From Myroides profundi (lineage in GTDB: Bacteria; Bacteroidota; Bacteroidia; Flavobacteriales; Flavobacteriaceae), in the NCBI RefSeq assembly GCF_000833025.1, contig NZ_CP010817.1:2294001-2358000 (forward strand): a DNA stretch of 64,000 bases, in the 5' to 3' direction. The notes under the pieces are model-generated. The model was given only the letters and a program-made list of their open reading frames with translations. It ran no database searches and was not told the DNA's origin. Made by a program: the position numbers and the translations under genes. Positions 1 to 64,000 of this stretch are shown in pieces. Numbering within the stretch: the stretch's first letter is position 1; each line of letters opens with the position of its first letter.

Positions 1-138
1 CGACTGTTAACTGACACAGACTATCTAACGACTAAACAGAGTACAAGCCTTTTGACTGACATAGATGAGCTGCTTAAAATTATAGGAAGCATTCTAAAAA
101 CAATCAAAGAAAACGAAAAAATAATAAACCATACTTAG
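1..138 (+). CDS. C-terminal end of an upstream gene, possibly four-helix-bundle (S23/IVP-like) protein
   Basis: An open frame enters from the left edge and stops with TAG at 136-138, giving 45 residues. The tail is helical and charged, with the pattern DYLTTKQSTSLLTDIDELLK followed by a leucine/isoleucine-rich helix and a lysine-rich end. This resembles the last helix of the four-helix-bundle proteins first found in 23S rRNA intervening sequences. That is a weak resemblance from 45 residues only; a coiled tail of another protein is equally possible. The stop lies 49 bases before the MFS start. Confidence 0.4.
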   Translation, partial: RLLTDTDYLTTKQSTSLLTDIDELLKIIGSILKTIKENEKIINHT

Positions 139-187
139 GGATGTACAACGTACACAATTCCTAAGTATTAATTCCTAATTCTATACG

Positions 188-1768
188 ATGTATAACAAAG
201 GATTATTTCACTCTTGGGTACCAAAACCAGTCATGCTATTACTCATTGTAATCATAGCAGCTGTGTTCTGTAGTATTAGTGGAATATATACCACTAATAT
301 CACCAATATCGTGGGTAGTACAGGCTCGATGACAGAGTACTACCTATGGGCTAACTATGCCTATGCCATAGGTCTAGGTACAGTCATGCCTCTTATTGTT
401 AGGATCAAAGCCCGATTCAGAACAAAAGAACTTCTTGTAATCTCACTCACCATGTGTGGTTTATTATATTTGGTACAATCCACCACACATCAACCCTATA
501 TCATTATAGCCTGCTCCTATCTAATAGGAGTATTTAAAATGATGGGAATGATGGAAGTAGTATTACCCCTTATGATGCTCTTAAGTGTAGGAGGTAACAG
601 AGGTATATTCTACAGTATCTACTACTCTGCCCTATTAGTTATCACCCAATTATCAGGTTACTTTGTAGCTAAAGTAAGCTTTATATTCAGCTGGCAGATT
701 ACCTATATGAACCTAGCGATTATGTGCTTTGGAGCAGCATTGATTTGTATTATATTTCAACACAATCAACGCTTTATGCGCAAGGTTCCTTTTATTTACA
801 TTGACTGGATTAGCATCCTTTTATTTAATGCGACATTCATGACCTTGGCCTATATCCTAGCCTTCGGAAAACAACAAGCTTGGTTTGACTCAGAGATCAT
901 AAGATATGCCTCATTAGTATTTGGTATTCTCTTATTTATTTTTGTCATTCGCCAGCAGTTGATTAGAAGACCATTCTTACCATTAAATGCCTTTAAGAAG
1001 AATAATGTAAGACACGGAACCATCATGCTACTGTGTTTAGGAATGTACCTTGCCACCGCTACGATACAGAATATCTTTGCTGTAGGTATATTAGGATATA
1101 ATCCGATGACCAATGCCTCCCTAAATCTCTTACTGATTCCCGGGCTTATTACTGCAGCAGTTGTCTGTTATTATTGGTATAAAAACGAGATACCTATACG
1201 CATGCTCATCTTCTCTGGGTTTTCAGCATTTCTAATGTACAGTGTGATGATGTACCTCGCTATGGCAACAGAATTCAGCTATTCGATGTGGTATCTACCG
1301 ATGTTCTTTAAAGGATATGGAATGGGAGTTATCTTTGTCACCACTTGGTATTACACCTTAGATAAGTTAGACTTAGCTAGTATGTTAGGACTGATCGGAT
1401 TTGCTATTCTATGGCGTACATTTATCGCTGTAGGGATGTTTAGTGCATTATACAGCTGGACACAATATCAATTCCAAATACAAAGTCTAAACAACTTAGC
1501 CGTATACCTAGATGATGCCATGCTATTAAGGTCAGGGTCAGGTATTAATCTATCCATTGTCCAACTAAACGGGGTACTCGCTGCCACCAAGACAGTATAT
1601 GGATATATAAATATCGCTGGTATAGGAGTGTTGTTATATGTATTATTCCACCACTACGGTAGAATACGCACATTGAAAACTCGTGTGTATATCAATAAAC
1701 TAGGTAATCTTATGATGAGCAAAAAAGATAAAGAGAGTATCGAAAATCAACTCCCTAACAATATATAG
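188..1768 (+). CDS. MFS transporter, DHA2/EmrB-like drug exporter
   Basis: A 526-residue inner-membrane protein with about 14 hydrophobic segments, starting with a long one at residues 15-37. Length and layout fit the 14-helix DHA2 (EmrB/QacA) branch of the major facilitator superfamily, proton-driven exporters of drugs or other small amphipathic molecules. The usual antiporter motifs are weak, as in other Bacteroidetes members of this group. The cytoplasmic tail is charged (KKDKESIENQ). EmrB-type pumps usually sit beside HlyD and TolC genes; neither is in view, and the 45-residue tail upstream does not look like either. The ATG at 188 is the first in frame and precedes the first membrane segment directly. 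A terminator follows. Substrate unknown. Confidence 0.75.
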   Translation: MYNKGLFHSWVPKPVMLLLIVIIAAVFCSISGIYTTNITNIVGSTGSMTEYYLWANYAYAIGLGTVMPLIVRIKARFRTKELLVISLTMCGLLYLVQSTTHQPYIIIACSYLIGVFKMMGMMEVVLPLMMLLSVGGNRGIFYSIYYSALLVITQLSGYFVAKVSFIFSWQITYMNLAIMCFGAALICIIFQHNQRFMRKVPFIYIDWISILLFNATFMTLAYILAFGKQQAWFDSEIIRYASLVFGILLFIFVIRQQLIRRPFLPLNAFKKNNVRHGTIMLLCLGMYLATATIQNIFAVGILGYNPMTNASLNLLLIPGLITAAVVCYYWYKNEIPIRMLIFSGFSAFLMYSVMMYLAMATEFSYSMWYLPMFFKGYGMGVIFVTTWYYTLDKLDLASMLGLIGFAILWRTFIAVGMFSALYSWTQYQFQIQSLNNLAVYLDDAMLLRSGSGINLSIVQLNGVLAATKTVYGYINIAGIGVLLYVLFHHYGRIRTLKTRVYINKLGNLMMSKKDKESIENQLPNNI

Positions 1769-1780
1769 ATTTGTACTTTT

Positions 1781-1828
1781 GAATCTCTAGTACACTGCTT
1801 CTTCTAAAGGAGAAAGAACTAGAGATTC
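1781..1828 (+). terminator. Rho-independent terminator after the MFS gene
   Basis: An 11-bp perfect stem (GAATCTCTAGT at 1781-1791 with ACTAGAGATTC at 1818-1828) is followed by TTTTTAA. The loop contains a second small inverted repeat (CTTCTTCT/AGGAGAAAG). It lies 12 bases after the MFS stop. Confidence 0.8.
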
Positions 1829-1865
1829 TTTTTAATTCCCTATATCAATCCACGGAAATCACCTT

Positions 1866-2372
1866 TTAATACCTATGCACAGTAATAGGGATTATATCAA
1901 CACTTCTCACAGGTTGATTATTGATGAAAGCAGGACTCCACTTAGGCAACTCCTTAATAACACGAATAACCTCATCTTTAGTATTGTACCCCATATCTCG
2001 AAGTATTTCTATATTAGTAAGTGTACCATCTCTCTCAATAATAACTTGGACAATTACATTTGTCTTTTTTCCTTTCTCTATTTCATTAGGCACTCTAAAT
2101 TTAAGAAGAAAGTCAGTTCTGAACTTTTTGATACCTCCTAAGTAAGTAGCTCTCTGTTCTACATCCCTTGAATGATAAACCTTGTCTAAAGAAGGTAAAG
2201 TATCTGTTACTGTAGTGATGGTATTGTTATTTGCTATAGGTAATGTACATCGCCACTCTGGTAACTGATCATATATAGGTAATTCTATAAACTCAACTTT
2301 TTTAGGCTTCTGTGCATAGACACCCATCAATAACGAAAAAAATACAATGACAGAGATTATCTTCTTAAACAT
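1866..2372 (-). CDS. Exported protein with TonB C-terminal domain
   Basis: A 168-residue protein with a signal peptide (MFKKIISVIVFFSLLMGVYA, probable cleavage before QKPKK). From about residue 85 to the end it matches the TonB C-terminal fold: the pattern NVIVQVIIERDGTLTNIEI, then a helix ending in LPKWSPAF, a pair of residues (QPV), and a last strand DIIPITVHRY. Classical TonB has an N-terminal membrane anchor and a proline-rich spacer. Here there is only a cleavable signal peptide, so the protein is more likely a free periplasmic TonB-C protein than an energy transducer for outer-membrane receptors. Such short proteins are common in Bacteroidetes and mostly uncharacterised. It is monocistronic or shares a transcript with the gene upstream at 2426-2791. 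Confidence 0.7.
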   Translation of the reverse strand: MFKKIISVIVFFSLLMGVYAQKPKKVEFIELPIYDQLPEWRCTLPIANNNTITTVTDTLPSLDKVYHSRDVEQRATYLGGIKKFRTDFLLKFRVPNEIEKGKKTNVIVQVIIERDGTLTNIEILRDMGYNTKDEVIRVIKELPKWSPAFINNQPVRSVDIIPITVHRY

Positions 2373-2425
2373 TTTGTTCCAATTACATTAAAGCTATTAC
2401 TCAACTAATTCAATACCCAAACTTC

Positions 2426-2791
2426 CTATTCCTCCCATTCTCCATTTTGAAAATCATACTTTGCATACTCGCCAGTATCGGTAAATTCAGATGCTGTCAT
2501 ACCTACCTCAAAAATAGAATCTCCACTCCAACTTGCAGTAAAGTAAAGCGCATTTTTGCATAACAATGCTGCTCCATAATCTTCATCAGGATGTCCAAAA
2601 CGCATACCTAAATCATCTTCTTTAATTAAAACATATTCATATACCAAGAGTCTCTTTTTAAGTCCTTCTATCTGTTCTGAAGTAAATTCTATCAAATTTT
2701 CCTCATTTCCAAAAAAATCATCTTCTGTATTACCTTGATACTTTTCTCTTGTCTCTATCCTATAAACAGCAATATCATAGCTCATATCCAT
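2426..2791 (-). CDS. Hypothetical acidic protein
   Basis: A 121-residue soluble acidic protein with no signal peptide or membrane segment. I do not recognise a family. The sequence suggests an alpha/beta fold: an N-terminal strand SYDIAVYRIET, an acidic loop with DDFFGNEE, a helix (TSEQIEGLKKRLLVYEYV), and two strand pairs (AALLCKNALYFTASW; SIFEVGMTASEF). Two ATGs lie two codons apart; starting at the second gives MSYDIAVYR, the more usual form. Small proteins like this are often found near polymorphic-toxin immunity genes, but nothing next to it supports that role. Confidence 0.55.
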   Translation of the reverse strand: MDMSYDIAVYRIETREKYQGNTEDDFFGNEENLIEFTSEQIEGLKKRLLVYEYVLIKEDDLGMRFGHPDEDYGAALLCKNALYFTASWSGDSIFEVGMTASEFTDTGEYAKYDFQNGEWEE

Positions 2792-2868
2792 TTTATTTTA
2801 TTCTTACTAAGATAACTAAAAGAGAATAATCTTATACACTGTTTTCATCTATTTAATATATTTTACTA

Positions 2869-2982
2869 TATATCAGCTGTATGTAATACAGCCCTACGAT
2901 TGCGTGCCGAATGAACGTGATATACTATATCGGCTGTATCTAATACAGCCCTACGATTGCGTGCCGATAGGACGCGATATAC
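2869..2982. repeat. Two tandem 57-bp repeats, each with a hairpin
   Basis: Copy 1 is 2869-2925 and copy 2 is 2926-2982, differing at a handful of positions. Each holds a 17-base inverted repeat of the form GCTGTAT-NNN-ATACAGC followed by CCTACGATTGCGTGCCGA. They lie in the gap between two minus-strand genes, past the stop of the AraC gene. They look like a REP-type intergenic element; a transcript across them would fold into two hairpins. Confidence 0.7.
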
Positions 2983-3035
2983 ATACCTATTGCCCTAGGC
3001 AAAACGATTCCTAATTCATAATTTTAAATTCCTAA

Positions 3036-3917
3036 TTAAACCGAAGCGTTCTTCCTAAACTGCTGAGGAGATATCCCTGTATTGCGTTTAAAATGTCTAC
3101 AGAATAGACTAGCATCATTAAAGTGGAGTTCATGACTTATTTCCTTAATAGACAGCTCAGTTGTTTTTAGCAATGACTTTGCATATAAGACTACCATATG
3201 ATCAATCCATTTTAGAACAGATTTACCCGTTTTTTGCTTGAGTAGAGTTGTGAGATACTGAGGAGTAAGGTGTAATTTATCAGCATAGAATCCTACCTCT
3301 CGATGCTTGATAGCATGCTCTGTAATCGATGTATAAAAACGATCTATGATATCGTGACTTCCCTCTTTCACAACAGGGTTCTTAACAGAAAGACTGGCAT
3401 AGGACTCTATTACCATATTAAACAAAGCTAAGATATGATAACGCAAGATCTCATTCTTTTTCACACTGTTCTCCTTATGGTAGAACTGTTGTAGATATGC
3501 TAGAAACTGACGCTCTAAGCTGTCTTCCTTCTCAAAGAACTTAATCTTAGGATTCCATCTGATTTGATCATCCGTTACGAATTCCCATAAACTAGGAATA
3601 GAGCTTATAAAGTCAAGGGACAACCCTATCGTGATCACCTCAGCATCATCGCTTTCTTCTACTACATCGATCATCAGATGAGGCAAAGCAATGATGACCT
3701 CCCCCGCTTTTACTTCATACTCTAGAAAGTGTACCTGCGCAGTCATCTTTCCCTTTAGCACAAAACCAAATAACAATCCCTCAAACTGATGCTTCTGATA
3801 AGCATAGTCCACTATAGGCAAATTGGTATGGTCTACGATAAACACTCCATCCCCTTTTAGAGAAGAATCAAGCTCGTGTAGTTCGTACAAATAATCTAAA
3901 GTCAGAAATAAAGACAT
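3036..3917 (-). CDS. AraC-family transcriptional regulator
   Basis: About 293 residues from the ATG at 3917 (MSLFLTLDYL). The open frame runs 32 codons further up, but that stretch is hydrophobic and unlike the family, so the inner start is preferred. The N-terminal half is a cupin-like sensor (GVFIVDHTNLP, then a strand-rich stretch ending EVIIALPHLMIDV). The last about 100 residues are the double helix-turn-helix AraC domain, with LHLTPQYLTTLLKQKTGKS in the first HTH and FNDASLFCRHFKRNTGISP in the second. It is divergent from the single-chain PheRS gene at 4102, with 184 bases between, and may control it; the shared region carries a 16-bp palindrome. The ligand is unknown. Confidence 0.8.
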   Translation of the reverse strand: MSLFLTLDYLYELHELDSSLKGDGVFIVDHTNLPIVDYAYQKHQFEGLLFGFVLKGKMTAQVHFLEYEVKAGEVIIALPHLMIDVVEESDDAEVITIGLSLDFISSIPSLWEFVTDDQIRWNPKIKFFEKEDSLERQFLAYLQQFYHKENSVKKNEILRYHILALFNMVIESYASLSVKNPVVKEGSHDIIDRFYTSITEHAIKHREVGFYADKLHLTPQYLTTLLKQKTGKSVLKWIDHMVVLYAKSLLKTTELSIKEISHELHFNDASLFCRHFKRNTGISPQQFRKNASV

Positions 3918-4015
3918 ATCTAAAATATAACAAAATGAATAATACCTATTCCTAAAAAGGATAAATAACATAATAAACATTAAAAATAGTACATAACATC
4001 CAATAAAACGCAAAA

Positions 4016-4031
4016 TCTAGAAGCTTCTAGA
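4016..4031. promoter_or_regulatory. 16-bp perfect palindrome, candidate operator
   Basis: TCTAGAAGCTTCTAGA is its own reverse complement. It ends four bases before the likely -7 box of the PheRS gene (4036-4043) and lies between the divergent AraC gene and the PheRS gene. A bound dimer here would cover the promoter spacer. AraC proteins usually bind direct repeats, so the binder could be another protein. Confidence 0.5.
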
Positions 4032-4035
4032 ATAA

Positions 4036-4043
4036 TACTTTTG
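4036..4043 (+). promoter_or_regulatory. Bacteroidetes-type -7 box (TACTTTTG) for the PheRS gene
   Basis: The sequence fits TAnnTTTG, the -7 consensus of the Bacteroidetes primary sigma factor. It lies 58 bases before the ATG at 4102. No clear -33 TTG is seen at the normal spacing, which would fit an activated promoter. Confidence 0.5.
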
Positions 4044-4101
4044 CACAAAGACTATCAACAGAAACAAAGTCTACTGGATTCAAAATTATAAATCAAAGAA
4101 T

Positions 4102-5136
4102 ATGAGTAATTTATCAAAGAGTATTAATGAAAAAAGAACGAGAAAGCTACACCTTAATCAGCTTCACCCTATTTGTCTATTAAAAGAGAAAATACAATCT
4201 TTTTTTTGCGACTTTACAACCTTTGATAATTTAGATGAAGTTGTAAGTACACAAGAGAATTTTGACAAACTATTAGTTCCTCTATATCATCCTGCCCGTT
4301 CTAAAAACGATACGTATTATGTGAATGATAACTTCGTTTTGCGCACGCAGACCTCAGCTCATCAAAATCAATTGTTGAGCCAAGGATATAAACAATTCAT
4401 TGTCACAGGAGATGTATATCGAAAAGATACGATTGATAAGACGCATTATCCTGTCTTTCACCAGATGGAGGTAGTTAAACTCTTGCCATTGGGATCAGAT
4501 GCACTACAAGATCTAAAGACAACTTTAGCTAAGTTAGTAGAGTTCTTATACCCTGGGAAAGAATATCGCTTTTTAGACGACCACTTCCCATTTACAGAAC
4601 CTTCTTTACAGATTGAAGTAAAGCAAGAGGAAGAATGGATGGAGATATTAGGTGCTGGTGTGATCCATACAGATATCCTAAAGCACAATGATATACAAGC
4701 CACAGGTTGGGCTTTTGGACTTGGGTTAGATAGACTTGTAATGTCTTTTTGTAACATACCTGATATCCGTTATTTTTGGACAGAAGATCCTCGCTTTATA
4801 TCACAGTTCAGAAATGGGCTTGCCACTTTTAAAGAGTACTCAAAATACCCTCCTGTATACAAGGATATTTCATTTTGGGTTCATCAGTACAAACCAAATA
4901 GAGAAGACAATTGGGAAGAGTACAATAATCTATGTGAAGTCATTAGAGAATATGGCAACGATCTAATCGAACGCGTAGAGCTCGTAGATCAATACAGCCA
5001 TGAAGCTAAAACTTCTCTTGCCTATCGCATTACTTACAGGTCTAATGAGAGAACATTGCTTAACGAGGAGATAAATGCTATAAACGACACCATCAGACTT
5101 CAATTATCACAACAATTTTATATCACCTTAAGGTAA
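4102..5136 (+). CDS. Single-chain, mitochondrial-type phenylalanyl-tRNA synthetase
   Basis: A 344-residue protein that joins a PheS-like catalytic domain (about residues 15-235) to a ferredoxin-fold anticodon-binding domain (FDX-ACB, about 248-344), the layout of monomeric mitochondrial PheRS (FARS2). Normal bacterial PheRS is an alpha2-beta2 enzyme with FDX-ACB on the beta chain. Class II signatures are complete: HPARSKNDTYYV and RTQTSAHQ (62-88), motif-2 region GDVYRKDTIDKTHYPVFHQME (103-123, shown in part), the Phe-pocket strand FPFTEPSLQIEV (162-173), and motif 3 GWAFGLGLDRL (202-212). The FDX-ACB part has YPPVYKDISFWV and YRITYRSNERTL. All expected residues are present, so activity is likely. 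It may be a second synthetase, for example for tolerance of a PheRS inhibitor or a Phe analogue; that role is inference. It has its own promoter and terminator and is divergent from an AraC regulator. Confidence 0.85.
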   Translation: MSNLSKSINEKRTRKLHLNQLHPICLLKEKIQSFFCDFTTFDNLDEVVSTQENFDKLLVPLYHPARSKNDTYYVNDNFVLRTQTSAHQNQLLSQGYKQFIVTGDVYRKDTIDKTHYPVFHQMEVVKLLPLGSDALQDLKTTLAKLVEFLYPGKEYRFLDDHFPFTEPSLQIEVKQEEEWMEILGAGVIHTDILKHNDIQATGWAFGLGLDRLVMSFCNIPDIRYFWTEDPRFISQFRNGLATFKEYSKYPPVYKDISFWVHQYKPNREDNWEEYNNLCEVIREYGNDLIERVELVDQYSHEAKTSLAYRITYRSNERTLLNEEINAINDTIRLQLSQQFYITLR

Positions 5137-5164
5137 GACGACAAACAACAAATTTAATTTCTGA

Positions 5165-5206
5165 AGCCCTGTCACCGATTATCACACTAACGGTGAAGTC
5201 AGGGCT
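5165..5206 (+). terminator. Terminator after the PheRS gene
   Basis: AGCCCTG (5165-5171) pairs with CAGGGCT (5200-5206) and TCACCG (5172-5177) with CGGTGA (5191-5196), followed by TTTTA. It lies 28 bases past the stop. Confidence 0.8.
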
Positions 5207-5297
5207 TTTATCGTATAAAATGTATTTCATACACGTCCATCTCCAATTTCAAATCCATGACAACGGTTATACATCCCTAAAATAATGAAGACAATTC

Positions 5298-6167
5298 TTA
5301 ATTCCCTGAAGGGAAATAGCGATACACCTCCTCATTAAAAAAATCTTTCAAATGACGATCTCCATAACAAGGAGCGATATTATTCTCTGCCATAGCTGTT
5401 AAAAAGAATTCATAAGGACCATAGGTTTTAGAAGAGGTAAATAGACGCAATAGCTTAATGATACATATTCGTATACAATCAGGAATATAAGTAATCTTTT
5501 CTTCCTTACCCCATGCGTTTAAAGCCAGTAAGGCCAATTCTCTATGACTTACTATATCAGGACCACCTACACTACACTCTCTCTCGGTACCTTCCATTTT
5601 GTCAATGCATACCTTCGCTAAGTCACATCCATCAATAGGGTTGAGCTTCTTATCCCCTTTACCGAATAGGTAGACTCTACCTGACTTAGCCATCTCTAAG
5701 AAATCGCGCATATCTGAAAAGAACCCATTAGGGCGAATTACTCTATAGTCTAGACCTGATTCTTTAAGTTTATCCACAAAACCTTCCTTAGCCTGGAATA
5801 TCTTTAAATGTCGTAGTTTGTCTCCATTGATGGCAGATACGTATAAAAAGCGCTCTACATCAGTGATACACGCCTCGTGTAATAGATTTAAATTTCCTTG
5901 ATAATCAACATCCATATAGGTCATTCCCTCTTTCTGACGAGTGATTCCAATGGTAGAAAATACATAGTCTATCGTATGTGTAACTCCTCTTATGCTTTGA
6001 GGTGTTGTTATTTCTCCGATAAATACCTCATCAGCTAGGACGACTTTATCGTGTTGTGAAGAGTTGCGGATTAAAGCTCTTACCCAATATCCTCTTGCTT
6101 TTAGTTCCTTCACTAATTCACCTCCTAAATATCCTGTTGCTCCTGCTACTAAAACTCTTTTGGTCAT
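5298..6167 (-). CDS. Atypical SDR / NAD(P)H-binding oxidoreductase
   Basis: A 289-residue Rossmann protein. The N-terminus has VLVAGATGYLGGELVKEL, the GxxGxxG nucleotide-binding loop of extended or atypical short-chain dehydrogenases. It continues with VFSTIGITRQ and DVDYQGNLNLLHEA, and FLYVSAING where extended SDRs have the catalytic Ser strand; a YxxxK pair is not evident (KIFQAKEGFVDKLKES is at that point). That suggests a NmrA-like or complex-I-assembly-type atypical SDR rather than a sugar epimerase. The substrate cannot be read from sequence. The next gene upstream on the same strand is a Crp/Fnr regulator. Confidence 0.75.
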   Translation of the reverse strand: MTKRVLVAGATGYLGGELVKELKARGYWVRALIRNSSQHDKVVLADEVFIGEITTPQSIRGVTHTIDYVFSTIGITRQKEGMTYMDVDYQGNLNLLHEACITDVERFLYVSAINGDKLRHLKIFQAKEGFVDKLKESGLDYRVIRPNGFFSDMRDFLEMAKSGRVYLFGKGDKKLNPIDGCDLAKVCIDKMEGTERECSVGGPDIVSHRELALLALNAWGKEEKITYIPDCIRICIIKLLRLFTSSKTYGPYEFFLTAMAENNIAPCYGDRHLKDFFNEEVYRYFPSGN

Positions 6168-6249
6168 CTTAATTTGCTTTTTTTATTTCTCTACACAAAG
6201 TTCCATAACTAACCCTAAAAGAACTCTTGACTATCGTCAAGAAAAGAAA

Positions 6250-6822
6250 TTACTTTAAAATTCTAGCTTTAATTCTACTCAAAGTCTCTGGTGATACCCC
6301 TAAGAAGGTAGCGATATACTGCTGAGGTACACGTAAAAAAAGTTCTCCCTGATGAGCTAATAAATCTTTATAACGCTCCTCAGCAGATTGGGTAACAAAA
6401 GAACGAATGATACGCTGTGCAGTCAGTAATTCATTCTCTACAGCGATACGAGCGATAATCTCAAATACGGGAGATAACTTTAATAGAATTTCGATATTCT
6501 CTCTAGTTAATACACATAACTCCGTATCCTCTAAGACTTGATAATTCTCGCTCGCTTCTACTTTATATGTAAAACTCTCACCCGCACAGATAAACTGCCC
6601 TTCAGTGTAGAAGAACCCCGTCTTATCTATTTCATTGACGTTATAATAAAGCCTAACACAGCCTTTAGTGACAAAATAAATTTCGTTAGAAACATTCCCT
6701 TCTTGAAACAAGATCTCTTGCTTAGCATAGCTTCTATAAACAATATGGGATATCAGATACTCTTGTTCTTGAAGAGTAAGTGGTGTATAGGTCTTGATAT
6801 AATCTATAAACTTGTTTTGCAT
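6250..6822 (-). CDS. Crp/Fnr-family transcriptional regulator
   Basis: About 190 residues from the ATG at 6822 (MQNKFIDYIKTYTPL). A longer frame exists, but this start gives the usual N-terminus of Bacteroidetes Crp-like regulators. Residues 20-115 form a cyclic-nucleotide-binding beta-roll (EILFQEGNVSNEIYFVTKGC, then GFFYTEGQFICAGES). The C-terminal winged helix is short, with LRVPQQYIATFLGVSPETLS as the recognition helix. No Fnr-type cysteine cluster is seen and the cAMP-contact residues are not conserved, so the effector is unknown. It ends 83 bases upstream of the SDR start, so the two may be co-transcribed. Confidence 0.85.
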   Translation of the reverse strand: MQNKFIDYIKTYTPLTLQEQEYLISHIVYRSYAKQEILFQEGNVSNEIYFVTKGCVRLYYNVNEIDKTGFFYTEGQFICAGESFTYKVEASENYQVLEDTELCVLTRENIEILLKLSPVFEIIARIAVENELLTAQRIIRSFVTQSAEERYKDLLAHQGELFLRVPQQYIATFLGVSPETLSRIKARILK

Positions 6823-7486
6823 CTCTATGTTATTGTAAAGTACAAGCAAGGTACAGAACCTAATTTTATTTTTAGAACAATAAATCACTTATCTACTCCA
6901 TTAAGAACAATTTATTATCCCTTTTCTTAAACAAAAAAGCTACCCTAAAAATTAGGATAGCTTTTACTAATATCGACGACTTGGTTAGGGTTGCGCCTCT
7001 ATAAGTTGAAAAGAAAAAAATTTAAGTGCAAGAACTACGTTTTACTCACTGGCTAAAAAGAATAAAGCACATATATTTTCTATACAACCTGAGCTGTTGT
7101 TCTACTTTATAAATATAACATCATTTAACAAAAAAACAAATGATTTATTTACATCAACCTACAAGTATTAACAAATAGCTAAAAAAAATCATCTATACAA
7201 ACAAATTTAACATCTTACAAAAGCATTTTATTAACGATTAAACAACAAAAAACAAATATAGCTAACAGTAATTCCTACTTAATTTGTCATTTAATAGCAC
7301 TTTTTACAATTAAAACATCATATTCAATCCTTTACAACACACAAAAAAATTTAGTACCTAATAATTATTTAAGATAAACTCCAAATAGACTATAACTTTT
7401 CATTTATACTAACACTAAAATCTATACAGTATACAAGTCTAATACACTAAATTCACATAATGCTAAGACAGAATTAGTATAAAAGC
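6823..7486. other. 664-bp gap without a recognisable gene
   Basis: Very A/T-rich. The only structure seen is a hairpin at 6938-6962 (AGCTACCCTAA with TTAGGATAGCT, one mismatch) followed by TTTTAC, terminator-like on either strand. No plausible coding sequence on either strand. Confidence 0.5.
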
Positions 7487-7494
7487 TATATTTG
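7487..7494 (+). promoter_or_regulatory. Bacteroidetes-type -7 box (TATATTTG)
   Basis: Perfect match to TAnnTTTG, 43 bases before the ATG of the 157-residue gene. No good -33 TTG is visible. Confidence 0.45.
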
Positions 7495-7537
7495 CAATAG
7501 AAGCATCTCTAAAGCTTGGAATAACAGGAAGAAAAAG

Positions 7538-8011
7538 ATGAATTATAACGCAATAACTCTCAATGGAAATACAGATATTTACTTTGGTAATGAATTGTTA
7601 TATAGATGTATCTCTTATAAATATTTACTTAAGGATATTTTCTATATAGAAGATATTTATGGAGTAAAATTATTAGAACTAGAAATCAAGCATTTCTTTG
7701 GATTTAATAAAAAATATTTGATAATAGCACAGAAAGTGAATCAACAAATTTATTTATTTAAACTAAAGAAGAAATTATATTTGAAAGCGGAAAATGATAT
7801 TATTTCAATAAATAAAAAAATGAAAGCATGGAAATTTGAAGGAGATTTTATTGTAAATAATGAGTTTGTCGGGGGTTTTAATAATGATTTAAAAGTTTTT
7901 AAATCATCTTTTACATTTGATTTCAATAGCAAGAGTGATATTAATATTTATTGTATAATATTATTTTCTATTCTGATTATAGATGAGTTTAATACCCGAC
8001 CAACTACATAA
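7538..8011 (+). CDS. Hypothetical protein, possibly tubby-C/LURP-one-like barrel
   Basis: A 157-residue Lys/Ile/Phe-rich protein. Strands alternate through the sequence (IYFGNELLYRCI, IFYIEDIYGVKLLELE, KAWKFEGDFIVN, FKSSFTFDFN) and it ends in a hydrophobic helix (IYCIILFSILIIDEF). Strands wrapped around a final buried helix recall the tubby-C/LURP-one fold, but this is impression, not a motif match. It is the only plus-strand gene beside the minus-strand Rhs array; a promoter box precedes it and a hairpin terminator follows at 8098-8123. An orphan immunity or effector role is possible but unsupported. Confidence 0.5.
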   Translation: MNYNAITLNGNTDIYFGNELLYRCISYKYLLKDIFYIEDIYGVKLLELEIKHFFGFNKKYLIIAQKVNQQIYLFKLKKKLYLKAENDIISINKKMKAWKFEGDFIVNNEFVGGFNNDLKVFKSSFTFDFNSKSDINIYCIILFSILIIDEFNTRPTT

Positions 8012-8066
8012 TTAAAAAAATGACAGAACTGAATGTTATAAAATCCAGTAGAAAAAGAAGAATAGA

Positions 8067-8093
8067 AGTACCCAAGTAATCCTTCACAATACT
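8067..8093 (-). pseudogene. Scar of an Rhs core segment
   Basis: On the minus strand this reads SIVKDYLGT, matching SIVTDYLGT of the intact Rhs core (about 12870-12896). The frame then runs into unrelated sequence and stops. It is one of several such scars, each directly next to a hairpin terminator. Confidence 0.65.
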
Positions 8094-8097
8094 AAAA

Positions 8098-8123
8098 AGA
8101 CCTAGCTAATTAAAACTAAGTCT
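8098..8123 (+). terminator. Terminator-like hairpin
   Basis: AGACCTAG pairs with CTAAGTCT (one mismatch), followed by TTTTTAT. Nearly the same hairpin recurs at 10604-10625. It could end the 7538 gene on the plus strand; its recurrence next to Rhs scars suggests it came with a toxin-immunity cassette. Confidence 0.6.
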
Positions 8124-8202
8124 TTTTATATTACTGTAGGCTTCCCTAAAAATCGGACAGTTGTTAATTCGAAATTATTAACTTTAAACAAAACTGTCAA
8201 GT

Positions 8203-8469
8203 ATGAAAACAAGTAATTTTAGTGAGAGCCAAATCATTAAGGCTCTCAAAGAAAATGAACAGGGAAGATCAGTAAGTGAAATCTCTCGAGAATTAGGTAT
8301 TGATAAGAGCACGTTTTACTATTGGAGAAAGAAGTATGATGGAATGGAAAAACAAGAGTTGAAACGTTTAAAAGAACTTGAAGAAGAAAATCGCAAGCTC
8401 AAACAGATGTATGCTGATGTTAGTTTAGACAATAAAATGCTCAAAGATATTCTGTCAAAAAAGTTTTAA
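8203..8469 (+). CDS. IS3-family transposase OrfA (HTH subunit)
   Basis: 88 residues. A helix-turn-helix lies at about 5-45 (ESQIIKALKENEQG, then SEISRELGIDKSTFYYWRKK), followed by a leucine-zipper-like coil (LKELEEENRKLKQMYADVSL) ending LKDILSKKF. It binds the IS ends. Near its stop, 8457-8463 is A_AAA_AAG, a classical -1 slippery heptamer in the correct reading phase, producing the OrfAB fusion transposase. Confidence 0.92.
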   Translation: MKTSNFSESQIIKALKENEQGRSVSEISRELGIDKSTFYYWRKKYDGMEKQELKRLKELEEENRKLKQMYADVSLDNKMLKDILSKKF

Positions 8470-9347
8470 GCTCAGCAGATAAAATAGAAAGGGCAAAGTA
8501 TCTGTTAGAGCAATATAAGTTATCCATCGTTCGTATTTGTTTATTAGTTGGGCTATGCCGATCAATGTGGTATTATCAAAGTAAAAAAGATGATACAGAG
8601 GTCATTGATAAACTAAGCGAATTAGCAGAACAATATCCTACTCGCGGCTTTGATGAGTACTATCATAAGATACGCAGAGAAGGACTTGTATGGAATAGAA
8701 AAAGAGTTCTACGTGTTTATCGCTTAATGAAACTAAGTCTAAGAAGAAAACATAAGAAACGTTTAATAACAAGAGTTAAACAGCCTTTAGAAACACCACA
8801 AGTACTCAATGAGTGTTGGAGTATGGACTTTATGAGTGACTTACTTACAGATGGAAGAAAAGTACGAGTTTTTAATGTATTAGACGACTGTAATAGAGAA
8901 GCAATAGCTATCGAAGCTGGATTAAGTTATCCTGCAAGGGCGGTAATAGAAACATTAGAAAACCTAAAACATGAAATAGGAAATCCAAAGTACATTAGAT
9001 GTGATAACGGTCCTGAATTTATCTCTAAAACCTTTGTAAACTGGTGTAAGAAGAACTTTATAGAGATAAAATATACTCAACCTGGTAAAACAATGCAGAA
9101 TGGATATATAGAACGTTTTAATCGATTTTTTAGAGAGGATATATTAGATGCTTTTTACTTCAATGATATTTACCAGTTACAAAGATTGGCTGATAAATGG
9201 AGAGAGGATTACAATTTTAACCATCCTCACAAAGCATTAGGGAATAAATCACCTAAAGAATATAAGCCCAGATTTGATGAAGAATTTAAATTCTTCATCA
9301 AATCTGAACATAATAAGAATTATTTGTCGAATTTAGAGGTGTCCTAA
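8463..9347 (+). CDS. IS3-family transposase OrfB (rve/DDE domain)
   Basis: Read by -1 frameshift from orfA at 8457-8463. After the shift the frame runs VLSSADKIERAKYLLEQYKL through to MWYYQSKKDD (the ATG at 8565) and on to the stop at 9347. It carries an HTH_21 region and an integrase core: D in CWSMDFMSD, D in IRCDNGPEF, and E in NGYIERFNRFFRED, the DDE triad, followed by the usual HPHKALGNKSPKEY. Complete, so the element is probably active. Confidence 0.9.
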   Translation, partial: VLSSADKIERAKYLLEQYKLSIVRICLLVGLCRSMWYYQSKKDDTEVIDKLSELAEQYPTRGFDEYYHKIRREGLVWNRKRVLRVYRLMKLSLRRKHKKRLITRVKQPLETPQVLNECWSMDFMSDLLTDGRKVRVFNVLDDCNREAIAIEAGLSYPARAVIETLENLKHEIGNPKYIRCDNGPEFISKTFVNWCKKNFIEIKYTQPGKTMQNGYIERFNRFFREDILDAFYFNDIYQLQRLADKWREDYNFNHPHKALGNKSPKEYKPRFDEEFKFFIKSEHNKNYLSNLEVS

Positions 9348-9375
9348 AATGGGGAAGCCTACAACTAGACCTTAA

Positions 9376-9462
9376 TTACCGTACTAAAAAAGTATTCAAG
9401 ACATCTATAAGTTTATAAATATCTTCCTTCTCAGGAATACCCAGATAATCCGTCACAATACT
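9376..9462 (-). pseudogene. Rhs core scar with a heterologous tail
   Basis: Minus strand reads SIVTDYLGIP, matching the Rhs core, then a different tail (EKEDIYKLIDVLNTFLVR) and a stop. The core piece starts at the same point as in the other scars (8093, 11743), suggesting a common recombination joint. Confidence 0.6.
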
Positions 9463-9471
9463 AAAAAAGAC

Positions 9472-9605
9472 TTAGTTATTAATTGGATTTATATTATCTA
9501 CTTTTAGAGCTATAGTTACATTTTCTTGAACTTTATTTCCTATTGTTTTAAGTGTGGTCAAACTATTTGCTCGATTCTTCTTAGCAAATTTCACTAAATC
9601 TAACT
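9472..9605 (-). pseudogene. C-terminal remnant of an unknown toxin or immunity gene
   Basis: A minus-strand open stretch ends with a stop at 9472-9474 and reads DLVKFAKKNRANSLTTLKTI, then NKVQENVTIALKVDN. No start and no upstream continuation is seen. It lies between the terminator of the SUKH gene and the next Rhs scar, where an immunity gene would be expected. Confidence 0.4.
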
Positions 9606-9733
9606 TACCTAATCAAACTTAGGTCATTATATAAAATAATATGGTCAGAATTTATTTCGAACACTACTAGAGTTATTACTCCTTTTTTACCCCATTTTTA
9701 TTCCATCTTGAAAACCAAAAAAGAATAAAAAAA

Positions 9734-9751
9734 CCGCTTCAAGCGAAGCGG
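9734..9751 (-). terminator. Terminator of the SUKH immunity gene
   Basis: On the minus strand CCGCTTC-GCTT-GAAGCGG is followed by a run of seven T. It starts 8 bases past the stop of the gene. Confidence 0.85.
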
Positions 9752-9758
9752 CTTAATT

Positions 9759-10199
9759 TTATGTAATTTCAAAATACCATTCTAAAAAGGAATTAAAATC
9801 TTCCCATTGTGGTTGTAATTTTCCATTTTGAAAGTCAATCAATTTTTGACCAAGTTCAAGTTCTAAGACTTCTCCTGTTTTACGATTATAGAAAAAACCT
9901 CCCTCTGCTTCAAAGCTATCCAACGGAATATACTCTTCGGGTAATTTTAGAACTTTATGGGCTGATTCTATACTATAATCCAAATCATCGGAATATATTT
10001 TAAACCAACAAACATTGTATAATTCATTACCACGCCCACTAAATGTAGGTCCATAAGTTGCTAAATTGAAATCGGCAAAAGTACTTTCTAAGGAAATATC
10101 TAAATCAATTAAAGCATTTATATATTCCTGCTTTTCTTCCTCTGTTAAAGAAATATATCCTTTTTGTCTAAATAACTCTTTTATTTTTTCTGACAACAT
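9759..10199 (-). CDS. SMI1/KNR4 (SUKH) family immunity protein
   Basis: A 146-residue acidic protein. The pattern fits SUKH immunity proteins: an N-terminal helical part (EKIKELFRQKGYISLTEEEK), then LPEEYIPLDSFEAEGGFFYN with the strand-turn layout of the family, a strand pair (KTGEVLELELGQKL), and a C-terminal helix rich in aromatics (WEDFNSFLEWYFEIT). SUKH proteins neutralise many nuclease toxins of Rhs/CdiA systems. It starts 12 bases after the stop of an HNH-like Rhs tip remnant (10212-10603), so it was the immunity partner of that now broken toxin and is still intact. Confidence 0.7.
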   Translation of the reverse strand: MLSEKIKELFRQKGYISLTEEEKQEYINALIDLDISLESTFADFNLATYGPTFSGRGNELYNVCWFKIYSDDLDYSIESAHKVLKLPEEYIPLDSFEAEGGFFYNRKTGEVLELELGQKLIDFQNGKLQPQWEDFNSFLEWYFEIT

Positions 10200-10211
10200 A
10201 TTTTAAAATTT

Positions 10212-10603
10212 TTAACCACAATTCATTCTTATTTTTGCTTCTTCTGCTCTCTGCATCCAATATACTTTCCTATCAGTTTTCCATAAATCACCGTGATCTA
10301 CTGCATTTATAGGATGTTTATTTAGCAAATAAGGATGTAATGCTTGCCCCTATTTTCCCCCATTAAAGCGATAGATCAGCTTATTGCTATCGATAATATA
10401 GTATTGCCCTACTTCATCCCAGTGTACCCACAGTTTCTCTTGACGGTGATAATATGGCTCTAACGAATCTAGTTAAGGGATACTGATCTCGCTTCCATCA
10501 GATAGACGCAGCATATAATTATCTCCCATATCGTATAATCCCATATTATAGTTGTGATGGAAGTTATATTCTATAGGACTCCACACATGGATATCAATAT
10601 AAA
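10212..10603 (-). pseudogene. Truncated Rhs gene: core fragment joined to an HNH-like toxin tip
   Basis: Minus-strand reading gives YNFHHNYNMGLYDMGDNYML, close to YNFHHSYNMGLYDMGEYFSV in the intact Rhs. It is broken by TAA after SEISIP and TAG after LIYRFNGGK. In the same frame follows a tip ending LHPYLLNKHPINAVDHGDLW, then TDRKVYWMQRAEEAKIRMNCG and stop. The His/Asn/Asp pattern suggests an HNH-type nuclease end, but too little remains to be sure. An internal deletion has joined the start of the YD-repeat region to the extreme C-terminus. The SUKH gene follows 12 bases on. Confidence 0.7.
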
Positions 10604-10625
10604 ACCTAGCTAATTAAAACTAGGT
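10604..10625 (-). terminator. Terminator of the Imm22 cassette
   Basis: On the minus strand ACCTAG-TTTTAATTAG-CTAGGT is followed by TTTAT. It lies 34 bases after the Imm22 stop and is nearly identical to the hairpin at 8098-8123. Confidence 0.65.
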
Positions 10626-10659
10626 CTTTAATAACTAAATTTTTTTTTAAGATAAAACC

Positions 10660-11016
10660 TTAATATTCATAATCTAATACACCTAAAAATTGAATATTAT
10701 CTTTACCTTGTTTCTGATCATCGTATTTATAATTATAAATAGCTATTACAGAATTATATTGAGAATTACTAGTATCTCCAATCTTGTCAATAAATGATTC
10801 TGAATAAGATAACGGGGCTAATAATTCCTTTAAACTAATAATATTATTAGCACAATATGCTTCTTGAAAATCCTCGTCATAATACTCTATTTCAAAATCA
10901 TCTATAAAATTTGATCTTGGTAAATCTTCTAGTTCAGAATATCTAAATTCAAGATATTCTTCTAATTTTTCCTCTGTAGTAAAATTAGCAAGCCAAATAG
11001 AAACTTTATTTTTCAT
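10660..11016 (-). CDS. Immunity protein, Imm22-like
   Basis: A 118-residue acidic protein. It begins MKNKVSIWLANF, followed by a helix with EEYLEFRYSELED, then FIDDFEIEYYDEDFQEAY. The order V-S-I-W-L, E-E-Y-L, F-x-x-D-F-x-I-x-x-Y-D-x-D-F matches the immunity protein 22 family as I know it. It starts one base past the stop of the displaced Rhs tip (11018-11689), the spacing of a toxin-immunity pair. It should neutralise that tip and was probably kept after the tip was displaced from the main Rhs. Confidence 0.65.
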   Translation of the reverse strand: MKNKVSIWLANFTTEEKLEEYLEFRYSELEDLPRSNFIDDFEIEYYDEDFQEAYCANNIISLKELLAPLSYSESFIDKIGDTSNSQYNSVIAIYNYKYDDQKQGKDNIQFLGVLDYEY

Positions 11017-11017
11017 A

Positions 11018-11689
11018 TCAATGATGTTTTATTTTTAATCCATCTGGTAAAGCATCTGCTCCACCTTTTAGCCTATAATCTGCCCAATTATTTAGTCTTC
11101 TAATAAATGTTTTATAATCTAATGAAGTATCTATAATTTCCAAAATTTCATTATGAGCTTTTGTTGAACCCAATCCTCCGTGTTTTCCTATTGGATTAAC
11201 AAATTTCACATCTTTAGTAAGTGTTCTTAAATCTCTTATCTTTTCAAATTTAACTCCCAAACTTTTAAATACATCTGCTCGAGAAACCATCAACCATTCA
11301 TGTTTTTTACCAGGATATCTAAGTCTAGATTCTATTATATCACCTGCTCCTTTTTGTTTCCATAATTTATCAAAGTCAGAAGTAAACATATTGTTAAACC
11401 ACTCTCCAAAATCTTTAATACTAGGAATGCCAAAATCATTTTTAGGTGCCAACCCCAGTACATCCAACCATCCATTCACATCCCCCACATATCCATATAG
11501 CACTATACCTCCCATAAGACCTATCGGATCTTGTGAGATATACATACCTATCTTAGGATCATAATACCTAAATCGGTTATACGCTAACTGAGTTTCCTTA
11601 TCATAATACTGACCTTGATATAAAAACGGAACAAAGTCATTATTACCCTTAATACATCTAACATAGATATCGAGCTCACTATTCCACAC
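11018..11689 (-). CDS. Displaced (orphan) Rhs C-terminus with toxin tip
   Basis: 223 residues. The first about 75 repeat the end of the intact Rhs core almost exactly ([30 protein letters not shown], then WLDVLGL). The tip follows: [79 protein letters not shown] do not recognise the toxin family; the conserved [13 protein letters not shown] and H/E/W residues could be catalytic. Core homology continues upstream to about 11743 ([11 protein letters not shown]) without a start, so this is an orphan rhs-CT, silent unless recombined onto the full Rhs or translated from the internal ATG. Imm22 follows directly. Confidence 0.75.
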
Positions 11690-11744
11690 TAGAATGCCAT
11701 TCTTATCATAAGCATGCGTAGGAGTACCTATATAATACTAAAAA

Positions 11745-11769
11745 GGAGATTAATAAAAATTAACCTCCT
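11745..11769 (-). terminator. Terminator of the rhs-immunity transcript
   Basis: On the minus strand GGAGGTTAAT-TTTT-ATTAATCTCC (one G-U pair) is followed by TTTTT. It lies 11 bases after the stop of the immunity gene. Confidence 0.8.
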
Positions 11770-11779
11770 CTTCTACGTA

Positions 11780-12190
11780 CTATTTTGTATTTATACTTTC
11801 AAATTCTTTTTTTAAAACATTCAAAATAGAATCTTTATCAAGTATGTATTTTTCTTTTTTTAAACGATCTAACATTTGGGAAATAGCTAATACAAAATTT
11901 TCTTTTAAAAATACTTTCAAAGTTTCCTCATTCGATTCTTTTAAAAAATCATAAGTAATAGCAATCGTGTTAGCTATAATATTTTTTTTCTTCATAAAAC
12001 GCATATTTGAACATCCTAGAGGGTCATTATACTTTATAATATCACCATCTATTCTACATTCAATATGAAGCTGTATATTAGGACTGATAACCATTTTATC
12101 TCCAAAATCATTTAGTATTTTAGATATATCTGATTCGTATGGTATGATTGGTCCCCCACCATACTTTGTAAAAATTGTTAATTTTGCCAT
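11780..12190 (-). CDS. Presumed immunity protein of the intact Rhs toxin
   Basis: 136 residues, no signal peptide or membrane segment, so cytoplasmic. It starts MAKLTIFTKYGGGPIIPYES, has a strand pair (NIQLHIECRIDGDIIKYND) and a long helical C-terminus (EETLKVFLKENFVLAISQML, DRLKKEKYILDKDSI). I do not recognise the family. The role comes from position: it starts 8 bases after the rhs stop, ahead of a terminator, as for the SUKH and Imm22 genes after their own tips. Since the tip looks like a nuclease, a protein that blocks its active site in the cytoplasm is expected. Confidence 0.6.
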   Translation of the reverse strand: MAKLTIFTKYGGGPIIPYESDISKILNDFGDKMVISPNIQLHIECRIDGDIIKYNDPLGCSNMRFMKKKNIIANTIAITYDFLKESNEETLKVFLKENFVLAISQMLDRLKKEKYILDKDSILNVLKKEFESINTK

Positions 12191-12198
12191 TATTTTTT

Positions 12199-15100
12199 TT
12201 AATGTTTATGTTTCACTCCGTTTGCTTTTGATTTATCATAAATTTCTTGTGCCTGAGGACTCAATGTCTGTCCTTTCTTACTTCCAGCCCAATTTTCTTT
12301 ATTATCTATACCTGGTACTATCTCTGCTAATTCTCTTTCAATATCCTTTATATTAACAATATTTCCAGCATCAAGAGGAATCAATTTACCTCCTCCTAAT
12401 TCATCTAATGTATATCTACCAACTATATCATCAGTTTTCCCCCACTTTAAAAAGTTTCCATCTTTATCAATTTTAGCATATAGATAATTTGTTTTGGTAG
12501 AGGCATGTGAATTACCATGAATCTTATCTTTTATAGGCTTAGGTTGGGGATTAGGATTAGGCCCAAATTTCCCGTTTTTTCTTGGATATGGATTATATAG
12601 ACCTAAAGGATCTATACCATTATTACTATCCCCCACATACCCATATAGCACCATACCTCCCATAAGACCTATAGGATCCTGGCTGATATACATACCCATC
12701 TTAAGATCATAATATCTAAAACGGTTATACGCTAACTGAGTCTCCTTATCATAATACTGACCTTGGTATAAAAATGGAATAAAGTCATTATTACCCTTAA
12801 TACATCTACCATAGATATCCAGTTCACGATGCCAAACTTCCTTACCTTCCTTATCATAAGCATGCGTAGGAGTACCCAAGTAATCCGTTACAATACTGAA
12901 ACTCTCCCCATCTACAATCTTACCACAAGGTACAAAAGAATTTACTTCATACAGCCAAGTAATAATATTTTCTGTAGATTCGTTAGCTTTAGATAGTTTA
13001 CCTGCTTTGTTAACTACCATTGGTAGAGGGTACATTTCTCTATGTTTCCACTCATGTAGTGGTACATTACCGTCCCACACCCATCTAGTAGTCTCTCCTT
13101 TTGAAGTCTTAGCAATACGTCTTCCTAACGGATCGTAGTAAAACTTCACCTGATTTCCCATTGGACTGATTACCTCTTGTAGCATTCCACTAACTGACCA
13201 GAGGTACTGATAACCAATACCACTACCTGAAAGCTTGATCTTAAATCGATCTTGTATTTCCTTTTTGTCCACTACACGCGGATGCTCTGTCTTTTTAAAT
13301 TCCTTAAAGACAAGGTTCCCTTTTGCATCGTAATAATAGTAGTGCAATTCATCTTTAAGTAGTTTACCACCTTTATCATACACTCTATCATCCTGTTTAG
13401 CACTTTCATAGAGATTACCTACCGCATCAGGAGTCTTATAGACTGTTTTAAGCTCATTAGATGTAGTATAACTACCACTAACTAAGTTGTCCCACTGATC
13501 GTACTTAAAATCAACTCTATGTCGAGTGAGATCACTTACAATAGACTGCAACTGATTTGTTCTATTCCATTTGTAGCGATCGCTTACTTTCATTACTCCA
13601 TTTACCGCAACACCTCGTCTGATCACTCTGCCATAATTGTCTCGCTCAGTCTCTACCTTAACACCTCCGCTAAGGTCTCGTTGTATCTCTAAACCTTGTT
13701 TATCATAAGAAAACTTCGCTTGCCAAGTTTGACTATCCATCTGCATCACCCAACCATACTCATTATAACCCATAGACACATCTGCACCTAAGTTACTCTC
13801 TAACTTAGTTAAATTGCCTTTTGAATCATAGGTTTTACACACCTCATACTTATCTTGGTGTTCTTTAATAACTCTTCCGAGTTTATCTCTTGTCAGCTTT
13901 AAAGTAGTATGCTCATTTATTGCAGCCATTAAAAGACCATCCTTATCATACTGATACCCACTATAGCTTCCATCACTGTGCTCTTCTCTGAGTAGATTAC
14001 CACTATCACTGTACGTATAGTTACTCCAAGTCTTATCAGGGTAAATTACTTTAGTTACACGTCCTGCTAAATCCCTTTCATACTTGCGAATCTGCCCATC
14101 AAAGCCTTGCTCTTCTACAACATTACCAACTGGGTCTAATTCAAAACGGTAATACTCCCTTTTTTCATTGCTGATATCCTTTAATTGAAGTTCGGTGTTA
14201 TAAGTAAAATTTACTCGTCTTCCATTTTGCACTCGAGAAAGCAAAACTCCTAAACTACCATAATCAAATGATATAGCATGAGTGTCATCCTTAGCTTGAA
14301 TTATATTATAAGAACTATCATACTCAAACTCATGAATATTACCACTCGCCTCTTCTAGTTTAATTACATTATTTGCCTTATCGTACTTATAATGTGTTAA
14401 ATTACCCTTTACATCACGCTCTACCGACACATTACCTCTTGTATCATATTGCCATTGGGCAAAAGTTTGATTAGGGTAAGTCAATTGTGTTAATTGATGA
14501 TGTGAATCATAGAATAAATTCCAACTATTATCTGATTGATCAATAATTTGAGTTAAGTATTTATCTGAATAATAATATTTTTGTATCTGATCCTTTCCTA
14601 CTTGTTTTTTTATTACTCGATCAAGATCATCATACTCTAATTTTATTTCTTTTTTACCAGGGGTGTTTATACTTATTAGGTTCTGTTTTCTATCAAAAAC
14701 ATATTGTGCTGAATCTCCATTTGCATCACTTATTTTAATTAAGTTTCCATAGTGATCATACTCATATTTTTCACTTATACCTTGAGGATCTACAACAACT
14801 TCTAATTCCTGATTTGCATTATAGTGCTGATGAGTAATGCCTCCTTTTTCATCTATAATCTTATAGATTAAATTGCGCTTATCATAATAATAATGTGTTG
14901 TATATCCTAACCCGTTAGTTGTAATAGTAAGACCTGGTTTATATTCTGTACGATAATTAAGTACTCCACCATCTCCATAGGTATGTACACACTTATACGC
15001 TCCTTCTATCTTCTGATACTTCCAATAATAATTTTGTCCTGTTTGATTTGTTAGTTGAACAAGCAAATCATTCTCATATTTAAAGTGTTTCTCTGCCCCA

Positions 15101-16518
15101 GCAACATCCTTAATATAAACTAATTGTTGTTTATCGTCATAGGTGTATTCTATCCAAGTTATTGTTTCATTGGGATAAATACTGTAGAGTTTAGTAATAA
15201 GCCCTCTATCATCTGTATCTACTTCGATGTAGCGCTCAGTACTATCTTTAATGCGTTTAAGATTGCCCTTTCCATGATATTCAAGAACAATTGAAAACCC
15301 TTCTTGACTCTCTATACTAGATAACATTTGATATTCTTCTCTATTTTTTGGCCCTAAAAAACGATATCTTAACTTAGCATTATCCTGAATATAATATCCC
15401 TTATCATCTTTATAAATCCACATTTTTTCTGTGCGATTATAAAAACAATCATTATCACTTACTTTTGGCATAGCTATTTCTCTTCCGTCTGAAAGACGAA
15501 CAGAGAAGTATTCTCCCATGTCATATAATCCCATATTGTAACTATGATGAAAATTATATCCTATAGGTCCCCATGTATGGGCATCGCTATAATAGGTACG
15601 CTCCCAGACAAATGGAATAGCCCCTGAGAGTTCTACATCAATATTAGTACTAGTCACCCGGCCTGTAACAGCATCAACTGGTTCACCAAATGAACGACAT
15701 TTAATCCATTGTAAAATATTACCTAAAAAAGGATTTTTTTTCTTTATAAAATCAACGAAATTTTGAAAGACATCTCCTACTTTTTTCCAAAGTTTTCCAA
15801 CTCCTTTTAACCCTAAACTAATACCTAATTGAAATAAATCAATAGTTGGGGGACCTCCTACTAATACAGGTTTTCCTGAAGATGTTATAATACTTAACAT
15901 TGAGGTTGGAGCCATTAATGAAGTCTTGGCCTTAACTGCCTTCTTTGCTCTAAAAGGCGCTGGAATTCCAATTAAGTTACAAGAAAGTGCCGGATGAAAC
16001 CTTGTACTACAAGGAGTACCATCGGCTATAACTGTACTACTTCCCATAAACATCTCTGAACTAGCCATAGGAGCTACAAGAGGAAATGGTACATGAGCTA
16101 TTATTGCAGGTAAATGTTGTATACTACTTCCTGCATTGGCAATCCATCTATCATGTACTTTCACTGAAGGAGCCATCCCTTTAACTAATGTCTTGGCAAT
16201 TGTAACTAATGTACCATCTGAATCAGTTGGAGCTGGTACTACAGAAGAAATACCCGCCATAACAGCAGACATAATATCATAGACCATCCCGACATGAGGA
16301 ACAGGACACAACGGTGAAGGTGGCCAAATAGTTGTATGGGCATCTATTCCTATGGCTAAATCATAAAATTTAGCAACATCTTGTCCAGGCATTGAAGGAA
16401 ATACACTAGATGCTAATTTTGATTGTAATTGATCTAGTTTTGATTTTGCCTCACTAAAAAGTGTACCAAACGCCCTTTCTCCTGTGGGAGATGAAGCTAA
16501 TTTACCTACTAATTCCAT
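12199..16518 (-). CDS. PAAR-Rhs polymorphic toxin, T6SS effector
   Basis: 1439 residues. Residues about 50-245 are a PAAR-like spike-tip region (PPSPLCPVPHVGMVYDI; FHPALSCNLIGIPAPF; SSGKPVLVGGPPTIDLF). A DUF6531-type start of the Rhs shell follows near 272 (SFGEPVDAVTGRV, then PFVWERTYYSD), then many YD repeats to about 1200. The shell closes with [30 protein letters not shown] and DPLGL (ends at 1307), where Rhs proteins cut off their tip using the Asp residues. The 132-residue tip has NYLYAKI, KWGKT and GRYT, the spacing of the GIY-YIG/URI nuclease fold, with later Glu (IERELAEI) and Asn (KENWAG) as catalytic candidates. A DNase is inferred. It sits after vgrG and the TPR gene, with an immunity gene 8 bases behind. 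Confidence 0.85.
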   Translation of the reverse strand: MELVGKLASSPTGERAFGTLFSEAKSKLDQLQSKLASSVFPSMPGQDVAKFYDLAIGIDAHTTIWPPSPLCPVPHVGMVYDIMSAVMAGISSVVPAPTDSDGTLVTIAKTLVKGMAPSVKVHDRWIANAGSSIQHLPAIIAHVPFPLVAPMASSEMFMGSSTVIADGTPCSTRFHPALSCNLIGIPAPFRAKKAVKAKTSLMAPTSMLSIITSSGKPVLVGGPPTIDLFQLGISLGLKGVGKLWKKVGDVFQNFVDFIKKKNPFLGNILQWIKCRSFGEPVDAVTGRVTSTNIDVELSGAIPFVWERTYYSDAHTWGPIGYNFHHSYNMGLYDMGEYFSVRLSDGREIAMPKVSDNDCFYNRTEKMWIYKDDKGYYIQDNAKLRYRFLGPKNREEYQMLSSIESQEGFSIVLEYHGKGNLKRIKDSTERYIEVDTDDRGLITKLYSIYPNETITWIEYTYDDKQQLVYIKDVAGAEKHFKYENDLLVQLTNQTGQNYYWKYQKIEGAYKCVHTYGDGGVLNYRTEYKPGLTITTNGLGYTTHYYYDKRNLIYKIIDEKGGITHQHYNANQELEVVVDPQGISEKYEYDHYGNLIKISDANGDSAQYVFDRKQNLISINTPGKKEIKLEYDDLDRVIKKQVGKDQIQKYYYSDKYLTQIIDQSDNSWNLFYDSHHQLTQLTYPNQTFAQWQYDTRGNVSVERDVKGNLTHYKYDKANNVIKLEEASGNIHEFEYDSSYNIIQAKDDTHAISFDYGSLGVLLSRVQNGRRVNFTYNTELQLKDISNEKREYYRFELDPVGNVVEEQGFDGQIRKYERDLAGRVTKVIYPDKTWSNYTYSDSGNLLREEHSDGSYSGYQYDKDGLLMAAINEHTTLKLTRDKLGRVIKEHQDKYEVCKTYDSKGNLTKLESNLGADVSMGYNEYGWVMQMDSQTWQAKFSYDKQGLEIQRDLSGGVKVETERDNYGRVIRRGVAVNGVMKVSDRYKWNRTNQLQSIVSDLTRHRVDFKYDQWDNLVSGSYTTSNELKTVYKTPDAVGNLYESAKQDDRVYDKGGKLLKDELHYYYYDAKGNLVFKEFKKTEHPRVVDKKEIQDRFKIKLSGSGIGYQYLWSVSGMLQEVISPMGNQVKFYYDPLGRRIAKTSKGETTRWVWDGNVPLHEWKHREMYPLPMVVNKAGKLSKANESTENIITWLYEVNSFVPCGKIVDGESFSIVTDYLGTPTHAYDKEGKEVWHRELDIYGRCIKGNNDFIPFLYQGQYYDKETQLAYNRFRYYDLKMGMYISQDPIGLMGGMVLYGYVGDSNNGIDPLGLYNPYPRKNGKFGPNPNPQPKPIKDKIHGNSHASTKTNYLYAKIDKDGNFLKWGKTDDIVGRYTLDELGGGKLIPLDAGNIVNIKDIERELAEIVPGIDNKENWAGSKKGQTLSPQAQEIYDKSKANGVKHKH

Positions 16519-16539
16519 ATCTATAGCAATTTTCTTTTT

Positions 16540-17910
16540 TTAAAACAATGTCTTTTTCATTTTCAACTCTGACGTCTGTGCATGTGAATAAGCAAGAATC
16601 TCTTGCCAATTCTCACCTAACCACTCTTGCAATTGAGATTCCAATATTGCTACAGATTCTTTATCTTTTATCTTTTTACATAAATAATGTGCCATATGAG
16701 CCGCATGAATGTAAGTAGATTGTACTCTTAACTCGGGTTCTAAATAAGCTCCAGAGGCTAATGATAAAAGCATATAATCTAGAGCTGTATTTTGATTGTT
16801 TAACTCATATTCCAAATGCCCAATCATTCTATAGCTTTCCATTAAATAATATATATCTCCTCTGTCTAAAGCAATTTGATTTAACTCTTGATAGGCCTCT
16901 ATGGCTTGTTTTTTTTCCTTTTTACCATGTAATAATGCTGCTTTTAATAACATACATGACTTCCATATTGGATATCCAAAAGATTCGTTATTATCCATTG
17001 CTTGCTTTGATAAGTCTAAAGCTTTTGTTATATATAGTTCACTTTCCTTTACATTTTGTACTTGATAACTTGCCTGACTAGCAATTAAATATCCAGATGT
17101 ACTAGCATTTAAGGTCCCTATTTCATCAGAAATAGATAATAACTTTTTAATTTCTTTACTAGTTAGAGACTTATCTTTTTGGGTAGTACTCTCCATAGTG
17201 TCTATGATTTGCTTTTGAAAACGCCCTTCTATATCTACTGTACTATTACTGGTAGCTCCTTTATACATATCGTTTTTCACCGCATTAAGCATATCTAAAC
17301 TCGGATGTAAAATTTGATATATCTCCCTATCCTTTGCACTGGTAGAAATTTCAATCTTACTATTTTGAGCCATATCCATGGTAACTAATCTAATCCCTTT
17401 AGGGACAGTTAAGATTATCTTATTAAAAAAAGAAGACATATTTGATATACTATAGATATCATAAGGAAAATAAACACAAAAATTCTTTACATCTGCATGA
17501 TCTACAAATGTTTCTTTAAAACGTATTAATTCTGACCATAAATCTTCAATAGTAGCTGTATTATTTTCTTTAACTATAAACTGCTGTTTTAAAAGCTTAC
17601 TTTTATCTAGTGCTTCTATTAAATCATATTTAGATTCAGTAGGCCTTATAAACCAAGAAACAAACTCATTGTATAACTCCTGAATATATTCTTTATGATC
17701 ACCTTGGTGTCTTATATTAAACTTAAAAAATAAATCCTCAAAAACTCCAATAGGTGATTGCTCTACTTCCATAAAATTATGTACAATCTCTACATCAGCA
17801 TATTCAACTCTCCAAATAGCTAACCTCCAAGATTCGTTTTTATCAATCTCAGACCAAACATCTCTAACCTTATAAAATTCTTGTATAATAGAGGCATTTT
17901 TATTTATCAT
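16540..17910 (-). CDS. TPR protein between vgrG and rhs, candidate effector adaptor
   Basis: 456 residues, soluble. The N-terminal half is an alpha/beta region without a family I know (WRLAIWRVEYADVEIVHNFM; NFCVYFPYDIYSI; FFNKIILTVPKGIRLVTMDM). From about residue 255 it is all helical with TPR-like repeats (YLIASQASYQVQNVKESELY; AIEAYQELNQIALDRGDIYY; MIGHLEYELNNQNTALDYML). It starts 4 bases after vgrG stops and ends 21 bases before rhs starts. Proteobacterial Rhs effectors need an adaptor (EagR/DUF1795, DUF4123 or DUF2169) from just this position. None of those is seen here, so this protein is a good candidate for the same job in T6SS-iii. The role is inference from position. Confidence 0.6.
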   Translation of the reverse strand: MINKNASIIQEFYKVRDVWSEIDKNESWRLAIWRVEYADVEIVHNFMEVEQSPIGVFEDLFFKFNIRHQGDHKEYIQELYNEFVSWFIRPTESKYDLIEALDKSKLLKQQFIVKENNTATIEDLWSELIRFKETFVDHADVKNFCVYFPYDIYSISNMSSFFNKIILTVPKGIRLVTMDMAQNSKIEISTSAKDREIYQILHPSLDMLNAVKNDMYKGATSNSTVDIEGRFQKQIIDTMESTTQKDKSLTSKEIKKLLSISDEIGTLNASTSGYLIASQASYQVQNVKESELYITKALDLSKQAMDNNESFGYPIWKSCMLLKAALLHGKKEKKQAIEAYQELNQIALDRGDIYYLMESYRMIGHLEYELNNQNTALDYMLLSLASGAYLEPELRVQSTYIHAAHMAHYLCKKIKDKESVAILESQLQEWLGENWQEILAYSHAQTSELKMKKTLF

Positions 17911-17914
17911 ATTC

Positions 17915-20134
17915 TTAAGAGTTTATTTTAACTATACCTCCATCAATTACAGCCTCTGCACTTGCATCTAATTTATAATTATCGGCTGTAACACCTATTT
18001 CTTTACTTTTTGATTCAATACTATCACTAGTAGCCATCATTAAAGTTTTTCCTCCAATTTGAACAGCATTTCCTTCTGCCGTAAATAATTGAGTGGCAGC
18101 TCCACTAGTTTGAAGAACATATTCACTACCATTGACAATAAATTTTGCTGTTTGCATAACAATAGTATCTCCAGACATAATTATACTTGACTTCCCATTT
18201 GAAAAAGAAATTGTCTCTTGCGCAATGCCACTAATAGTATTTGTTCCATCAATTACTAAAAAGTTTTTATCACTCTTATCCTTTAATGTAATAGCTCCAG
18301 AATCATCAAACATTAAAGTATGTCCACTTTTAGTACTTATACTCTTTACATTATTACCTGATCCTCCTCCAGCACCTGTTTGCCCATGAAAAAGTCCTCC
18401 CATAACATAAGGTCTATCAGGGTGCTGACCGATAAATCCAACCATAACCTGATCCCCTACCTCTGGAATGGCCATAAATCCACGATTAGATCCAACCTTG
18501 TCACTACTTCCTGCATCAGGAGTCATCACACGGATAAACTCTGAATTTAAATTTGAGTTTTGCCAATCAAATCGAACCTGTACACGTCCCTTATTTTGAG
18601 GATCTGTATTGCTTACCACTGTAGCTACTTGCTGCTCTACAAGAGGATTCTGGTAACCTATACGAGGTATAAATCCAGTCTCTGCATCTACAGCCTCAAA
18701 ACGTCCTTTATAATTACCTAGGGTATCCACCCCATGAATTACACTAGTGATCATTAGTTTTGTAAAATAATTACTTTGTTTATCCTCTGAATTAACCATG
18801 CTAAGCTCCACAATACATCCTGGGTATAAAAATGGTACTGTTGTCACACCAGAGGTTACAAATACATTCATACCTATACTTCCTATTACTCCTTTTTGAG
18901 CTTGAGTAATATCTTGATTAGTCGAGGCCTTTAAAGAAGCTTGTTGAAGTGAAGGTGCTGTAAAAATACCTTCAGATTTTTGGTAAGCGGCCTTTGCTAA
19001 AGTCCCTTTAGGTTGAAGCTTTGTATCACCTGCAGCACTTAGTTTTTCATTGTTTAAACTATTATAACCATAAAGTTGTCTATTAACATGTTGAGCCATC
19101 ATACGCACTTGTATGTTCTCTATATCTCTTCCATAGACTAATTGAATTGGTTCTTCTCCCGGGGGAAGATCTCCAAAATACAAGGTCTGTCCATCGTAAT
19201 AAAACTGCTCGCCATAGGCCTCTGCCATACGGGCTAGAAAATTATAATGCGTCTCGTTATATTGACAGGTATAAGAAAGGTTATAATTTTTAGAAGATTT
19301 AATAACAAAATTATATTTCCCCCCTTGCGTATAGCCTTGCTCTAGAATTTGATTAACCACAGTATTTAATGGAACAGGGCTACTTCCTCCAAAACTTTGA
19401 ATATGTGGAGCGGCATCTAAAAGTATAGTTGGACTATAACCTCTTAGAGTTATATAACCTCTGCTTCCATGAGCCTGTTCAAAACTAACCTCTGTAATTA
19501 CTCCAACAAAATCTCTCTCTGGTTTTTCCTTTATATTTTTAAAGTTAATCATCACTAGGATGCGCTTACCTAAAAGCTCTTGAGCTTTCTCCATTTGATA
19601 GGTTTCCTGCTCTCCTAATGCGTCGTGACTCAAAGACAATACAAACTCATGATGTCCTTTAAGTGTTTGATTTAACTGAAAATTTCTAAAGTTTTTAAGC
19701 TCAGTTCCTTCAACTACAATCTTTAAATCAACCAAATGATTAACCCCAAAGATGGTGTGATCTGAAATTGCTTGAGCATTACTTACCTGTGCTTGATCTG
19801 TTGAAATTGTACTGTTTTGACTTAAATTCTCTTTAGCCGGAGCTAAAGTGCTTTTTATTTGATTAGCTTGACCTTTATAGGCTACTGCCTTACTAGCCAA
19901 ATCATTTGTAGCCTTATAAGTCTCTGTGGCATAACTGGTGATCTGTTTTGCTTTGGCCATTTGCTCAGCAGCACGCTCTTCCATACCAGCCACTAAATTT
20001 TGAGCATGACTAAGAGCCTTATTTTCTACTATATTTTCTATATTTTGTGTAGCATTTTCAATTAGAGATTCTTGTGATTGCTCATTAATAATCCCTCTAC
20101 TTTTATCTGGAACACCTTTAAAATTCTCTTTCAT
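17915..20134 (-). CDS. tssI: T6SS spike protein VgrG (TssI)
   Basis: 739 residues. After an Ala/Gln-rich helical extension (about 1-125) comes the gp27-like part starting NHLVDLKIVVEGTELKNFRN, with HHEFVLSLSHDALGE and the gp44-like YNLSYTCQYNETHYNFLARM plus GEQFYYDGQTLYFGD. The gp5-type OB fold is near 500-590 (VVSNTDPQNKGRVQVRFDW; GDQVMVGFIGQHPDRPYVMG). A repeated-strand needle follows to the end (DDSGAITLKDKSDKNFLVID; SSIIMSGDTIVMQTAKFIVN). It trimerises on Hcp and carries the PAAR-Rhs toxin. No C-terminal effector domain is fused. Its start lies 222 bases after hcp, past a terminator; the leader reads AATATTGCTATG. Confidence 0.92.
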   Translation of the reverse strand: MKENFKGVPDKSRGIINEQSQESLIENATQNIENIVENKALSHAQNLVAGMEERAAEQMAKAKQITSYATETYKATNDLASKAVAYKGQANQIKSTLAPAKENLSQNSTISTDQAQVSNAQAISDHTIFGVNHLVDLKIVVEGTELKNFRNFQLNQTLKGHHEFVLSLSHDALGEQETYQMEKAQELLGKRILVMINFKNIKEKPERDFVGVITEVSFEQAHGSRGYITLRGYSPTILLDAAPHIQSFGGSSPVPLNTVVNQILEQGYTQGGKYNFVIKSSKNYNLSYTCQYNETHYNFLARMAEAYGEQFYYDGQTLYFGDLPPGEEPIQLVYGRDIENIQVRMMAQHVNRQLYGYNSLNNEKLSAAGDTKLQPKGTLAKAAYQKSEGIFTAPSLQQASLKASTNQDITQAQKGVIGSIGMNVFVTSGVTTVPFLYPGCIVELSMVNSEDKQSNYFTKLMITSVIHGVDTLGNYKGRFEAVDAETGFIPRIGYQNPLVEQQVATVVSNTDPQNKGRVQVRFDWQNSNLNSEFIRVMTPDAGSSDKVGSNRGFMAIPEVGDQVMVGFIGQHPDRPYVMGGLFHGQTGAGGGSGNNVKSISTKSGHTLMFDDSGAITLKDKSDKNFLVIDGTNTISGIAQETISFSNGKSSIIMSGDTIVMQTAKFIVNGSEYVLQTSGAATQLFTAEGNAVQIGGKTLMMATSDSIESKSKEIGVTADNYKLDASAEAVIDGGIVKINS

Positions 20135-20323
20135 AGCAATATTTTTCTTTTTCCTTAATTAAATAATAAAATAGTTGGGGCCTTATTTTTAAAAAGCAGG
20201 TATACTATTTAAAAATAAACCCAGAGAAAGTATTAAGCCAATAAACAAAGCGATTTCATAAAGTAAGTATACCTTAATAGAACTGTCTTGTAGAATTAGA
20301 TTAATACTTAATCTGGGTTATAT

Positions 20324-20344
20324 AAAAACAGAGTCTAAAACTCT
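20324..20344 (-). terminator. Terminator after hcp
   Basis: On the minus strand AGAGT-TTTAG-ACTCT is followed by GTTTTTAT, 12 bases past the hcp stop. The stem is only five pairs, so it is likely partial, letting some transcript reach vgrG. Confidence 0.6.
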
Positions 20345-20356
20345 ACTTTACTTTAA

Positions 20357-20764
20357 TTATGCTCCTGGCCAAGTTCCTTGGTAAACTGAGTTTCCATAAT
20401 CGATTTGTTCTGCACTAACAACAAAAGTAACATACATACTATTTGAGTTAATTGCATCAAAATCTACATGGTGTTGGATTACATATCCATTTGACCATTT
20501 TAAAGTAATTAGAGTTCCCTCTTCGTGAGATTTATTAAATGTAACCTCACCTGTTGTTGGTTTGTATTTACCATTAAGTAAACTCTCTAAGATATCTGAT
20601 TTATCTGTAGCTTCAACTGTAATAGTAATAAGTGCATTAGAAGGATCTGATGCTACACGTCCAGATACGTCTACTGTACGAGATACACCATACTTTAGGT
20701 TTAACACTTTCTGCGCCTCACCGCCATTGAATTTTAACACTGCTCTTGAATTGTTCTGTGCCAT
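20357..20764 (-). CDS. tssD: T6SS tube protein Hcp (TssD)
   Basis: 135 residues of beta-rich sequence starting MAQNNSRAVLKFNGGEAQKV, with YGVSRTVDVSGRVASDPSNA, ITVEATDKSDILESLLNGKY, and the C-terminal strands MYVTFVVSAEQIDYG. This is the Bacteroidetes-type Hcp that stacks as hexamers to form the tube ejected by the sheath. It is set apart from its neighbours by gaps of 123 and 222 bases, has its own strong promoter-like sequence and its own terminator, fitting the large amounts needed. It is the only Hcp in the window. Confidence 0.92.
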   Translation of the reverse strand: MAQNNSRAVLKFNGGEAQKVLNLKYGVSRTVDVSGRVASDPSNALITITVEATDKSDILESLLNGKYKPTTGEVTFNKSHEEGTLITLKWSNGYVIQHHVDFDAINSNSMYVTFVVSAEQIDYGNSVYQGTWPGA

Positions 20765-20794
20765 AACTTAATTTTATTTAATTATTATTTGATT

Positions 20795-20823
20795 CAAACA
20801 TATATACTATTTTTTCCACTCAA
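20795..20823 (-). promoter_or_regulatory. Promoter of hcp
   Basis: On the minus strand TTG (20823-20821) is followed after 18 bases by TATGTTTG (20802-20795), matching the Bacteroidetes TTG-N17-23-TAnnTTTG consensus. The box ends about 30 bases before the hcp ATG. This is the best promoter match inside the T6SS locus. Confidence 0.65.
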
Positions 20824-20887
20824 AAAAATTTTGATAACATTTTGAAAAAATAGGGGGATTTTACTGTAAAAGAAATGTTAAAATATA

Positions 20888-21400
20888 CTATTTAAGTATA
20901 ATATCACTTTCTAATAGCCATTTGTAATCTATTCTATGGTGTCTTGTTATAATCTTTTTGTCTTTATTTACTTGTAAAAAAACATATACAGAATCTTTAC
21001 CTTTTTGATTAAAACTTAAGAGTTTATCACTATAGAAATAAAAACTTGCGTTTGTTGTGTCTTTTGACTTTTGTTTTGCATTATAATCCTTTTGATCTTT
21101 AATAGTCTTTGCATTATAAACCTTATACAAATAAAACTCTTTTAAGGACCTATCTTTTGAAGAGATATCAACCAAAACAACTTTGTTTGAAACAACTACC
21201 TTATCGCTAAGTTCAATTGTCTTTTCTAAAGACATTTCTGTGGTTGACTCCTGTTTTGTTTGCTCTGGAAATAAATTAACTTTATAGTACTTAGAGGAAG
21301 TCTGCTCATTTATAGCATCAGTTTTCTTACAGCTAGTAAAACTGCCAATAACTATTAAACCCACAAGTAATTCTTTAAAGCCAATACGCAGACTACTCAT
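20888..21400 (-). CDS. T6SS-locus lipoprotein, TssQ candidate
   Basis: 170 residues with a lipoprotein signal: hydrophobic VGLIVIGSFTSC then KK, so the Cys is lipidated and the mature protein is anchored in the periplasm or outer membrane. The rest is Lys-rich and strand-forming (KYYKVNLFPEQTKQES; KVVVSNKVVLVDIS; YVFLQVNKDKKIITRHH). T6SS-iii loci encode a lipoprotein called TssQ as part of the envelope complex that replaces TssJLM. Position between tssC and hcp and the lipobox suggest it is that protein, but I cannot confirm it by sequence. A strong hairpin separates it from tssC. Confidence 0.55.
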   Translation of the reverse strand: MSSLRIGFKELLVGLIVIGSFTSCKKTDAINEQTSSKYYKVNLFPEQTKQESTTEMSLEKTIELSDKVVVSNKVVLVDISSKDRSLKEFYLYKVYNAKTIKDQKDYNAKQKSKDTTNASFYFYSDKLLSFNQKGKDSVYVFLQVNKDKKIITRHHRIDYKWLLESDIILK

Positions 21401-21470
21401 AAAAACAAATATTAACTTTCTTGTTAAACAATACTATTAAGGCTCTTTAAAACCATATTTTCTTTTAGAA

Positions 21471-21514
21471 GGTAAACCAGTAGCTTTAATAAAAAACTAC
21501 TGGTTATTTACCTT
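21471..21514 (-). terminator. Long hairpin between tssC and the lipoprotein gene
   Basis: AACCAGTAG (21475-21483) pairs with CTACTGGTT (21498-21506), extended by GGTAAA/TTTACC on the outside. There is no clean T run on the minus side, so it may be a partial terminator or a transcript-end stabiliser that helps keep tssC mRNA in excess. Confidence 0.55.
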
Positions 21515-21516
21515 AA

Positions 21517-22869
21517 TTATTCTTGCACGTATTCAGCCTCCCAATCATTTCCATCATCTCCCTTGTGCCCATCTAGTTTAATAACAAAACTCTTAGCTGG
21601 GAAATATGGAGTTAAACGAATATCAAGCCAAACGCGATCTTTTTGATTTCTATCTTGTTCAAAACGAACAATTTTGAATTTCTCAATTAATTTATCTGCT
21701 CCTTTGATTCCATCTAAAAACATAACGATTTGTCTTCTTAAATCATCCTCATTTTTAGCATTCCAATTCTCAAAAGCTCTTCTGTTTAAGAAGTCTAATA
21801 ATACTTTAGTTACATAATCAAACACACGAACAACAGAATAAGTTTGAAGTCCAATGTTATCACCACTAAATAAAGTCTTAGCCGAGAATGCCATAATTTT
21901 ACCATACTCATTTACCATTGGTACAAGACCCATTTTTTCAAGTTGAGAAATCTCACTCTTTTTAAGCTCAAATTTAACGGCATCTACCTCGTTAATTCCT
22001 CCGTGTTTTTTTCCTGCTGCTACTTGAGACATCAATGTTTTGTGAATCTTTCCAGTTAAAGAAGTTGAAGGCGCTATAAATACATCTTCTTCCTCTCCTA
22101 CCTCTTGTGCCTTACCACGACCAACTAGCCAGTTACACGTCATAATAACATTACTCTTGTGTACCTCACCTCCTGTTAGGTTTGCTGAATGGAATAAATC
22201 AACAACATCATCTGGTTTATCTAAATTGGCAAAGTCAGTTACAAGCATAACCTTGTTCTCATTACATATCTTAGCCCATTTATCAACTACTTTATTAGAT
22301 CCCATATACCCAGGAATAGACAATAATGAATAATTGTCTCTTAAATCTAAACGATCGTAGTAAAGTTTAAATTCCTCAGCAATATGATCGATAAATATTG
22401 GATTATCTAAATCTGTGATCTGTTCCATAGTAGCATTGATAACATGAACGTTATCAACCTTGTCTAGTTCTGTGTTTTTATAGAACTGAGCCATTGTACG
22501 ATAAGAAACTTCCAACTCACGAGATTGATCTAAAGAGTTTTTTAAATTACTCTTTAAACTACTAACAGCTTGAGCAGACTTTTGTTTACATACATCGATA
22601 AGCTGATCTGCCGATTGATCAGACTCTAAAAGTTCTAACCAAAGATTAATGTTTTTAAGCAAATCTGCACGCTCGTCTTTTTTACTTGAATCTGTTAAGA
22701 AAATCTGTTTACGCGCTTTTCTCTCAGGGTTCATATTTGCCATTCCATCAACAACAGTCTCAACAAATCCAAATCCTCCTAATTTTTCTAATGCAACACT
22801 TTTTTGTTGTTTACCTGCTACCTTGTGTTGCTCTTGTATAGCCTTTGTATCTTGATCTAACTTTGCCAT
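21517..22869 (-). CDS. tssC: T6SS contractile sheath large subunit TssC
   Basis: 450 residues, the expected length for TssC/VipB. Recognisable parts are NPERKARKQIFLTDSSKKDE, LELLESDQSADQLIDVC, the middle NYSLLSIPGYMGSNKVVDKW with VMLVTDFANLDKP, VIMTCNWLVGRGKAQEVGEE, and the C-terminal FENWNAKNEDDLRRQIVMFL ending in a basic-acidic strand region. It pairs with TssB, encoded 17 bases upstream, to build the cytoplasmic sheath around Hcp; ClpV dismantles it after firing. Confidence 0.92.
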   Translation of the reverse strand: MAKLDQDTKAIQEQHKVAGKQQKSVALEKLGGFGFVETVVDGMANMNPERKARKQIFLTDSSKKDERADLLKNINLWLELLESDQSADQLIDVCKQKSAQAVSSLKSNLKNSLDQSRELEVSYRTMAQFYKNTELDKVDNVHVINATMEQITDLDNPIFIDHIAEEFKLYYDRLDLRDNYSLLSIPGYMGSNKVVDKWAKICNENKVMLVTDFANLDKPDDVVDLFHSANLTGGEVHKSNVIMTCNWLVGRGKAQEVGEEEDVFIAPSTSLTGKIHKTLMSQVAAGKKHGGINEVDAVKFELKKSEISQLEKMGLVPMVNEYGKIMAFSAKTLFSGDNIGLQTYSVVRVFDYVTKVLLDFLNRRAFENWNAKNEDDLRRQIVMFLDGIKGADKLIEKFKIVRFEQDRNQKDRVWLDIRLTPYFPAKSFVIKLDGHKGDDGNDWEAEYVQE

Positions 22870-22886
22870 TATTCAATTTTTTTATA

Positions 22887-23546
22887 TTATTTTTCTAATT
22901 CTTTTGCAATAGCTCTTAAAGTATCTGCAAACTCTTGTTTAGCCTCTTTGTCTTCAAACATTTTACGAAGAACTTTATTTACTCTAAGTTGTCTAACAAT
23001 CTTATTGTACTGCTCCTCGTCTAGTTTTAATCCTTTTAAAAACTCTGAATTTTCAACCATATTTTTAGGAGTGAAATCACCTAAGTTTTTAAAGGCAAAC
23101 TCTTCTTTTACAGTTTGACCATCATGAGTCTGATGCTCAACTTCTATACTTGGCGAGTAATAGTTAAACACATCTTCTACCGTTTTTAACCCCGTTACGA
23201 TCTCTGGGCTAATAGCCTCATCAGTGGTTAATTGTGCCACTAATAAACTTTTGTTTCCTTGAATCTCTTGGATTGCATCGTTAGCGTCTACTTTAACTTC
23301 GTTACCGCCAACACCATAATTAAACACTGCCATTTTCTTCTTTTTATTTAAATGATTAATATTATTTTCTTCTATTTTTATTTCTGATACATTCTTGTTT
23401 GTTTTCTGGGCACACACATCAGCTTGTTTGTTTCTTGTTGTCTTGAGTTTTAATTCATTCCAAGCATTATTTCTAGAGACAATCACTGAACTCACTGGCT
23501 GGCTAATAGACTTAACTACCTTTTTAAACTTATCATAAAAACTCAT
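22887..23546 (-). CDS. tssB: T6SS contractile sheath small subunit TssB, with alternative start
   Basis: The family part begins at MAVFNYGVGGNEVKVDANDA (ATG at 23333, residue 72) and continues through PEIVTGLKTVEDVFNYYSPS and FAFKNLGDFTPKNMVENSEF to the helical end (VNKVLRKMFEDKEAKQEFAD), giving 148 residues, the normal length. The frame stays open for 71 more codons to an ATG at 23546, coding a basic stretch (MSFYDKFKKVVKSISQPVSS) that starts 12 bases after tssK stops. The inner ATG is preceded by an A/G-rich leader (AAAAAGAAGAAA) and is the safer start; the extension may be real or an untranslated leader. Confidence 0.85.
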   Translation of the reverse strand: MSFYDKFKKVVKSISQPVSSVIVSRNNAWNELKLKTTRNKQADVCAQKTNKNVSEIKIEENNINHLNKKKKMAVFNYGVGGNEVKVDANDAIQEIQGNKSLLVAQLTTDEAISPEIVTGLKTVEDVFNYYSPSIEVEHQTHDGQTVKEEFAFKNLGDFTPKNMVENSEFLKGLKLDEEQYNKIVRQLRVNKVLRKMFEDKEAKQEFADTLRAIAKELEK

Positions 23547-23558
23547 ACTACTTTATTT

Positions 23559-24710
23559 TTAGTCCAATACACTCCAACCGCGATTAGTTTTAGCCACAGG
23601 AGTTACATCGAGTTCATTAACAATGATATTTTCTTTGCGCTGACCGATATAATCAAGCTCACTTAATTTTAAAAATATCTTCTCTAGACTAACCAAAAGA
23701 AGTTGTACTTCTTTTAAATGCGCTCCACAATCAGTATGTTGATAATTAATCTCTGCCACGGCAGATAACTGATTTAAAAAAGTATGAGGAGCCACTTCAC
23801 TCCATTCACTCACATAGTTTAACATCTCTTCTAATTCTAGTGAAGAAATAGACTGAGTTGTATTGTATAGATGAATTGAGAGTTGAGAAAAGCATTCAAT
23901 AAGATATATGGGAGCCACATGAGGTATTACATTTCTAAATTGGAAATAAATATTACCTATATGGTTAACCAGTGCATGACAAAGTAGTTTTACATTAAAT
24001 GCAAGCTTTGTGTTTTGACTAGTATTTATATTTTTTTGAATAATTCTAATAGCATATTGTTGAAGTATGGCCATGGTCTTTGCCACACTATTGTAATAAT
24101 TTAAAAGCAGTGGATGACTCAGCACACTTGTACAAGGTGGAATAAAACTTGTATCGGCTTGAATACTATTTCCTTGAACTGTTGCCTTACCTATTATAAT
24201 GTAATTTCCTCCACTAGTGGCAGCACCAGAATCAAAAGAAGACACAGGCATTAACTCAATGTGATAACTTGGTTTTGTAAATGGATGTCTAGGTGGAGTT
24301 TCTTCCAAATCAACATCTCCATGAGGTATTTTATCAAAGGGATTAACCGATATAATTAAATAGTAATCTTCCTTTTGCTCTTGTAGTTCCTCAGATGCCT
24401 GAGGAGCTAAAGACTTTAAATTGGTTGAAAAATTTGAAAGTTCAATTCTAAAACCAGCTGGAGTTACAGCGCTACACTGCTTAATTACAAGCTGTACATC
24501 TCCTGTTAAGGTATTAAACACCTCAAAAATTCCTTTATCCTGACTCTTATCAGAGATAGGTAATAATCCGTAATTGAAATTATTGATATACAAAGAACTC
24601 ACATCACGTAAACTATCTAGAGTAAAATTGGTGTGCGCGTCAAAGTGTCTTTGCGAAATCTTCATACCATCAACCCAGTTGACAGCATTATGTTTTATTG
24701 GATTTATCAT
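23559..24710 (-). CDS. tssK: T6SS baseplate protein TssK
   Basis: 383 residues, starting MINPIKHNAVNWVDGMKISQ then RHFDAH, the signature N-terminus of TssK (W-x-D-G-M then H-F). It continues with strand-rich shoulder sequences (YLIISVNPFDKIPHGD; PFTKPSYHIELMPV) and a helical neck with C-terminal head (LCHALVNHIGNIYFQFRNVI; LNQLSAVAEINYQ). TssK trimers link the baseplate wedge (TssEFG) to the envelope complex, here presumably TssN/O/P. It is a little shorter than proteobacterial TssK (about 440), as in Bacteroidetes. The leader reads AATTGCTATG. Confidence 0.88.
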   Translation of the reverse strand: MINPIKHNAVNWVDGMKISQRHFDAHTNFTLDSLRDVSSLYINNFNYGLLPISDKSQDKGIFEVFNTLTGDVQLVIKQCSAVTPAGFRIELSNFSTNLKSLAPQASEELQEQKEDYYLIISVNPFDKIPHGDVDLEETPPRHPFTKPSYHIELMPVSSFDSGAATSGGNYIIIGKATVQGNSIQADTSFIPPCTSVLSHPLLLNYYNSVAKTMAILQQYAIRIIQKNINTSQNTKLAFNVKLLCHALVNHIGNIYFQFRNVIPHVAPIYLIECFSQLSIHLYNTTQSISSLELEEMLNYVSEWSEVAPHTFLNQLSAVAEINYQHTDCGAHLKEVQLLLVSLEKIFLKLSELDYIGQRKENIIVNELDVTPVAKTNRGWSVLD

Positions 24711-24718
24711 AGCAATTA

Positions 24719-25606
24719 TTATATTTCTTGTTTGAATTCAGCAACTCTTTTACAAACAATTACATCATTTTCTTTTATATTATTCTCAGCAATATCAAGA
24801 TCAAAATCAATATACCTTCTAAAATGAAATATGGATTTTTTTACATAAAACACCCATGAATAAGAATCTCCATTTAAATTATATAACTCTATCATAGAGG
24901 TACCATTCTTATAATTATAGTCATCTAAAACCTTGTGAAACCAATCTCCAAAACTCACGCCAGAGGAAAGAGTCTTTGCCTTAATTCTAAACCTATTTCC
25001 ATCTGTTACATTCTTTGTTAGTTCTATATTGATAACCATAAGCTTATTAAAATCAATCCCTTCAAAGTCAACTGCTTGTTTGTTTTTTTCATACGTCCAA
25101 GTTTTATAAATACTAAAAGGAATATTTAAAAACTCTATATAGGTATAATAAAACAAAAGAGGAATAATATACACAATCACACTTGTTGCCGAGATATAAG
25201 CATATCCTTTAAATGGACTTAACCAATCAAAAATATAAGCAAATAGCCATGCTCCAAACACCATACAAATAAGAGTTATTACTACCTCAAAAGTTATTGT
25301 TAACCACTTGGCTGTATCCTTGTTTTGAAATCTTTTCAAAAGTTGGTTTACATTAAAAATACCCAGTAGTAAATAGATAATACTTGCAATTATATACCAA
25401 TAAGGATTAAAACTATTACCTGAGAATCCTAAAAAACCAGGCAAAGCCAATACAAGCCCACTGATAAGTGTGTAGAGTATTACAACTTTAGGTTTTATAA
25501 ATGATAATTTCTTTTTAAGAAATACTACTATTAAAACAAGCACTATTATTATAGTGGGTAAAAGCAAGTGCTTTAAAAAAAAGGCTTTTACTAATTCTAT
25601 ATCCAT
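24719..25606 (-). CDS. tssN: T6SS-iii membrane protein TssN
   Basis: 295 residues with five hydrophobic segments in the first about 170 residues (LLLPTIIIVLVLIVVFL; VVILYTLISGLVLALPGFLG; PYWYIIASIIYLLLGIFNV; VVITLICMVFGAWLFAYIF; SVIVYIIPLLFYYTYIEFL) and a soluble C-terminal domain (GSWVFYVKK-type strands, with FRRYIDFDLDIAENN). This five-helix plus cytoplasmic domain layout between tssG and tssK is that of TssN, found only in T6SS-iii. It takes part in the inner-membrane complex that replaces TssL/TssM. Confidence 0.8.
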   Translation of the reverse strand: MDIELVKAFFLKHLLLPTIIIVLVLIVVFLKKKLSFIKPKVVILYTLISGLVLALPGFLGFSGNSFNPYWYIIASIIYLLLGIFNVNQLLKRFQNKDTAKWLTITFEVVITLICMVFGAWLFAYIFDWLSPFKGYAYISATSVIVYIIPLLFYYTYIEFLNIPFSIYKTWTYEKNKQAVDFEGIDFNKLMVINIELTKNVTDGNRFRIKAKTLSSGVSFGDWFHKVLDDYNYKNGTSMIELYNLNGDSYSWVFYVKKSIFHFRRYIDFDLDIAENNIKENDVIVCKRVAEFKQEI

Positions 25607-25624
25607 AACTGTTTCTTTTTTAAA

Positions 25625-26563
25625 TCATAGATAGGTTGAATACCCCAATAAACTATTGTTGTTATTGTCTATCTTAAATGAATTTTCGTTTCTATTTGTT
25701 ATAAACTCCTGCTTAACTGTAACTGTAACTGGTAAACAGTAATCGTATATAACATCTAATAATTGTCTTAGTGGACTACCGTTTAAATACAAGTGTAAAT
25801 CTTCATATTTAATTGGACCGAATGAGAATTTCCAATTTCTCTCTCCATCAAAGTGATCCCCTGTAAGCACACTAGACAATCCTAATCTTATCTCAGATAA
25901 CACTAATTCTGAGGATAGTTCATCTAGCTCTGAAATTTTATTTGGCGTAAAACTTACCTTAACTGGTATGTTTAAAAATGAACTTAAACATTTCTCTATC
26001 CAAGATTTCTTTCCTCTAGCGGAATGAAAATAAGGTAGCAGACAAGCAAAAATTTTAGCACTCTTTAAATCCAATGACTTTAATAAAGGCCAAAGTTGCT
26101 CGATCATATTTAAAAACTCACTTTTATCAGCAATAACATCAAAACTATCACTAAGCTCTAAAGCCTTTAAATGACTAAAATAGATTTCTAATTCAAAGGG
26201 TTGAAAAAACTCTCTTGCCTTTTTCTCAATTCTTTTCTCATACCTTATTTGTTCAACTACTTCAGTTATATTCTGACCTTTTCCCTTAAGTGATGGTGGA
26301 TGAAAAACTCCCTCTGGCATATAATCATAGATTCCTTCTCTATAACTCTCAACACTAATTATTTTTTCATTTAAATCAATATATTCCTCTTTTATAGCTT
26401 TTAAGTCTTTATGAAAACTTCTATTATTACTACCTAGTTTTTTTAAAAAAACATAATCTACCTCCTTATAGTATTTCCAGATATTATAAGCAATAACTTC
26501 TGCCTTATAATCGGTACTTAGGTTATTGTAGTCTTTAATATTTAGCTTATCAAACTCCTTCAT
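25625..26563 (-). CDS. tssG: T6SS baseplate protein TssG
   Basis: 312 residues. The family is divergent; useful marks are YFSHLKALELSDSFDVIADK, WPLLKSLDLKSAKIFACLLP, then WIEKCLSSFLNIPVKVSF, the part where TssG resembles phage gpI-type wedge proteins, and the end with YDYCLPVTVTVKQEFITN. It starts 4 bases past the tssF stop. TssF2-TssG heterotrimers form the baseplate wedge. Confidence 0.82.
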   Translation of the reverse strand: MKEFDKLNIKDYNNLSTDYKAEVIAYNIWKYYKEVDYVFLKKLGSNNRSFHKDLKAIKEEYIDLNEKIISVESYREGIYDYMPEGVFHPPSLKGKGQNITEVVEQIRYEKRIEKKAREFFQPFELEIYFSHLKALELSDSFDVIADKSEFLNMIEQLWPLLKSLDLKSAKIFACLLPYFHSARGKKSWIEKCLSSFLNIPVKVSFTPNKISELDELSSELVLSEIRLGLSSVLTGDHFDGERNWKFSFGPIKYEDLHLYLNGSPLRQLLDVIYDYCLPVTVTVKQEFITNRNENSFKIDNNNNSLLGYSTYL

Positions 26564-26567
26564 ACTC

Positions 26568-28460
26568 TTACGCTTTAATAGAAGTATCCGATTTAAAACT
26601 CACCACATACTCAATCCCATCAATTGCTCTGCTGACAATTTGTTTTTTTAAACTATGAGCATAACTAATCCAATACTGACTACTTAATTCCTCATAATCA
26701 CTTACAACTATTTCAATATTCACAGTACGAATAAAACCTTCTTTTGGTTTATCGCTAACTATTGTTCCCTTTGAAACGTTAACCCCTTTACACTGCTGTT
26801 TTAAGACCATTTTACAATAGTTTTTAATATCTTCTTTTGAAATAATCTTATCTCTAGTAGTTAAGGCATATTTATATGCTTGAATAGCATCTGTTCCTGT
26901 TTTTTCACGCTCACCTCCTTGAGTATTACTAAGAAGTAAAATATGTCTATTAACATTGGTGTAAACCTTATTTTGCTGAGTAAGCTCTGTTGCTTTTCTA
27001 ATATTGTTGGCAAGAGCACAATGAGTGATCCAATATGTCGCATTTAGATATTCTGTATTGGCCAGTGGCTCTACAATAACATAATTCACATCACTTGGCA
27101 CGATACCATTTACTGATTTTACTTTTTGATCTAAGGCTCTCATCTGGAAAATCATATTTTTTAAAGCCTCCATTACCTTATCTCTTTCAACAATACCAAA
27201 AGCAGAGACTTCATCTCTGGTTAATTCTATCACATTAGTGATAAGATCAATAGCATTGCGCTCACTAAAGCGTTCCATCCCTCCTTTTCTTAACGTATAC
27301 AAACCTTGTCTTAAACTATTGTTTTCAGAAAAAGGAATCTCGCTGTATTCTCTAGCATGACTATCCACTACCTTGTTTGTATACAAAAACTCCTCTCCCA
27401 CACTAGTCATTAAAGGAATATTATTTCCCATAATATCTAAACTAGATTCATTGTGTTTCCATCCTCTGTTTAAAACAGGAAAAGCATTTAAATGAAAGGT
27501 AAATCCTTCTAAAATTTCTTTAGAATACTGAGCAGGAAAATCAATTTGAATCCAAAGTAGATTATTGTTTTTTAAAATCTCTTTGGCCCCCTGTTGTTGT
27601 TTTAAAAACTCTAATTCTTTAGGTAAGACAGCAAGTTGTAAATCAGCTACTTTATCCTTTAAACCACTAATTTCAATAAACTTACTAGAATAAATATTCT
27701 TTATATTTTCCTCAATTCTATGCTCAATAGAATAACTATCAAACATTTCTTCATATCCGTTTTTAATTTCTTTATCAGGATAAGTTAACCCCTCTTTTAT
27801 CTTAAGTACCTCGCCCTTTACTCTCATTGAGGAAAAAGGAAGTAGCTTATAGACAAACTCTAAATTCTCATAAGTGGGATTATCACAATAAAGACTTAAA
27901 TACTCTGGGGTATGCTCTAGATCATACTCACTAAAATCAATAGCCAAAAACATAGTGTTATGCCCAATTGAACTACTGAGTTTTACCTCAGGAACGCTGT
28001 TGTAGAATCGATCATATTTCCAAATAGTATCTCCAATTAACATAAAGCTAACCTTAAGTTTATAAAGGTTTATATTATCAATAGCTGTAAAAGGAATATC
28101 TATTTGAATATCCGAGGCTGACTTTACATTAGATGTAAAGAGCTTTTTGGTAAAGAATTCTTGATGATTTAAAAGCACCTCTTTAGACTCCTCTGCCTCT
28201 ATAATTGCAATAGCATGAGAAGGCCTTGGATAAGTATATATACTAGGAGTTAATAAACGCGCCATCTTTTCTAAGATACCTGCTTTGATGTCCTCTATAT
28301 CGTTGTTTACTTTAAAAATCTCCGTACTAAAGGCATCTACTAATAAGGTCACAAAAGGGTCTAAAGCATTAGGGTTATTAACCCCCCAAAGCTTAGCTGC
28401 ATTTTGAAGAATCCTAGATTTGATTACTTCTTTGGAATAATTATTTAATATCTTTTTCAT
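26568..28460 (-). CDS. tssF: T6SS baseplate protein TssF
   Basis: About 630 residues from the ATG at 28460 (MKKILNNYSKEVIKSRILQN). A longer frame overlaps tssE and is unlikely; the chosen start carries the recurrent ATTGCTATG leader. TssF marks: NNPNALDPFVTLLVDAFSTE, KMARLLTPSIYTYPRPSHAI, the middle PEYLSLYCDNPTYENLEFVY, and the C-terminal VKQQCKGVNVSKG-type region then SQYWISYAHSLKKQI. It starts 13 bases past the tssE stop. Confidence 0.88.
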   Translation of the reverse strand: MKKILNNYSKEVIKSRILQNAAKLWGVNNPNALDPFVTLLVDAFSTEIFKVNNDIEDIKAGILEKMARLLTPSIYTYPRPSHAIAIIEAEESKEVLLNHQEFFTKKLFTSNVKSASDIQIDIPFTAIDNINLYKLKVSFMLIGDTIWKYDRFYNSVPEVKLSSSIGHNTMFLAIDFSEYDLEHTPEYLSLYCDNPTYENLEFVYKLLPFSSMRVKGEVLKIKEGLTYPDKEIKNGYEEMFDSYSIEHRIEENIKNIYSSKFIEISGLKDKVADLQLAVLPKELEFLKQQQGAKEILKNNNLLWIQIDFPAQYSKEILEGFTFHLNAFPVLNRGWKHNESSLDIMGNNIPLMTSVGEEFLYTNKVVDSHAREYSEIPFSENNSLRQGLYTLRKGGMERFSERNAIDLITNVIELTRDEVSAFGIVERDKVMEALKNMIFQMRALDQKVKSVNGIVPSDVNYVIVEPLANTEYLNATYWITHCALANNIRKATELTQQNKVYTNVNRHILLLSNTQGGEREKTGTDAIQAYKYALTTRDKIISKEDIKNYCKMVLKQQCKGVNVSKGTIVSDKPKEGFIRTVNIEIVVSDYEELSSQYWISYAHSLKKQIVSRAIDGIEYVVSFKSDTSIKA

Positions 28461-28473
28461 AGCAATATTTTTT

Positions 28474-28914
28474 TTAATCCACCGACATTGGGCTGAGATA
28501 GATATGGGTAGAAAAAGTAAATAGTTCACCTATATCAGTAAGCACTGCATTTACACCTATTTTGGCCTTTTTTCTAATCTCCACAAAATCTTTAGTTCCA
28601 TAATTATGCTCCACATACTCCATATGCACTTGAATCTTAGGAAAGATAATCCTTGGTTCATATTTTTTAATTTGATCCAGTAAACTCTCCTCAAAGACTC
28701 TCTCCCACTCCACTAGAGTAACTGCATTGTCAAACTCTAAGTCCCAAACTGCATTTCCATAATCAGGATTAAATCTATTTTCACCTTTGCGAGTAAGAAC
28801 CAGTAGCATCACATTTTGAGCAATACTCTCAGCCAAACTACACGTTGGTAAACTAGCACCTTCACTCATGGCTAGTTCAGGATTAAAGGGAAACTTATAA
28901 AATGTATTTTGCAT
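28474..28914 (-). CDS. tssE: T6SS baseplate protein TssE (gp25-like)
   Basis: 146 residues. The gp25/GPW lysozyme-like fold is shown by SLAESIAQNVMLLVLTRKGE, then RFNPDYGNAVWDLEF (the usual R-F-x-P-D-Y-G-x-x-x-W), the helix WERVFEESLLDQIKKYEPRI with the conserved I-x-x-Y-E-P-R, and final strands. It initiates sheath assembly on the baseplate. It lies between clpV (13 bases away) and tssF. Confidence 0.9.
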   Translation of the reverse strand: MQNTFYKFPFNPELAMSEGASLPTCSLAESIAQNVMLLVLTRKGENRFNPDYGNAVWDLEFDNAVTLVEWERVFEESLLDQIKKYEPRIIFPKIQVHMEYVEHNYGTKDFVEIRKKAKIGVNAVLTDIGELFTFSTHIYLSPMSVD

Positions 28915-28927
28915 ACTTAGTTTTAAA

Positions 28928-31411
28928 TTAATTCACTTTAAAAACCACCTCTTTATCTTTTATATCTACAAGAACCTTTTGTCCTGGCAGTAATTTTTCC
29001 CTTACAATCATCTTTGAAATAGGTCGGGCTATCTCTTGGCGAATCACCCCTGAGATTTGTCTGGCTCCATACTGGCTATTAAACCCAGAAACAGCTAATT
29101 CTGTTTTTGCATTATCAGTAATTTCAAAACCAATATTTAATCGATCAAAAGCCTTAATAAGTCCTTTTAATTGAATAGAGAATATCTGTTTTGCCATTGT
29201 TTCTGTAATAGGAGCAAATGGGACTATCTCAGTAATACGAGCTAAAAACTCAGGTCTAAAATTACCTGTCATCAGCTCCATAAGTTCTTTAGATGAAGGT
29301 ATTTTTTCTTGATTAAAAGACTCTATAATATGTTTACTACCAATATTTGAGGTAAACAATATCAGAGCATTGCTAAAATCTCCTTCTTTTCCAAGTTTAT
29401 CATGAATTTTCCCTTCATCCATTATCTGCAAAAACACATCAAAAACAGATTGGTGAGCTTTTTCAATCTCATCAAATAAAACCACAGCATACGGTTGTTG
29501 TCTTATTTTATTAACAAGCATCCCCCCTTCTTCATATCCAACATATCCTGGAGGTGCTCCGTATAAAAGTGCTGCAGAATGCTCTTCTTTAAACTCTGAC
29601 ATATCAAAGCGAATCATCGCTTTTTCATCATTAAATAAAAGTTCAGCTATTGATTTTGCCAGTTCTGTTTTTCCTGTTCCTGTTGGTCCTAAAAAAAAGA
29701 AAGAGCCTATAGGTTGTCCTGGTTTATTAAGCCCACTTCTACTCTCTACTATGGCGTCAGAGAGTACCTTTAAAGCATGATTTTGTCCAATCACTCTATT
29801 TTGTAAAAGCTCTTCCATGTTAAGTAACTTCTCTTTCTCTTTGGCCTGTATCTTACCTAAAGGAATACCTGTTTTAGCAGCCATAACAGCGGCTAATTCC
29901 ATATGAGATACTCTACTTACTTTCTGTTTTGAAGCCTGTACTAACTCCTTGTAGATATCAGTGATAATGCAATCAAGTTTTTCACTTGAAAAACTATTAT
30001 CAAGTTCGGGTTGATTTTTTAACATTCCCCATAAAATAGGGCTTATCATATTTTGTAATTGGCCATAAAGCCATATCATCTCAGAGGATTTAGTAGTATC
30101 ATCTACAAAATCTTTATCTAAACTAGTTTGATAAAACAACCTCCACGATTCAAGCTCTGATTCAGATAATTCATCAAGCATACCAATAGCTGCCATGGTT
30201 CTATCTAATAAATCAAATGCTGTATCAGGTAGTTTCTTATCTTTAGAATACCTTTTAGCTAAAGAAACACATGTAGGTAAGGCATCTAAATCAACTCTTA
30301 TATTATGATGTGATTCATATTTACCAATTACACTTTCTAACATTTTCACGCAAGTCTGATCATCTGGTTCCATAACTTCTAAGACCTCAAATCGTCTATT
30401 AAAAGCTAGTTCTGGTTCAATGATTTTACGATACTCTTCAAAAGTAGTAGTACCTATTACTGTAATTTCTCCTCTTGCTAAATCAGGTTTTAGTAAATTA
30501 GCCACTCCTGCCATATTACCTTTACTATCTAGTAAAGAATGTATCTCGTCTATAAATAAAATAGTTTTACCAAGTTGTTTACTCTCAGTTAAGATCTTTT
30601 TTAATCGATCTTCTATTTCTCCTTTATAACTAGTACCGGCAACAAGTAGACTTAAATCAATCTGGAATAAATTACAATTCTTTAATAAAAAAGGAACTTC
30701 TTGTAGACTCAGCTGTTTTGCAAAACCTTCAATCAAGGCAGTCTTTCCCACCCCTGGTTCTCCAACTAAAATAACATTGGGTTTTGATCGTCTTCCTAAA
30801 ATCTCAACAAGAGTCCTAGTTTCTTTTTCTCTTCCTAGGATTCTATCAAACTCTCCATCAATTGCTTTGTTGGTTAAATCTATACAGTAATTTGTAATTG
30901 CTGTTAGTTTTAAAGGTTGATCATTCTCCCCTTTATAATTAGCATCAATTACATCTTTGCTTTCAAAAAGGCGCATATTTTCTCTAGATTGACATGCTCC
31001 AAATACCTCAGACTCACGTAAGGGTAAAGATTTTAATTGCTCTGAAGAAAAAACAGAATTCGGCTTTACAATACTAGCTAACAAACATAAAGGAGTAACC
31101 TCTAAAAGACCTAATTTCATTCTTACATCTTCTGCATTCTCCCACATCTGTTTTAATTCAACATCCTCTTTTACTTCTTCAGGAAGTTGTGTAGTCTTGG
31201 GATAATCCTCTATACGCACCTCTGCCCATTCATAAAAATAAGAAGGGTCCTTATCGATGCTAAATAAAAAATCCTGTAGATCAATATTCTTATGCATTAA
31301 AGCCTGTAATACATGTGAGGCTGAATATTTAGGATTGTAATTTTCTCTAGCTATGGATTTTGCAATATGAATCACTTCTTGAACTGATTCATTTGATAAT
31401 AATACACTCAT
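28928..31411 (-). CDS. tssH: T6SS ATPase ClpV (TssH)
   Basis: 827 residues. An N-terminal Clp_N domain (about 1-150), first AAA+ module with Walker A GEPGVGKT (217-224) and Walker B ILFIDEIH, a short middle region, and a second AAA+ module with GPTGTGKT, VVLFDEIEKAH and the sensor-2 region GARQISGVIRQEI. The arrangement matches ClpB/ClpV; place in the T6SS operon and the shortened middle region support ClpV over a stress ClpB. It extracts TssB/TssC from the contracted sheath to recycle it. Confidence 0.92.
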   Translation of the reverse strand: MSVLLSNESVQEVIHIAKSIARENYNPKYSASHVLQALMHKNIDLQDFLFSIDKDPSYFYEWAEVRIEDYPKTTQLPEEVKEDVELKQMWENAEDVRMKLGLLEVTPLCLLASIVKPNSVFSSEQLKSLPLRESEVFGACQSRENMRLFESKDVIDANYKGENDQPLKLTAITNYCIDLTNKAIDGEFDRILGREKETRTLVEILGRRSKPNVILVGEPGVGKTALIEGFAKQLSLQEVPFLLKNCNLFQIDLSLLVAGTSYKGEIEDRLKKILTESKQLGKTILFIDEIHSLLDSKGNMAGVANLLKPDLARGEITVIGTTTFEEYRKIIEPELAFNRRFEVLEVMEPDDQTCVKMLESVIGKYESHHNIRVDLDALPTCVSLAKRYSKDKKLPDTAFDLLDRTMAAIGMLDELSESELESWRLFYQTSLDKDFVDDTTKSSEMIWLYGQLQNMISPILWGMLKNQPELDNSFSSEKLDCIITDIYKELVQASKQKVSRVSHMELAAVMAAKTGIPLGKIQAKEKEKLLNMEELLQNRVIGQNHALKVLSDAIVESRSGLNKPGQPIGSFFFLGPTGTGKTELAKSIAELLFNDEKAMIRFDMSEFKEEHSAALLYGAPPGYVGYEEGGMLVNKIRQQPYAVVLFDEIEKAHQSVFDVFLQIMDEGKIHDKLGKEGDFSNALILFTSNIGSKHIIESFNQEKIPSSKELMELMTGNFRPEFLARITEIVPFAPITETMAKQIFSIQLKGLIKAFDRLNIGFEITDNAKTELAVSGFNSQYGARQISGVIRQEIARPISKMIVREKLLPGQKVLVDIKDKEVVFKVN

Positions 31412-31432
31412 ATTTTCAATGGATTTTTTTCA

Positions 31433-33928
31433 TTAAGGCATTCCTTTTTTCACTCTTTCGATATACTCTTTAGAATTACCTTGCAATACATCTTTATTTT
31501 CTTGACCAGCTTTTATTTTTTCAAGTTCAACTGGAAGTATATCAAAACTATTGTCATACTCTTTACTGGTTGAATAATCCAATACAGGTAAATACTTATA
31601 ACTTAACCAGTAAAAACTTGTTCCATGATGATTAAACATCACTTCTTTATTTCCTTTATCTGCTACAATTTTATCTGCATAATCCTTAAAGCTTCTAAAG
31701 TAATGTTGTAGCATAATAGGATTCATAATTTTTTTACGCTTCCATTTATTAAGTTTCATACTTGACAGGCTATCTGCCTGGGGTAAATACAATCCCGTGC
31801 TTTGAAACAAACCAATATGCATTGGATTTTCTCGCAAGAAACTTCTTGATACTCCCTTATGTAATAAACTCTTGTCTCTAACCACAGACATATACCTACG
31901 TATTAAACGTCTGTTTGTTAAAGTATTATTTCTAAAAACATTCGCATAAATACTTAAATAGTAGTTTCTGATTTGTTCTAATTCAAAATCATCTAACAAA
32001 ACGCCATATTCAATATTTTGATAATCATTACTATCTTGTTTTTTTAGTTTCCCTTTTACAATAAACGAGTAATCTTTATCTATTAATGGCATTGCAATAT
32101 CAGTAGAGACATATGTTTTGTCTTGTTTATACCATGGTAAATACTCTGATTTAACCTTAGTATGAGATACTCCTATAGGACTCTTAAAGAAATTAGTTAG
32201 TGTACTATCAATATTTTGATTGTCTAAAACAATATCAGAAAGTGTTTTCTCGATAACATTTTGTAGTAAAATTGGTCTATTCTCCTCGCCTTTTCTAGGA
32301 AAAACAATAGCCCCTTGATTCATACTGTTATTAGGATAATCAAGTCTATAAATACCCATCTCTCCTTGAGAAAGATCAAACTGATTTGTTTGTAATACAT
32401 CCTCGTGATTAACTAATTTTTGTTTTTTATTCTTAGAAACCTCTTTAGAAGACTCCATTATCACGCGCTCCCCAAATAAAACAAAATCATTGTAATTGTC
32501 ATTTCTATTGGCTTTAAGCTGATAAAAAACAACTCTACTGTTTATCCTTGCTAGATTATTTATTAAAGCACTTTGATTTAGTTTATCTTTCTGATCTAGT
32601 GTATTACCTAGAACTACAACCAGATTAGTCTGATCTAAATTTGATATAAGCATATGATTAACATCATTTATAGCCTCGGATAAGCTAAGATTAGATGTTG
32701 CTCTAGTATTTGAGAAAAAGCGCTTATCTAAGGCATTAGAAAGCTCATTATAATCTCTTGACAAATTCACATACTCTTTTTGATATTCCCTATCAACATT
32801 ATAGTAAGTGGCTGAAAAAGTTACTTGATCAAAATAGTCTTGTTTTGACATTTGCAGTTCAAAATCCTGTACAACAGATCTTAAAGCAGCTAAACTGCTA
32901 AAGTTTTCTCTTGACCCATCAATTACAAACACAAGGTTTAACTTTCGGTTATTGGCTAGAATCTCGCGATAAGCATTATAATAAATCGCCCTACCTAAAA
33001 CATTATATACTTTGTTCTCTCTATAGTCAAGTACATTATCTAAATACCTAATTTCAAAATCATTATCCCGTTTAACATACCCCAAAGCATTAATATGTCC
33101 AAGGTCATTTACCTCTGTAACTTTTGATGAGTTAATCACTGAGTTAAAACTAGTTCCTTCTGGACTTTCTACTCCTAATTGAATTTTATTATCTTCTTTA
33201 GTTGGTTTTATTTTAAACCCTGTTCGCTCCCCCCAGAGAGAAAGTATCTTAGTGTCAATCCATCCATATAATTTACTATCTGGCTGGTCAACTTCTAAAA
33301 TAGACACTCCTCCAATTAATGCATTTTTACTATCATCACTAAATTTGTAGATATAGACAATATCATTAATAGGTAGTTTTATATCTGCCTTATTAATTAA
33401 ACTTGGTTCTTTATAGATTAAAACAGAATCATTTTGAATATATTTTTGGCTTTTTTCAATAACATCCTTATCATTTATAGCTAAGATTCCTTTGAGTCTA
33501 AATCCATTAACTTCATTTTTTAAAGATTCATTCCATAGAAGTAAATCATCTTTATGAAGCCAACCATAACCTTTTAAAAGCCCTTTATCTATTTTATTCT
33601 CAACAATACTTCCTGGTTCGTATTTAGCCACTTTATACATGTCCCCTTTTTTGCGTAAAACAATAAATGGTTCTATAAAATTTGCTTTTTTATCAGCTTG
33701 ATCAAAGTTCTTTGTTGGGTAGACAACCGCTTTTTCCTTATCTGCAAAAACAATCCAAGGTTTTGAGTACTTAGGAAACCCCGATAAAAGTAAATTATCT
33801 TCATACTTAAAAATAATACTTGAAGAAGGTGTTTTTTTAACTGGTACTTTTTTAATACCACAACTTGTTACTGAGACTGCACCAATTAAAACCAGACCAA
33901 TAACTTTACTATTAAACTTATAATTCAT
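31433..33928 (-). CDS. tssR: T6SS-iii lipoprotein TssR, VWA-like
   Basis: 831 residues with a lipobox near residue 23 (IGAVSVTSCGIKK). After a strand-rich, SH3-like half there is a von Willebrand-like segment with NLVFVIDGSREN, where D-G-S stands where a MIDAS DxSxS would be, so metal binding is doubtful, followed by LVVVLGNTLDQKDKLNQS. The end is helical (FRNNTLTNRRLIRRYMSVV). A large exported lipoprotein with this layout upstream of clpV in Bacteroidetes T6SS loci is TssR, part of the periplasmic/outer-membrane section of the envelope complex. It starts 6 bases past the tssP stop. Confidence 0.78.
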   Translation of the reverse strand: MNYKFNSKVIGLVLIGAVSVTSCGIKKVPVKKTPSSSIIFKYEDNLLLSGFPKYSKPWIVFADKEKAVVYPTKNFDQADKKANFIEPFIVLRKKGDMYKVAKYEPGSIVENKIDKGLLKGYGWLHKDDLLLWNESLKNEVNGFRLKGILAINDKDVIEKSQKYIQNDSVLIYKEPSLINKADIKLPINDIVYIYKFSDDSKNALIGGVSILEVDQPDSKLYGWIDTKILSLWGERTGFKIKPTKEDNKIQLGVESPEGTSFNSVINSSKVTEVNDLGHINALGYVKRDNDFEIRYLDNVLDYRENKVYNVLGRAIYYNAYREILANNRKLNLVFVIDGSRENFSSLAALRSVVQDFELQMSKQDYFDQVTFSATYYNVDREYQKEYVNLSRDYNELSNALDKRFFSNTRATSNLSLSEAINDVNHMLISNLDQTNLVVVLGNTLDQKDKLNQSALINNLARINSRVVFYQLKANRNDNYNDFVLFGERVIMESSKEVSKNKKQKLVNHEDVLQTNQFDLSQGEMGIYRLDYPNNSMNQGAIVFPRKGEENRPILLQNVIEKTLSDIVLDNQNIDSTLTNFFKSPIGVSHTKVKSEYLPWYKQDKTYVSTDIAMPLIDKDYSFIVKGKLKKQDSNDYQNIEYGVLLDDFELEQIRNYYLSIYANVFRNNTLTNRRLIRRYMSVVRDKSLLHKGVSRSFLRENPMHIGLFQSTGLYLPQADSLSSMKLNKWKRKKIMNPIMLQHYFRSFKDYADKIVADKGNKEVMFNHHGTSFYWLSYKYLPVLDYSTSKEYDNSFDILPVELEKIKAGQENKDVLQGNSKEYIERVKKGMP

Positions 33929-33934
33929 CTTCTT

Positions 33935-34837
33935 TTATTTAGATTGTACTACATTTACCTTTGTTACACAATTAACAGCCTCATCAAATCCAACTTTTAC
34001 AGATTGAATCACAACGTTTTTATCAAACTTTAATCCCATGCAGTAATAATAAAATGAATTGACTTTACTTGTATTCACACTTACACTTGCATTCTCATTT
34101 TGACATAAATATTTATTGACCAAATAATTGTAGTGTTGATTAAAGGAAGCGCCGTTTGCTATTTGTTGTAAATGGTACTTAAAATCATCATCCACAGCCT
34201 TATATACATCCTCTACATCTAACTCATCGTTCATATTTTTAAATGAAGGATGAACCTTTATACGATGAATCACAGGATAAGCTGTATCATCTGTGTACAA
34301 GAAAACCTCGTAATCACCTGGTTCTTGATAGGCATAAATAACTAAGGGTTCCTTGGCATCAATATTTCCAGTCTCCCCAAACTTCCAACTATACATACTA
34401 GCCTTTTCTGTCACTGCTCTAAAAACAATATTTTCATATTGCATGGCCTGACTTGGAGCTTCTATCTGCGTAAAATAATCTCCATAATTCTGTTGTTGTT
34501 TTTGTTTTACCTCTACTGAAAAAGTCTTAGTATACTTATTGTTTACTGTAAATGAAACCTGATAAAAACCAGGTTGTTTATAAATATGATATCCCTTTTC
34601 ATTTAATGATAAATCTCCATCTCCAAACTCCCATTTCTTTATGGCTCTAATACTTGTGTTATCCTCAAAATGCAAAGTATCTCCAACATGTAATACCGCA
34701 GGATACACCTTACTATCTAAATCAGAAATACTATAAAAAAACTTCTTTTGAATAAAATAGATAACCAGTGAAAGAATAACTAAAACACTACCAACTATTA
34801 AAATAACTTTACCTTTATTTTTTTCTATATAACTCAT
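33935..34837 (-). CDS. tssP: T6SS-iii protein TssP with two PKD domains
   Basis: 300 residues. A single N-terminal membrane anchor (VILIVGSVLVILSLVIYFIQ), then two PKD-type Ig-like domains: the first with IKKWEFGDGDLSLNEKGYHI and YKQPGFYQVSFTVN, the second with YSWKFGETGNIDAKEP and YQEPGDYEVFLYT. A C-terminal part carries four Cys (YLCQNENAS; YYYCMGLKF; EAVNCVTKV) that may form disulphides in the periplasm. One-helix plus PKD architecture and operon position between the TssO genes and tssR fit TssP. It lies 5 bases after the tssO stop. Confidence 0.7.
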   Translation of the reverse strand: MSYIEKNKGKVILIVGSVLVILSLVIYFIQKKFFYSISDLDSKVYPAVLHVGDTLHFEDNTSIRAIKKWEFGDGDLSLNEKGYHIYKQPGFYQVSFTVNNKYTKTFSVEVKQKQQQNYGDYFTQIEAPSQAMQYENIVFRAVTEKASMYSWKFGETGNIDAKEPLVIYAYQEPGDYEVFLYTDDTAYPVIHRIKVHPSFKNMNDELDVEDVYKAVDDDFKYHLQQIANGASFNQHYNYLVNKYLCQNENASVSVNTSKVNSFYYYCMGLKFDKNVVIQSVKVGFDEAVNCVTKVNVVQSK

Positions 34838-34842
34838 AACTC

Positions 34843-35367
34843 TTATCTTGCTAGTAATGCATTTCTTCTTTGAACCAGTTGTTGTTCTTTATCCTTAAAA
34901 CCAATTGAACACTCCTCGAATTGTTTACGAAACAACTTGATATTTTCAGACTTTTTAGCAACAATCTTTTTATCCTCAAAATACATTTTATAGAAATAAC
35001 CAATCTGAATATATGCTTCCTTGCGAGGATCGTAAATGGGAACATTAGCAAAAGAATTAGCAACCTCATTAATACTGTTAGTTATATCATTCTCCACAAA
35101 AGGTTGAGGAGTTTCAAAACTTAAAATACTAATCTTATTAAAGGTTGATTCAAGTAAAGGTTCTACAATATGCTGCTGTTCAATAAACTTATATTTTTGT
35201 TCTAACATTTGTATCTCTAAAACAGTGTGGTTTGAAAAAGGAGAATTAAAACCTCTTAAAAAAACAATTCCTAATAAAATTAAAGAAACAACAAGCATTG
35301 CAACTAAATAAAAGAACTGATATCTTCTTTCTGTTTTTGATAAAGACTGATATTTATTTTGTGTCAT
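34843..35367 (-). CDS. tssO: T6SS-iii membrane protein TssO
   Basis: 174 residues with one membrane helix near the start (FFYLVAMLVVSLILLGIVFL) preceded by LSKTERRYQ, then a helical periplasmic part with EIQMLEQKYKFIEQQHIVEP and FRKQFEECSIGFKDKEQQLV. Single-pass small proteins of this type are called TssO in T6SS-iii. The gene before it codes for a protein of the same size and layout, so assignment of O versus another component is tentative. Confidence 0.55.
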   Translation of the reverse strand: MTQNKYQSLSKTERRYQFFYLVAMLVVSLILLGIVFLRGFNSPFSNHTVLEIQMLEQKYKFIEQQHIVEPLLESTFNKISILSFETPQPFVENDITNSINEVANSFANVPIYDPRKEAYIQIGYFYKMYFEDKKIVAKKSENIKLFRKQFEECSIGFKDKEQQLVQRRNALLAR

Positions 35368-35373
35368 AACTAT

Positions 35374-35889
35374 CTATTTTCTATTAAACTTTCGACCAGG
35401 ATCATCAGTTAATTCATTGTGGACTTTCTTGAATCTATTCATGCATTCATTCAAGTCTCTTAAGGCTAAATTCTCTTGATCACTAACATGAATAATTTTA
35501 TTCTTAAGTTCTAGCAAACTATCAAGTTTAGATACCAGTACAGAGTAATATTTAAAATTCTCTTCTTTATCCTCTCCGATTAAAGCTTTAATCTGAACAA
35601 TATCCTTGGTGATATAGTTTTCTAAAAAAACATCATTTCTCACCTTACCTGTACTAAGAAGACTCATATGATAATAAACAGTGTCTATCTTGGTCTTTAA
35701 AGCATAATGCTTATTTAAAACCTCTTTGTAAGCCAAAACATCTTTTTCTATATTATCTTGCTGTAAATCAGAACTTTTGTAAAAACAAAAAATCCCAATA
35801 AAAGATACTGTTAATAGCATGACAAAAGATGTCAAAAACACACAAAAACTGCTAAATATCTCCTTATTATTTACCCTTTTTAACCCCAT
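35374..35889 (-). CDS. TssO-like single-pass membrane protein, first gene of the T6SS operon
   Basis: 171 residues with one membrane helix (FCVFLTSFVMLLTVSFIGIF) and a long helical periplasmic segment (DNIEKDVLAYKEVLNKHYAL; LVSKLDSLLELKNKIIHVSD). Size and topology match its downstream neighbour at 34843, 6 bases away, suggesting a diverged TssO paralogue or a different envelope component of T6SS-iii. It starts the minus-strand operon, with 99 bases separating it from the divergent LuxR-type regulator. Confidence 0.5.
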   Translation of the reverse strand: MGLKRVNNKEIFSSFCVFLTSFVMLLTVSFIGIFCFYKSSDLQQDNIEKDVLAYKEVLNKHYALKTKIDTVYYHMSLLSTGKVRNDVFLENYITKDIVQIKALIGEDKEENFKYYSVLVSKLDSLLELKNKIIHVSDQENLALRDLNECMNRFKKVHNELTDDPGRKFNRK

Positions 35890-35988
35890 AACTTATTATA
35901 AACAGTGTATTTTTTAAACATAACATAATTTTAAAACAATATTAATACTATTTTTACGGAATTCAAATCAAAAAAAAATATTAAGAAA

Positions 35989-36639
35989 ATGAAAGTCAAT
36001 ATTTCAATATGTGAATCCGATTTTTACTTTAAAAAATTACTAATAGATAATATAGAAAGAAGAATATCATATAATTTAAATGACCAATACAACAATGGAT
36101 TAGAATTAATTAATAGAATTTATTACAAACAAAACAATTTTTTGATAATTGACTCATTTACACCGATTATGACAGGGTTTGAGGCGATAAAAATCTTAAG
36201 ACAAAGAAATAATCAGACTCCAATAATAACCTATTCACATGTATATCAAGAAGATATACACTTGTTTTTGGAAAGCATTAACAATGTCTATTATTGTCAA
36301 AAGAACAGTGATGTAATATTTGAAATTTTAACATCTATAATTGAAAAAAAAATAGATTTCTATGCTGATTATCTAAAGAAATGGGAACAAAACAAAGCAG
36401 ACGTTCATGAATATATTACTAGGCAACGACAAAATATCTATGATCCTACTTCTATTGAATTGCAAATAATAAATCATGCTTGTCAAGGTTTAACAAATAA
36501 AGAAATAGGAGATAAAGTCAACTTAAGCTCTCGAACAGTTGAAAATTATATAAAAAAGCTTTCTGAAAAATTTATGGTTAAAAACAAGATCCAGTTAATT
36601 ACATATTGTGTTGAACAAAACCTACATAATTATAAATAA
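35989..36639 (+). CDS. NarL/LuxR-type response regulator divergent from the T6SS operon
   Basis: 216 residues. The receiver domain has the acidic pocket in SICESDF, a phospho-acceptor Asp in NNFLIIDSFTPIMTGFEAIK, and a Lys in YYCQKNS, so phosphorylation is possible, though the domain is degenerate in its middle. The C-terminal LuxR HTH is clear: IINHACQGLTNKEIGDKVNL, SSRTVENYIKKLSEKF. No histidine kinase is nearby. It is divergent from the T6SS operon across a 99-base gap and is the best candidate for its regulator (inference from position). Confidence 0.8.
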   Translation: MKVNISICESDFYFKKLLIDNIERRISYNLNDQYNNGLELINRIYYKQNNFLIIDSFTPIMTGFEAIKILRQRNNQTPIITYSHVYQEDIHLFLESINNVYYCQKNSDVIFEILTSIIEKKIDFYADYLKKWEQNKADVHEYITRQRQNIYDPTSIELQIINHACQGLTNKEIGDKVNLSSRTVENYIKKLSEKFMVKNKIQLITYCVEQNLHNYK

Positions 36640-36642
36640 AAA

Positions 36643-36670
36643 AGAGAGATAAAAATGACTCTATCTCTCT
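36643..36670 (+). terminator. Terminator of the response-regulator gene
   Basis: AGAGAGATA (36643-36651) pairs with TATCTCTCT (36662-36670), followed by TTGGTATATT. It starts 3 bases past the stop. Confidence 0.65.
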
Positions 36671-36922
36671 TTGGTATATTAAACTACGAGTACTTAATCT
36701 TAATACTCCTTTCTACCACATTTCCATAGAAAAATAAGAGTTTGTTCTTTTTGAATAGAAAGTTTTTTAACTATTACTATACACTCTGTCTTTAACTCAT
36801 CACTAGTTAATCACTCACAATCTACTTATAATTATTACATCCACTAATTGTAGGTAAACTCAAAAACAGCAAGTAATGTTTATCTTTCATTTTTTGTGAC
36901 TTAGTTTTTAATATGCAGTCCA

Positions 36923-37354
36923 CTAAATACTTTCTTTAACCTGTAAGTCACTTAAACTTTTAATTATATCTTGAATTTGATTCTCTGTCAAAGAATATAT
37001 TTTTGGTCGTGTTTTAACTATAGTTTTTCCATTTTGAAGCAAACTAAATTTATTAAACTTACCAGAGCTTGTTACCACATTTTTATAGCTATATTCTAAT
37101 TCCGCTACTTTATAAGTATTTTTAATAACTTTACCTAATCTTGCAAAACTATAACTAACTGTTTGGTTACTTGAGTCTATAATAAACTCAATATCTGAGT
37201 AAATAAAATTTGAAATACCTAGTAGCCCTAGAACTACTATATTTAAGATAATAATATTAAGGGCTTCCATGTCTATAAAGTATCCTATAACTGAAATGCC
37301 TATTACAAGAAAGAGAATAACTGAATAATCTAGTTTAGCTTTATAAATTTGCAT
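36923..37354 (-). CDS. Hypothetical two-helix membrane protein, PH-like tail
   Basis: 143 residues. Two hydrophobic segments close together (YSVILFLVIGISVIGYFI; ALNIIILNIVVLGLLGISNF) form a hairpin anchor, followed by a soluble beta-rich part (DIEFIIDSSNQTVSYSF; LQNGKTIVKTRPKIYSLT) and an amphipathic helix. The layout resembles bacterial PH-domain membrane proteins, but no family was recognised. It sits alone between a 250-bp gap, in which I see nothing, and the IS3 fragment. Confidence 0.55.
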   Translation of the reverse strand: MQIYKAKLDYSVILFLVIGISVIGYFIDMEALNIIILNIVVLGLLGISNFIYSDIEFIIDSSNQTVSYSFARLGKVIKNTYKVAELEYSYKNVVTSSGKFNKFSLLQNGKTIVKTRPKIYSLTENQIQDIIKSLSDLQVKESI

Positions 37355-37469
37355 TCTTGTTTGTTTTTTACCACAGTATTAAGCACTAAGAGAATTGATA
37401 AAATAATATGACAAGACTTTCAAAACTAACTATAAATATTACTTTTTTCAACCTTTTTTATTACAATTC

Positions 37470-37742
37470 CAATGCAGAATGGATATATAGAACGTTTTAA
37501 TCGATTTTTTAGAGAGGATATATTAGATGCTTTTTACTTCAATGATATTTACCAGTTACAAAGATTGGCTGATAAATGGAGAGAGGATTACAATTTTAAC
37601 CATCCTCACAAAGCATTAGGGAATAAATCACCTAAAGAATATAAGCCCAGATTTGATGAAGAATTTAAATTCTTCATCAAATCTGAACATAATAAGAATT
37701 ATTTGTCGAATTTAGAGGTGTCCTAAAATGGGGAAGCCTACA
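37470..37742 (+). mobile_element. 3'-end fragment of the IS3-family element
   Basis: 273 bp identical to 9091-9363: the last 84 codons of orfB (37472-37726) plus the right terminal repeat. The 5' part is missing, so this is a dead fragment. The exact identity points to a recent event. It has the same orientation as the intact copy, and the two flank the Rhs array and the T6SS locus. Confidence 0.92.
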
Positions 37743-37760
37743 TTTTTAGGGAAGCCTACA
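37743..37760 (-). mobile_element. 18-bp left end of a second IS3 copy, facing the fragment
   Basis: TTTTTAGGGAAGCCTACA is the reverse complement of the first 18 bases of the intact IS3 (8135-8152). It directly abuts the right end of the fragment, so two IS ends lie next to each other in inverted orientation. Confidence 0.8.
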
Positions 37761-38029
37761 AAACAGCAATACTTTCTCTTTAATCTGTTAAAAAATTTGA
37801 GTTGATTTTAGTGCGAATTATTTTGAAAAAAAGTGTTGTAAAAACAATACACAAATAGAGCTAATTCTAGGATCTAAATTATTGTATTGGTAACTATACT
37901 AATACACAAAGCACTAAGAGCTCACTCTAAATTTGGATGGCACTTACCTAATTTAGTCGCTTTTATCAGTTTAAATCTATTTTTCAAAATATATCTACAA
38001 AAATGGTTAGATACCCCACTAAATTACAT

Positions 38030-38065
38030 AGAACCCCTTCCTTCAAAATTGAAAGAAGGGGTTCT
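38030..38065. terminator. Strong hairpin, probable terminator
   Basis: AGAACCCCTTC (38030-38040) pairs with GAAGGGGTTCT (38055-38065), followed by ATTTTAAATTTT on the plus strand. No convincing gene lies directly upstream on either strand; it may be a leftover from sequence lost at the IS3 junction, or serve the LEA-like gene on the minus strand. Confidence 0.6.
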
Positions 38066-38151
38066 ATTTTAAATTTTATCAAAATATCATCTATAACCAA
38101 CTAAAGTGGAAGGATACTTTATGCCTTAAATTTATTTAGGACGCTATTGTC

Positions 38152-38772
38152 TTATTTAAAATCTTCAGAAGTATTCTGTAAGCTAGATTGAGTTTGATTA
38201 CCAACTGCTTCTATTTTTTCTGATACATTTTTACTTGTTTCTTGAACAGCATCTTTTGTATCACTTACTACATCAGAGATTTTATCTGATACCTTAGTAT
38301 CTTCATCTTTAGTATTATGAGATAACTCTTTAATTTCCTCTACAACATCTTCTACTAAACCTTTTGCTTTATCCCACATATTACCTAAAAAATCACTTGT
38401 TCTCTCCTTAGCTTCTTGAGCTGTTTCTTTCATAGAATCTACTGCCCCTTCTACTTTATCTTGAGCATTGCTAGCTGTCTCTTTCATAGAATCTACTGCC
38501 CCTTCTACTTTATCTTGAGCATTGCTAGCTGTCTCTTTCATAGAATCTACTGCCCCTTCTACTTTATCTTGAGCATTGCTAGCTGTCTCTTTCATAGAAT
38601 CTACTGCCCCTTCTACTTTATCTTGAGCATTGCTAGCTGTTTCTTTCATAGAATCTACTGCCCCTTCTACTTTATCTTGAGCATTGTTTACTGTTTCTTT
38701 CATAGAATCTATTGCCCCTTCTACTTTATCTTGAGCATTGTTTACTGTTTTTTTTAATTGATCTTCATTCAT
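38152..38772 (-). CDS. LEA/apolipoprotein-like repeat protein
   Basis: 206 residues, no signal peptide, very rich in Lys, Glu, Asp, Ala. Six tandem copies of an 18-residue unit of the form NAQDKVEGAVDSMKETAS occupy residues about 10-120, followed by KERTSDFLGNMWDKAKGLVE and a second helical region with SDKISDVVSDTKDAVQETSK. An 18-residue period equals five helical turns, so each unit would lay one hydrophobic face on the same side, as in amphipathic helices that bind membranes or protect proteins during drying (LEA group 3 and apolipoprotein-like proteins). A stress-protection role is inferred. It is monocistronic. Confidence 0.7.
   Translation of the reverse strand: MNEDQLKKTVNNAQDKVEGAIDSMKETVNNAQDKVEGAVDSMKETASNAQDKVEGAVDSMKETASNAQDKVEGAVDSMKETASNAQDKVEGAVDSMKETASNAQDKVEGAVDSMKETAQEAKERTSDFLGNMWDKAKGLVEDVVEEIKELSHNTKDEDTKVSDKISDVVSDTKDAVQETSKNVSEKIEAVGNQTQSSLQNTSEDFK
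38420..38760 (-). repeat. Six tandem 54-bp repeats inside the LEA-like gene
   Basis: The unit has a spacing of exactly 54 bases (for example C-runs at 38445 and 38499). The four middle copies are almost identical in DNA; the two at the N-terminal end of the gene differ slightly. In-frame gain or loss of units is likely. Confidence 0.9.
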
Positions 38773-39623
38773 AATTCTTTTATTTTAAATTAAACTTCTT
38801 TATAACTAATAATTTGAAGTCATCTTGACTTTTTAGTTTTGTAAAATGACCAAATACTTTTTTATGACTTTTTATGACTTAATACTTAGTTGCTAAACAA
38901 AGCTTGAACTGGCTAATAACTCCATTGGATACCTGTTTTTAATTTGCACAATAAAGAACTAACTGTTTTATATAGTGAAACTTATGATTCAATCCATCTT
39001 TTTCGAAGTGATAAATATGGTACTATATCTAATTCTATACTATCTTTTGTGGAGTACTTGGTCACGGGGTGTAGATTTTGTTTGTTTCGCAACACAAAGA
39101 TCTATAACCCTTCTTTATTTTTATTTTACAAACTCATGACAACCTCCTTACAAAACAGTATAGCTTATCTTTATCTAAGAGAATAAATTAAGTAATCCTA
39201 TTTACTTAGTTCTTGATTAAAAGACCTTAATTTCTAGTTTTGAAACTAAGGTCTTCATTACAAACACCACACTATTTTATCACAAAGTTTCTTACTAGTA
39301 GCTTTTTAATCGTCAAATAAAAACTCCTTATTTAAAATCGGAAAAAAAGCTTATGTGATGCTTGTTAACCTTCAATCATTTTTTAATTATAATTCAAATA
39401 TCTAGTTAATTTCTAAAAAAACAGTTTTATTTTGTTATCCATATGCTCTTACTAACAAGCCAACAACTTAATAAGACTAAAAAGTCTCCTAGCGAATCTA
39501 AACGTTGTCCCCTTTTCATCTAATTTTTTTATGAGATAACTAAAGGAAAAAGAACTTATTTAACTAGCTTTATTATATAAAATCACTTTAAATAAAACTC
39601 AATTATTTTAATAGTACTTGAGT
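38773..39623. other. 850-bp gap with a shared 32-bp sequence and a hairpin
   Basis: No convincing gene. An 80-codon plus-strand frame at 38944-39186 has low-complexity composition and no recognised family. 38815-38846 recurs in inverse orientation at 51158-51189. A perfect 9-bp hairpin lies at 39221-39255 (AAGACCTTA/TAAGGTCTT) and looks like a terminator. Confidence 0.5.
38815..38846 (+). repeat. 32-bp sequence shared with 51158-51189
   Basis: TGAAGTCATCTTGACTTTTT followed by AGTTTTGTAAAA; the copy at 51158-51189 is its reverse complement with one change. Here it lies 43 bases upstream of the LEA-like gene start. Confidence 0.75.
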
Positions 39624-40205
39624 TTACTTACCCAAAAATATTTGAAAACCAAGTGACACACCTAATCCGTTATGTGCAGATGCATTGGATTGATTTGATT
39701 TGCTATAATTGTATCCAACAATAGCCTCTAATGCAATATTTCTACTTACAAAGTGGGAATAACCTGCATTTACATTAAATGCAAATGATGTATCACTTTT
39801 ACCTCCTACCTCTGCTCCAGAAATACCAATTGCTCCTTGCCCAAAAAATCTACCAGTTTCACTAGCTCCTTCAGGAAAATAGTAACGTGCAAAAGGCATT
39901 ACTTTGTAATTCCAAATATTATCACCACCTTTTACTGTTTGTAGACCAGCTCCTATTTCTAATCCTACTGCTACGCCATTAGAGATAAAATAACCAGCTC
40001 TTGGTGTAATATTAATATTAAAACTCTCTTCTTCAAAACTATACCCTGTAGAACCAAGAGCTCCTCCAACTATCCAATTACCTTTTTTAATAGGTGTATT
40101 ACCTACTTTTTTAGACAACTCAGGTATTGAAATATTTTCACTTAGTTGGGCATTAATTGACATGCTAAACAAACATGTACAAAAAATAAAAACAAACTTT
40201 TTCAT
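39624..40205 (-). CDS. Outer-membrane beta-barrel protein
   Basis: 193 residues with a signal peptide (MKKFVFIFCTCLFSMSINA, then Q). The mature part has alternating strands typical of a small eight-strand barrel: WIVGGALGSTGYSF, ITPRAGYFISNGVAVGLEIG, YKVMPFARYYFPEG, FAFNVNAGYSHFVSRNIALE, and the last strand GLGVSLGFQIFLGK. It fits the Bacteroidetes outer-membrane beta-barrel/porin-like group. Function unknown. It is separated from the OmpA-like gene by 350 bases with a hairpin at 40331-40380. Confidence 0.75.
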   Translation of the reverse strand: MKKFVFIFCTCLFSMSINAQLSENISIPELSKKVGNTPIKKGNWIVGGALGSTGYSFEEESFNINITPRAGYFISNGVAVGLEIGAGLQTVKGGDNIWNYKVMPFARYYFPEGASETGRFFGQGAIGISGAEVGGKSDTSFAFNVNAGYSHFVSRNIALEAIVGYNYSKSNQSNASAHNGLGVSLGFQIFLGK

Positions 40206-40330
40206 ATTTATCTATTTTTAAATTAATTATTCTTGTTCTTCTACATCTATTTAACAAGGAATTTTTAACAAAAAGCTCCTCGACTTTAAGACAGAAGTTA
40301 AACATCATTAATTAAACTACTTGTTGTATT

Positions 40331-40380
40331 CCAAGGGCTAAGTTAATTCATAAGTAATAGAATAAATAACTTAGCCTTGG
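40331..40380 (-). terminator. Long hairpin downstream of the surface-protein cluster
   Basis: CCAAGGGCTAAGTTA (40331-40345) pairs with TAACTTAGCC-TTGG (40367-40380) with one bulged base. No T run follows on the minus strand. It probably marks the 3' end of the OmpA transcript. Confidence 0.45.
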
Positions 40381-40557
40381 TATAACATTAATAAAAACAT
40401 TGAATGAACTCCCCAAAAACAGAGCCTCTAGGGAATCTTTTGATTATAAAACAACACTTATAAGCATACAACTTATTTTTCTTAGTACTGTTACATTTTC
40501 TAAGTAAATACTTAAAATCAGATATTTTCCAATAAAATACAATAAAATCATCCTTAT

Positions 40558-42527
40558 TTATAAGGATTGAACAATAAATTCACTACGTCTATTTAACTGA
40601 TGTTCTTCTACTGTACATGGCACTCCATTACTACACTTATTCTGTAATTGTGTCTCACCATATCCTTGTCCTGTCACTCGGCTTGCCTCGATACCTTGGC
40701 TGATAATCCACTGTACTGTAGACTTGGCTCTGCGATCAGACAATCTTAAGTTATAATCATCGTTTCCTCTACTATCTGTATGAGAACGAACATCTATCTT
40801 CATAGTAGGGTACTCTTTTAATACTTCTACCACTTTCATTAATTCAATAGATGCATCTCTACGAATATTTGATTTATCGAAATCAAAATAGATTGGATTC
40901 AGTTTTAATTTCTTAAATAGATCATCATCTTTAGCAATAGGTTTCTCTGTTTTCTCTAAAGAAATATCTTGTTTTTTAACTCCTCCAGCTACAGCGTCTA
41001 ATTGTACACTTACTTCTTCTGTATTATACTTCTCAGCTACTGCTTTTAGTCGATACTTCCCTTTACACTCTAGATCATCTATTCTATAATATCCCTTATC
41101 ATCAGTGATAATTTCTCCGATTACTTTATATGAGTTATCATACACGGTTACTTTAGCATTAGTTAATACCTCTTGGGTATCTTTATCAAACACAATACCT
41201 TCTAGGCTCTGGTGACATACTTTCTGAATAAAGAAGTAAATATCATCTCCACCTACACCATTCACTCTATTAGAACTAACAAATCCTTTGCGTGTCTTAC
41301 TATCAATATAGAATGCAAAATCATCTGTGCTACTATTAATAGGTGTTCCCATATTGATTACTTGACCTACACTTCCATCTACATTAATCTTGGCCACAAA
41401 TACATCTAAACCACCAAGTCCTGGGTGTCCATCTGAACTAAAGAACAAGAAGTGATCTTTAGATATAAATGGAAATGTCTCTCTACTGCTGTATTTACTT
41501 TATTCCCTATATTCTCTACTTTACCATATTCTCCAGTAGAATAAATAGCTACTCTAAAGATATCAGATTGTCCTAAAGTGCCTTCTCTATCTGAAGAGAA
41601 ATATAGCCACTTATCATCTGGTGTTAAAGCTGGGTGAGCTGTATTATAGTTATCCGAGTTAAACGGCAACTCTTCTACATTCTCCCATTTTCCCTCTTCT
41701 GACAAAGTCGCTTTATATATTTTTAATAAAGTTGAATGCTCTTTATTTAATCTTCTCTTTCCTTTTACACTTGTATTATTACGTGTAAAATACATTGTCT
41801 TCCCATCAGAAGTAAATACAGCTGTTGCCTCATTTACTTTAGTGTCTAACTCAGGTGCGAACTTCACTGGTTCCTCAAAAGTACCGTCTGCATTAATCAC
41901 ACTACTGTATAAACTTGTAAAACTCTCGTTCGTCCATTCGTGTAATCTCTTTCCTGACTGATGTTCTGTATTACGAGCAGAAGTATAAATCAACTGATTT
42001 CCTAATAAAGCTGCTCCATAATCCGAATAGGCCGTATTCACGCTTATATTCTTTAGTTCGTATTGATCAGAGTTATTCTCTATCTCTTTTAGATAACGGT
42101 CTTTACTAGATTCAAAAAGCTGTGCTCGAGAATCGTTTGCCTCTAATTTAGAGAACTCCTCCATCATCAGTTTTGACTTATCATAGTTCTCTACAGCTTT
42201 TAGTGTCTGTGCGTAACGATAATAATATTCTGATGGCAACACTTCTTTGCCTTTATCTTCGTATTGACCTTCAAACAATTCAGTATACCACTTATTTGCT
42301 TCTATCAATTTTCCATTAAAGTAATACGCATCCGCTAACTTCTTTAGCATATCAGCATTGGTGTATCCTTTGCTAGCTATGCGCTCGTAGATCTTGATTG
42401 CATCTACGTAAGCCTTAGTTTGATATTCTTTATCCGCTTTCTTCTCTGCTACTTTCTGCCCATAAGTACTAATACCTACGAAAAGTGACATTGTCAATAA
42501 GCTTATTTTTAATAGCTGTTTTCTCAT
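40558..42527 (-). pseudogene. OmpA-family/PD40 surface protein, split by a frameshift
   Basis: Two overlapping frames (42527-41406, 373 residues; 41448-40558, 296 residues) together form one about 640-residue protein. Order: signal peptide (SLLTMSLFVGISTYG), TPR-like region (AYVDAIKIYERIASKGYTNA), PD40 beta-propeller (YSDYGAALLGNQLIYTSARN; LTPDDKWLYFSSDREG; MFFSSDGHPGLGGLDVFVAK), a carboxypeptidase-regulatory-like domain (GIVFDKDTQEVLTNAKVTVY), and OmpA-C (YFDFDKSNIRRDASIELMKV; RSHTDSRGNDDYNLRLSDRR) that binds peptidoglycan. The join is near 41484-41490: after NKVNTA the frame should read G/x-RETFP but one base is missing. Such proteins partner PorP/SprF, which lies just upstream. Either a recent mutation or a sequencing error. 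Confidence 0.85.
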
Positions 42528-42556
42528 AGTTTCTCTTTCTTTATAGCGAATTTTCC

Positions 42557-43489
42557 TTAGAAGAATCGCGGAGCATTAATTGTACTACGACGGTTAAATA
42601 ATTCAAATCTTAAAAAAACTTCGTGTGATCCTGAGTTATAACGCTTTAAGGCAGTAGTCTCAAAGTCATAAGAATATCCTACAAATAAGTTGTCATTCAC
42701 CTGGAATCCTGCCAATGCACTCACTGAAGCATCCCAACGATAAGCCGCTCCTAAAGTAAATTTGTCATACAACAAAAAATTAGCTGTTAAATCAACTTGT
42801 AATGGTGATCCACTTACTGCCTTAACTAAAGCTGCTGGCTTAAATAATAAGTTCTCACTCACATCGAATACATACCCTCCCATTAGGTAGAAGTGCATCT
42901 TCTGACGCATAGTCGTGATATCATTATCATCATAGCGATCCGTAGTCAAGAAGTTCGGAACTGATAATCCTACATAAGCTTTATCAGAGTATAAATAAAC
43001 CCCTGCTCCAATATTTGGGTTAAACTTGTTGTTTAGATTCTCTTGGCTTACAGGGTCTGTAGGATTGTGGATATTAAGCTTTGTATAATCAACACTTAAT
43101 AGATTAGCTGTTCCTTTAAGTCCAAATGCTAATTTATAATCAGCATTTAAGTCAATAGCATAAGCTAAATCTACAGAGATATTATTCTCATCCATCGCTC
43201 CAATGCGATCATTGGTAAAGTTCACTCCTAGACCTAATCCACTTTCTCCAAGAGGTGTAGACACAGATACATTCGCTGTCTTAGGTGCTCCATCTAGTCC
43301 TACCCACTGTGTTCTGTACATCCCAAACACGTTCAGTGTTCCTCTACTACCTGCATAAGCAGGGTTGATCATATTAGCATTATACATATACTGTGTATAC
43401 TGCGGATCTTGTTGAGCGTAAAGGGAAGGGATTAAGCCTACCATGAGTAGGCTCATCCCAAGTAATATAATTCTCTTTTTCAATTTCAT
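42557..43489 (-). CDS. PorP/SprF family type IX secretion membrane protein
   Basis: 310 residues with a signal peptide (GMSLLMVGLIPSLYA). The family start is clear: QQDPQYTQYMYNANMINPAY then AGSRG, followed by outer-membrane strands (LGLGVNFTNDRIGAMDENNI; KAYVGLSVPNFLTTD; FTLGAAYRWDASVSALAGFQ) and a final strand ending near RFELFNRR. PorP/SprF proteins attach type-B CTD adhesins to the cell surface after T9SS export. It sits 4 bases behind a type-B CTD gene and 29 bases ahead of the OmpA gene, the usual trio. Confidence 0.88.
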   Translation of the reverse strand: MKLKKRIILLGMSLLMVGLIPSLYAQQDPQYTQYMYNANMINPAYAGSRGTLNVFGMYRTQWVGLDGAPKTANVSVSTPLGESGLGLGVNFTNDRIGAMDENNISVDLAYAIDLNADYKLAFGLKGTANLLSVDYTKLNIHNPTDPVSQENLNNKFNPNIGAGVYLYSDKAYVGLSVPNFLTTDRYDDNDITTMRQKMHFYLMGGYVFDVSENLLFKPAALVKAVSGSPLQVDLTANFLLYDKFTLGAAYRWDASVSALAGFQVNDNLFVGYSYDFETTALKRYNSGSHEVFLRFELFNRRSTINAPRFF

Positions 43490-43493
43490 AGTT

Positions 43494-44765
43494 TTAGTCT
43501 GTTTCTAATTGTAAATACCCTGATTTTTTTATCATACGTGAACCACTATGATCTTTGTATTCATAGGTTACAATATAAAAATATGTACCACTTGGTAATT
43601 TCTCACCTTTATTTATAGTAACACGTCCATCAGAGTATCCTCTAAACACATTCCCAGCACTATCATAATTATCTGTAGTAAATACTTTTGTTCCCCAACG
43701 GTTGTAAATCTCTACTGTATTGTTAGGATAACGATTAATATTATCAATGATAAAATAATCATTCTTTCCATCTCCATCAGGAGATACTAGATTATAGATA
43801 ACAACATCTCCTTCTAAGAGTAAATCTGTTTTTATCCTTGCTAGAGTAAAATATCCATAACCTAATAAGCCTGAAGCCGTTGTAATCTCTTTCTTCTCTA
43901 GATCTACTACTCCACCTTGGTCTACCCATAATTGTTGTTTTGAATCCCAACGCACGATATGTAAATCTTTCTCTGGATTTGTCAACAATTCTGATGGAGT
44001 AGTTCGTTCATCCCAACTTAGTGTTAATAATACATTACCTGAACTAGAGTCTGAGCGTTTTATCTCCCAATACTCCTTTGTATTCAAATCCTCTATAACT
44101 CCCGATTTACTAGACTTATCTAAAAAAAAATCTTCCTCTGAATAAACATATCTACTCATATATAAATCCTTTTCATTAGATGATGTAGATAATTTTGCTG
44201 GACGATAATAGCCACTATCCCCAATTGGGTATGTAAAGGAATCCTTACCTTGTTTTTCTACATACCCTTCTACATGACTTTTATCTGAAGCGCCTATTGA
44301 TTTAGAATTAGACAGAAAAGTAAACATGCCCTCTTGATCAGAAACTTTGACAATTCCTGAAATAAAATTGGATTCACCTTTAACACTAATTTCATTACCA
44401 AGTAAAAAACTTTGGTTAGAATTATCTGTTCTAAACTCTACATTATGAAATTCACTAACACTTTGTCCTAAAATTTCTTGTCTTATTAATTCTTTCTTGG
44501 GATGAAAATATACTTTTGCCTTTTTTGATGAAGCACCTGAATAGAAAAGATTATCATTTTTAAAATTATTATAATAATAAATCTCTCCTCTATTTTCGAA
44601 ATTTCCAGAAATACTATTCTCAAAATTATAACCTATACTTAAGGTTCCTCCCTCCAATACAATCAAATCTCCTTGATTGATAAATTTTTCTTCTACAGAT
44701 TCCTGACCAAACACAGCAAAGTTCCACAGAGAAAAACAGATCATTGGTATATGTATTTTTATCAT
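43494..44765 (-). CDS. Secreted protein with T9SS type-B C-terminal sorting domain
   Basis: 423 residues with a signal peptide (about 1-20, ending FAVFGQ). The middle is strand-rich and not assigned (EGGTLSIGYNFENSISGNFE; YPIGDSGYYRPAKLS). The last about 95 residues are the gliding-motility-type sorting domain: VIYNLVSPDGDGKNDYFIID, NTVEIYNRWGTKVFTTDNYD, and the end KLPSGTYFYIVTYEYKD. That directs export by the type IX system and pairing with the PorP/SprF protein encoded 4 bases downstream. Confidence 0.85.
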   Translation of the reverse strand: MIKIHIPMICFSLWNFAVFGQESVEEKFINQGDLIVLEGGTLSIGYNFENSISGNFENRGEIYYYNNFKNDNLFYSGASSKKAKVYFHPKKELIRQEILGQSVSEFHNVEFRTDNSNQSFLLGNEISVKGESNFISGIVKVSDQEGMFTFLSNSKSIGASDKSHVEGYVEKQGKDSFTYPIGDSGYYRPAKLSTSSNEKDLYMSRYVYSEEDFFLDKSSKSGVIEDLNTKEYWEIKRSDSSSGNVLLTLSWDERTTPSELLTNPEKDLHIVRWDSKQQLWVDQGGVVDLEKKEITTASGLLGYGYFTLARIKTDLLLEGDVVIYNLVSPDGDGKNDYFIIDNINRYPNNTVEIYNRWGTKVFTTDNYDSAGNVFRGYSDGRVTINKGEKLPSGTYFYIVTYEYKDHSGSRMIKKSGYLQLETD

Positions 44766-44836
44766 AATACTAATTATAAAATTATTTTTTCTTATTTAAA
44801 ATAATAAGAAAAACTTCCAAAACACATCTAAATTAA

Positions 44837-45445
44837 CTAAAGTTCTTCTATAAGTATATAGGTTCCTACACTTGAAGTAGTTGCTTCTCCTGCCAAATAA
44901 TAACCATCGTTACCTGCAGCTGAACCACCATACCTAACCTTTAAATTCAAGCGAGCACCTGCAGCTTCCGAAGTAAAAATCATTACAGGTTGAGTTACTC
45001 CACCATCATCATATCCTTCAGTAGAAGATTCAGTATATCCTTTAGTACTAACTAAAACTCGACCTCCATTAATTAAATTAAATTCACTGGTAATATAACC
45101 TGGACTAGTACTTCCTTGTCCATTTGAACTTGCACCACGTACTCCAATGGCTCCTGTAATTCTAAATACTCTATTAGGAGCAAAAATTAATTCTTCTTTA
45201 TTTGTACTAATTTGTACCTTATCACTATTAATTCCCTGTTTAGTTCCATCAAATTGTGCATTGTATATTGTACCTTTTACTGTTAGTTTTTGAGTATCTT
45301 TTTTATTTATTACTAGAAAAATTTTGCTATCGACATTTACAATAGTTTGATCTATAACTAAAGGTTTTTTTCCTTTTTCGGGTTGTTGTGCTAAAACTAA
45401 ATAGGGAGTCAATAATAGAATTCCCAATACAATTATTTTTTTCAT
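44837..45445 (-). CDS. Small exported protein, function unknown
   Basis: 202 residues with a signal peptide (VLGILLLTPYLVLAQ). The mature part is strand-rich (LVIDQTIVNVDSKIFLVINK; EELIFAPNRVFRITGAIGVR; GGRVLVSTKGYTES; ARLNLKVRYGGSAAGNDGYY). No CTD or lipobox. I do not recognise a family. It lies between the type-B protein (71 bases) and the long repeat protein (92 bases), all on the minus strand, so it is probably part of the same surface structure. Confidence 0.6.
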   Translation of the reverse strand: MKKIIVLGILLLTPYLVLAQQPEKGKKPLVIDQTIVNVDSKIFLVINKKDTQKLTVKGTIYNAQFDGTKQGINSDKVQISTNKEELIFAPNRVFRITGAIGVRGASSNGQGSTSPGYITSEFNLINGGRVLVSTKGYTESSTEGYDDGGVTQPVMIFTSEAAGARLNLKVRYGGSAAGNDGYYLAGEATTSSVGTYILIEEL

Positions 45446-45537
45446 ATTAATATTTTTAATATTGTTCTACTTTATTTAATTATTGCTTCTAATCTGAAGA
45501 ATGCTAATCCTTTTATAGCTTATATCTAAATCATTGA

Positions 45538-48036
45538 TTACTTCTGAAATAATTGAAAAGAGATATCCTTTACACTAAAAGTTAATAATTTCACATCACC
45601 CTTAGCAAAGTTCCCATCTTGATCCCCTCCATTTTTTTTAAAAGTTGAAGACTCTACTGCTACTCGTATTTCTAAATTATTATTAGTTTCCAAAAGCATT
45701 AGATGGTCTATATTGATACTCTTTGAATATTTTGAAAGGATAGGGTCACCGCCTCCTATTGGCAAGATTAGATAATCATTATAAGATGCTATCAATTGAC
45801 TATTTAGATAAGTAGATACTACTATTTTGACAGTTGAATGTTGTCTAACAGTAAAATCATTGATTGTTTCAAAATTCGTTTTTACTATACTTGAGAGTTG
45901 AATATATCTCTTTTCTGTTTTGTTTACATCTGATTTAAAATTAAGTGTATAAACAGGGTTATTGAAAGAAACAGATGATTGAGGAATATAACGCCATTCT
46001 CCTTCGTTTTGAATATTTTGTCCCACTATCTGATTATATGTATAAGATCTATCAGACGCAGCAGTACTTGTATATTCTGCCATATCAACTAGAGCATAAC
46101 CATCATTCAGTTTAAAACTAACACCTTGTTCATCAATTACATTACCATCAGAGTCTATCGCTTTTTCATTAAAATAAGTAAACGTTCCATCTTTATTATC
46201 TATTAATTTGGTAACTGTCTCATTGGCCTTAACTAGTTTATCTAGGTCGATTGTCTGATCATTGCCATCTTTATCTTTGTAAACTAAGTCTTTACCGTTG
46301 TAGATTACATTACCCTCTACATCTTTTAATACTTCCTTAATTACTTTTTCTACTGTCTCGGGGTTGTTCTTTACAATAGTCTCAAAATTCTGAACTACCG
46401 AAGCTGGGATGTCAATCTTAGTCTCTGCCCCATCCTCTGACTTATAGGTATAGGTACCATCAGCCCCAGCCAATAGCGTAGTTACTGTCTCATTGGCTTT
46501 AACTAGTTTATCTAGGTCGATTGTCTGATCATTGCCATCTTCATCTTTGTAAACTAAGTCTTTACCGTTGTAGATTACATTACCCTCTACATCTTTTAAT
46601 ACTTCCTTAATTACTTTTTCTACTGTCTCGGGGTTGTTCTTTACAATAGTCTCAAAATTCTGAACTACCGAAGCTGGGATGTCAATCTTAGTCTCTGCCC
46701 CATCCTCTGACTTATAGGTATAGGTACCATCAGCCCCAGCCAATAGCGTAGTTACTGTCTCATTGGCTTTAACTAGTTTATCTAGGTCGATTGTCTGATC
46801 ATTGCCATCTTCATCTTTGTAAACTAAGTCTTTACCGTTGTAGATTACATTACCCTCTACATCTTTTAATACTTCCTTAATTACTTTTTCTACTGTCTCG
46901 GGGTTGTTCTTTACAATAGTCTCAAAATTCTGAACTACCGAAGCTGGGATGTCAATCTTAGTCTCTGCCCCATCCTCTGACTTATAGGTATAGGTACCAT
47001 CAGCCCCAGCCAATAGCGTAGTTACTGTCTCATTGGCTTTAACTAGTTTATCTAGGTCGATTGTCTGATCATTGCCATCTTTATCTTTGTAAACTAAGTC
47101 TTTACCGTTGTAGATTACATTACCCTCTACATCTTTTAATACTTCCTTAATTACTTTTTCTACTGTCTCAGGGTTGTTCTTTACAATAGTCTCGAAGTTC
47201 TGAACTACCGAAGCTGGGATGTCAATCTTAGTCTCTGTCCCATCCTCTGACTTATAGGTATAGGTACCATCAGCCCCAGCCAATAGCGTAGTTACTGTCT
47301 CATTGGCCTTAACTAGTTTATCTAGGTCGATTGTCTGATCATTGCCATCTTTATCTTTGTAAACTAAGTCTTTACCGTTGTAGATTACATTACCCTCTAC
47401 ATCTTTAGCTACTTTCTCGATAATCTCTTTTACTTTCTCGGGGTTGTTGTTTACAATTGTCTCAAAGTTATTGGCAACAGATGCTGGGATGTCAATAACT
47501 GTCTCTGTTCCATTCTCTGATTTATAAGTATATGTACCGTTGTCTGATGCAACTAGCGTAGTTAGTGTCTCATTTGCCTTAACTATTGATGAAAAAATTA
47601 ATTCCTTCCTAGCTCCTGAACGATCTAAATACTCAAATTTACTTCCATCATAAAAAACATTCCCTCCTGTTTTTTTTATAATGTTTTGAACTGTCTCATT
47701 TTTGACAATTTCTTCAAAATTATTTATTACAATATCTTTGACTTCTGAATCCGATGCCAATTTAACCCACTTTGTTTTATTCCAATAATAAAACCCTGGT
47801 TCAATATCTCCTTGCTTTTTATTAGCATAGACTAATAAGCTCTCAACATTCCCATTTGAAATAGTTGAAGAATCATTAGTAGCTTTTAAAGAGACACTTG
47901 GTATTAATAATCCTTTGTCATTAGAGCTAATAGTTAATTCGGCTGACTTATTCGGAACTTTGGTTCCAATACCAACTTGAGCTTTTACTGACAGCATAAA
48001 TAAAAATGCTGCCACACACAGTAACTTTTTTTTCAT
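45538..48036 (-). CDS. Long exported repeat protein, putative surface adhesin or fibre
   Basis: 832 residues. Signal peptide (LLCVAAFLFMLSVKA), then QVGIGTKVPNKSAELTISSN and GLLIPSVSLKATN, a start common among flavobacterial surface proteins, with GFYYWNKTKWVKL. Residues about 110-640 are tandem units of about 90 residues containing VIYNGKDLVYKDKDGND, LVKANETVTTLLAGADGTYT and IDIPASVVQNFETIVKNNPE; one diverged copy is followed by five nearly identical ones. A unique C-terminal beta-rich domain follows (from about 640). There is no type-B sorting domain, so the export route after the Sec pathway is not clear. It is the first gene of the minus-strand surface cluster. Confidence 0.75.
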   Translation of the reverse strand: MKKKLLCVAAFLFMLSVKAQVGIGTKVPNKSAELTISSNDKGLLIPSVSLKATNDSSTISNGNVESLLVYANKKQGDIEPGFYYWNKTKWVKLASDSEVKDIVINNFEEIVKNETVQNIIKKTGGNVFYDGSKFEYLDRSGARKELIFSSIVKANETLTTLVASDNGTYTYKSENGTETVIDIPASVANNFETIVNNNPEKVKEIIEKVAKDVEGNVIYNGKDLVYKDKDGNDQTIDLDKLVKANETVTTLLAGADGTYTYKSEDGTETKIDIPASVVQNFETIVKNNPETVEKVIKEVLKDVEGNVIYNGKDLVYKDKDGNDQTIDLDKLVKANETVTTLLAGADGTYTYKSEDGAETKIDIPASVVQNFETIVKNNPETVEKVIKEVLKDVEGNVIYNGKDLVYKDEDGNDQTIDLDKLVKANETVTTLLAGADGTYTYKSEDGAETKIDIPASVVQNFETIVKNNPETVEKVIKEVLKDVEGNVIYNGKDLVYKDEDGNDQTIDLDKLVKANETVTTLLAGADGTYTYKSEDGAETKIDIPASVVQNFETIVKNNPETVEKVIKEVLKDVEGNVIYNGKDLVYKDKDGNDQTIDLDKLVKANETVTKLIDNKDGTFTYFNEKAIDSDGNVIDEQGVSFKLNDGYALVDMAEYTSTAASDRSYTYNQIVGQNIQNEGEWRYIPQSSVSFNNPVYTLNFKSDVNKTEKRYIQLSSIVKTNFETINDFTVRQHSTVKIVVSTYLNSQLIASYNDYLILPIGGGDPILSKYSKSINIDHLMLLETNNNLEIRVAVESSTFKKNGGDQDGNFAKGDVKLLTFSVKDISFQLFQK
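46200..47410 (-). repeat. Tandem 270-bp repeats inside the long exported protein
   Basis: The marker TTGTCTGATC recurs with its last base at 46260, 46530, 46800, 47070 and 47340, an exact 270-bp period (90 codons). The central copies differ by only a few bases (for example KDKDG/KDEDG, TETK/AETK). A more diverged unit lies at about 47410-47640. Confidence 0.95.
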
Positions 48037-48383
48037 AATTCACTAAATTTTATGAAACGAAATTCAATAAAATAACAAAAAACACAGTTCTCTTTTGTTA
48101 TAAATATTGTTCCCTAACAAAAAAAAACACTAATAACAAATTAAAAATCAAGTAAGTACCCCATATTATGTATAAAAAAAAAATCGTTTTAAAAAAAACA
48201 CAACTAACAAAAAGAAACAAACAAAGAATTATTAACAATAAAACACAACACCTACCAATACTTTTAACAAAAAGTATCATAGTAAAAATATATTATCAAT
48301 ATAATAAAAGCTTAGACTATCATTTTTCATAGTTATATAAATTAAATATGTATCTCCGTTTAATGACATAATTCTATATTTGT

Positions 48384-49283
48384 AGTCTAAAAGAGAGGAA
48401 TCATATGGCCAATCATTTACCTTTTCAGCCGAATTTACAAGTGAAGAAGCTTGCAGTTTACACTTTAAGGAACAACGTGACAAATTAGGTGTAACTTGTC
48501 AAAGATATTGTCATGATACCCACTATTGAATTCAAAGTAGATGGAGTTATTCATGTAAGAAATGTCGTTCTCATATGACTTTAAAAAGCGGAACAATAAT
48601 GGAACATTCTAAGCTATCTTTTCTAATATGCTATAAAACAATGTTCTTAATGACAGCGACCAAGAAAGGCTTTTCTACTTTAGAAATTCAGAAGCAGTTA
48701 GGACTAAAAAGATATGAACCAGTATGGGCAATGGGCAATAGAGATAGCAAATATACTTTAGCAGGAATGTTAGAGATGGATCAGGGGGTATTCTAAAGTA
48801 TAAACATCTGAAATAAAGAAGTCTAAAACAAAAAGTGGTCGTGGATCTACAGGTGTCCAAAATGTTGCAATTATGGCAGAGAGTACAGTTTTAGAGGACA
48901 TAAAAACAGGTGAAAAACAAAATCATGTACGCTTTTTTAAAGCTGTTGTTTTTAGAAGATCATAAAGCTGAAGGTGTTAATGAAATGATTAAGAAAAATA
49001 TTCATGAAAGTAGTATTGTCTTAACTAACAAGAGTACTTCTTATGTAGATATTTCAGATTTTGTTCAGATACATATCACTGAAAAATCATCAGAACAAAC
49101 TCTTAAATGGGTACATATAGTTATCGTAATGCCCAAAAAAAACTACTGGGAAATTACCATAAAATTAAACGAAAATATCTTCAAGTATACTTAAATGAAT
49201 TCGTTTATAAACTTAATAGAAGGTACTTTGGTGATAAACTCTTTGATAGGCTTATTATTGCCAATATTACTGTTTATGACTAA
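48384..49283 (+). pseudogene. Degenerate IS1595-family transposase
   Basis: Plus-strand pieces read in order as one IS1595-type transposase: SEEACSLHFKEQRDKLGVTC, a stop, then SRWSYSCKKCRSHMTLKSGT, IMEHSKLSFLICYKTMFLMT, KGFSTLEIQKQLGLKRYEPV, a small deletion after VWAMG, MLEMDQGVF with stop (DEGYF expected), GRGSTGVQNVAIMAESTVLE, FFKAVVF then DHKAEGVNEMIKKNIHESSI, and NRRYFGDKLFDRLIIANITV. The zinc-ribbon Cys pairs and part of the DDE region are visible, but at least two stops and indels kill it. TATCTCCGTTTAATGACATA near 48350 and the inverse-like TATGACTAAAACGGAGATA at 49275 may be its terminal repeats. Confidence 0.85.
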
Positions 49284-49303
49284 AACGGAGATACATCTAT
49301 CTT

Positions 49304-49438
49304 AACGTGAATTCAATATAAGAAAAGACAAAAAAATAATATAAAAAATAGATATAATTGGTAAATTCAAGATTGTTAATCATAAATTTTTAACTAAAAC
49401 TATATACTTTTCGTCTTTTTCCACATCAAATTCACGTT
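49304..49438. repeat. Diverged inverted pair next to the IS1595 remnant
   Basis: AACGTGAATT with adjoining AAGAAAAGACAAAA (from 49304) is matched in inverse orientation by TTTTCGTCTTTTTC with AATTCACGTT (to 49438). The arms are imperfect and about 65 bases apart. This may be a small non-autonomous element or IS end debris. Confidence 0.35.
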
Positions 49439-49493
49439 GTATTAATAAATTCTTATTCAATAGAAATTTCTATAAATTAAAATGCACAACGGA

Positions 49494-50750
49494 TTAAATA
49501 GATTTTAAATATTCTGCAGGAGTCATACCTGTAATGCTCTTAAAACACTTAAAGAAGGAAGTTCTAGAATTAAAAGCACTTTGGAAAAACAATTCATTCA
49601 CAGTAATTTTTTCCTTCTGTTCTTGACTTTTTATATATTCCAAGACCTCTTGTATACGTAGAGAATTTATATATTCTCGAAAATTCATATTATGAATTTT
49701 CGAGAAATATTGAGCTAAATAATATCTTGATACCTTTGTCTGTAGAGCTAAGTCAGTAATTTTAAAATTAGGATTTAAATATGCCCTATTTATTAAAACA
49801 ATCTGGTTAACTTTCTTATCTATCCTATTAAGTACATCTTTACTCAATTGTACCCTCTCATATTTGGTCTCTTCTTGATAAATATTCTCTTCAATATCAA
49901 TCTTCTTATTTTCACCTCCTTTACTTTCCTGTTCTTTTAAATCTATATTTCCCTGATAATAAGTTCCCAATACTATGGTATTAGTAAGTTGATAGGAGGT
50001 TGAAACTTGACTTTTTTCTTGAATAACATCAAATTGAGCTTTAATATCAGCACTTATATCATTATAAATATTGTGAATTAACCTGTATCTCAAAACTCCT
50101 AAAAAAATATAATAGCCAAATAAGTTTAATCCTAAAAAACCAAACAACACGTTGTAATAATGTCGATAATAAACAAGAGCTATCACGAAAAAAACAGAAA
50201 AAACAGAATTAAAAACTAAAAGAATCACCTGTAGATTGTAAATTCGAAGATTCTTTCTTTTAATTCTTTTTATAGATCCTAACAAGTAAAATCCCTTGGT
50301 AATATAATATAACAAATGTAATGACACAGAAATACATAAAAAATACCATATATCACTACTTAAATGTAAATCATCTATAAAATGAAAAAACACAAAAGAT
50401 AAAAATGTAAAAAAACACAATAAAAAAAAAGAATTATTTAAATAGTAATTATAAAAAATATTTTTTTCTTTAAAAAAACAATAATACAATATCAAAATAA
50501 AATAAGGTGCATATAATATAAATAATAAAATCCACAGTGGTGATATATACAAATCTTTTTTAACTAATATAAAACAGAAAAAACAAGAAAGCTGTATTAT
50601 AACAAGATAGTTAAGCCTACTTAATAGTTTAAAACTCATCATATAGACATTCTTCTTTTTTAATATATAATATAGTATCAACTCTTTTATAAGAAGAACA
50701 CCTAGGCTAATTAAAAAAAAAATATTTATCAACATCTCAAAATTTTCCAA
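49494..50750 (-). CDS. Membrane-anchored AraC-type regulator
   Basis: 418 residues. About seven hydrophobic helices fill residues 5-235 (MLINIFFLISLGVLLIKELI; LWILLFILYAPYFILILYYC; NSFFLLCFFTFLSFVFFHFI; FNSVFSVFFVIALVYYRHYY; VLFGFLGLNLFGYYIFLGVL), then a charged linker, then an AraC HTH domain at about 310-418 (NPNFKITDLALQTKVSRYYL; FSKIHNMNFREYINSLRIQE; FNSRTSFFKCFKSITGMTPA). This 7TM-AraC layout is frequent in flavobacteria; it presumably senses a signal in the membrane. No neighbouring target is obvious, since IS debris surrounds it. Confidence 0.8.
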   Translation of the reverse strand: MENFEMLINIFFLISLGVLLIKELILYYILKKKNVYMMSFKLLSRLNYLVIIQLSCFFCFILVKKDLYISPLWILLFILYAPYFILILYYCFFKEKNIFYNYYLNNSFFLLCFFTFLSFVFFHFIDDLHLSSDIWYFLCISVSLHLLYYITKGFYLLGSIKRIKRKNLRIYNLQVILLVFNSVFSVFFVIALVYYRHYYNVLFGFLGLNLFGYYIFLGVLRYRLIHNIYNDISADIKAQFDVIQEKSQVSTSYQLTNTIVLGTYYQGNIDLKEQESKGGENKKIDIEENIYQEETKYERVQLSKDVLNRIDKKVNQIVLINRAYLNPNFKITDLALQTKVSRYYLAQYFSKIHNMNFREYINSLRIQEVLEYIKSQEQKEKITVNELFFQSAFNSRTSFFKCFKSITGMTPAEYLKSI

Positions 50751-51033
50751 TTTAATTAAATATTTAGCACTTTATTTTTAATATCACATCTTACATAAGT
50801 CACAGTAGAAGTAAAACTACTAATATTTTATTGATAATAAAATATTTTTACATAGATTTTCATAAATAAATTCAGATAATTTGTTTTTATGTGTTATAAA
50901 ATTTTCAGTAAACAATCTAGATAGACATGCTTTAACAATAGTTAGTTAATTTATTATCTCTTGAAAATAAATTATCGTGTTAACTGTTTATTTTACATTC
51001 ACTACTTATCAAACAAGATATAACCAATCTAAC

Positions 51034-51094
51034 AGAGCATTTTAATGATTTAGTATAAATAAACATCTATTATACTAAATCATTAAAATGCTCT
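51034..51094. repeat. 24-bp perfect inverted repeat (long hairpin)
   Basis: Arm AGAGCATTTTAATGATTTAG plus TATA at 51034-51057 and its exact complement at 51071-51094, with a 13-base loop. No T run follows on either side, so it is not a standard terminator. It lies in a 1-kb non-coding stretch among IS remnants. Confidence 0.8.
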
Positions 51095-51157
51095 GAGAAA
51101 ATAAACTAGGAGTTTCTAGCTGGACTTCATTGCTTTTATTGTGATAGACTGAAAAAG

Positions 51158-51189
51158 TTTTACGAAACTAAAAAGTCAAGATGACTTCA
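51158..51189 (-). repeat. 32-bp sequence shared with 38815-38846
   Basis: Reverse complement of the 38815 sequence with one mismatch. It lies between the long hairpin and the IS5/IS982-like remnant, with no gene directly beside it. Confidence 0.75.
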
Positions 51190-51257
51190 TTTTTCCAATA
51201 ATAAAATTTAATCTTATATTTAAATAATTCTTCAGGATATTTTGATTATTGAAAGTC

Positions 51258-51512
51258 TGGTGTCAAATCTATTTAGTAAAGAACAAAAGCTATCTAACCA
51301 AGTATTGGTTCATACAATAGCATATCTTTCTTTGTATAGTTGTTCATCAAAATAATCGTCTTCATTATCTTGCCCATTTCTTTTATTAGGACAGATGTTA
51401 TCTATTATTTCTTTATCACTAATTTTTTTAAGCTTCTGAGAATCAAAATCAGCATTAATAAACAATCTTGATAGAGATATTTTAGCATTAGTTAATTGAC
51501 TAGATATAAGTT
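51258..51512 (-). pseudogene. C-terminal remnant of an IS5/IS982-type transposase
   Basis: Minus-strand reading gives NADFDSQKLKKISDKEIIDN, NICPNKRNGQDNEDDYFDEQ, LYKERYAIV, a stop where ER is expected, then NTWLDSFCSLLNRFDT. The pattern YKERYAIERTNAWLDSFRSL is typical of the end of DDE transposases in the IS5/IS982 groups. No start and no ends were found. Confidence 0.65.
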
Positions 51513-51662
51513 ATATCATCAAAATAGACTTCTATATCAATAAAAAATCTGTTTTATTCACTAAGCCGCTAATACAACACTCGACAGAAATGTAATAAAT
51601 CATTCTGACTAAATATGCAATTTTACTAAACATGAAACCCCTATAAATATAAACAGAATCTC

Positions 51663-52879
51663 CTTAGTACACGACAAAATTATTAAATAGTTGATTTTAA
51701 GATAAATAAAGGAAAGGATTGTTTGTAAAAAAGGCTGATATTCAGTATATTAAATAATTATTTCTCACGTAATGTTTTTAAAAACAAACAACAGCCTAGA
51801 GTACAAAAACACAGAACTTCTAACAACTATAGAAGCTAATTTTAAAGGAAAATTAGGGTTAGCTAGGATCCGACTTATTTGTTTATTTATCATTGCTCTA
51901 TGCAAAGTAAAGTCCGTGAATTTTTCTAAAGTATCAACTGGATTTGACAACTGTGCAACAACTAGTAGTAACTATAGACGTATTTTAGCGTTTTATGTCT
52001 TGTGTCGATTTGAAGTTGGAATGGGTTTCAAGACTTATTTTTGCACTTATTCCTACTGAGGAATCTTATGTCCTTGTGATGGATCGCACCAATTGGAAGT
52101 TTGGAAAACAAGATATAAACATCTTAATGTTAGGTATTAGTTATAAGAATATGTGTTTTCCAATACTATTTAAAATGCTAGATAAACGTGGTAATTCAAA
52201 TACAAATGAGCGAAAAGAACTCATTAATACTTTTATTTATTGGTTTGGCAAAGATTGTATTGATTGTGTCTTAGCGGATAGAGAATTTGTTGGAGAAGAT
52301 TGGATTAGCTATCTAAATGATAGACAGATTAAATACTACATCCGTATTCGAAATAACTTTAAGGTTTACTTGACCAGTAAACAGAAAGAAATAACGGCTT
52401 CTCATCTATTTAATAACTTAAAATCTAGTCAAACAAGACAGTATCACAAGATTGTTAGAATTCATAACCAGCTATGTTATATCTCTGGAACTAAAGTGAT
52501 AACAGATGGTAAAATAGACTTCTGTATAGTCATAGGTTTTAATAAACCAGAGAAAGCTTTAGATACTTATAAAATAAGATGGCAGATAGAAACATTATTT
52601 AAAGCCTTCAAGTCTAATGGTTTTAATATAGAAGATACACACTTACAAAAAATTGATAGACTTGAAAAACTAGTCATATTAGTGATGATTGCCTTTGTAT
52701 GGTGCTATAAGATTGGGGATTATATAGACACTATCAAACCTATTACAATCAAGAATCATGGTAATAGGCTTATTAGTGTCTTTAAACTTGGACTTGACTA
52801 TCTATCAAGATTATTGCTTTCTAAAAACGAATACAACCCTTTAAATATCAAGTGCTTTAGTTTTTTGTCGTGTATTTAG
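51663..52879 (+). mobile_element. IS4-family insertion sequence, 1217 bp, with 9-bp target duplication
   Basis: Terminal inverted repeats CTTAGTACACGACAAAA (left, from 51664) and CTAAATACACGACAAAA (right, reverse complement, ending 52879). CAGAATCTC at 51654-51662 and again at 52880-52888 is a 9-bp direct target duplication, in the range of IS4 elements. The transposase stop coincides with the right end. The element sits directly against the end of the aquaporin gene without breaking it. Confidence 0.88.
51772..52879 (+). pseudogene. IS4-family transposase, frameshifted
   Basis: First frame 51772-52059 (FKGKLGLARIRLICLFIIAL; STGFDNCATTSSNYRRI) and second frame from the ATG at 51995 to 52879 overlap. 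Together they give one about 370-residue transposase; the frame changes near 51982-51990, where SSNYRRI should run on into RFMSCVDLKLEW. DDE marks: D in VLVMDRTNWKFGK, D in CVLADREFVGEDW, and E in YKIRWQIETLFKAFKSNGFN (Y-R-x-R-W-x-I-E-x-x-F-K). Probably inactive unless frameshifted. Confidence 0.85.
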
Positions 52880-52888
52880 CAGAATCTC

Positions 52889-53590
52889 TTAATTTCTGTC
52901 TTGTAAAAGATACTTATAGATCACTCCTCCTACGATAGCTCCTAATATAGGCGCTGTGATAAATAACCAAAGTTGAGGGATATACTCTCCTCCTGCAAAA
53001 AGTGCTTGCGAAATAGAACGAGCAGGATTTACAGAAGTATTGGTAATAGGAATTGAGATTAAATGAATTAAAGTTAACGCTAGTCCAATGGCTATCCCTG
53101 CAAATTTACCACTTGCTTTCTTATCTGTAGCACCTAGAATAATTAGAATAAAGAAAGCTGTTAATACAAACTCTGTAACAAAAGCAGATAGTAGATTAAA
53201 CCCACTAGGTGATAAATGCCCATATCCGTTGGCTGCAAATGCTCCTGGTAATTTATTGTCAATACAACAGACTGAGCTACCCATATAAATCAGGTATAAT
53301 ACAACAGCTGCACATATTGCTCCAGCGAGTTGTGATCCTATATAAGGTAGAATTTCTTTTCCTGAAAATCTTCCCCCTATATACATTCCTATGGATACAG
53401 CAGGATTAAAATGACCTCCTGAAATAGGTCCTACCGCATAAGCCATAGTCAAAACCGTCAGACCAAAAGCTAGAGATACACCTACAAACCCAATGCCTAC
53501 ATCAGGTACCCCTGCTGCAAATAAAGCACTACCACACCCTCCTAATACTAACCAAAAAGTTCCGAAGAACTCAGCAAAATAATTTTTCAT
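52889..53590 (-). CDS. aqpZ: Aquaporin Z
   Basis: 233 residues, six membrane helices and two half-helices. NPA boxes lie at HFNPAVSIG (62-64) and SVNPARSIS (188-190). The selectivity-filter neighbourhood [19 protein letters not shown] is that of water-selective AqpZ (His176, Arg191), not of glycerol channels. It moves water across the inner membrane in osmotic change. The leader reads AATTGCTATG. An IS4 element has inserted right after the stop codon, so its natural terminator may be displaced. Confidence 0.95.
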
Positions 53591-53990
53591 AGCAATTTAA
53601 ATTATGTTTACTATTAGGACTGTCTAAATAATAATAGTCACATAGTGCGAATATAGTTTAACACTATAAATAAGAATAAATCAAATACATTAACACACCG
53701 TTAAAAACAAAAAAACAAGAGTAAATTGCTTCAATAAAATAATCTGGTGCTGAATTAAACCAAAACTTAATTATTGCATTTGCAAAACTTTAACCGTATT
53801 AAAGGCACTATTGACAAGTGTCTAAAGGAAGTAAAACCAATAATAGACAAGAATTATACAACAAATAACAACAATTGTATAAGTGTAAAAATAAAAGTGC
53901 TTTTACGTCTGCAAAAATCATTTAAAACCTATCTATATATTTAAAAAACAAGTATCTTTGTCTCATTGTTTTGAACAATTCAGACATTAA
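53591..53990 (+). promoter_or_regulatory. 400-bp gap with promoter for the Cys/Met-rich gene
   Basis: TATCTTTG at 53953-53960 fits the TAnnTTTG -7 box, 30 bases before the ATG at 53991. No clear -33 element. Nothing else is recognised in the gap. Confidence 0.45.
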
Positions 53991-54419
53991 ATGAAGAAAT
54001 ACTTATCCATATTATTCCTATTCTTATCCTTTTTAGTGACGGCTAGCCCTGTTATAGAGTGGTCTTGCACGGAGGAGGTGATGACTTGTGGTATGGAGAT
54101 GAGTACTGAGGGTGGTATGTCTTGTTGTGGTGGTGATATGGAGCAAAGTTCTCGCAGTATGGATATGAATATGCCATGTTGTACAGTTGCTTCACGAGTA
54201 CTAGTTACCATAGCAGAGTTAAAAGTACAAACGCCAAAAGTTGTTCAAGATACAAAGGCTAAAATAGCCAATATTAAATCACAATGGTTTAACTCTAACT
54301 ACTTAGAGGACTTAAAATCTATTGATTTAGTATCTGTTTCTCCCCTTTCTGTTTCTGTTTCTGGATTTAAGTATAAAGATATAGACCCCTTGTCTTATAT
54401 CTGTATTTACCGTATATGA
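53991..54419 (+). CDS. Exported Cys/Met-rich protein, probable metal binding
   Basis: 142 residues with a signal peptide or anchor (MKKYLSILFLFLSFLVTASP). Residues about 24-65 are packed with Cys and Met: WSCTEEVMTCGMEM, GGMSCCGGDMEQ, MDMNMPCC. Such clusters bind Cu(I) or Ag(I). The rest is ordinary (VQTPKVVQDTKAKIANIKSQ) and ends in YICIYRI. Bacteroidetes metal-efflux clusters often begin with a small Cys-rich protein (HYC_CC_PP family); this may be a diverged member, but the HYC motif is not seen. It precedes the HME-RND gene by 353 bases on the same strand. Confidence 0.6.
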   Translation: MKKYLSILFLFLSFLVTASPVIEWSCTEEVMTCGMEMSTEGGMSCCGGDMEQSSRSMDMNMPCCTVASRVLVTIAELKVQTPKVVQDTKAKIANIKSQWFNSNYLEDLKSIDLVSVSPLSVSVSGFKYKDIDPLSYICIYRI

Positions 54420-54772
54420 TACTCTACACAAGGTAACTACCTTATGCCCTATACTCTGGGCAAACTCTTAGGATAGTTACTTTACCCACACATTTTATTT
54501 TATTACTAGATAGGAAAGTATTATTCTAAGTACTTACCTTATTATGTACATTAAAGAAGTCTATAACAATGTAACTATTTAGATGTCTTTACTAAAGAAG
54601 TAATAAAGTGCTAATCTGTGGGGCAAATGATAATTATCTTTTAGTTATCATCACTAATCTATTTTTATCGGATGTTAGGTTTAAAATCAATGCCTTAACT
54701 TATGGCATACCTATTGTTGCATAGAATCAAAGATTAGTAGATGTCATTTTTTAATACAGAAATACATATCTT
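54420..54772. other. 353-bp gap before the RND pump gene
   Basis: No gene seen. Contains imperfect inverted repeats (for example AAGGTAACTACCTT at 54430-54443). It probably carries the pump promoter, though no convincing -7 box was found. Confidence 0.4.
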
Positions 54773-57700
54773 ATGCTTAATAAAATCATTAAGTACTTCT
54801 TACACAATAGAGTAATTACTCTATTACTACTAGTAGTAGTTATTGTATGGGGACTAATAACAGCTCCATTTAACTGGCACCAAAATATGTTGCCAAGCGA
54901 TCCTGTACCAGTAGATGCTATCCCTGACATTGGTGAAAACCAACAGATCGTAGCAACAGAGTGGATGGGGCGCTCTCCTAAAGATATTCAGGAGCAAATC
55001 ACTTATCCACTAACGACTTCTCTACTGGGAATCCCTGGTGTAAAAACAGTGCGTAGTAGCTCTATGTTTGGGATGTCGTTTATCTATATCATTTTTGAAG
55101 AAAATGTAGAATTCTACTGGAGCCGCTCGCGTATCTTAGAGAAACTAAACTCTCTACCAGCAGGAACATTACCTGAGGGAGTAATCCCTTCATTAGGACC
55201 AGATGCTACTGCACTTGGGCAAGTATACTGGTACACGCTAGAAGGGCGTAATCCTGAGACAGGAGAACCTACAGGTGGATGGGATCCGGACGAGCTACGT
55301 ACAGTACAAGATTTCTATACTAAATATAACTTATCTGCTGCAGAAGGAGTGTCTGAGGTAGCTTCTATCGGAGGATATGTAAAAGAGTATCAAGTAGAAG
55401 TAAATCCTGATGCAATGCGCGCTTATAACGTATCTGTGATGGATGTGATGTCTGCGATTCAGAAAAGTAACCTTGATATCGGAGCAGAGACCATCGAAAT
55501 TAATAAAGCAGAGTACTTAGTACGCGGTCTTGGATACATTAAAAATGTCAAGGATCTAGAGGATGCTGTAGTCACAGTACGAAACAATGTTCCTGTAAAA
55601 ATTAAAGACATAGCCTTCGTTAACTTAGGGCCAGCTACACGTCGTGGTGGTCTAGATAAAGAAGGTATTGAAGCTGTAGGAGGTGTTGTAGTAGCTCGTT
55701 ATGGAGCTAACCCTATGCATGTGATTAGTAACGTAAAAGCTAAAATAAAAGAGATGGAAGCTGGGCTTCCTCAAAAAACACTTGCTGATGGTACCATATC
55801 TAAAGTAACCGTAGTTCCTTTCTATGACCGATCAGGATTAATACAAGAAACAATAGGTACACTAGAAACAGCCTTAGCACACGAGATATTAATCTGTATC
55901 ATCGTAGTTATTGTACTTGTTATAAACTTGCGCGCGTCAGTGATTATCTCTAGTATTCTACCCATAGGTGTACTAGCGACTTTCATCATTATGAAATATA
56001 TGGGAATAGAAGCCAATATCGTTGCCCTATCGGGTATTGCTATTGCTATTGGAGTTATGGTGGATGTTGGCGTCGTCTTTGTCGAGAGTATCATCAGGTA
56101 CATGGAAGAAGAAAAAGCCCAAGGAATACAAAGTAAGGGAATGGCTTTTGTCAACCTTATTACAAAAGCGGTATCAGAAGTATCAGGTGCCTTGTCAACA
56201 GCTATGCTAACCACCATTATCAGCTTCTTACCTGTATTTGCAATGGAAGCGCAAGAAGGAAAGCTATTTAAACCATTAGCTTACACCAAGACCTTCGCTC
56301 TATTATCGGCATTTATCTTAGGGATCATCGTACTTCCTACAATAGCGTACTATGTATACTCTATTAAAATAGACAAACAAAAACTGCGCAAAATAGCCAA
56401 TTATATCTTAGCTGTAGTAGGTATAGGACTGTGGATATATACAGGCGAGTTTATCGCTGTGACGCTAACATTAGTGGCTATTAATAATCTGTTTACACCA
56501 GGCTGGAAAACAGATACAATAGCCAATTATATCAATGTAGTCCTTACCCTATTTGTGGCTTTATACTACCTTACAGTAGAATGGTTACCTCTGGGTACTC
56601 AAGAGAGTACAGGATTAAACTTTGTCTTTGTACTTTTAGCTATCGGATCTATATTAGGTGTATTGTGGTTATTAGTAATCTACTATGAACAAATCTTAAG
56701 ATGGGCACTTACCCACCGCTGGAAGTTCATGAGTATTCCTATTCTAACATTAGTCTTCGGAATGCTAGTATGGTTAGGTGCAGACAAAAGCTTTGGTTTT
56801 CTAGCCAAAGGCTTTGAGACTGTTGGATGGAAATCATTTAGAGAAACTGCTTTTTGGCAAAAATCAACACAGACCTTCCCAGGTATTGGACAGGAGTTTA
56901 TGCCTAGTCTTAACGAAGGATCATTCTTACTGATGCCAACAAGTATGCCTCATACAGGTATTGAACAGAACCTTCAGTTTATCGGTACACTAGACAGACG
57001 TATTTCCAATATTCCTGAAGTAGAATTAACAGTAGGTAAATGGGGACGTGTAAACTCTGCTCTAGACCCTGCTCCTACTCAGATGTTTGAGAACACGATC
57101 AACTATAGATCAGAATACATCCTAGATGACAATGGACATAGACAGCGATTTAAAGTGAATAAAAAAGGAGAGTTTGAACTTATCAATGGAACTACCTATA
57201 ATGTAGAAGATGGTTTTAGACTTATCCCTAGAGATAGTTTAATTATAGACAAAGATGGTAAGTTCTTGCGTCAATGGCGTCCTGAGATTAAAAAGGCAGA
57301 TGATATCTGGCAAGAAATTGTCAATGTATCTCACTTACCTGGACTAACCTCGGCTCCTAAACTTCAGCCTATCGAGGCAAGACTTGTGATGCTATCAACA
57401 GGTATGCGTGCGCCAATGGGATTAAAAGTATCTGGACCAGATCTAGAATCTATAGAAGCAGGTGGAAAAGCATTAGAGACTGCGCTTAAAGACATCCCTT
57501 CTATTATGCCTTCTACTGTATTCTATGATCGCGCGGTAGGTGCTCCTTATGTAGAGATTCACCTAAACAGACATAATATGGCTAGATACGGAATTACAGT
57601 ATCTGACTTGCAAGATGTAATCGGTGCTGCTATCGGAGGAATGGCCCTAACCACTACTGTAGAAGGACGTGAGCGATTCCCGGTAAGATTGCGTTATCCT

Positions 57701-58588
57701 CGAGAACTAAGAGATAACCCAGAACAGCTAGCAAAAATGCTAATCCCTACCGCTACAGGAGCTCAAATTCCTTTAAGCGAGGTAGCGGATATAGAATATG
57801 CTAAAGGTTCACAGATGATTCAAAGTGAGAATACCTTCTTACTTGGTTATGTCATCTTTGATAAAATAGAAACAAAAGCAGAAGTAGATGTAGTACACGA
57901 GGCAGATAAGCTATTACAAGCTAAGCTAGCCTCTGGTGAACTTACCCTACCAAAAGGAGTAACCTATAAGTTCGCTGGTAATTATGAACAACAAGAAAGA
58001 GCTTCTCAGCGATTACTATACATTGTACCACTGAGTTTATTAGCGATTCTTTTGATTCTATACTTCCAGTTTAAAACGATTGCAGCATCGCTTATCCACT
58101 TCTCTGGAGTGTTCGTAGCTTTTGCAGGAGGTTTTATCTTATTGTGGTTATACGGACAGCCTTGGTTTATGAACTTCTCAGTCGGAGATATGAATATGAG
58201 AGACTTATTCCAAATGCACAATATCAACCTGAGTATAGCAGTCTGGGTAGGTTTTATCGCCTTATTCGGATTAGCTACCAATGATGGAGTACTAATGGGA
58301 ACTTATATACATGATACCTTTAAGGCTAGAGATCCTAAGACTAAAGAGGAGATTCGAGAAGCGGTAGTATACGCAGGATTAAAACGTGTAAGACCTGCAG
58401 CGATGACTACTGCTACAGCTCTAATTGCACTTCTTCCTGTGATGACCTCTACGGGTAAAGGAGCAGAGATTATGGTCCCCATGGCTATCCCTACATTCGG
58501 AGGAATGTTAATACAGTCCATGACCATGTTTGTAGTACCAGTATTCCAATGTTGGTGGAGAGAATGGGCAATTAAGCGTTCCGCTTAA
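54773..58588 (+). CDS. cusA: HME-RND heavy-metal efflux pump, CusA/CzcA-type
   Basis: 1271 residues. It starts with the first helix (VITLLLLVVVIVWGLITAPF), then DPVPVDAIPDIGENQQIVAT and TEWMGRSPKDIQEQITYPLT, the HME signature. RND helices 2-6 include VALSGIAIAIGVMVDVGVVF with the proton-relay Asp, and the second set ends LIALLPVMTSTGKGAEIMVP. Met residues in the porter domain (APMGLKVSGPD; SLNEGSFLLMPTSMPHTGIE) fit a Cu(I)/Ag(I) path. It is over 200 residues longer than E. coli CusA because of extra hydrophobic helices inserted around residues 540-640, common in Bacteroidetes homologues. Works with the TolC-like and membrane-fusion proteins encoded next. Substrate (Cu/Ag) is inferred from Met content and neighbours. 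Confidence 0.9.
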   Translation: MLNKIIKYFLHNRVITLLLLVVVIVWGLITAPFNWHQNMLPSDPVPVDAIPDIGENQQIVATEWMGRSPKDIQEQITYPLTTSLLGIPGVKTVRSSSMFGMSFIYIIFEENVEFYWSRSRILEKLNSLPAGTLPEGVIPSLGPDATALGQVYWYTLEGRNPETGEPTGGWDPDELRTVQDFYTKYNLSAAEGVSEVASIGGYVKEYQVEVNPDAMRAYNVSVMDVMSAIQKSNLDIGAETIEINKAEYLVRGLGYIKNVKDLEDAVVTVRNNVPVKIKDIAFVNLGPATRRGGLDKEGIEAVGGVVVARYGANPMHVISNVKAKIKEMEAGLPQKTLADGTISKVTVVPFYDRSGLIQETIGTLETALAHEILICIIVVIVLVINLRASVIISSILPIGVLATFIIMKYMGIEANIVALSGIAIAIGVMVDVGVVFVESIIRYMEEEKAQGIQSKGMAFVNLITKAVSEVSGALSTAMLTTIISFLPVFAMEAQEGKLFKPLAYTKTFALLSAFILGIIVLPTIAYYVYSIKIDKQKLRKIANYILAVVGIGLWIYTGEFIAVTLTLVAINNLFTPGWKTDTIANYINVVLTLFVALYYLTVEWLPLGTQESTGLNFVFVLLAIGSILGVLWLLVIYYEQILRWALTHRWKFMSIPILTLVFGMLVWLGADKSFGFLAKGFETVGWKSFRETAFWQKSTQTFPGIGQEFMPSLNEGSFLLMPTSMPHTGIEQNLQFIGTLDRRISNIPEVELTVGKWGRVNSALDPAPTQMFENTINYRSEYILDDNGHRQRFKVNKKGEFELINGTTYNVEDGFRLIPRDSLIIDKDGKFLRQWRPEIKKADDIWQEIVNVSHLPGLTSAPKLQPIEARLVMLSTGMRAPMGLKVSGPDLESIEAGGKALETALKDIPSIMPSTVFYDRAVGAPYVEIHLNRHNMARYGITVSDLQDVIGAAIGGMALTTTVEGRERFPVRLRYPRELRDNPEQLAKMLIPTATGAQIPLSEVADIEYAKGSQMIQSENTFLLGYVIFDKIETKAEVDVVHEADKLLQAKLASGELTLPKGVTYKFAGNYEQQERASQRLLYIVPLSLLAILLILYFQFKTIAASLIHFSGVFVAFAGGFILLWLYGQPWFMNFSVGDMNMRDLFQMHNINLSIAVWVGFIALFGLATNDGVLMGTYIHDTFKARDPKTKEEIREAVVYAGLKRVRPAAMTTATALIALLPVMTSTGKGAEIMVPMAIPTFGGMLIQSMTMFVVPVFQCWWREWAIKRSA

Positions 58589-58802
58589 TTAATTACGAAT
58601 TAAGAATGATTGCCCTACGGGCATTATATACACACTGTCGGCACACAATACACTAAGGTAGAGACGCATTATTATGCGTGTCACATTCAGGGGATAACTC
58701 GCTGCGGAAAGTCTCCCGACTTTGCGCAACTTAAACGAAGTATGATGGTGTGGATTTCCAATCCGTGACGACATAAACTGTGAACCGTAAACTAATAAAA
58801 CA
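58589..58802. other. Intergenic region with REP-like palindrome
   Basis: ATTGCCCTACGGGCAT at 58609-58624 holds an inverted repeat (TGCCC-TAC-GGGCA) and recurs as its reverse complement at 61964-61979. GACGCATTATTATGCGTGTC at 58662-58681 is a second hairpin. Between pump and channel genes these may tune transcript stability. Confidence 0.5.
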
Positions 58803-60281
58803 ATGAACAAAAATAAAACGTATATATATTTAGCTTCGGCCTTCTTAGCAGTGACTAGCTTCACTGCTACGGCTGTAGCGCAGCAGCAACCTAAAGACTC
58901 TCTATCAAGCTATCTCAATGTAGCCATAGAGAATAACCCAGGGATCAAAGCACAGAAATTTGCTCATGAAGCTTTTTTACAAAAGATTCCACAAGCAGGT
59001 GCTTTTCAGGATCCTGAACTATCTATGGACTTCTACACAAAGCCTATGGATATTGTAGGTGGGCGCTCTATTGGCAATGTAAGTATCATGCAGATGCTTC
59101 CTTGGTTTGGTACGCGTAAGACTGCCCGCATAGAAGCTGGTCATATGGCTAATATGCAAAACGAGCAGTACAAAGAAGTGGTTGATAATATTACTTTACA
59201 AGTACATACCCAATGGTATGCCATGCAGAAGCTAAACGAGCAGTTAAGAAATAATGAAGAGAACAGAAAACTCTTACAACAATTAGAACAATTAGCTCTT
59301 AGAAAGTTCTCAGCACCATCTAATAGTGCTAAGGTTACCGCTACTCCTAAAGTAAGTAGTAAGACTGCCTCTACTACATCTGCTTCTGCATCAGCAGGTA
59401 TGGGATCAATGAATATGGGTGGTGGAACTACTGCTAGTAGCACACCAGCGATGTCTTCTTCCATGGGATCTGGCGGAGGTATGAGCGAATTGGGCGGCAG
59501 TAGCGCTTCAGGAATGTCTGATGTATTGCGTATTGGATTAGAGCTTATAGAGATAGAGAATAATATTGAAAGCTTACACTCTCAATTAAAAGCAGAGAAA
59601 GCAAAATTCAATGCTCTTTTAAACAGAGAGGCAAACCATGAAGTAGTCTTAGGTGAAATAGAGAAAATACCTTTTATATATGGAGAGCAAGATGCTCTTC
59701 TAGCCATAGAGGCTAATAACCCTATGCTTTCAATGATCACAGAAGAAGGTCTTGCCTATAAAGCGAAAGCAGAAATGGACAAGAAAATGAGCTACCCTAT
59801 GATAGGACTTGGACTGCAGTATATGGTTATCGGAAAGACTAATGATAAAATGCTGGCTATGGGAGATATGAATGGAAAGGATATGATTATGCCAATGGTC
59901 ACTGTGAGTCTTCCTATCTTCCGCAAAAAGTATAAAGCCCAACAAGAAGAAGGTAAACTATGGTGGAAGTCTAGTGATCAGAAGTTCGAAGACACTTATA
60001 ATACTTTAAAAAGTGAGTATTATGGATACAAAAGTCAATTAGATGATGCTGAACGAATTGTCACCTTGTATGAGAAGCAGACTACATTAGCTGAGACGAC
60101 TTACAACCTTATTATCAAAGAATTTGTAACAGGTAAAAGTGATTTAACCAATGTAATACAAGTACAACGTCAATTATTAGATTACCAATTAAAAAAAGCA
60201 GAAGCAATTGCTAACTACAATACCATGGTAGCTTCTATCAAGAAATTATTAGCAATACGTGACAACACACAAAATATTTAG
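58803..60281 (+). CDS. TolC-family outer-membrane channel of the metal efflux system
   Basis: 492 residues. Signal peptide (LASAFLAVTSFTATAVA), then the TolC start YLNVAIENNPGIKAQKFAHE, DPELSMDFYTKPMD and MQMLPWFGTRKTARI. The two long-helix halves are seen at about 105-170 and 240-330, and again after 400 (QLDDAERIVTLYEKQTTLAE; KEFVTGKSDLTNVIQVQRQL). Between helices of the first half is an unusual low-complexity insert at about 170-238, rich in Ser, Thr, Ala, Gly and Met (GMGSMNMGGG; SSSMGSGGGMSELGG), facing the periplasm or channel mouth and able to bind soft metals. It is encoded 3 bases before the membrane-fusion gene. Confidence 0.85.
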   Translation: MNKNKTYIYLASAFLAVTSFTATAVAQQQPKDSLSSYLNVAIENNPGIKAQKFAHEAFLQKIPQAGAFQDPELSMDFYTKPMDIVGGRSIGNVSIMQMLPWFGTRKTARIEAGHMANMQNEQYKEVVDNITLQVHTQWYAMQKLNEQLRNNEENRKLLQQLEQLALRKFSAPSNSAKVTATPKVSSKTASTTSASASAGMGSMNMGGGTTASSTPAMSSSMGSGGGMSELGGSSASGMSDVLRIGLELIEIENNIESLHSQLKAEKAKFNALLNREANHEVVLGEIEKIPFIYGEQDALLAIEANNPMLSMITEEGLAYKAKAEMDKKMSYPMIGLGLQYMVIGKTNDKMLAMGDMNGKDMIMPMVTVSLPIFRKKYKAQQEEGKLWWKSSDQKFEDTYNTLKSEYYGYKSQLDDAERIVTLYEKQTTLAETTYNLIIKEFVTGKSDLTNVIQVQRQLLDYQLKKAEAIANYNTMVASIKKLLAIRDNTQNI

Positions 60282-60284
60282 GCA

Positions 60285-61859
60285 ATGGACAAAATAAGAA
60301 ATATATTCAAAAACAATATTGTGCGTTATAGTGCAATATTACTTGTAGGTTTATTATTAGGATGGATGGTCTTTGGTGGAGCAGGATCACATCAGCACAA
60401 TGGAGAACCAGCTACTACAGAAGAGGGAAATACAGTATGGACTTGTTCTATGCACCCACAAATCAAAATGGATAAACCAGGGAAATGTCCTTTATGTGCT
60501 ATGGACTTAATTCCGCTTAAATCTTCTGATGGTGGTGATAACGCAATAGATGATGAGGCAATCCAGATGTCTAAAGAAGCAGTAGCACTAGCTAATATAC
60601 AAACTACTGTGGTAGGACATCAAGATGCAGTAAAAGACATTCAACTCTATGGAACCATACAAGTAGATGAGCGATTACAACAATCTCAAACTTCACATGT
60701 CAATGGTCGTATTGAGAAGTTGTATGTTAACTTTACAGGAGAAGCTGTAAGACAAGGACAACTAATCGCTACTATCTATTCTCCTGATCTACTAACCGCT
60801 CAACAAGAGTTATTAGAAGCAGCTAAGTTAAAAGACTTACAGCCATTATTATTAGACGCTGCTAAAGAGAAATTGCGCATTTGGAAGATGTCAGAAGCTC
60901 AAATAAGCAAAGTCTTGAGCACAGGGAATGTTTCTCCTTATGTATCTATACATGCGAATACAAGTGGTATTGTCGTGGCAAAAAATGTTAACCAAGGTGA
61001 TTATATCAGTCAAGGAACTGTGCTTTATAATATTTCTAATTTATCTAAACTGTGGGCTGTATTTGATGCCTATGAGAATGACCTTCCATTTATCAAAGAA
61101 GGAGATGTATTAAAATATACATTGCAGAGTTTACCAGGAGAAGTATTTAAAGGAAAGATTGCTTTTATCAATCCTATTATAGACGCTACTTCTAGAACAG
61201 CAAAAGTAAGAGTAGAAACAGACAATAGAAATAATAACCTTAAACCTGAGATGTACGCGAGTGCAAAAATATCAGCTCCTCTTAAACAGTACAATAAAGA
61301 AATGGTCATTCCTAAATCTTCTGTACTATGGACAGGTAAACGCTCTGTAATCTATGTAAAACAACCCAATACAGCTACTCCTGCCTTTAAGCTAAGAGAA
61401 ATCGTATTAGGACCTTCACTTGGAGAGAATTATGTAGTGATGTCAGGATTAGAAAATGGAGAAGAAATCGTAACTAATGGAGTATTTACAGTTGATGCTA
61501 GCGCGCAGTTAGAGGGGAAACGCAGTATGATGAACAACGATAATGCTCCTGCTGCTAAAGGACATGCTAATCACGGAACTACGGCAAGTGCTAATCTAGA
61601 ACATGCTATGCTTAAAGTAAAAGGAAACTGTGATTTATGTAAAGAGAGAATAGAAACCGCTGCGAAGAAAGTAAAAGGGGTATCTACTGCTTCTTGGGAT
61701 GTAAAGGAAAAGGTACTACACCTTAACTTTGATAAAAAACTAACCTCTAAAGCAGCTATATCTAAGGCTGTAGCCAAGGTAGGACACGATACAGAACTAG
61801 ACAAAGCTACAGATGCAGATTATAAAGCCTTACACAGCTGTTGTCAATTCGAAAGGTAG
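60285..61859 (+). CDS. cusB: CusB-type membrane-fusion protein with metal-binding N-domain and C-terminal HMA domain
   Basis: 524 residues. N-terminal anchor (YSAILLVGLLLGWMVFG), then a heavy-metal-binding domain at 51-80 (WTCSMHPQIKMDKPGKCPLC, AMDLIPL). The adaptor body follows (IQLYGTIQVDERLQQSQTSH; IYSPDLLTAQQELLEAAKLK; VSIHANTSGIVVAKNVNQGD; LWAVFDAYENDLPFIKEGD) to about 410. Residues 440-505 form a heavy-metal-associated domain (HAMLKVKGNCDLCKERIETA, with CxxC at 449-452), and the chain ends HSCCQFER. E. coli CusB lacks the HMA part; there a separate CusF delivers Cu(I). Here the chaperone function may be built in. Forms the bridge between RND pump and channel. Confidence 0.87.
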   Translation: MDKIRNIFKNNIVRYSAILLVGLLLGWMVFGGAGSHQHNGEPATTEEGNTVWTCSMHPQIKMDKPGKCPLCAMDLIPLKSSDGGDNAIDDEAIQMSKEAVALANIQTTVVGHQDAVKDIQLYGTIQVDERLQQSQTSHVNGRIEKLYVNFTGEAVRQGQLIATIYSPDLLTAQQELLEAAKLKDLQPLLLDAAKEKLRIWKMSEAQISKVLSTGNVSPYVSIHANTSGIVVAKNVNQGDYISQGTVLYNISNLSKLWAVFDAYENDLPFIKEGDVLKYTLQSLPGEVFKGKIAFINPIIDATSRTAKVRVETDNRNNNLKPEMYASAKISAPLKQYNKEMVIPKSSVLWTGKRSVIYVKQPNTATPAFKLREIVLGPSLGENYVVMSGLENGEEIVTNGVFTVDASAQLEGKRSMMNNDNAPAAKGHANHGTTASANLEHAMLKVKGNCDLCKERIETAAKKVKGVSTASWDVKEKVLHLNFDKKLTSKAAISKAVAKVGHDTELDKATDADYKALHSCCQFER

Positions 61860-62166
61860 TTTCTTTTTTGTGAGACCGTGAATTTGTGAGACCGTGAATT
61901 TGTGATGTTGTTTTTTCGTGAAACTGTTTCAGAGTATAGTTAATTACATCATCTAAGTACATTATGCCCGTAGGGCAATACTGTAAACCGTAAACTGTTA
62001 ACTTTAAACAAAACTCTACCTTCTTTTTTCTAACTTTACCTTATCGAAAACGAAAATGGGAACAGAGAATTGAAAACACGTAACAAGTAACAAGTAACAA
62101 AAATACAAATAAGCGGTTTCACGATTTCACACCTTGACAAAAAACAATAATACAAATAACAATCAA
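61860..62166. repeat. Intergenic repeats before the DUF3347 gene
   Basis: Two tandem 16-bp units GTGAGACCGTGAATTT at 61870-61885 and 61886-61901, the palindrome ATGCCCGTAGGGCAAT at 61964-61979 (inverse of 58609-58624), and a GTAACAA run near 62080-62100. No gene seen. Confidence 0.6.
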
Positions 62167-62754
62167 ATGAAAAAAGTAATTTTAAGTTTTGCAGTATTAG
62201 CTTTCACACTTACTGCATGTAATGACAAAAAACAAGAAACAACAGCTCCAACAACAGAAGAGCACGCAGGACATGATCACGATGATCACACTACAGCTAG
62301 CGCTGCTGAAAAAGTAACAACAGTAAAAGAATCTGCTGTATTACAATCTACTCTTGATGCTTATTTCTTAGTTAAAAAAGCACTTCAAGAAGACAATCAA
62401 GCAGAAGCTGCTACGGCTAGTAAAACATTAGTAACTAATCTTAATGCAGTAGTAACAGAAGATGCTACAGCAAAAGAACTAGTGAAAGAATTAGTAGAAA
62501 CAGCTACTAAGATTGACGTAGCAGACATCAAAGTACAAAGAGAAGAATTCGAAGACCTAACAGAAGACTTAGTAAAACTAATCAATACGGTAGGAACAGA
62601 CAGAGTAGTATTTGAACAATACTGCCCAATGTACAACAACGGTGAAGGTGGTCAATGGCTAAGTGATGTAGAAGACCTATCTAACCCATTATACGGTTCT
62701 TCAATGCTTAAGTGTGGTGCTAATCAAAACAAAATCACATTTGAAACTAAATAG
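62167..62754 (+). CDS. DUF3347-type lipoprotein of the copper efflux cluster
   Basis: 195 residues from the ATG at 62167 (MKKVILSFAVLAFTLTAC); an earlier in-frame ATG at 62134 would put an Asn-rich stretch before the signal, so the second is preferred. Lipobox LTACND. His-rich EEHAGHDHDDHTT follows, a probable metal site. Then the DUF3347 pattern: LQSTLDAYFLVKKALQEDNQ, AEAATASKTLVTNLNAV, and FEQYCPMYNNGEGGQWLSDV ending with PLYGSSMLKCG. DUF3347 is often fused to or near CusB-type proteins, where the C-P-M, Met and Cys residues bind copper. It ends at a strong terminator. Confidence 0.82.
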   Translation: MKKVILSFAVLAFTLTACNDKKQETTAPTTEEHAGHDHDDHTTASAAEKVTTVKESAVLQSTLDAYFLVKKALQEDNQAEAATASKTLVTNLNAVVTEDATAKELVKELVETATKIDVADIKVQREEFEDLTEDLVKLINTVGTDRVVFEQYCPMYNNGEGGQWLSDVEDLSNPLYGSSMLKCGANQNKITFETK

Positions 62755-62771
62755 TTTTATAACTAAAAAAT

Positions 62772-62801
62772 AGAAAGGCTGTCCGATTGGACAGCCTTTC
62801 T
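62772..62801 (+). terminator. Terminator of the metal efflux cluster
   Basis: A 13-bp perfect stem AGAAAGGCTGTCC-GATT-GGACAGCCTTTCT is followed by GTTTTTATT. It starts 17 bases past the DUF3347 stop and may serve the converging minus-strand gene too. Confidence 0.92.
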
Positions 62802-62816
62802 GTTTTTATTGGAATA

Positions 62817-63286
62817 TTATTCATAAACTTTAAATAAGGTACCTTTTACATTTCCCATTGTATATCTAACCTCACTATTACTTTTTTCAGTAAATATAAA
62901 TTCTATTGTAGTATTATTAAGGTAAATAGCTAGACGATAATACCCTTCTCTATACCCTTGTTGTAATCCTTCTCTATATTCTTGTTCTACTTTGACTACA
63001 TCAGGATTCACTTGATAAGCCTGATTAATCATCTCTTGAAAACATTCTGTTGTTAGAGAAATGAAACATAACTCATTTAAAGAAATACTAAAACCAGGAA
63101 CAAATGGTGAAGTCCCCCCACTTATCCTCCACTTATCCTCCAATTTCCTTGAAGCCATTTTGGTGTTTGAATCTTAGTTGAGGTAGAAATTCCATCAACT
63201 ATTTCACTCTCATTTACCTCATTATTATCAGAAGAGCAAGCTAGTGCCATAGATGCCATCATTAGTAATAGAACAATTCTTTTCAT
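62817..63286 (-). pseudogene. Lipoprotein gene broken by an 11-bp tandem duplication
   Basis: The ATG at 63286 gives a lipoprotein signal (MKRIVLLLMMASMALACSSD) and continues NNEVNESEIVDGISTSTKIQ to KWLQGNWRISGG and stop. A second frame (from 63158) carries WRISGGTSPFVPGFSISLNE, CFISLTTECFQEMINQAYQV and GYREGYYRLAIYLNNTTIEF to the end at 62817. The unit CTTATCCTCCA occurs twice in a row (63121-63131 and 63132-63142); removing one copy joins the frames as KWLQGNWRISGGTSPF, about 153 residues. The family is not recognised; it resembles small flavobacterial lipoproteins with lipocalin-like strands. Confidence 0.75.
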
Positions 63287-63441
63287 TTCATATTTTTTTT
63301 ATTATTAATACTACTTCCTTTGTTTCCTTAGGAACGACAAAGGTATATCCTATAAAAGACTCGTCCTTACAGTTTTACATATCTATAGAAAAAGTGACTG
63401 ATAGCGAGATACTTATAAAAATCTAATTATTGTTATACGCA

Positions 63442-64000
63442 CTAAAACTGAAAATATAAACTCATATAAACTTGATGAGCTTTAACTTTATAAGCCTGGT
63501 CATTTAGTATTAACTCACTTTTATCTGCCCATAGTTTACCTAAAGTAAATCTAGCTCCTATCTGCTGTCTCTCTTTTAGACTGTAAATATAATCTAGCTC
63601 TAGTGTCAAATAATTTTTATCCATCGTTCGATATCTAAAAGCAGGAAGGTAAATCTCTTGATACAAACTTTGAAAAGTAGTGTCTTCTTGTGTAAAAGCT
63701 TTTTGTGATTTCTGAGCTTCAAAACTCACTCCTACTCCTACTTGATATTTTTGTTTTTGATAAAGTACCTTAGCTTCAGCCTTTGGAGTTTTTTTATCAA
63801 GTTGAGATTTAAAAAGTGTCTGCTTATAATACTCATCATAGCTGTCTTTTTGGTAACTCACCCCTAAACTGTATAACCAAAACTGACTATGTCTATAAGT
63901 AATACTCACCTCAATTCTATATTGATTCTCATCTAGTACATAGGGTTTTTATCTCTCCTTTTTTAACATAATCATAAACACCAGAAAAATCATCGTTTAC
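63442..64000 (-). pseudogene. C-terminal part of an outer-membrane protein, apparently frameshifted, runs off the right edge
   Basis: The end (63909-63442, GTG as the first possible start) is rich in outer-membrane strands: FWLYSLGVSYQKDSYDEYYK, KAEAKVLYQKQKYQVGVGVS, YLTLELDYIYSLKERQQIGA, HQVYMSLYFQF (ends in Phe). Upstream, the frame from the right edge reads VNDDFSGVYDYVKKGEIK and then stops soon, while the barrel frame picks up as KPYVLDENQYRIEVSITYRH. The switch lies in a T5 run at about 63946-63950, where one base less would join them. Function unknown; a large beta-barrel surface protein is likely. Confidence 0.6.

What the first reader, a model, noticed from the sequence alone, without database searches (positions are those of the whole stretch)
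3917..5136. Monomeric, mitochondrial-type PheRS in a bacterium, with its own regulator and operator-like palindrome
The gene at 4102 fuses a complete PheS-like catalytic domain to an FDX-ACB domain in 344 residues, the FARS2 layout, whereas bacterial PheRS is normally alpha2-beta2. Motif 2, the Phe pocket and motif 3 look intact. It is divergent from an AraC regulator and has a perfect 16-bp palindrome at 4016-4031 beside its -7 box and its own terminator. A regulated spare synthetase could confer tolerance to a PheRS inhibitor or a toxic Phe analogue, or serve a tRNA-dependent pathway. The role is inference.
Basis: partly seen in the sequence, partly recalled or inferred. Interest (0 to 1): 0.78.

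Follow-up and report, generated by a model that had tools for sequence, protein, structure and literature searches.

The report
Spare mitochondrial-type tRNA-charging enzyme in bacteria
This bacterium carries, besides its normal two-subunit enzyme for loading phenylalanine onto tRNA, a spare one-piece version like the one in our mitochondria; in relatives the same spare gene follows a short phenylalanine-rich peptide gene that looks like a sensor of failing phenylalanine loading, which points to a mobile back-up or resistance enzyme.

The parts
4102..5136 (+). single-chain, mitochondrial-type phenylalanyl-tRNA synthetase (NCBI name SrmL), 344 aa
4141..4809 (+). class II PheRS catalytic domain PF01409 (residues 14-236)
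4408..4470 (+). motif 2 region GDVYRKDTIDKTHYPVFHQME (residues 103-123)
4585..4596 (+). Phe-pocket motif FPFT (residues 162-165), same in FARS2 and own PheS
4717..4734 (+). motif 3 core GLGLDR (residues 206-211)
4840..5133 (+). FDX-ACB anticodon-binding domain PF03147 (residues 247-344)
3036..3917 (-). AraC-family regulator, divergent; same arrangement in both Myroides relatives (61 and 64% identity)
4016..4031 (.). perfect 16-bp palindrome TCTAGAAGCTTCTAGA; not found in the relatives
4036..4043 (+). TACTTTTG, -7-box-like (consensus TAnnTTTG recalled); aligns with similar boxes in the two Myroides relatives
5163..5208 (+). terminator hairpin followed by UUUU

Best explanation
The gene encodes a working, editing-free, one-chain PheRS that acts as a reserve enzyme. 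In most Bacteroidota relatives its expression is tied to the charging state of tRNA-Phe by a leader peptide with a run of Phe codons next to a hairpin: when Phe-tRNA-Phe runs short (housekeeping PheRS inhibited, or Phe scarce) ribosomes stall in the leader and the spare is made. In the Myroides-type lineage of the window the leader is absent and a divergent AraC regulator stands there. The gene moves between families and in relatives often sits among acetyltransferase and AraC genes, so the likeliest selected benefit is survival of PheRS inhibition. Shown: domains, predicted fold, active-site residues, presence of pheS and pheT, rarity in the samples, leaders in relatives, horizontal transfer. 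Inferred: aminoacylation, induction by uncharged tRNA, the downstream switch, the inhibitor, what AraC senses.
Against: The window copy has no Phe leader (longest run 0), so charging control is suggested only for relatives. No terminator/antiterminator pair was recognised in the leaders, so the switch is unresolved. No inhibitor is identified. Relative copy L015 has an in-frame stop at codon 284 and the L010 leader has lost its ATG. Neighbour counts are not independent (several loci share genes), and the window locus itself shows no such array. No aminoacylation or expression data.
Confidence: 0.6

Rival explanations
1. Starvation back-up: the spare raises charging capacity or affinity when Phe is scarce, without any inhibitor being involved.
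For: Same leader evidence; pocket nearly unchanged.
Against: Rare and patchy: only the window's own genome in samples of 395 and 150; horizontally moving, which fits an accessory resistance trait better than a general starvation response; GNAT-rich surroundings of relatives.
Confidence: 0.2
2. A ligase that does not serve translation: it loads Phe or another acid onto tRNA or another acceptor for a biosynthetic pathway (the NCBI 'mystery ligase' view).
For: NCBIfam NF051887 cut-off passed, 331 vs 300 bits.
Against: The two high-scoring members found (524 and 515 bits) differ at pocket positions (FPF to HPY, E to D) and share a 6.73-long branch; the window protein keeps these residues and also passes TIGR00469 pheS_mito. 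No pathway partner recognised among the neighbours examined.
Confidence: 0.12
3. Relic of a huge-phage PheRS with no present role.
For: Family shared with huge phages; one broken relative copy (L015).
Against: Active site conserved across the 32 aligned relatives, leader conserved with synonymous changes, divergent regulator kept in Myroides.
Confidence: 0.08

Closest known systems
Mitochondrial PheRS (human FARS2; TIGR00469 pheS_mito)
   Different: Starts where mature FARS2 aligns and lacks some extra FARS2 residues; an accessory bacterial gene beside pheS and pheT, with a divergent regulator
NCBIfam NF051887 'PheS-related mystery ligase SrmL'
   Same: Name given by NCBI to some relatives; the window passes the cut-off (331 vs 300 bits)
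   Different: The two high-scoring members found (Glutamicibacter and Azotobacter plasmids, 524 and 515 bits) have HPY for FPF, D for E and a lost Gln, on a very long separate branch
Ordinary bacterial PheRS (alpha2-beta2, PheS/PheT)
   Same: Core homologous to PheS, FDX-ACB homologous to the PheT C-terminus
   Different: Single chain, no B3/B4 editing domain, separated from PheS by a long branch (100/100). PMC3275996 (passages) calls the heterotetramer conserved in all known prokaryotes
Inducible second synthetases (e.g. Bacillus thrZ, tyrZ; recalled)
   Same: Spare synthetase beside a housekeeping one; signs in relatives of control by tRNA charging
   Different: Phe-codon leader peptide instead of a T-box; an enzyme of another structural type
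E. coli pheM-pheST attenuator (recalled)
   Same: Phe-rich leader peptide upstream of a PheRS gene
   Different: Here it precedes only the spare enzyme, a hairpin overlaps the end of the leader ORF, and no intrinsic terminator was recognised

Membership tests
Mitochondrial-type single-chain PheRS (TIGR00469) | Class II PheRS core and FDX-ACB in one chain | tested here: met
Mitochondrial-type single-chain PheRS (TIGR00469) | Over the curated model cut-off | tested here: met
   303.4 vs 258.35 bits
Mitochondrial-type single-chain PheRS (TIGR00469) | FARS2 fold over the whole chain | tested here: met
Mitochondrial-type single-chain PheRS (TIGR00469) | Catalytic and Phe-pocket residues of FARS2 | tested here: met
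   27 of 31 compared positions identical; T82/A, I182/V, A185/C, I188/M differ
Mitochondrial-type single-chain PheRS (TIGR00469) | Charges tRNA-Phe with Phe | not testable with these tools
   needs an enzyme assay
NF051887 SrmL | Over the curated cut-off | tested here: met
   331 vs 300 bits
NF051887 SrmL | Pocket residues of the two high-scoring members found | tested here: not met
   window keeps FPFT, FHQxE, TSAHQ
NF051887 SrmL | Groups with the two high-scoring members in a tree | tested here: inconclusive
   they share a 6.73-long branch whose place is unresolved; the Bacteroidota clade excludes them at 86/73
Inducible reserve synthetase | Housekeeping enzyme also encoded | tested here: met
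   12 of 12 relative genomes tested have pheT
Inducible reserve synthetase | Charging-responsive control element | tested here: inconclusive
   Phe leader in 14 of 17 loci, absent from the window and two Myroides; response not measured
Classical leader-peptide attenuator | Run of the regulatory codon in a leader ORF | tested here: met
   relatives only, not the window
Classical leader-peptide attenuator | Mutually exclusive terminator and antiterminator | tested here: inconclusive
   three hairpins, no U-tract terminator recognised
AraC operator at 4016-4031 | Conserved in relatives with the same divergent arrangement | tested here: not met
   absent in L004 and L017
AraC operator at 4016-4031 | Bound by the AraC protein | not testable with these tools
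   needs a binding assay

The most novel reading that the evidence does not exclude
Single-chain PheRS is a mobile family shared by huge T4-like phages and, as an inducible spare, by Bacteroidota, and eukaryotes obtained their mitochondrial PheRS from such a phage lineage, which would explain why mitochondria replaced the alpha2-beta2 enzyme. In the tree rooted on PheS, the eukaryotic clade (100/98) lies with two viral contigs, L035 and L027, and two metagenome proteins (97/91) inside a mostly viral and metagenomic family; L035's 322-kb contig has a terminase and a Gp23 capsid match, while L027's 91-kb contig matched neither. A tree that keeps all non-eukaryotic one-chain rows together is not rejected (AU p 0.178; a second grouping 0.125), so the reverse direction stays open.
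Probability: 0.3. Interest if true: 0.85.

Novelty: new variant of a known kind. Interest (0 to 1): 0.62.

Why it matters
A PheRS gene that looks made to be switched on when phenylalanine charging fails, and that moves between bacterial families, would be a natural resistance mechanism against PheRS inhibitors, a target class in antibiotic development, and would suggest that natural PheRS inhibitors act in these habitats. It also separates a likely true PheRS from NCBI's 'mystery ligase' label, and the presence of the one-chain form in huge phages makes the question of where mitochondrial PheRS came from directly testable.

Tried and rejected
Palindrome as a conserved operator: not borne out. 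Plasmids: no DNA match for 3036-5136; the protein search gave 56 records, 2 of them covering at least 80% of the query (Glutamicibacter, Azotobacter); 30 of the 56 were listed. Annotated phages (INPHARED): 15 records, identity about 29-37%, none covering 80%. Other uses of the leader: of 14 pattern hits in 12 genomes, 10 (0-1 mismatches) lie upstream of srmL and 4 have 3 mismatches; the reversed control pattern gave 9 hits, so 3-mismatch hits are at chance level; two of the four (L084, L095) were looked at and lie by no Phe gene that I recognised, L094 and L097 were not examined. Rfam: no gathering-level match for the leader in the 7 loci searched; one sub-threshold match in the window stretch, taken as chance. 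Intrinsic terminators in the leaders: none recognised. Direction of transfer between phages and eukaryotes: not resolved. Literature in the held open-access library: no paper on a bacterial or phage one-chain PheRS, on SrmL, or on this leader turned up in the listings; most subscription papers and all preprints are not held, and long listings were seen only in part.

Limits of counts. Leader test: the background took ORFs of 80 aa or more called by my script, from the same 17 stretches, with their first start codon as the gene start. Neighbour test: 133 ORFs from 13 of 16 loci (L009, L018, L019 and the window left out) against 133 of 279 ORFs from 20 stretches; the 25 commonest families were shown, and GNAT is not among them in the background, hence 'at most 2'. 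The Fisher values take 2 for it. Viral rows: 27 of 30 went into the tree (L030, L041, L049 left out) with 23 of 120 listed proteins; the tree dropped 17 rows of that set (mostly near-duplicates, also the long row L048) and added 21. Phage genes were sought in 16 of 30 viral records: 12 matched terminase or capsid, 4 (L025, L027, L036, L048) neither; the terminase model also rings in 6 of 14 control genomes, the capsid model in 0. In both tests P0130, P0141 and P0157 are treated as eukaryotic by their place in the tree and length, not by a name.

Full report

It is a spare and an accessory gene. The genome has ordinary pheS and pheT. In 395 phylum genomes 383 match the SrmL model through PheS and only the window's own genome passes the cut-off; a protein search finds only the own genome among 150 of the genus at E 1e-90 and among 60 relatives at E 1e-60. 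These are samples: a scan of genome contigs found 16 loci, in Myroides, Elizabethkingia, Chryseobacterium, Sphingobacterium, Pedobacter and two further MAG lineages; S. tabacisoli has two copies (L006, L013). The window genome's PheT is 84% identical to those of the two Myroides genomes, so the host is Myroides-like. The 12 relative genomes tested all have pheT.

It travels. Against the other families the window's srmL is 63-71% identical where PheT is 47-51%. Chryseobacterium jejuense CC143 and Pedobacter caeni share 94% in srmL but 48% in PheT, while two C. jejuense genomes share 99% in PheT but 74% in srmL; the two Myroides share 97% in PheT and 82% in srmL.

The leader. In 14 of 14 loci outside Myroides (13 genomes) the 260 bp before srmL hold a short ORF with a run of 3 to 8 Phe codons, 11 of 14 with 4 or more, e.g. 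M-N-S-R-I-N-I-L-F-S-F-F-F-F-G-P-P-G-P-R-stop; in L010 the ATG is lost and a TTG-started frame reaches the run. Of 295 other upstreams in the same stretches, 1 has a run of 3 and none more. Codons vary synonymously. In 12 aligned leaders the end of the ORF overlaps a hairpin GGCCC/GGGCC, followed by two more; 5 of 22 pairs show changes on both sides. In L018 and L019 other sequence stands at the first hairpin's place that could also pair, seen by eye only. Upstreams of 13 pheT genes (12 relatives and the own), the own pheS and 28 viral genes have no run above 2. Hits with 0-1 mismatches to the leader pattern lie only upstream of srmL in the 12 genomes. This is the layout of a Phe-charging sensor, as recalled for pheM-pheST of E. 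coli, but no terminator was recognised, so how stalling changes expression is open.

The window itself. The window and the two Myroides loci lack the leader and have a divergent AraC gene; the window's is 61 and 64% identical to the other two. AraC proteins of the same kind also occur in the flanks of L012 (51%) and L011 (44%), away from srmL, so the pairing is not exclusive. A -7-box-like TACTTTTG aligns in all three. The palindrome is only in the window. The window copy is probably under AraC control with an unknown signal.

Surroundings. Among 133 neighbour ORFs of 13 loci 18 match GNAT acetyltransferase PF00583 and 16 AraC; among 133 ORFs from other parts of the same genomes at most 2 and 3 (Fisher p 2e-4 and 3e-3, not corrected for neighbours shared between loci). 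Pedobacter loci add a hexapeptide transferase, a YbaK-type aminoacyl-tRNA deacylase domain, a deaminase and two S66 peptidases, one in two pieces; S66 includes the microcin C immunity protein MccF (recalled). No such array lies at the window locus, which has an MFS transporter ending 2.3 kb before the gene and an NmrA-like gene after it.

The NCBI label. NCBIfam NF051887 calls the protein 'PheS-related mystery ligase SrmL' (331 bits, cut-off 300). Two plasmid proteins score 524 and 515; they differ at pocket positions and share a branch of 6.73 whose place is unresolved. I conclude that the Bacteroidota clade is more probably a PheRS-like enzyme than a member of what that model was made for; only two such proteins were seen.

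Wider family. IMG/VR gave 30 loci with one-chain PheRS of 38-54% identity. Of 16 contigs tested, 10 match terminase PF03237 (7 over cut-off) and 8 the Gp23 capsid; 12 match at least one and 4 neither. Flanks include GluRS and CysRS genes. In trees rooted on PheS the Bacteroidota clade has 100/100, but 86/73 when the two plasmid proteins are added. Eukaryotic sequences listed for a phage query and human FARS2 form a clade with three metagenome proteins (100/98), grouped with phage L035, viral contig L027 and two metagenome proteins (97/91). A tree holding all non-eukaryotic one-chain rows together is not rejected (p 0.178), nor is one holding all of these but the L035/L027 group together (p 0.125). 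With human alone the place was weak (84/40 with L035). PMC4558845 (passages) tells of phage-like mitochondrial polymerases, so the idea has precedent.

Papers. PMC3275996, PMC4695845, PMC7916415, PMC4833913 and PMC4558845 were seen in passages only; the others as search listings. PMC7916415 lists ochratoxin A as a Phe analogue acting on PheRS; whether it matters here is unknown.

Noticed in passing
L130:8684-8836 and L131:8656-8841: Both high-scoring NF051887 plasmid genes are preceded by a 23-24 aa ORF containing R-F-S-x-P and, in L131, by a strong hairpin with a T-run just before the start, whose 3' arm could also pair with the leader ORF (by eye): possible attenuators. The Glutamicibacter copy lies beside a Cmx-type chloramphenicol efflux gene and about 8 kb from tet(33).
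   Followed up: partly
L023-L052: Viral contigs, many of them huge-phage-like, encode one-chain PheRS; in L036 the pocket also differs (TSAHQ lost, E to D).
   Followed up: partly
L015: The Sphingobacterium yanglingense srmL copy has an in-frame stop after codon 283; intact copies exist in relatives.
   Followed up: no
window 12199-35889: Large cluster that looks like a Bacteroidota type VI secretion system (ClpV-like, VgrG-like, Hcp-like) with an Rhs-repeat protein; recognised from memory by reading translations, not tested.
   Followed up: no
window 45538-48036 and 38152-38772: Proteins with long near-identical internal repeats.
   Followed up: no
window 9280-9295 and 37659-37674: Same perfect 16-bp palindrome AAGAATTTAAATTCTT twice; the window holds 8 perfect 16-bp palindromes against 0-3 in 10 simulations.
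   Followed up: no
window 54773-61859: Looks like a heavy-metal RND efflux cluster (CusA/CzcA-like pump, outer-membrane factor, adaptor); recognised from memory.
   Followed up: no
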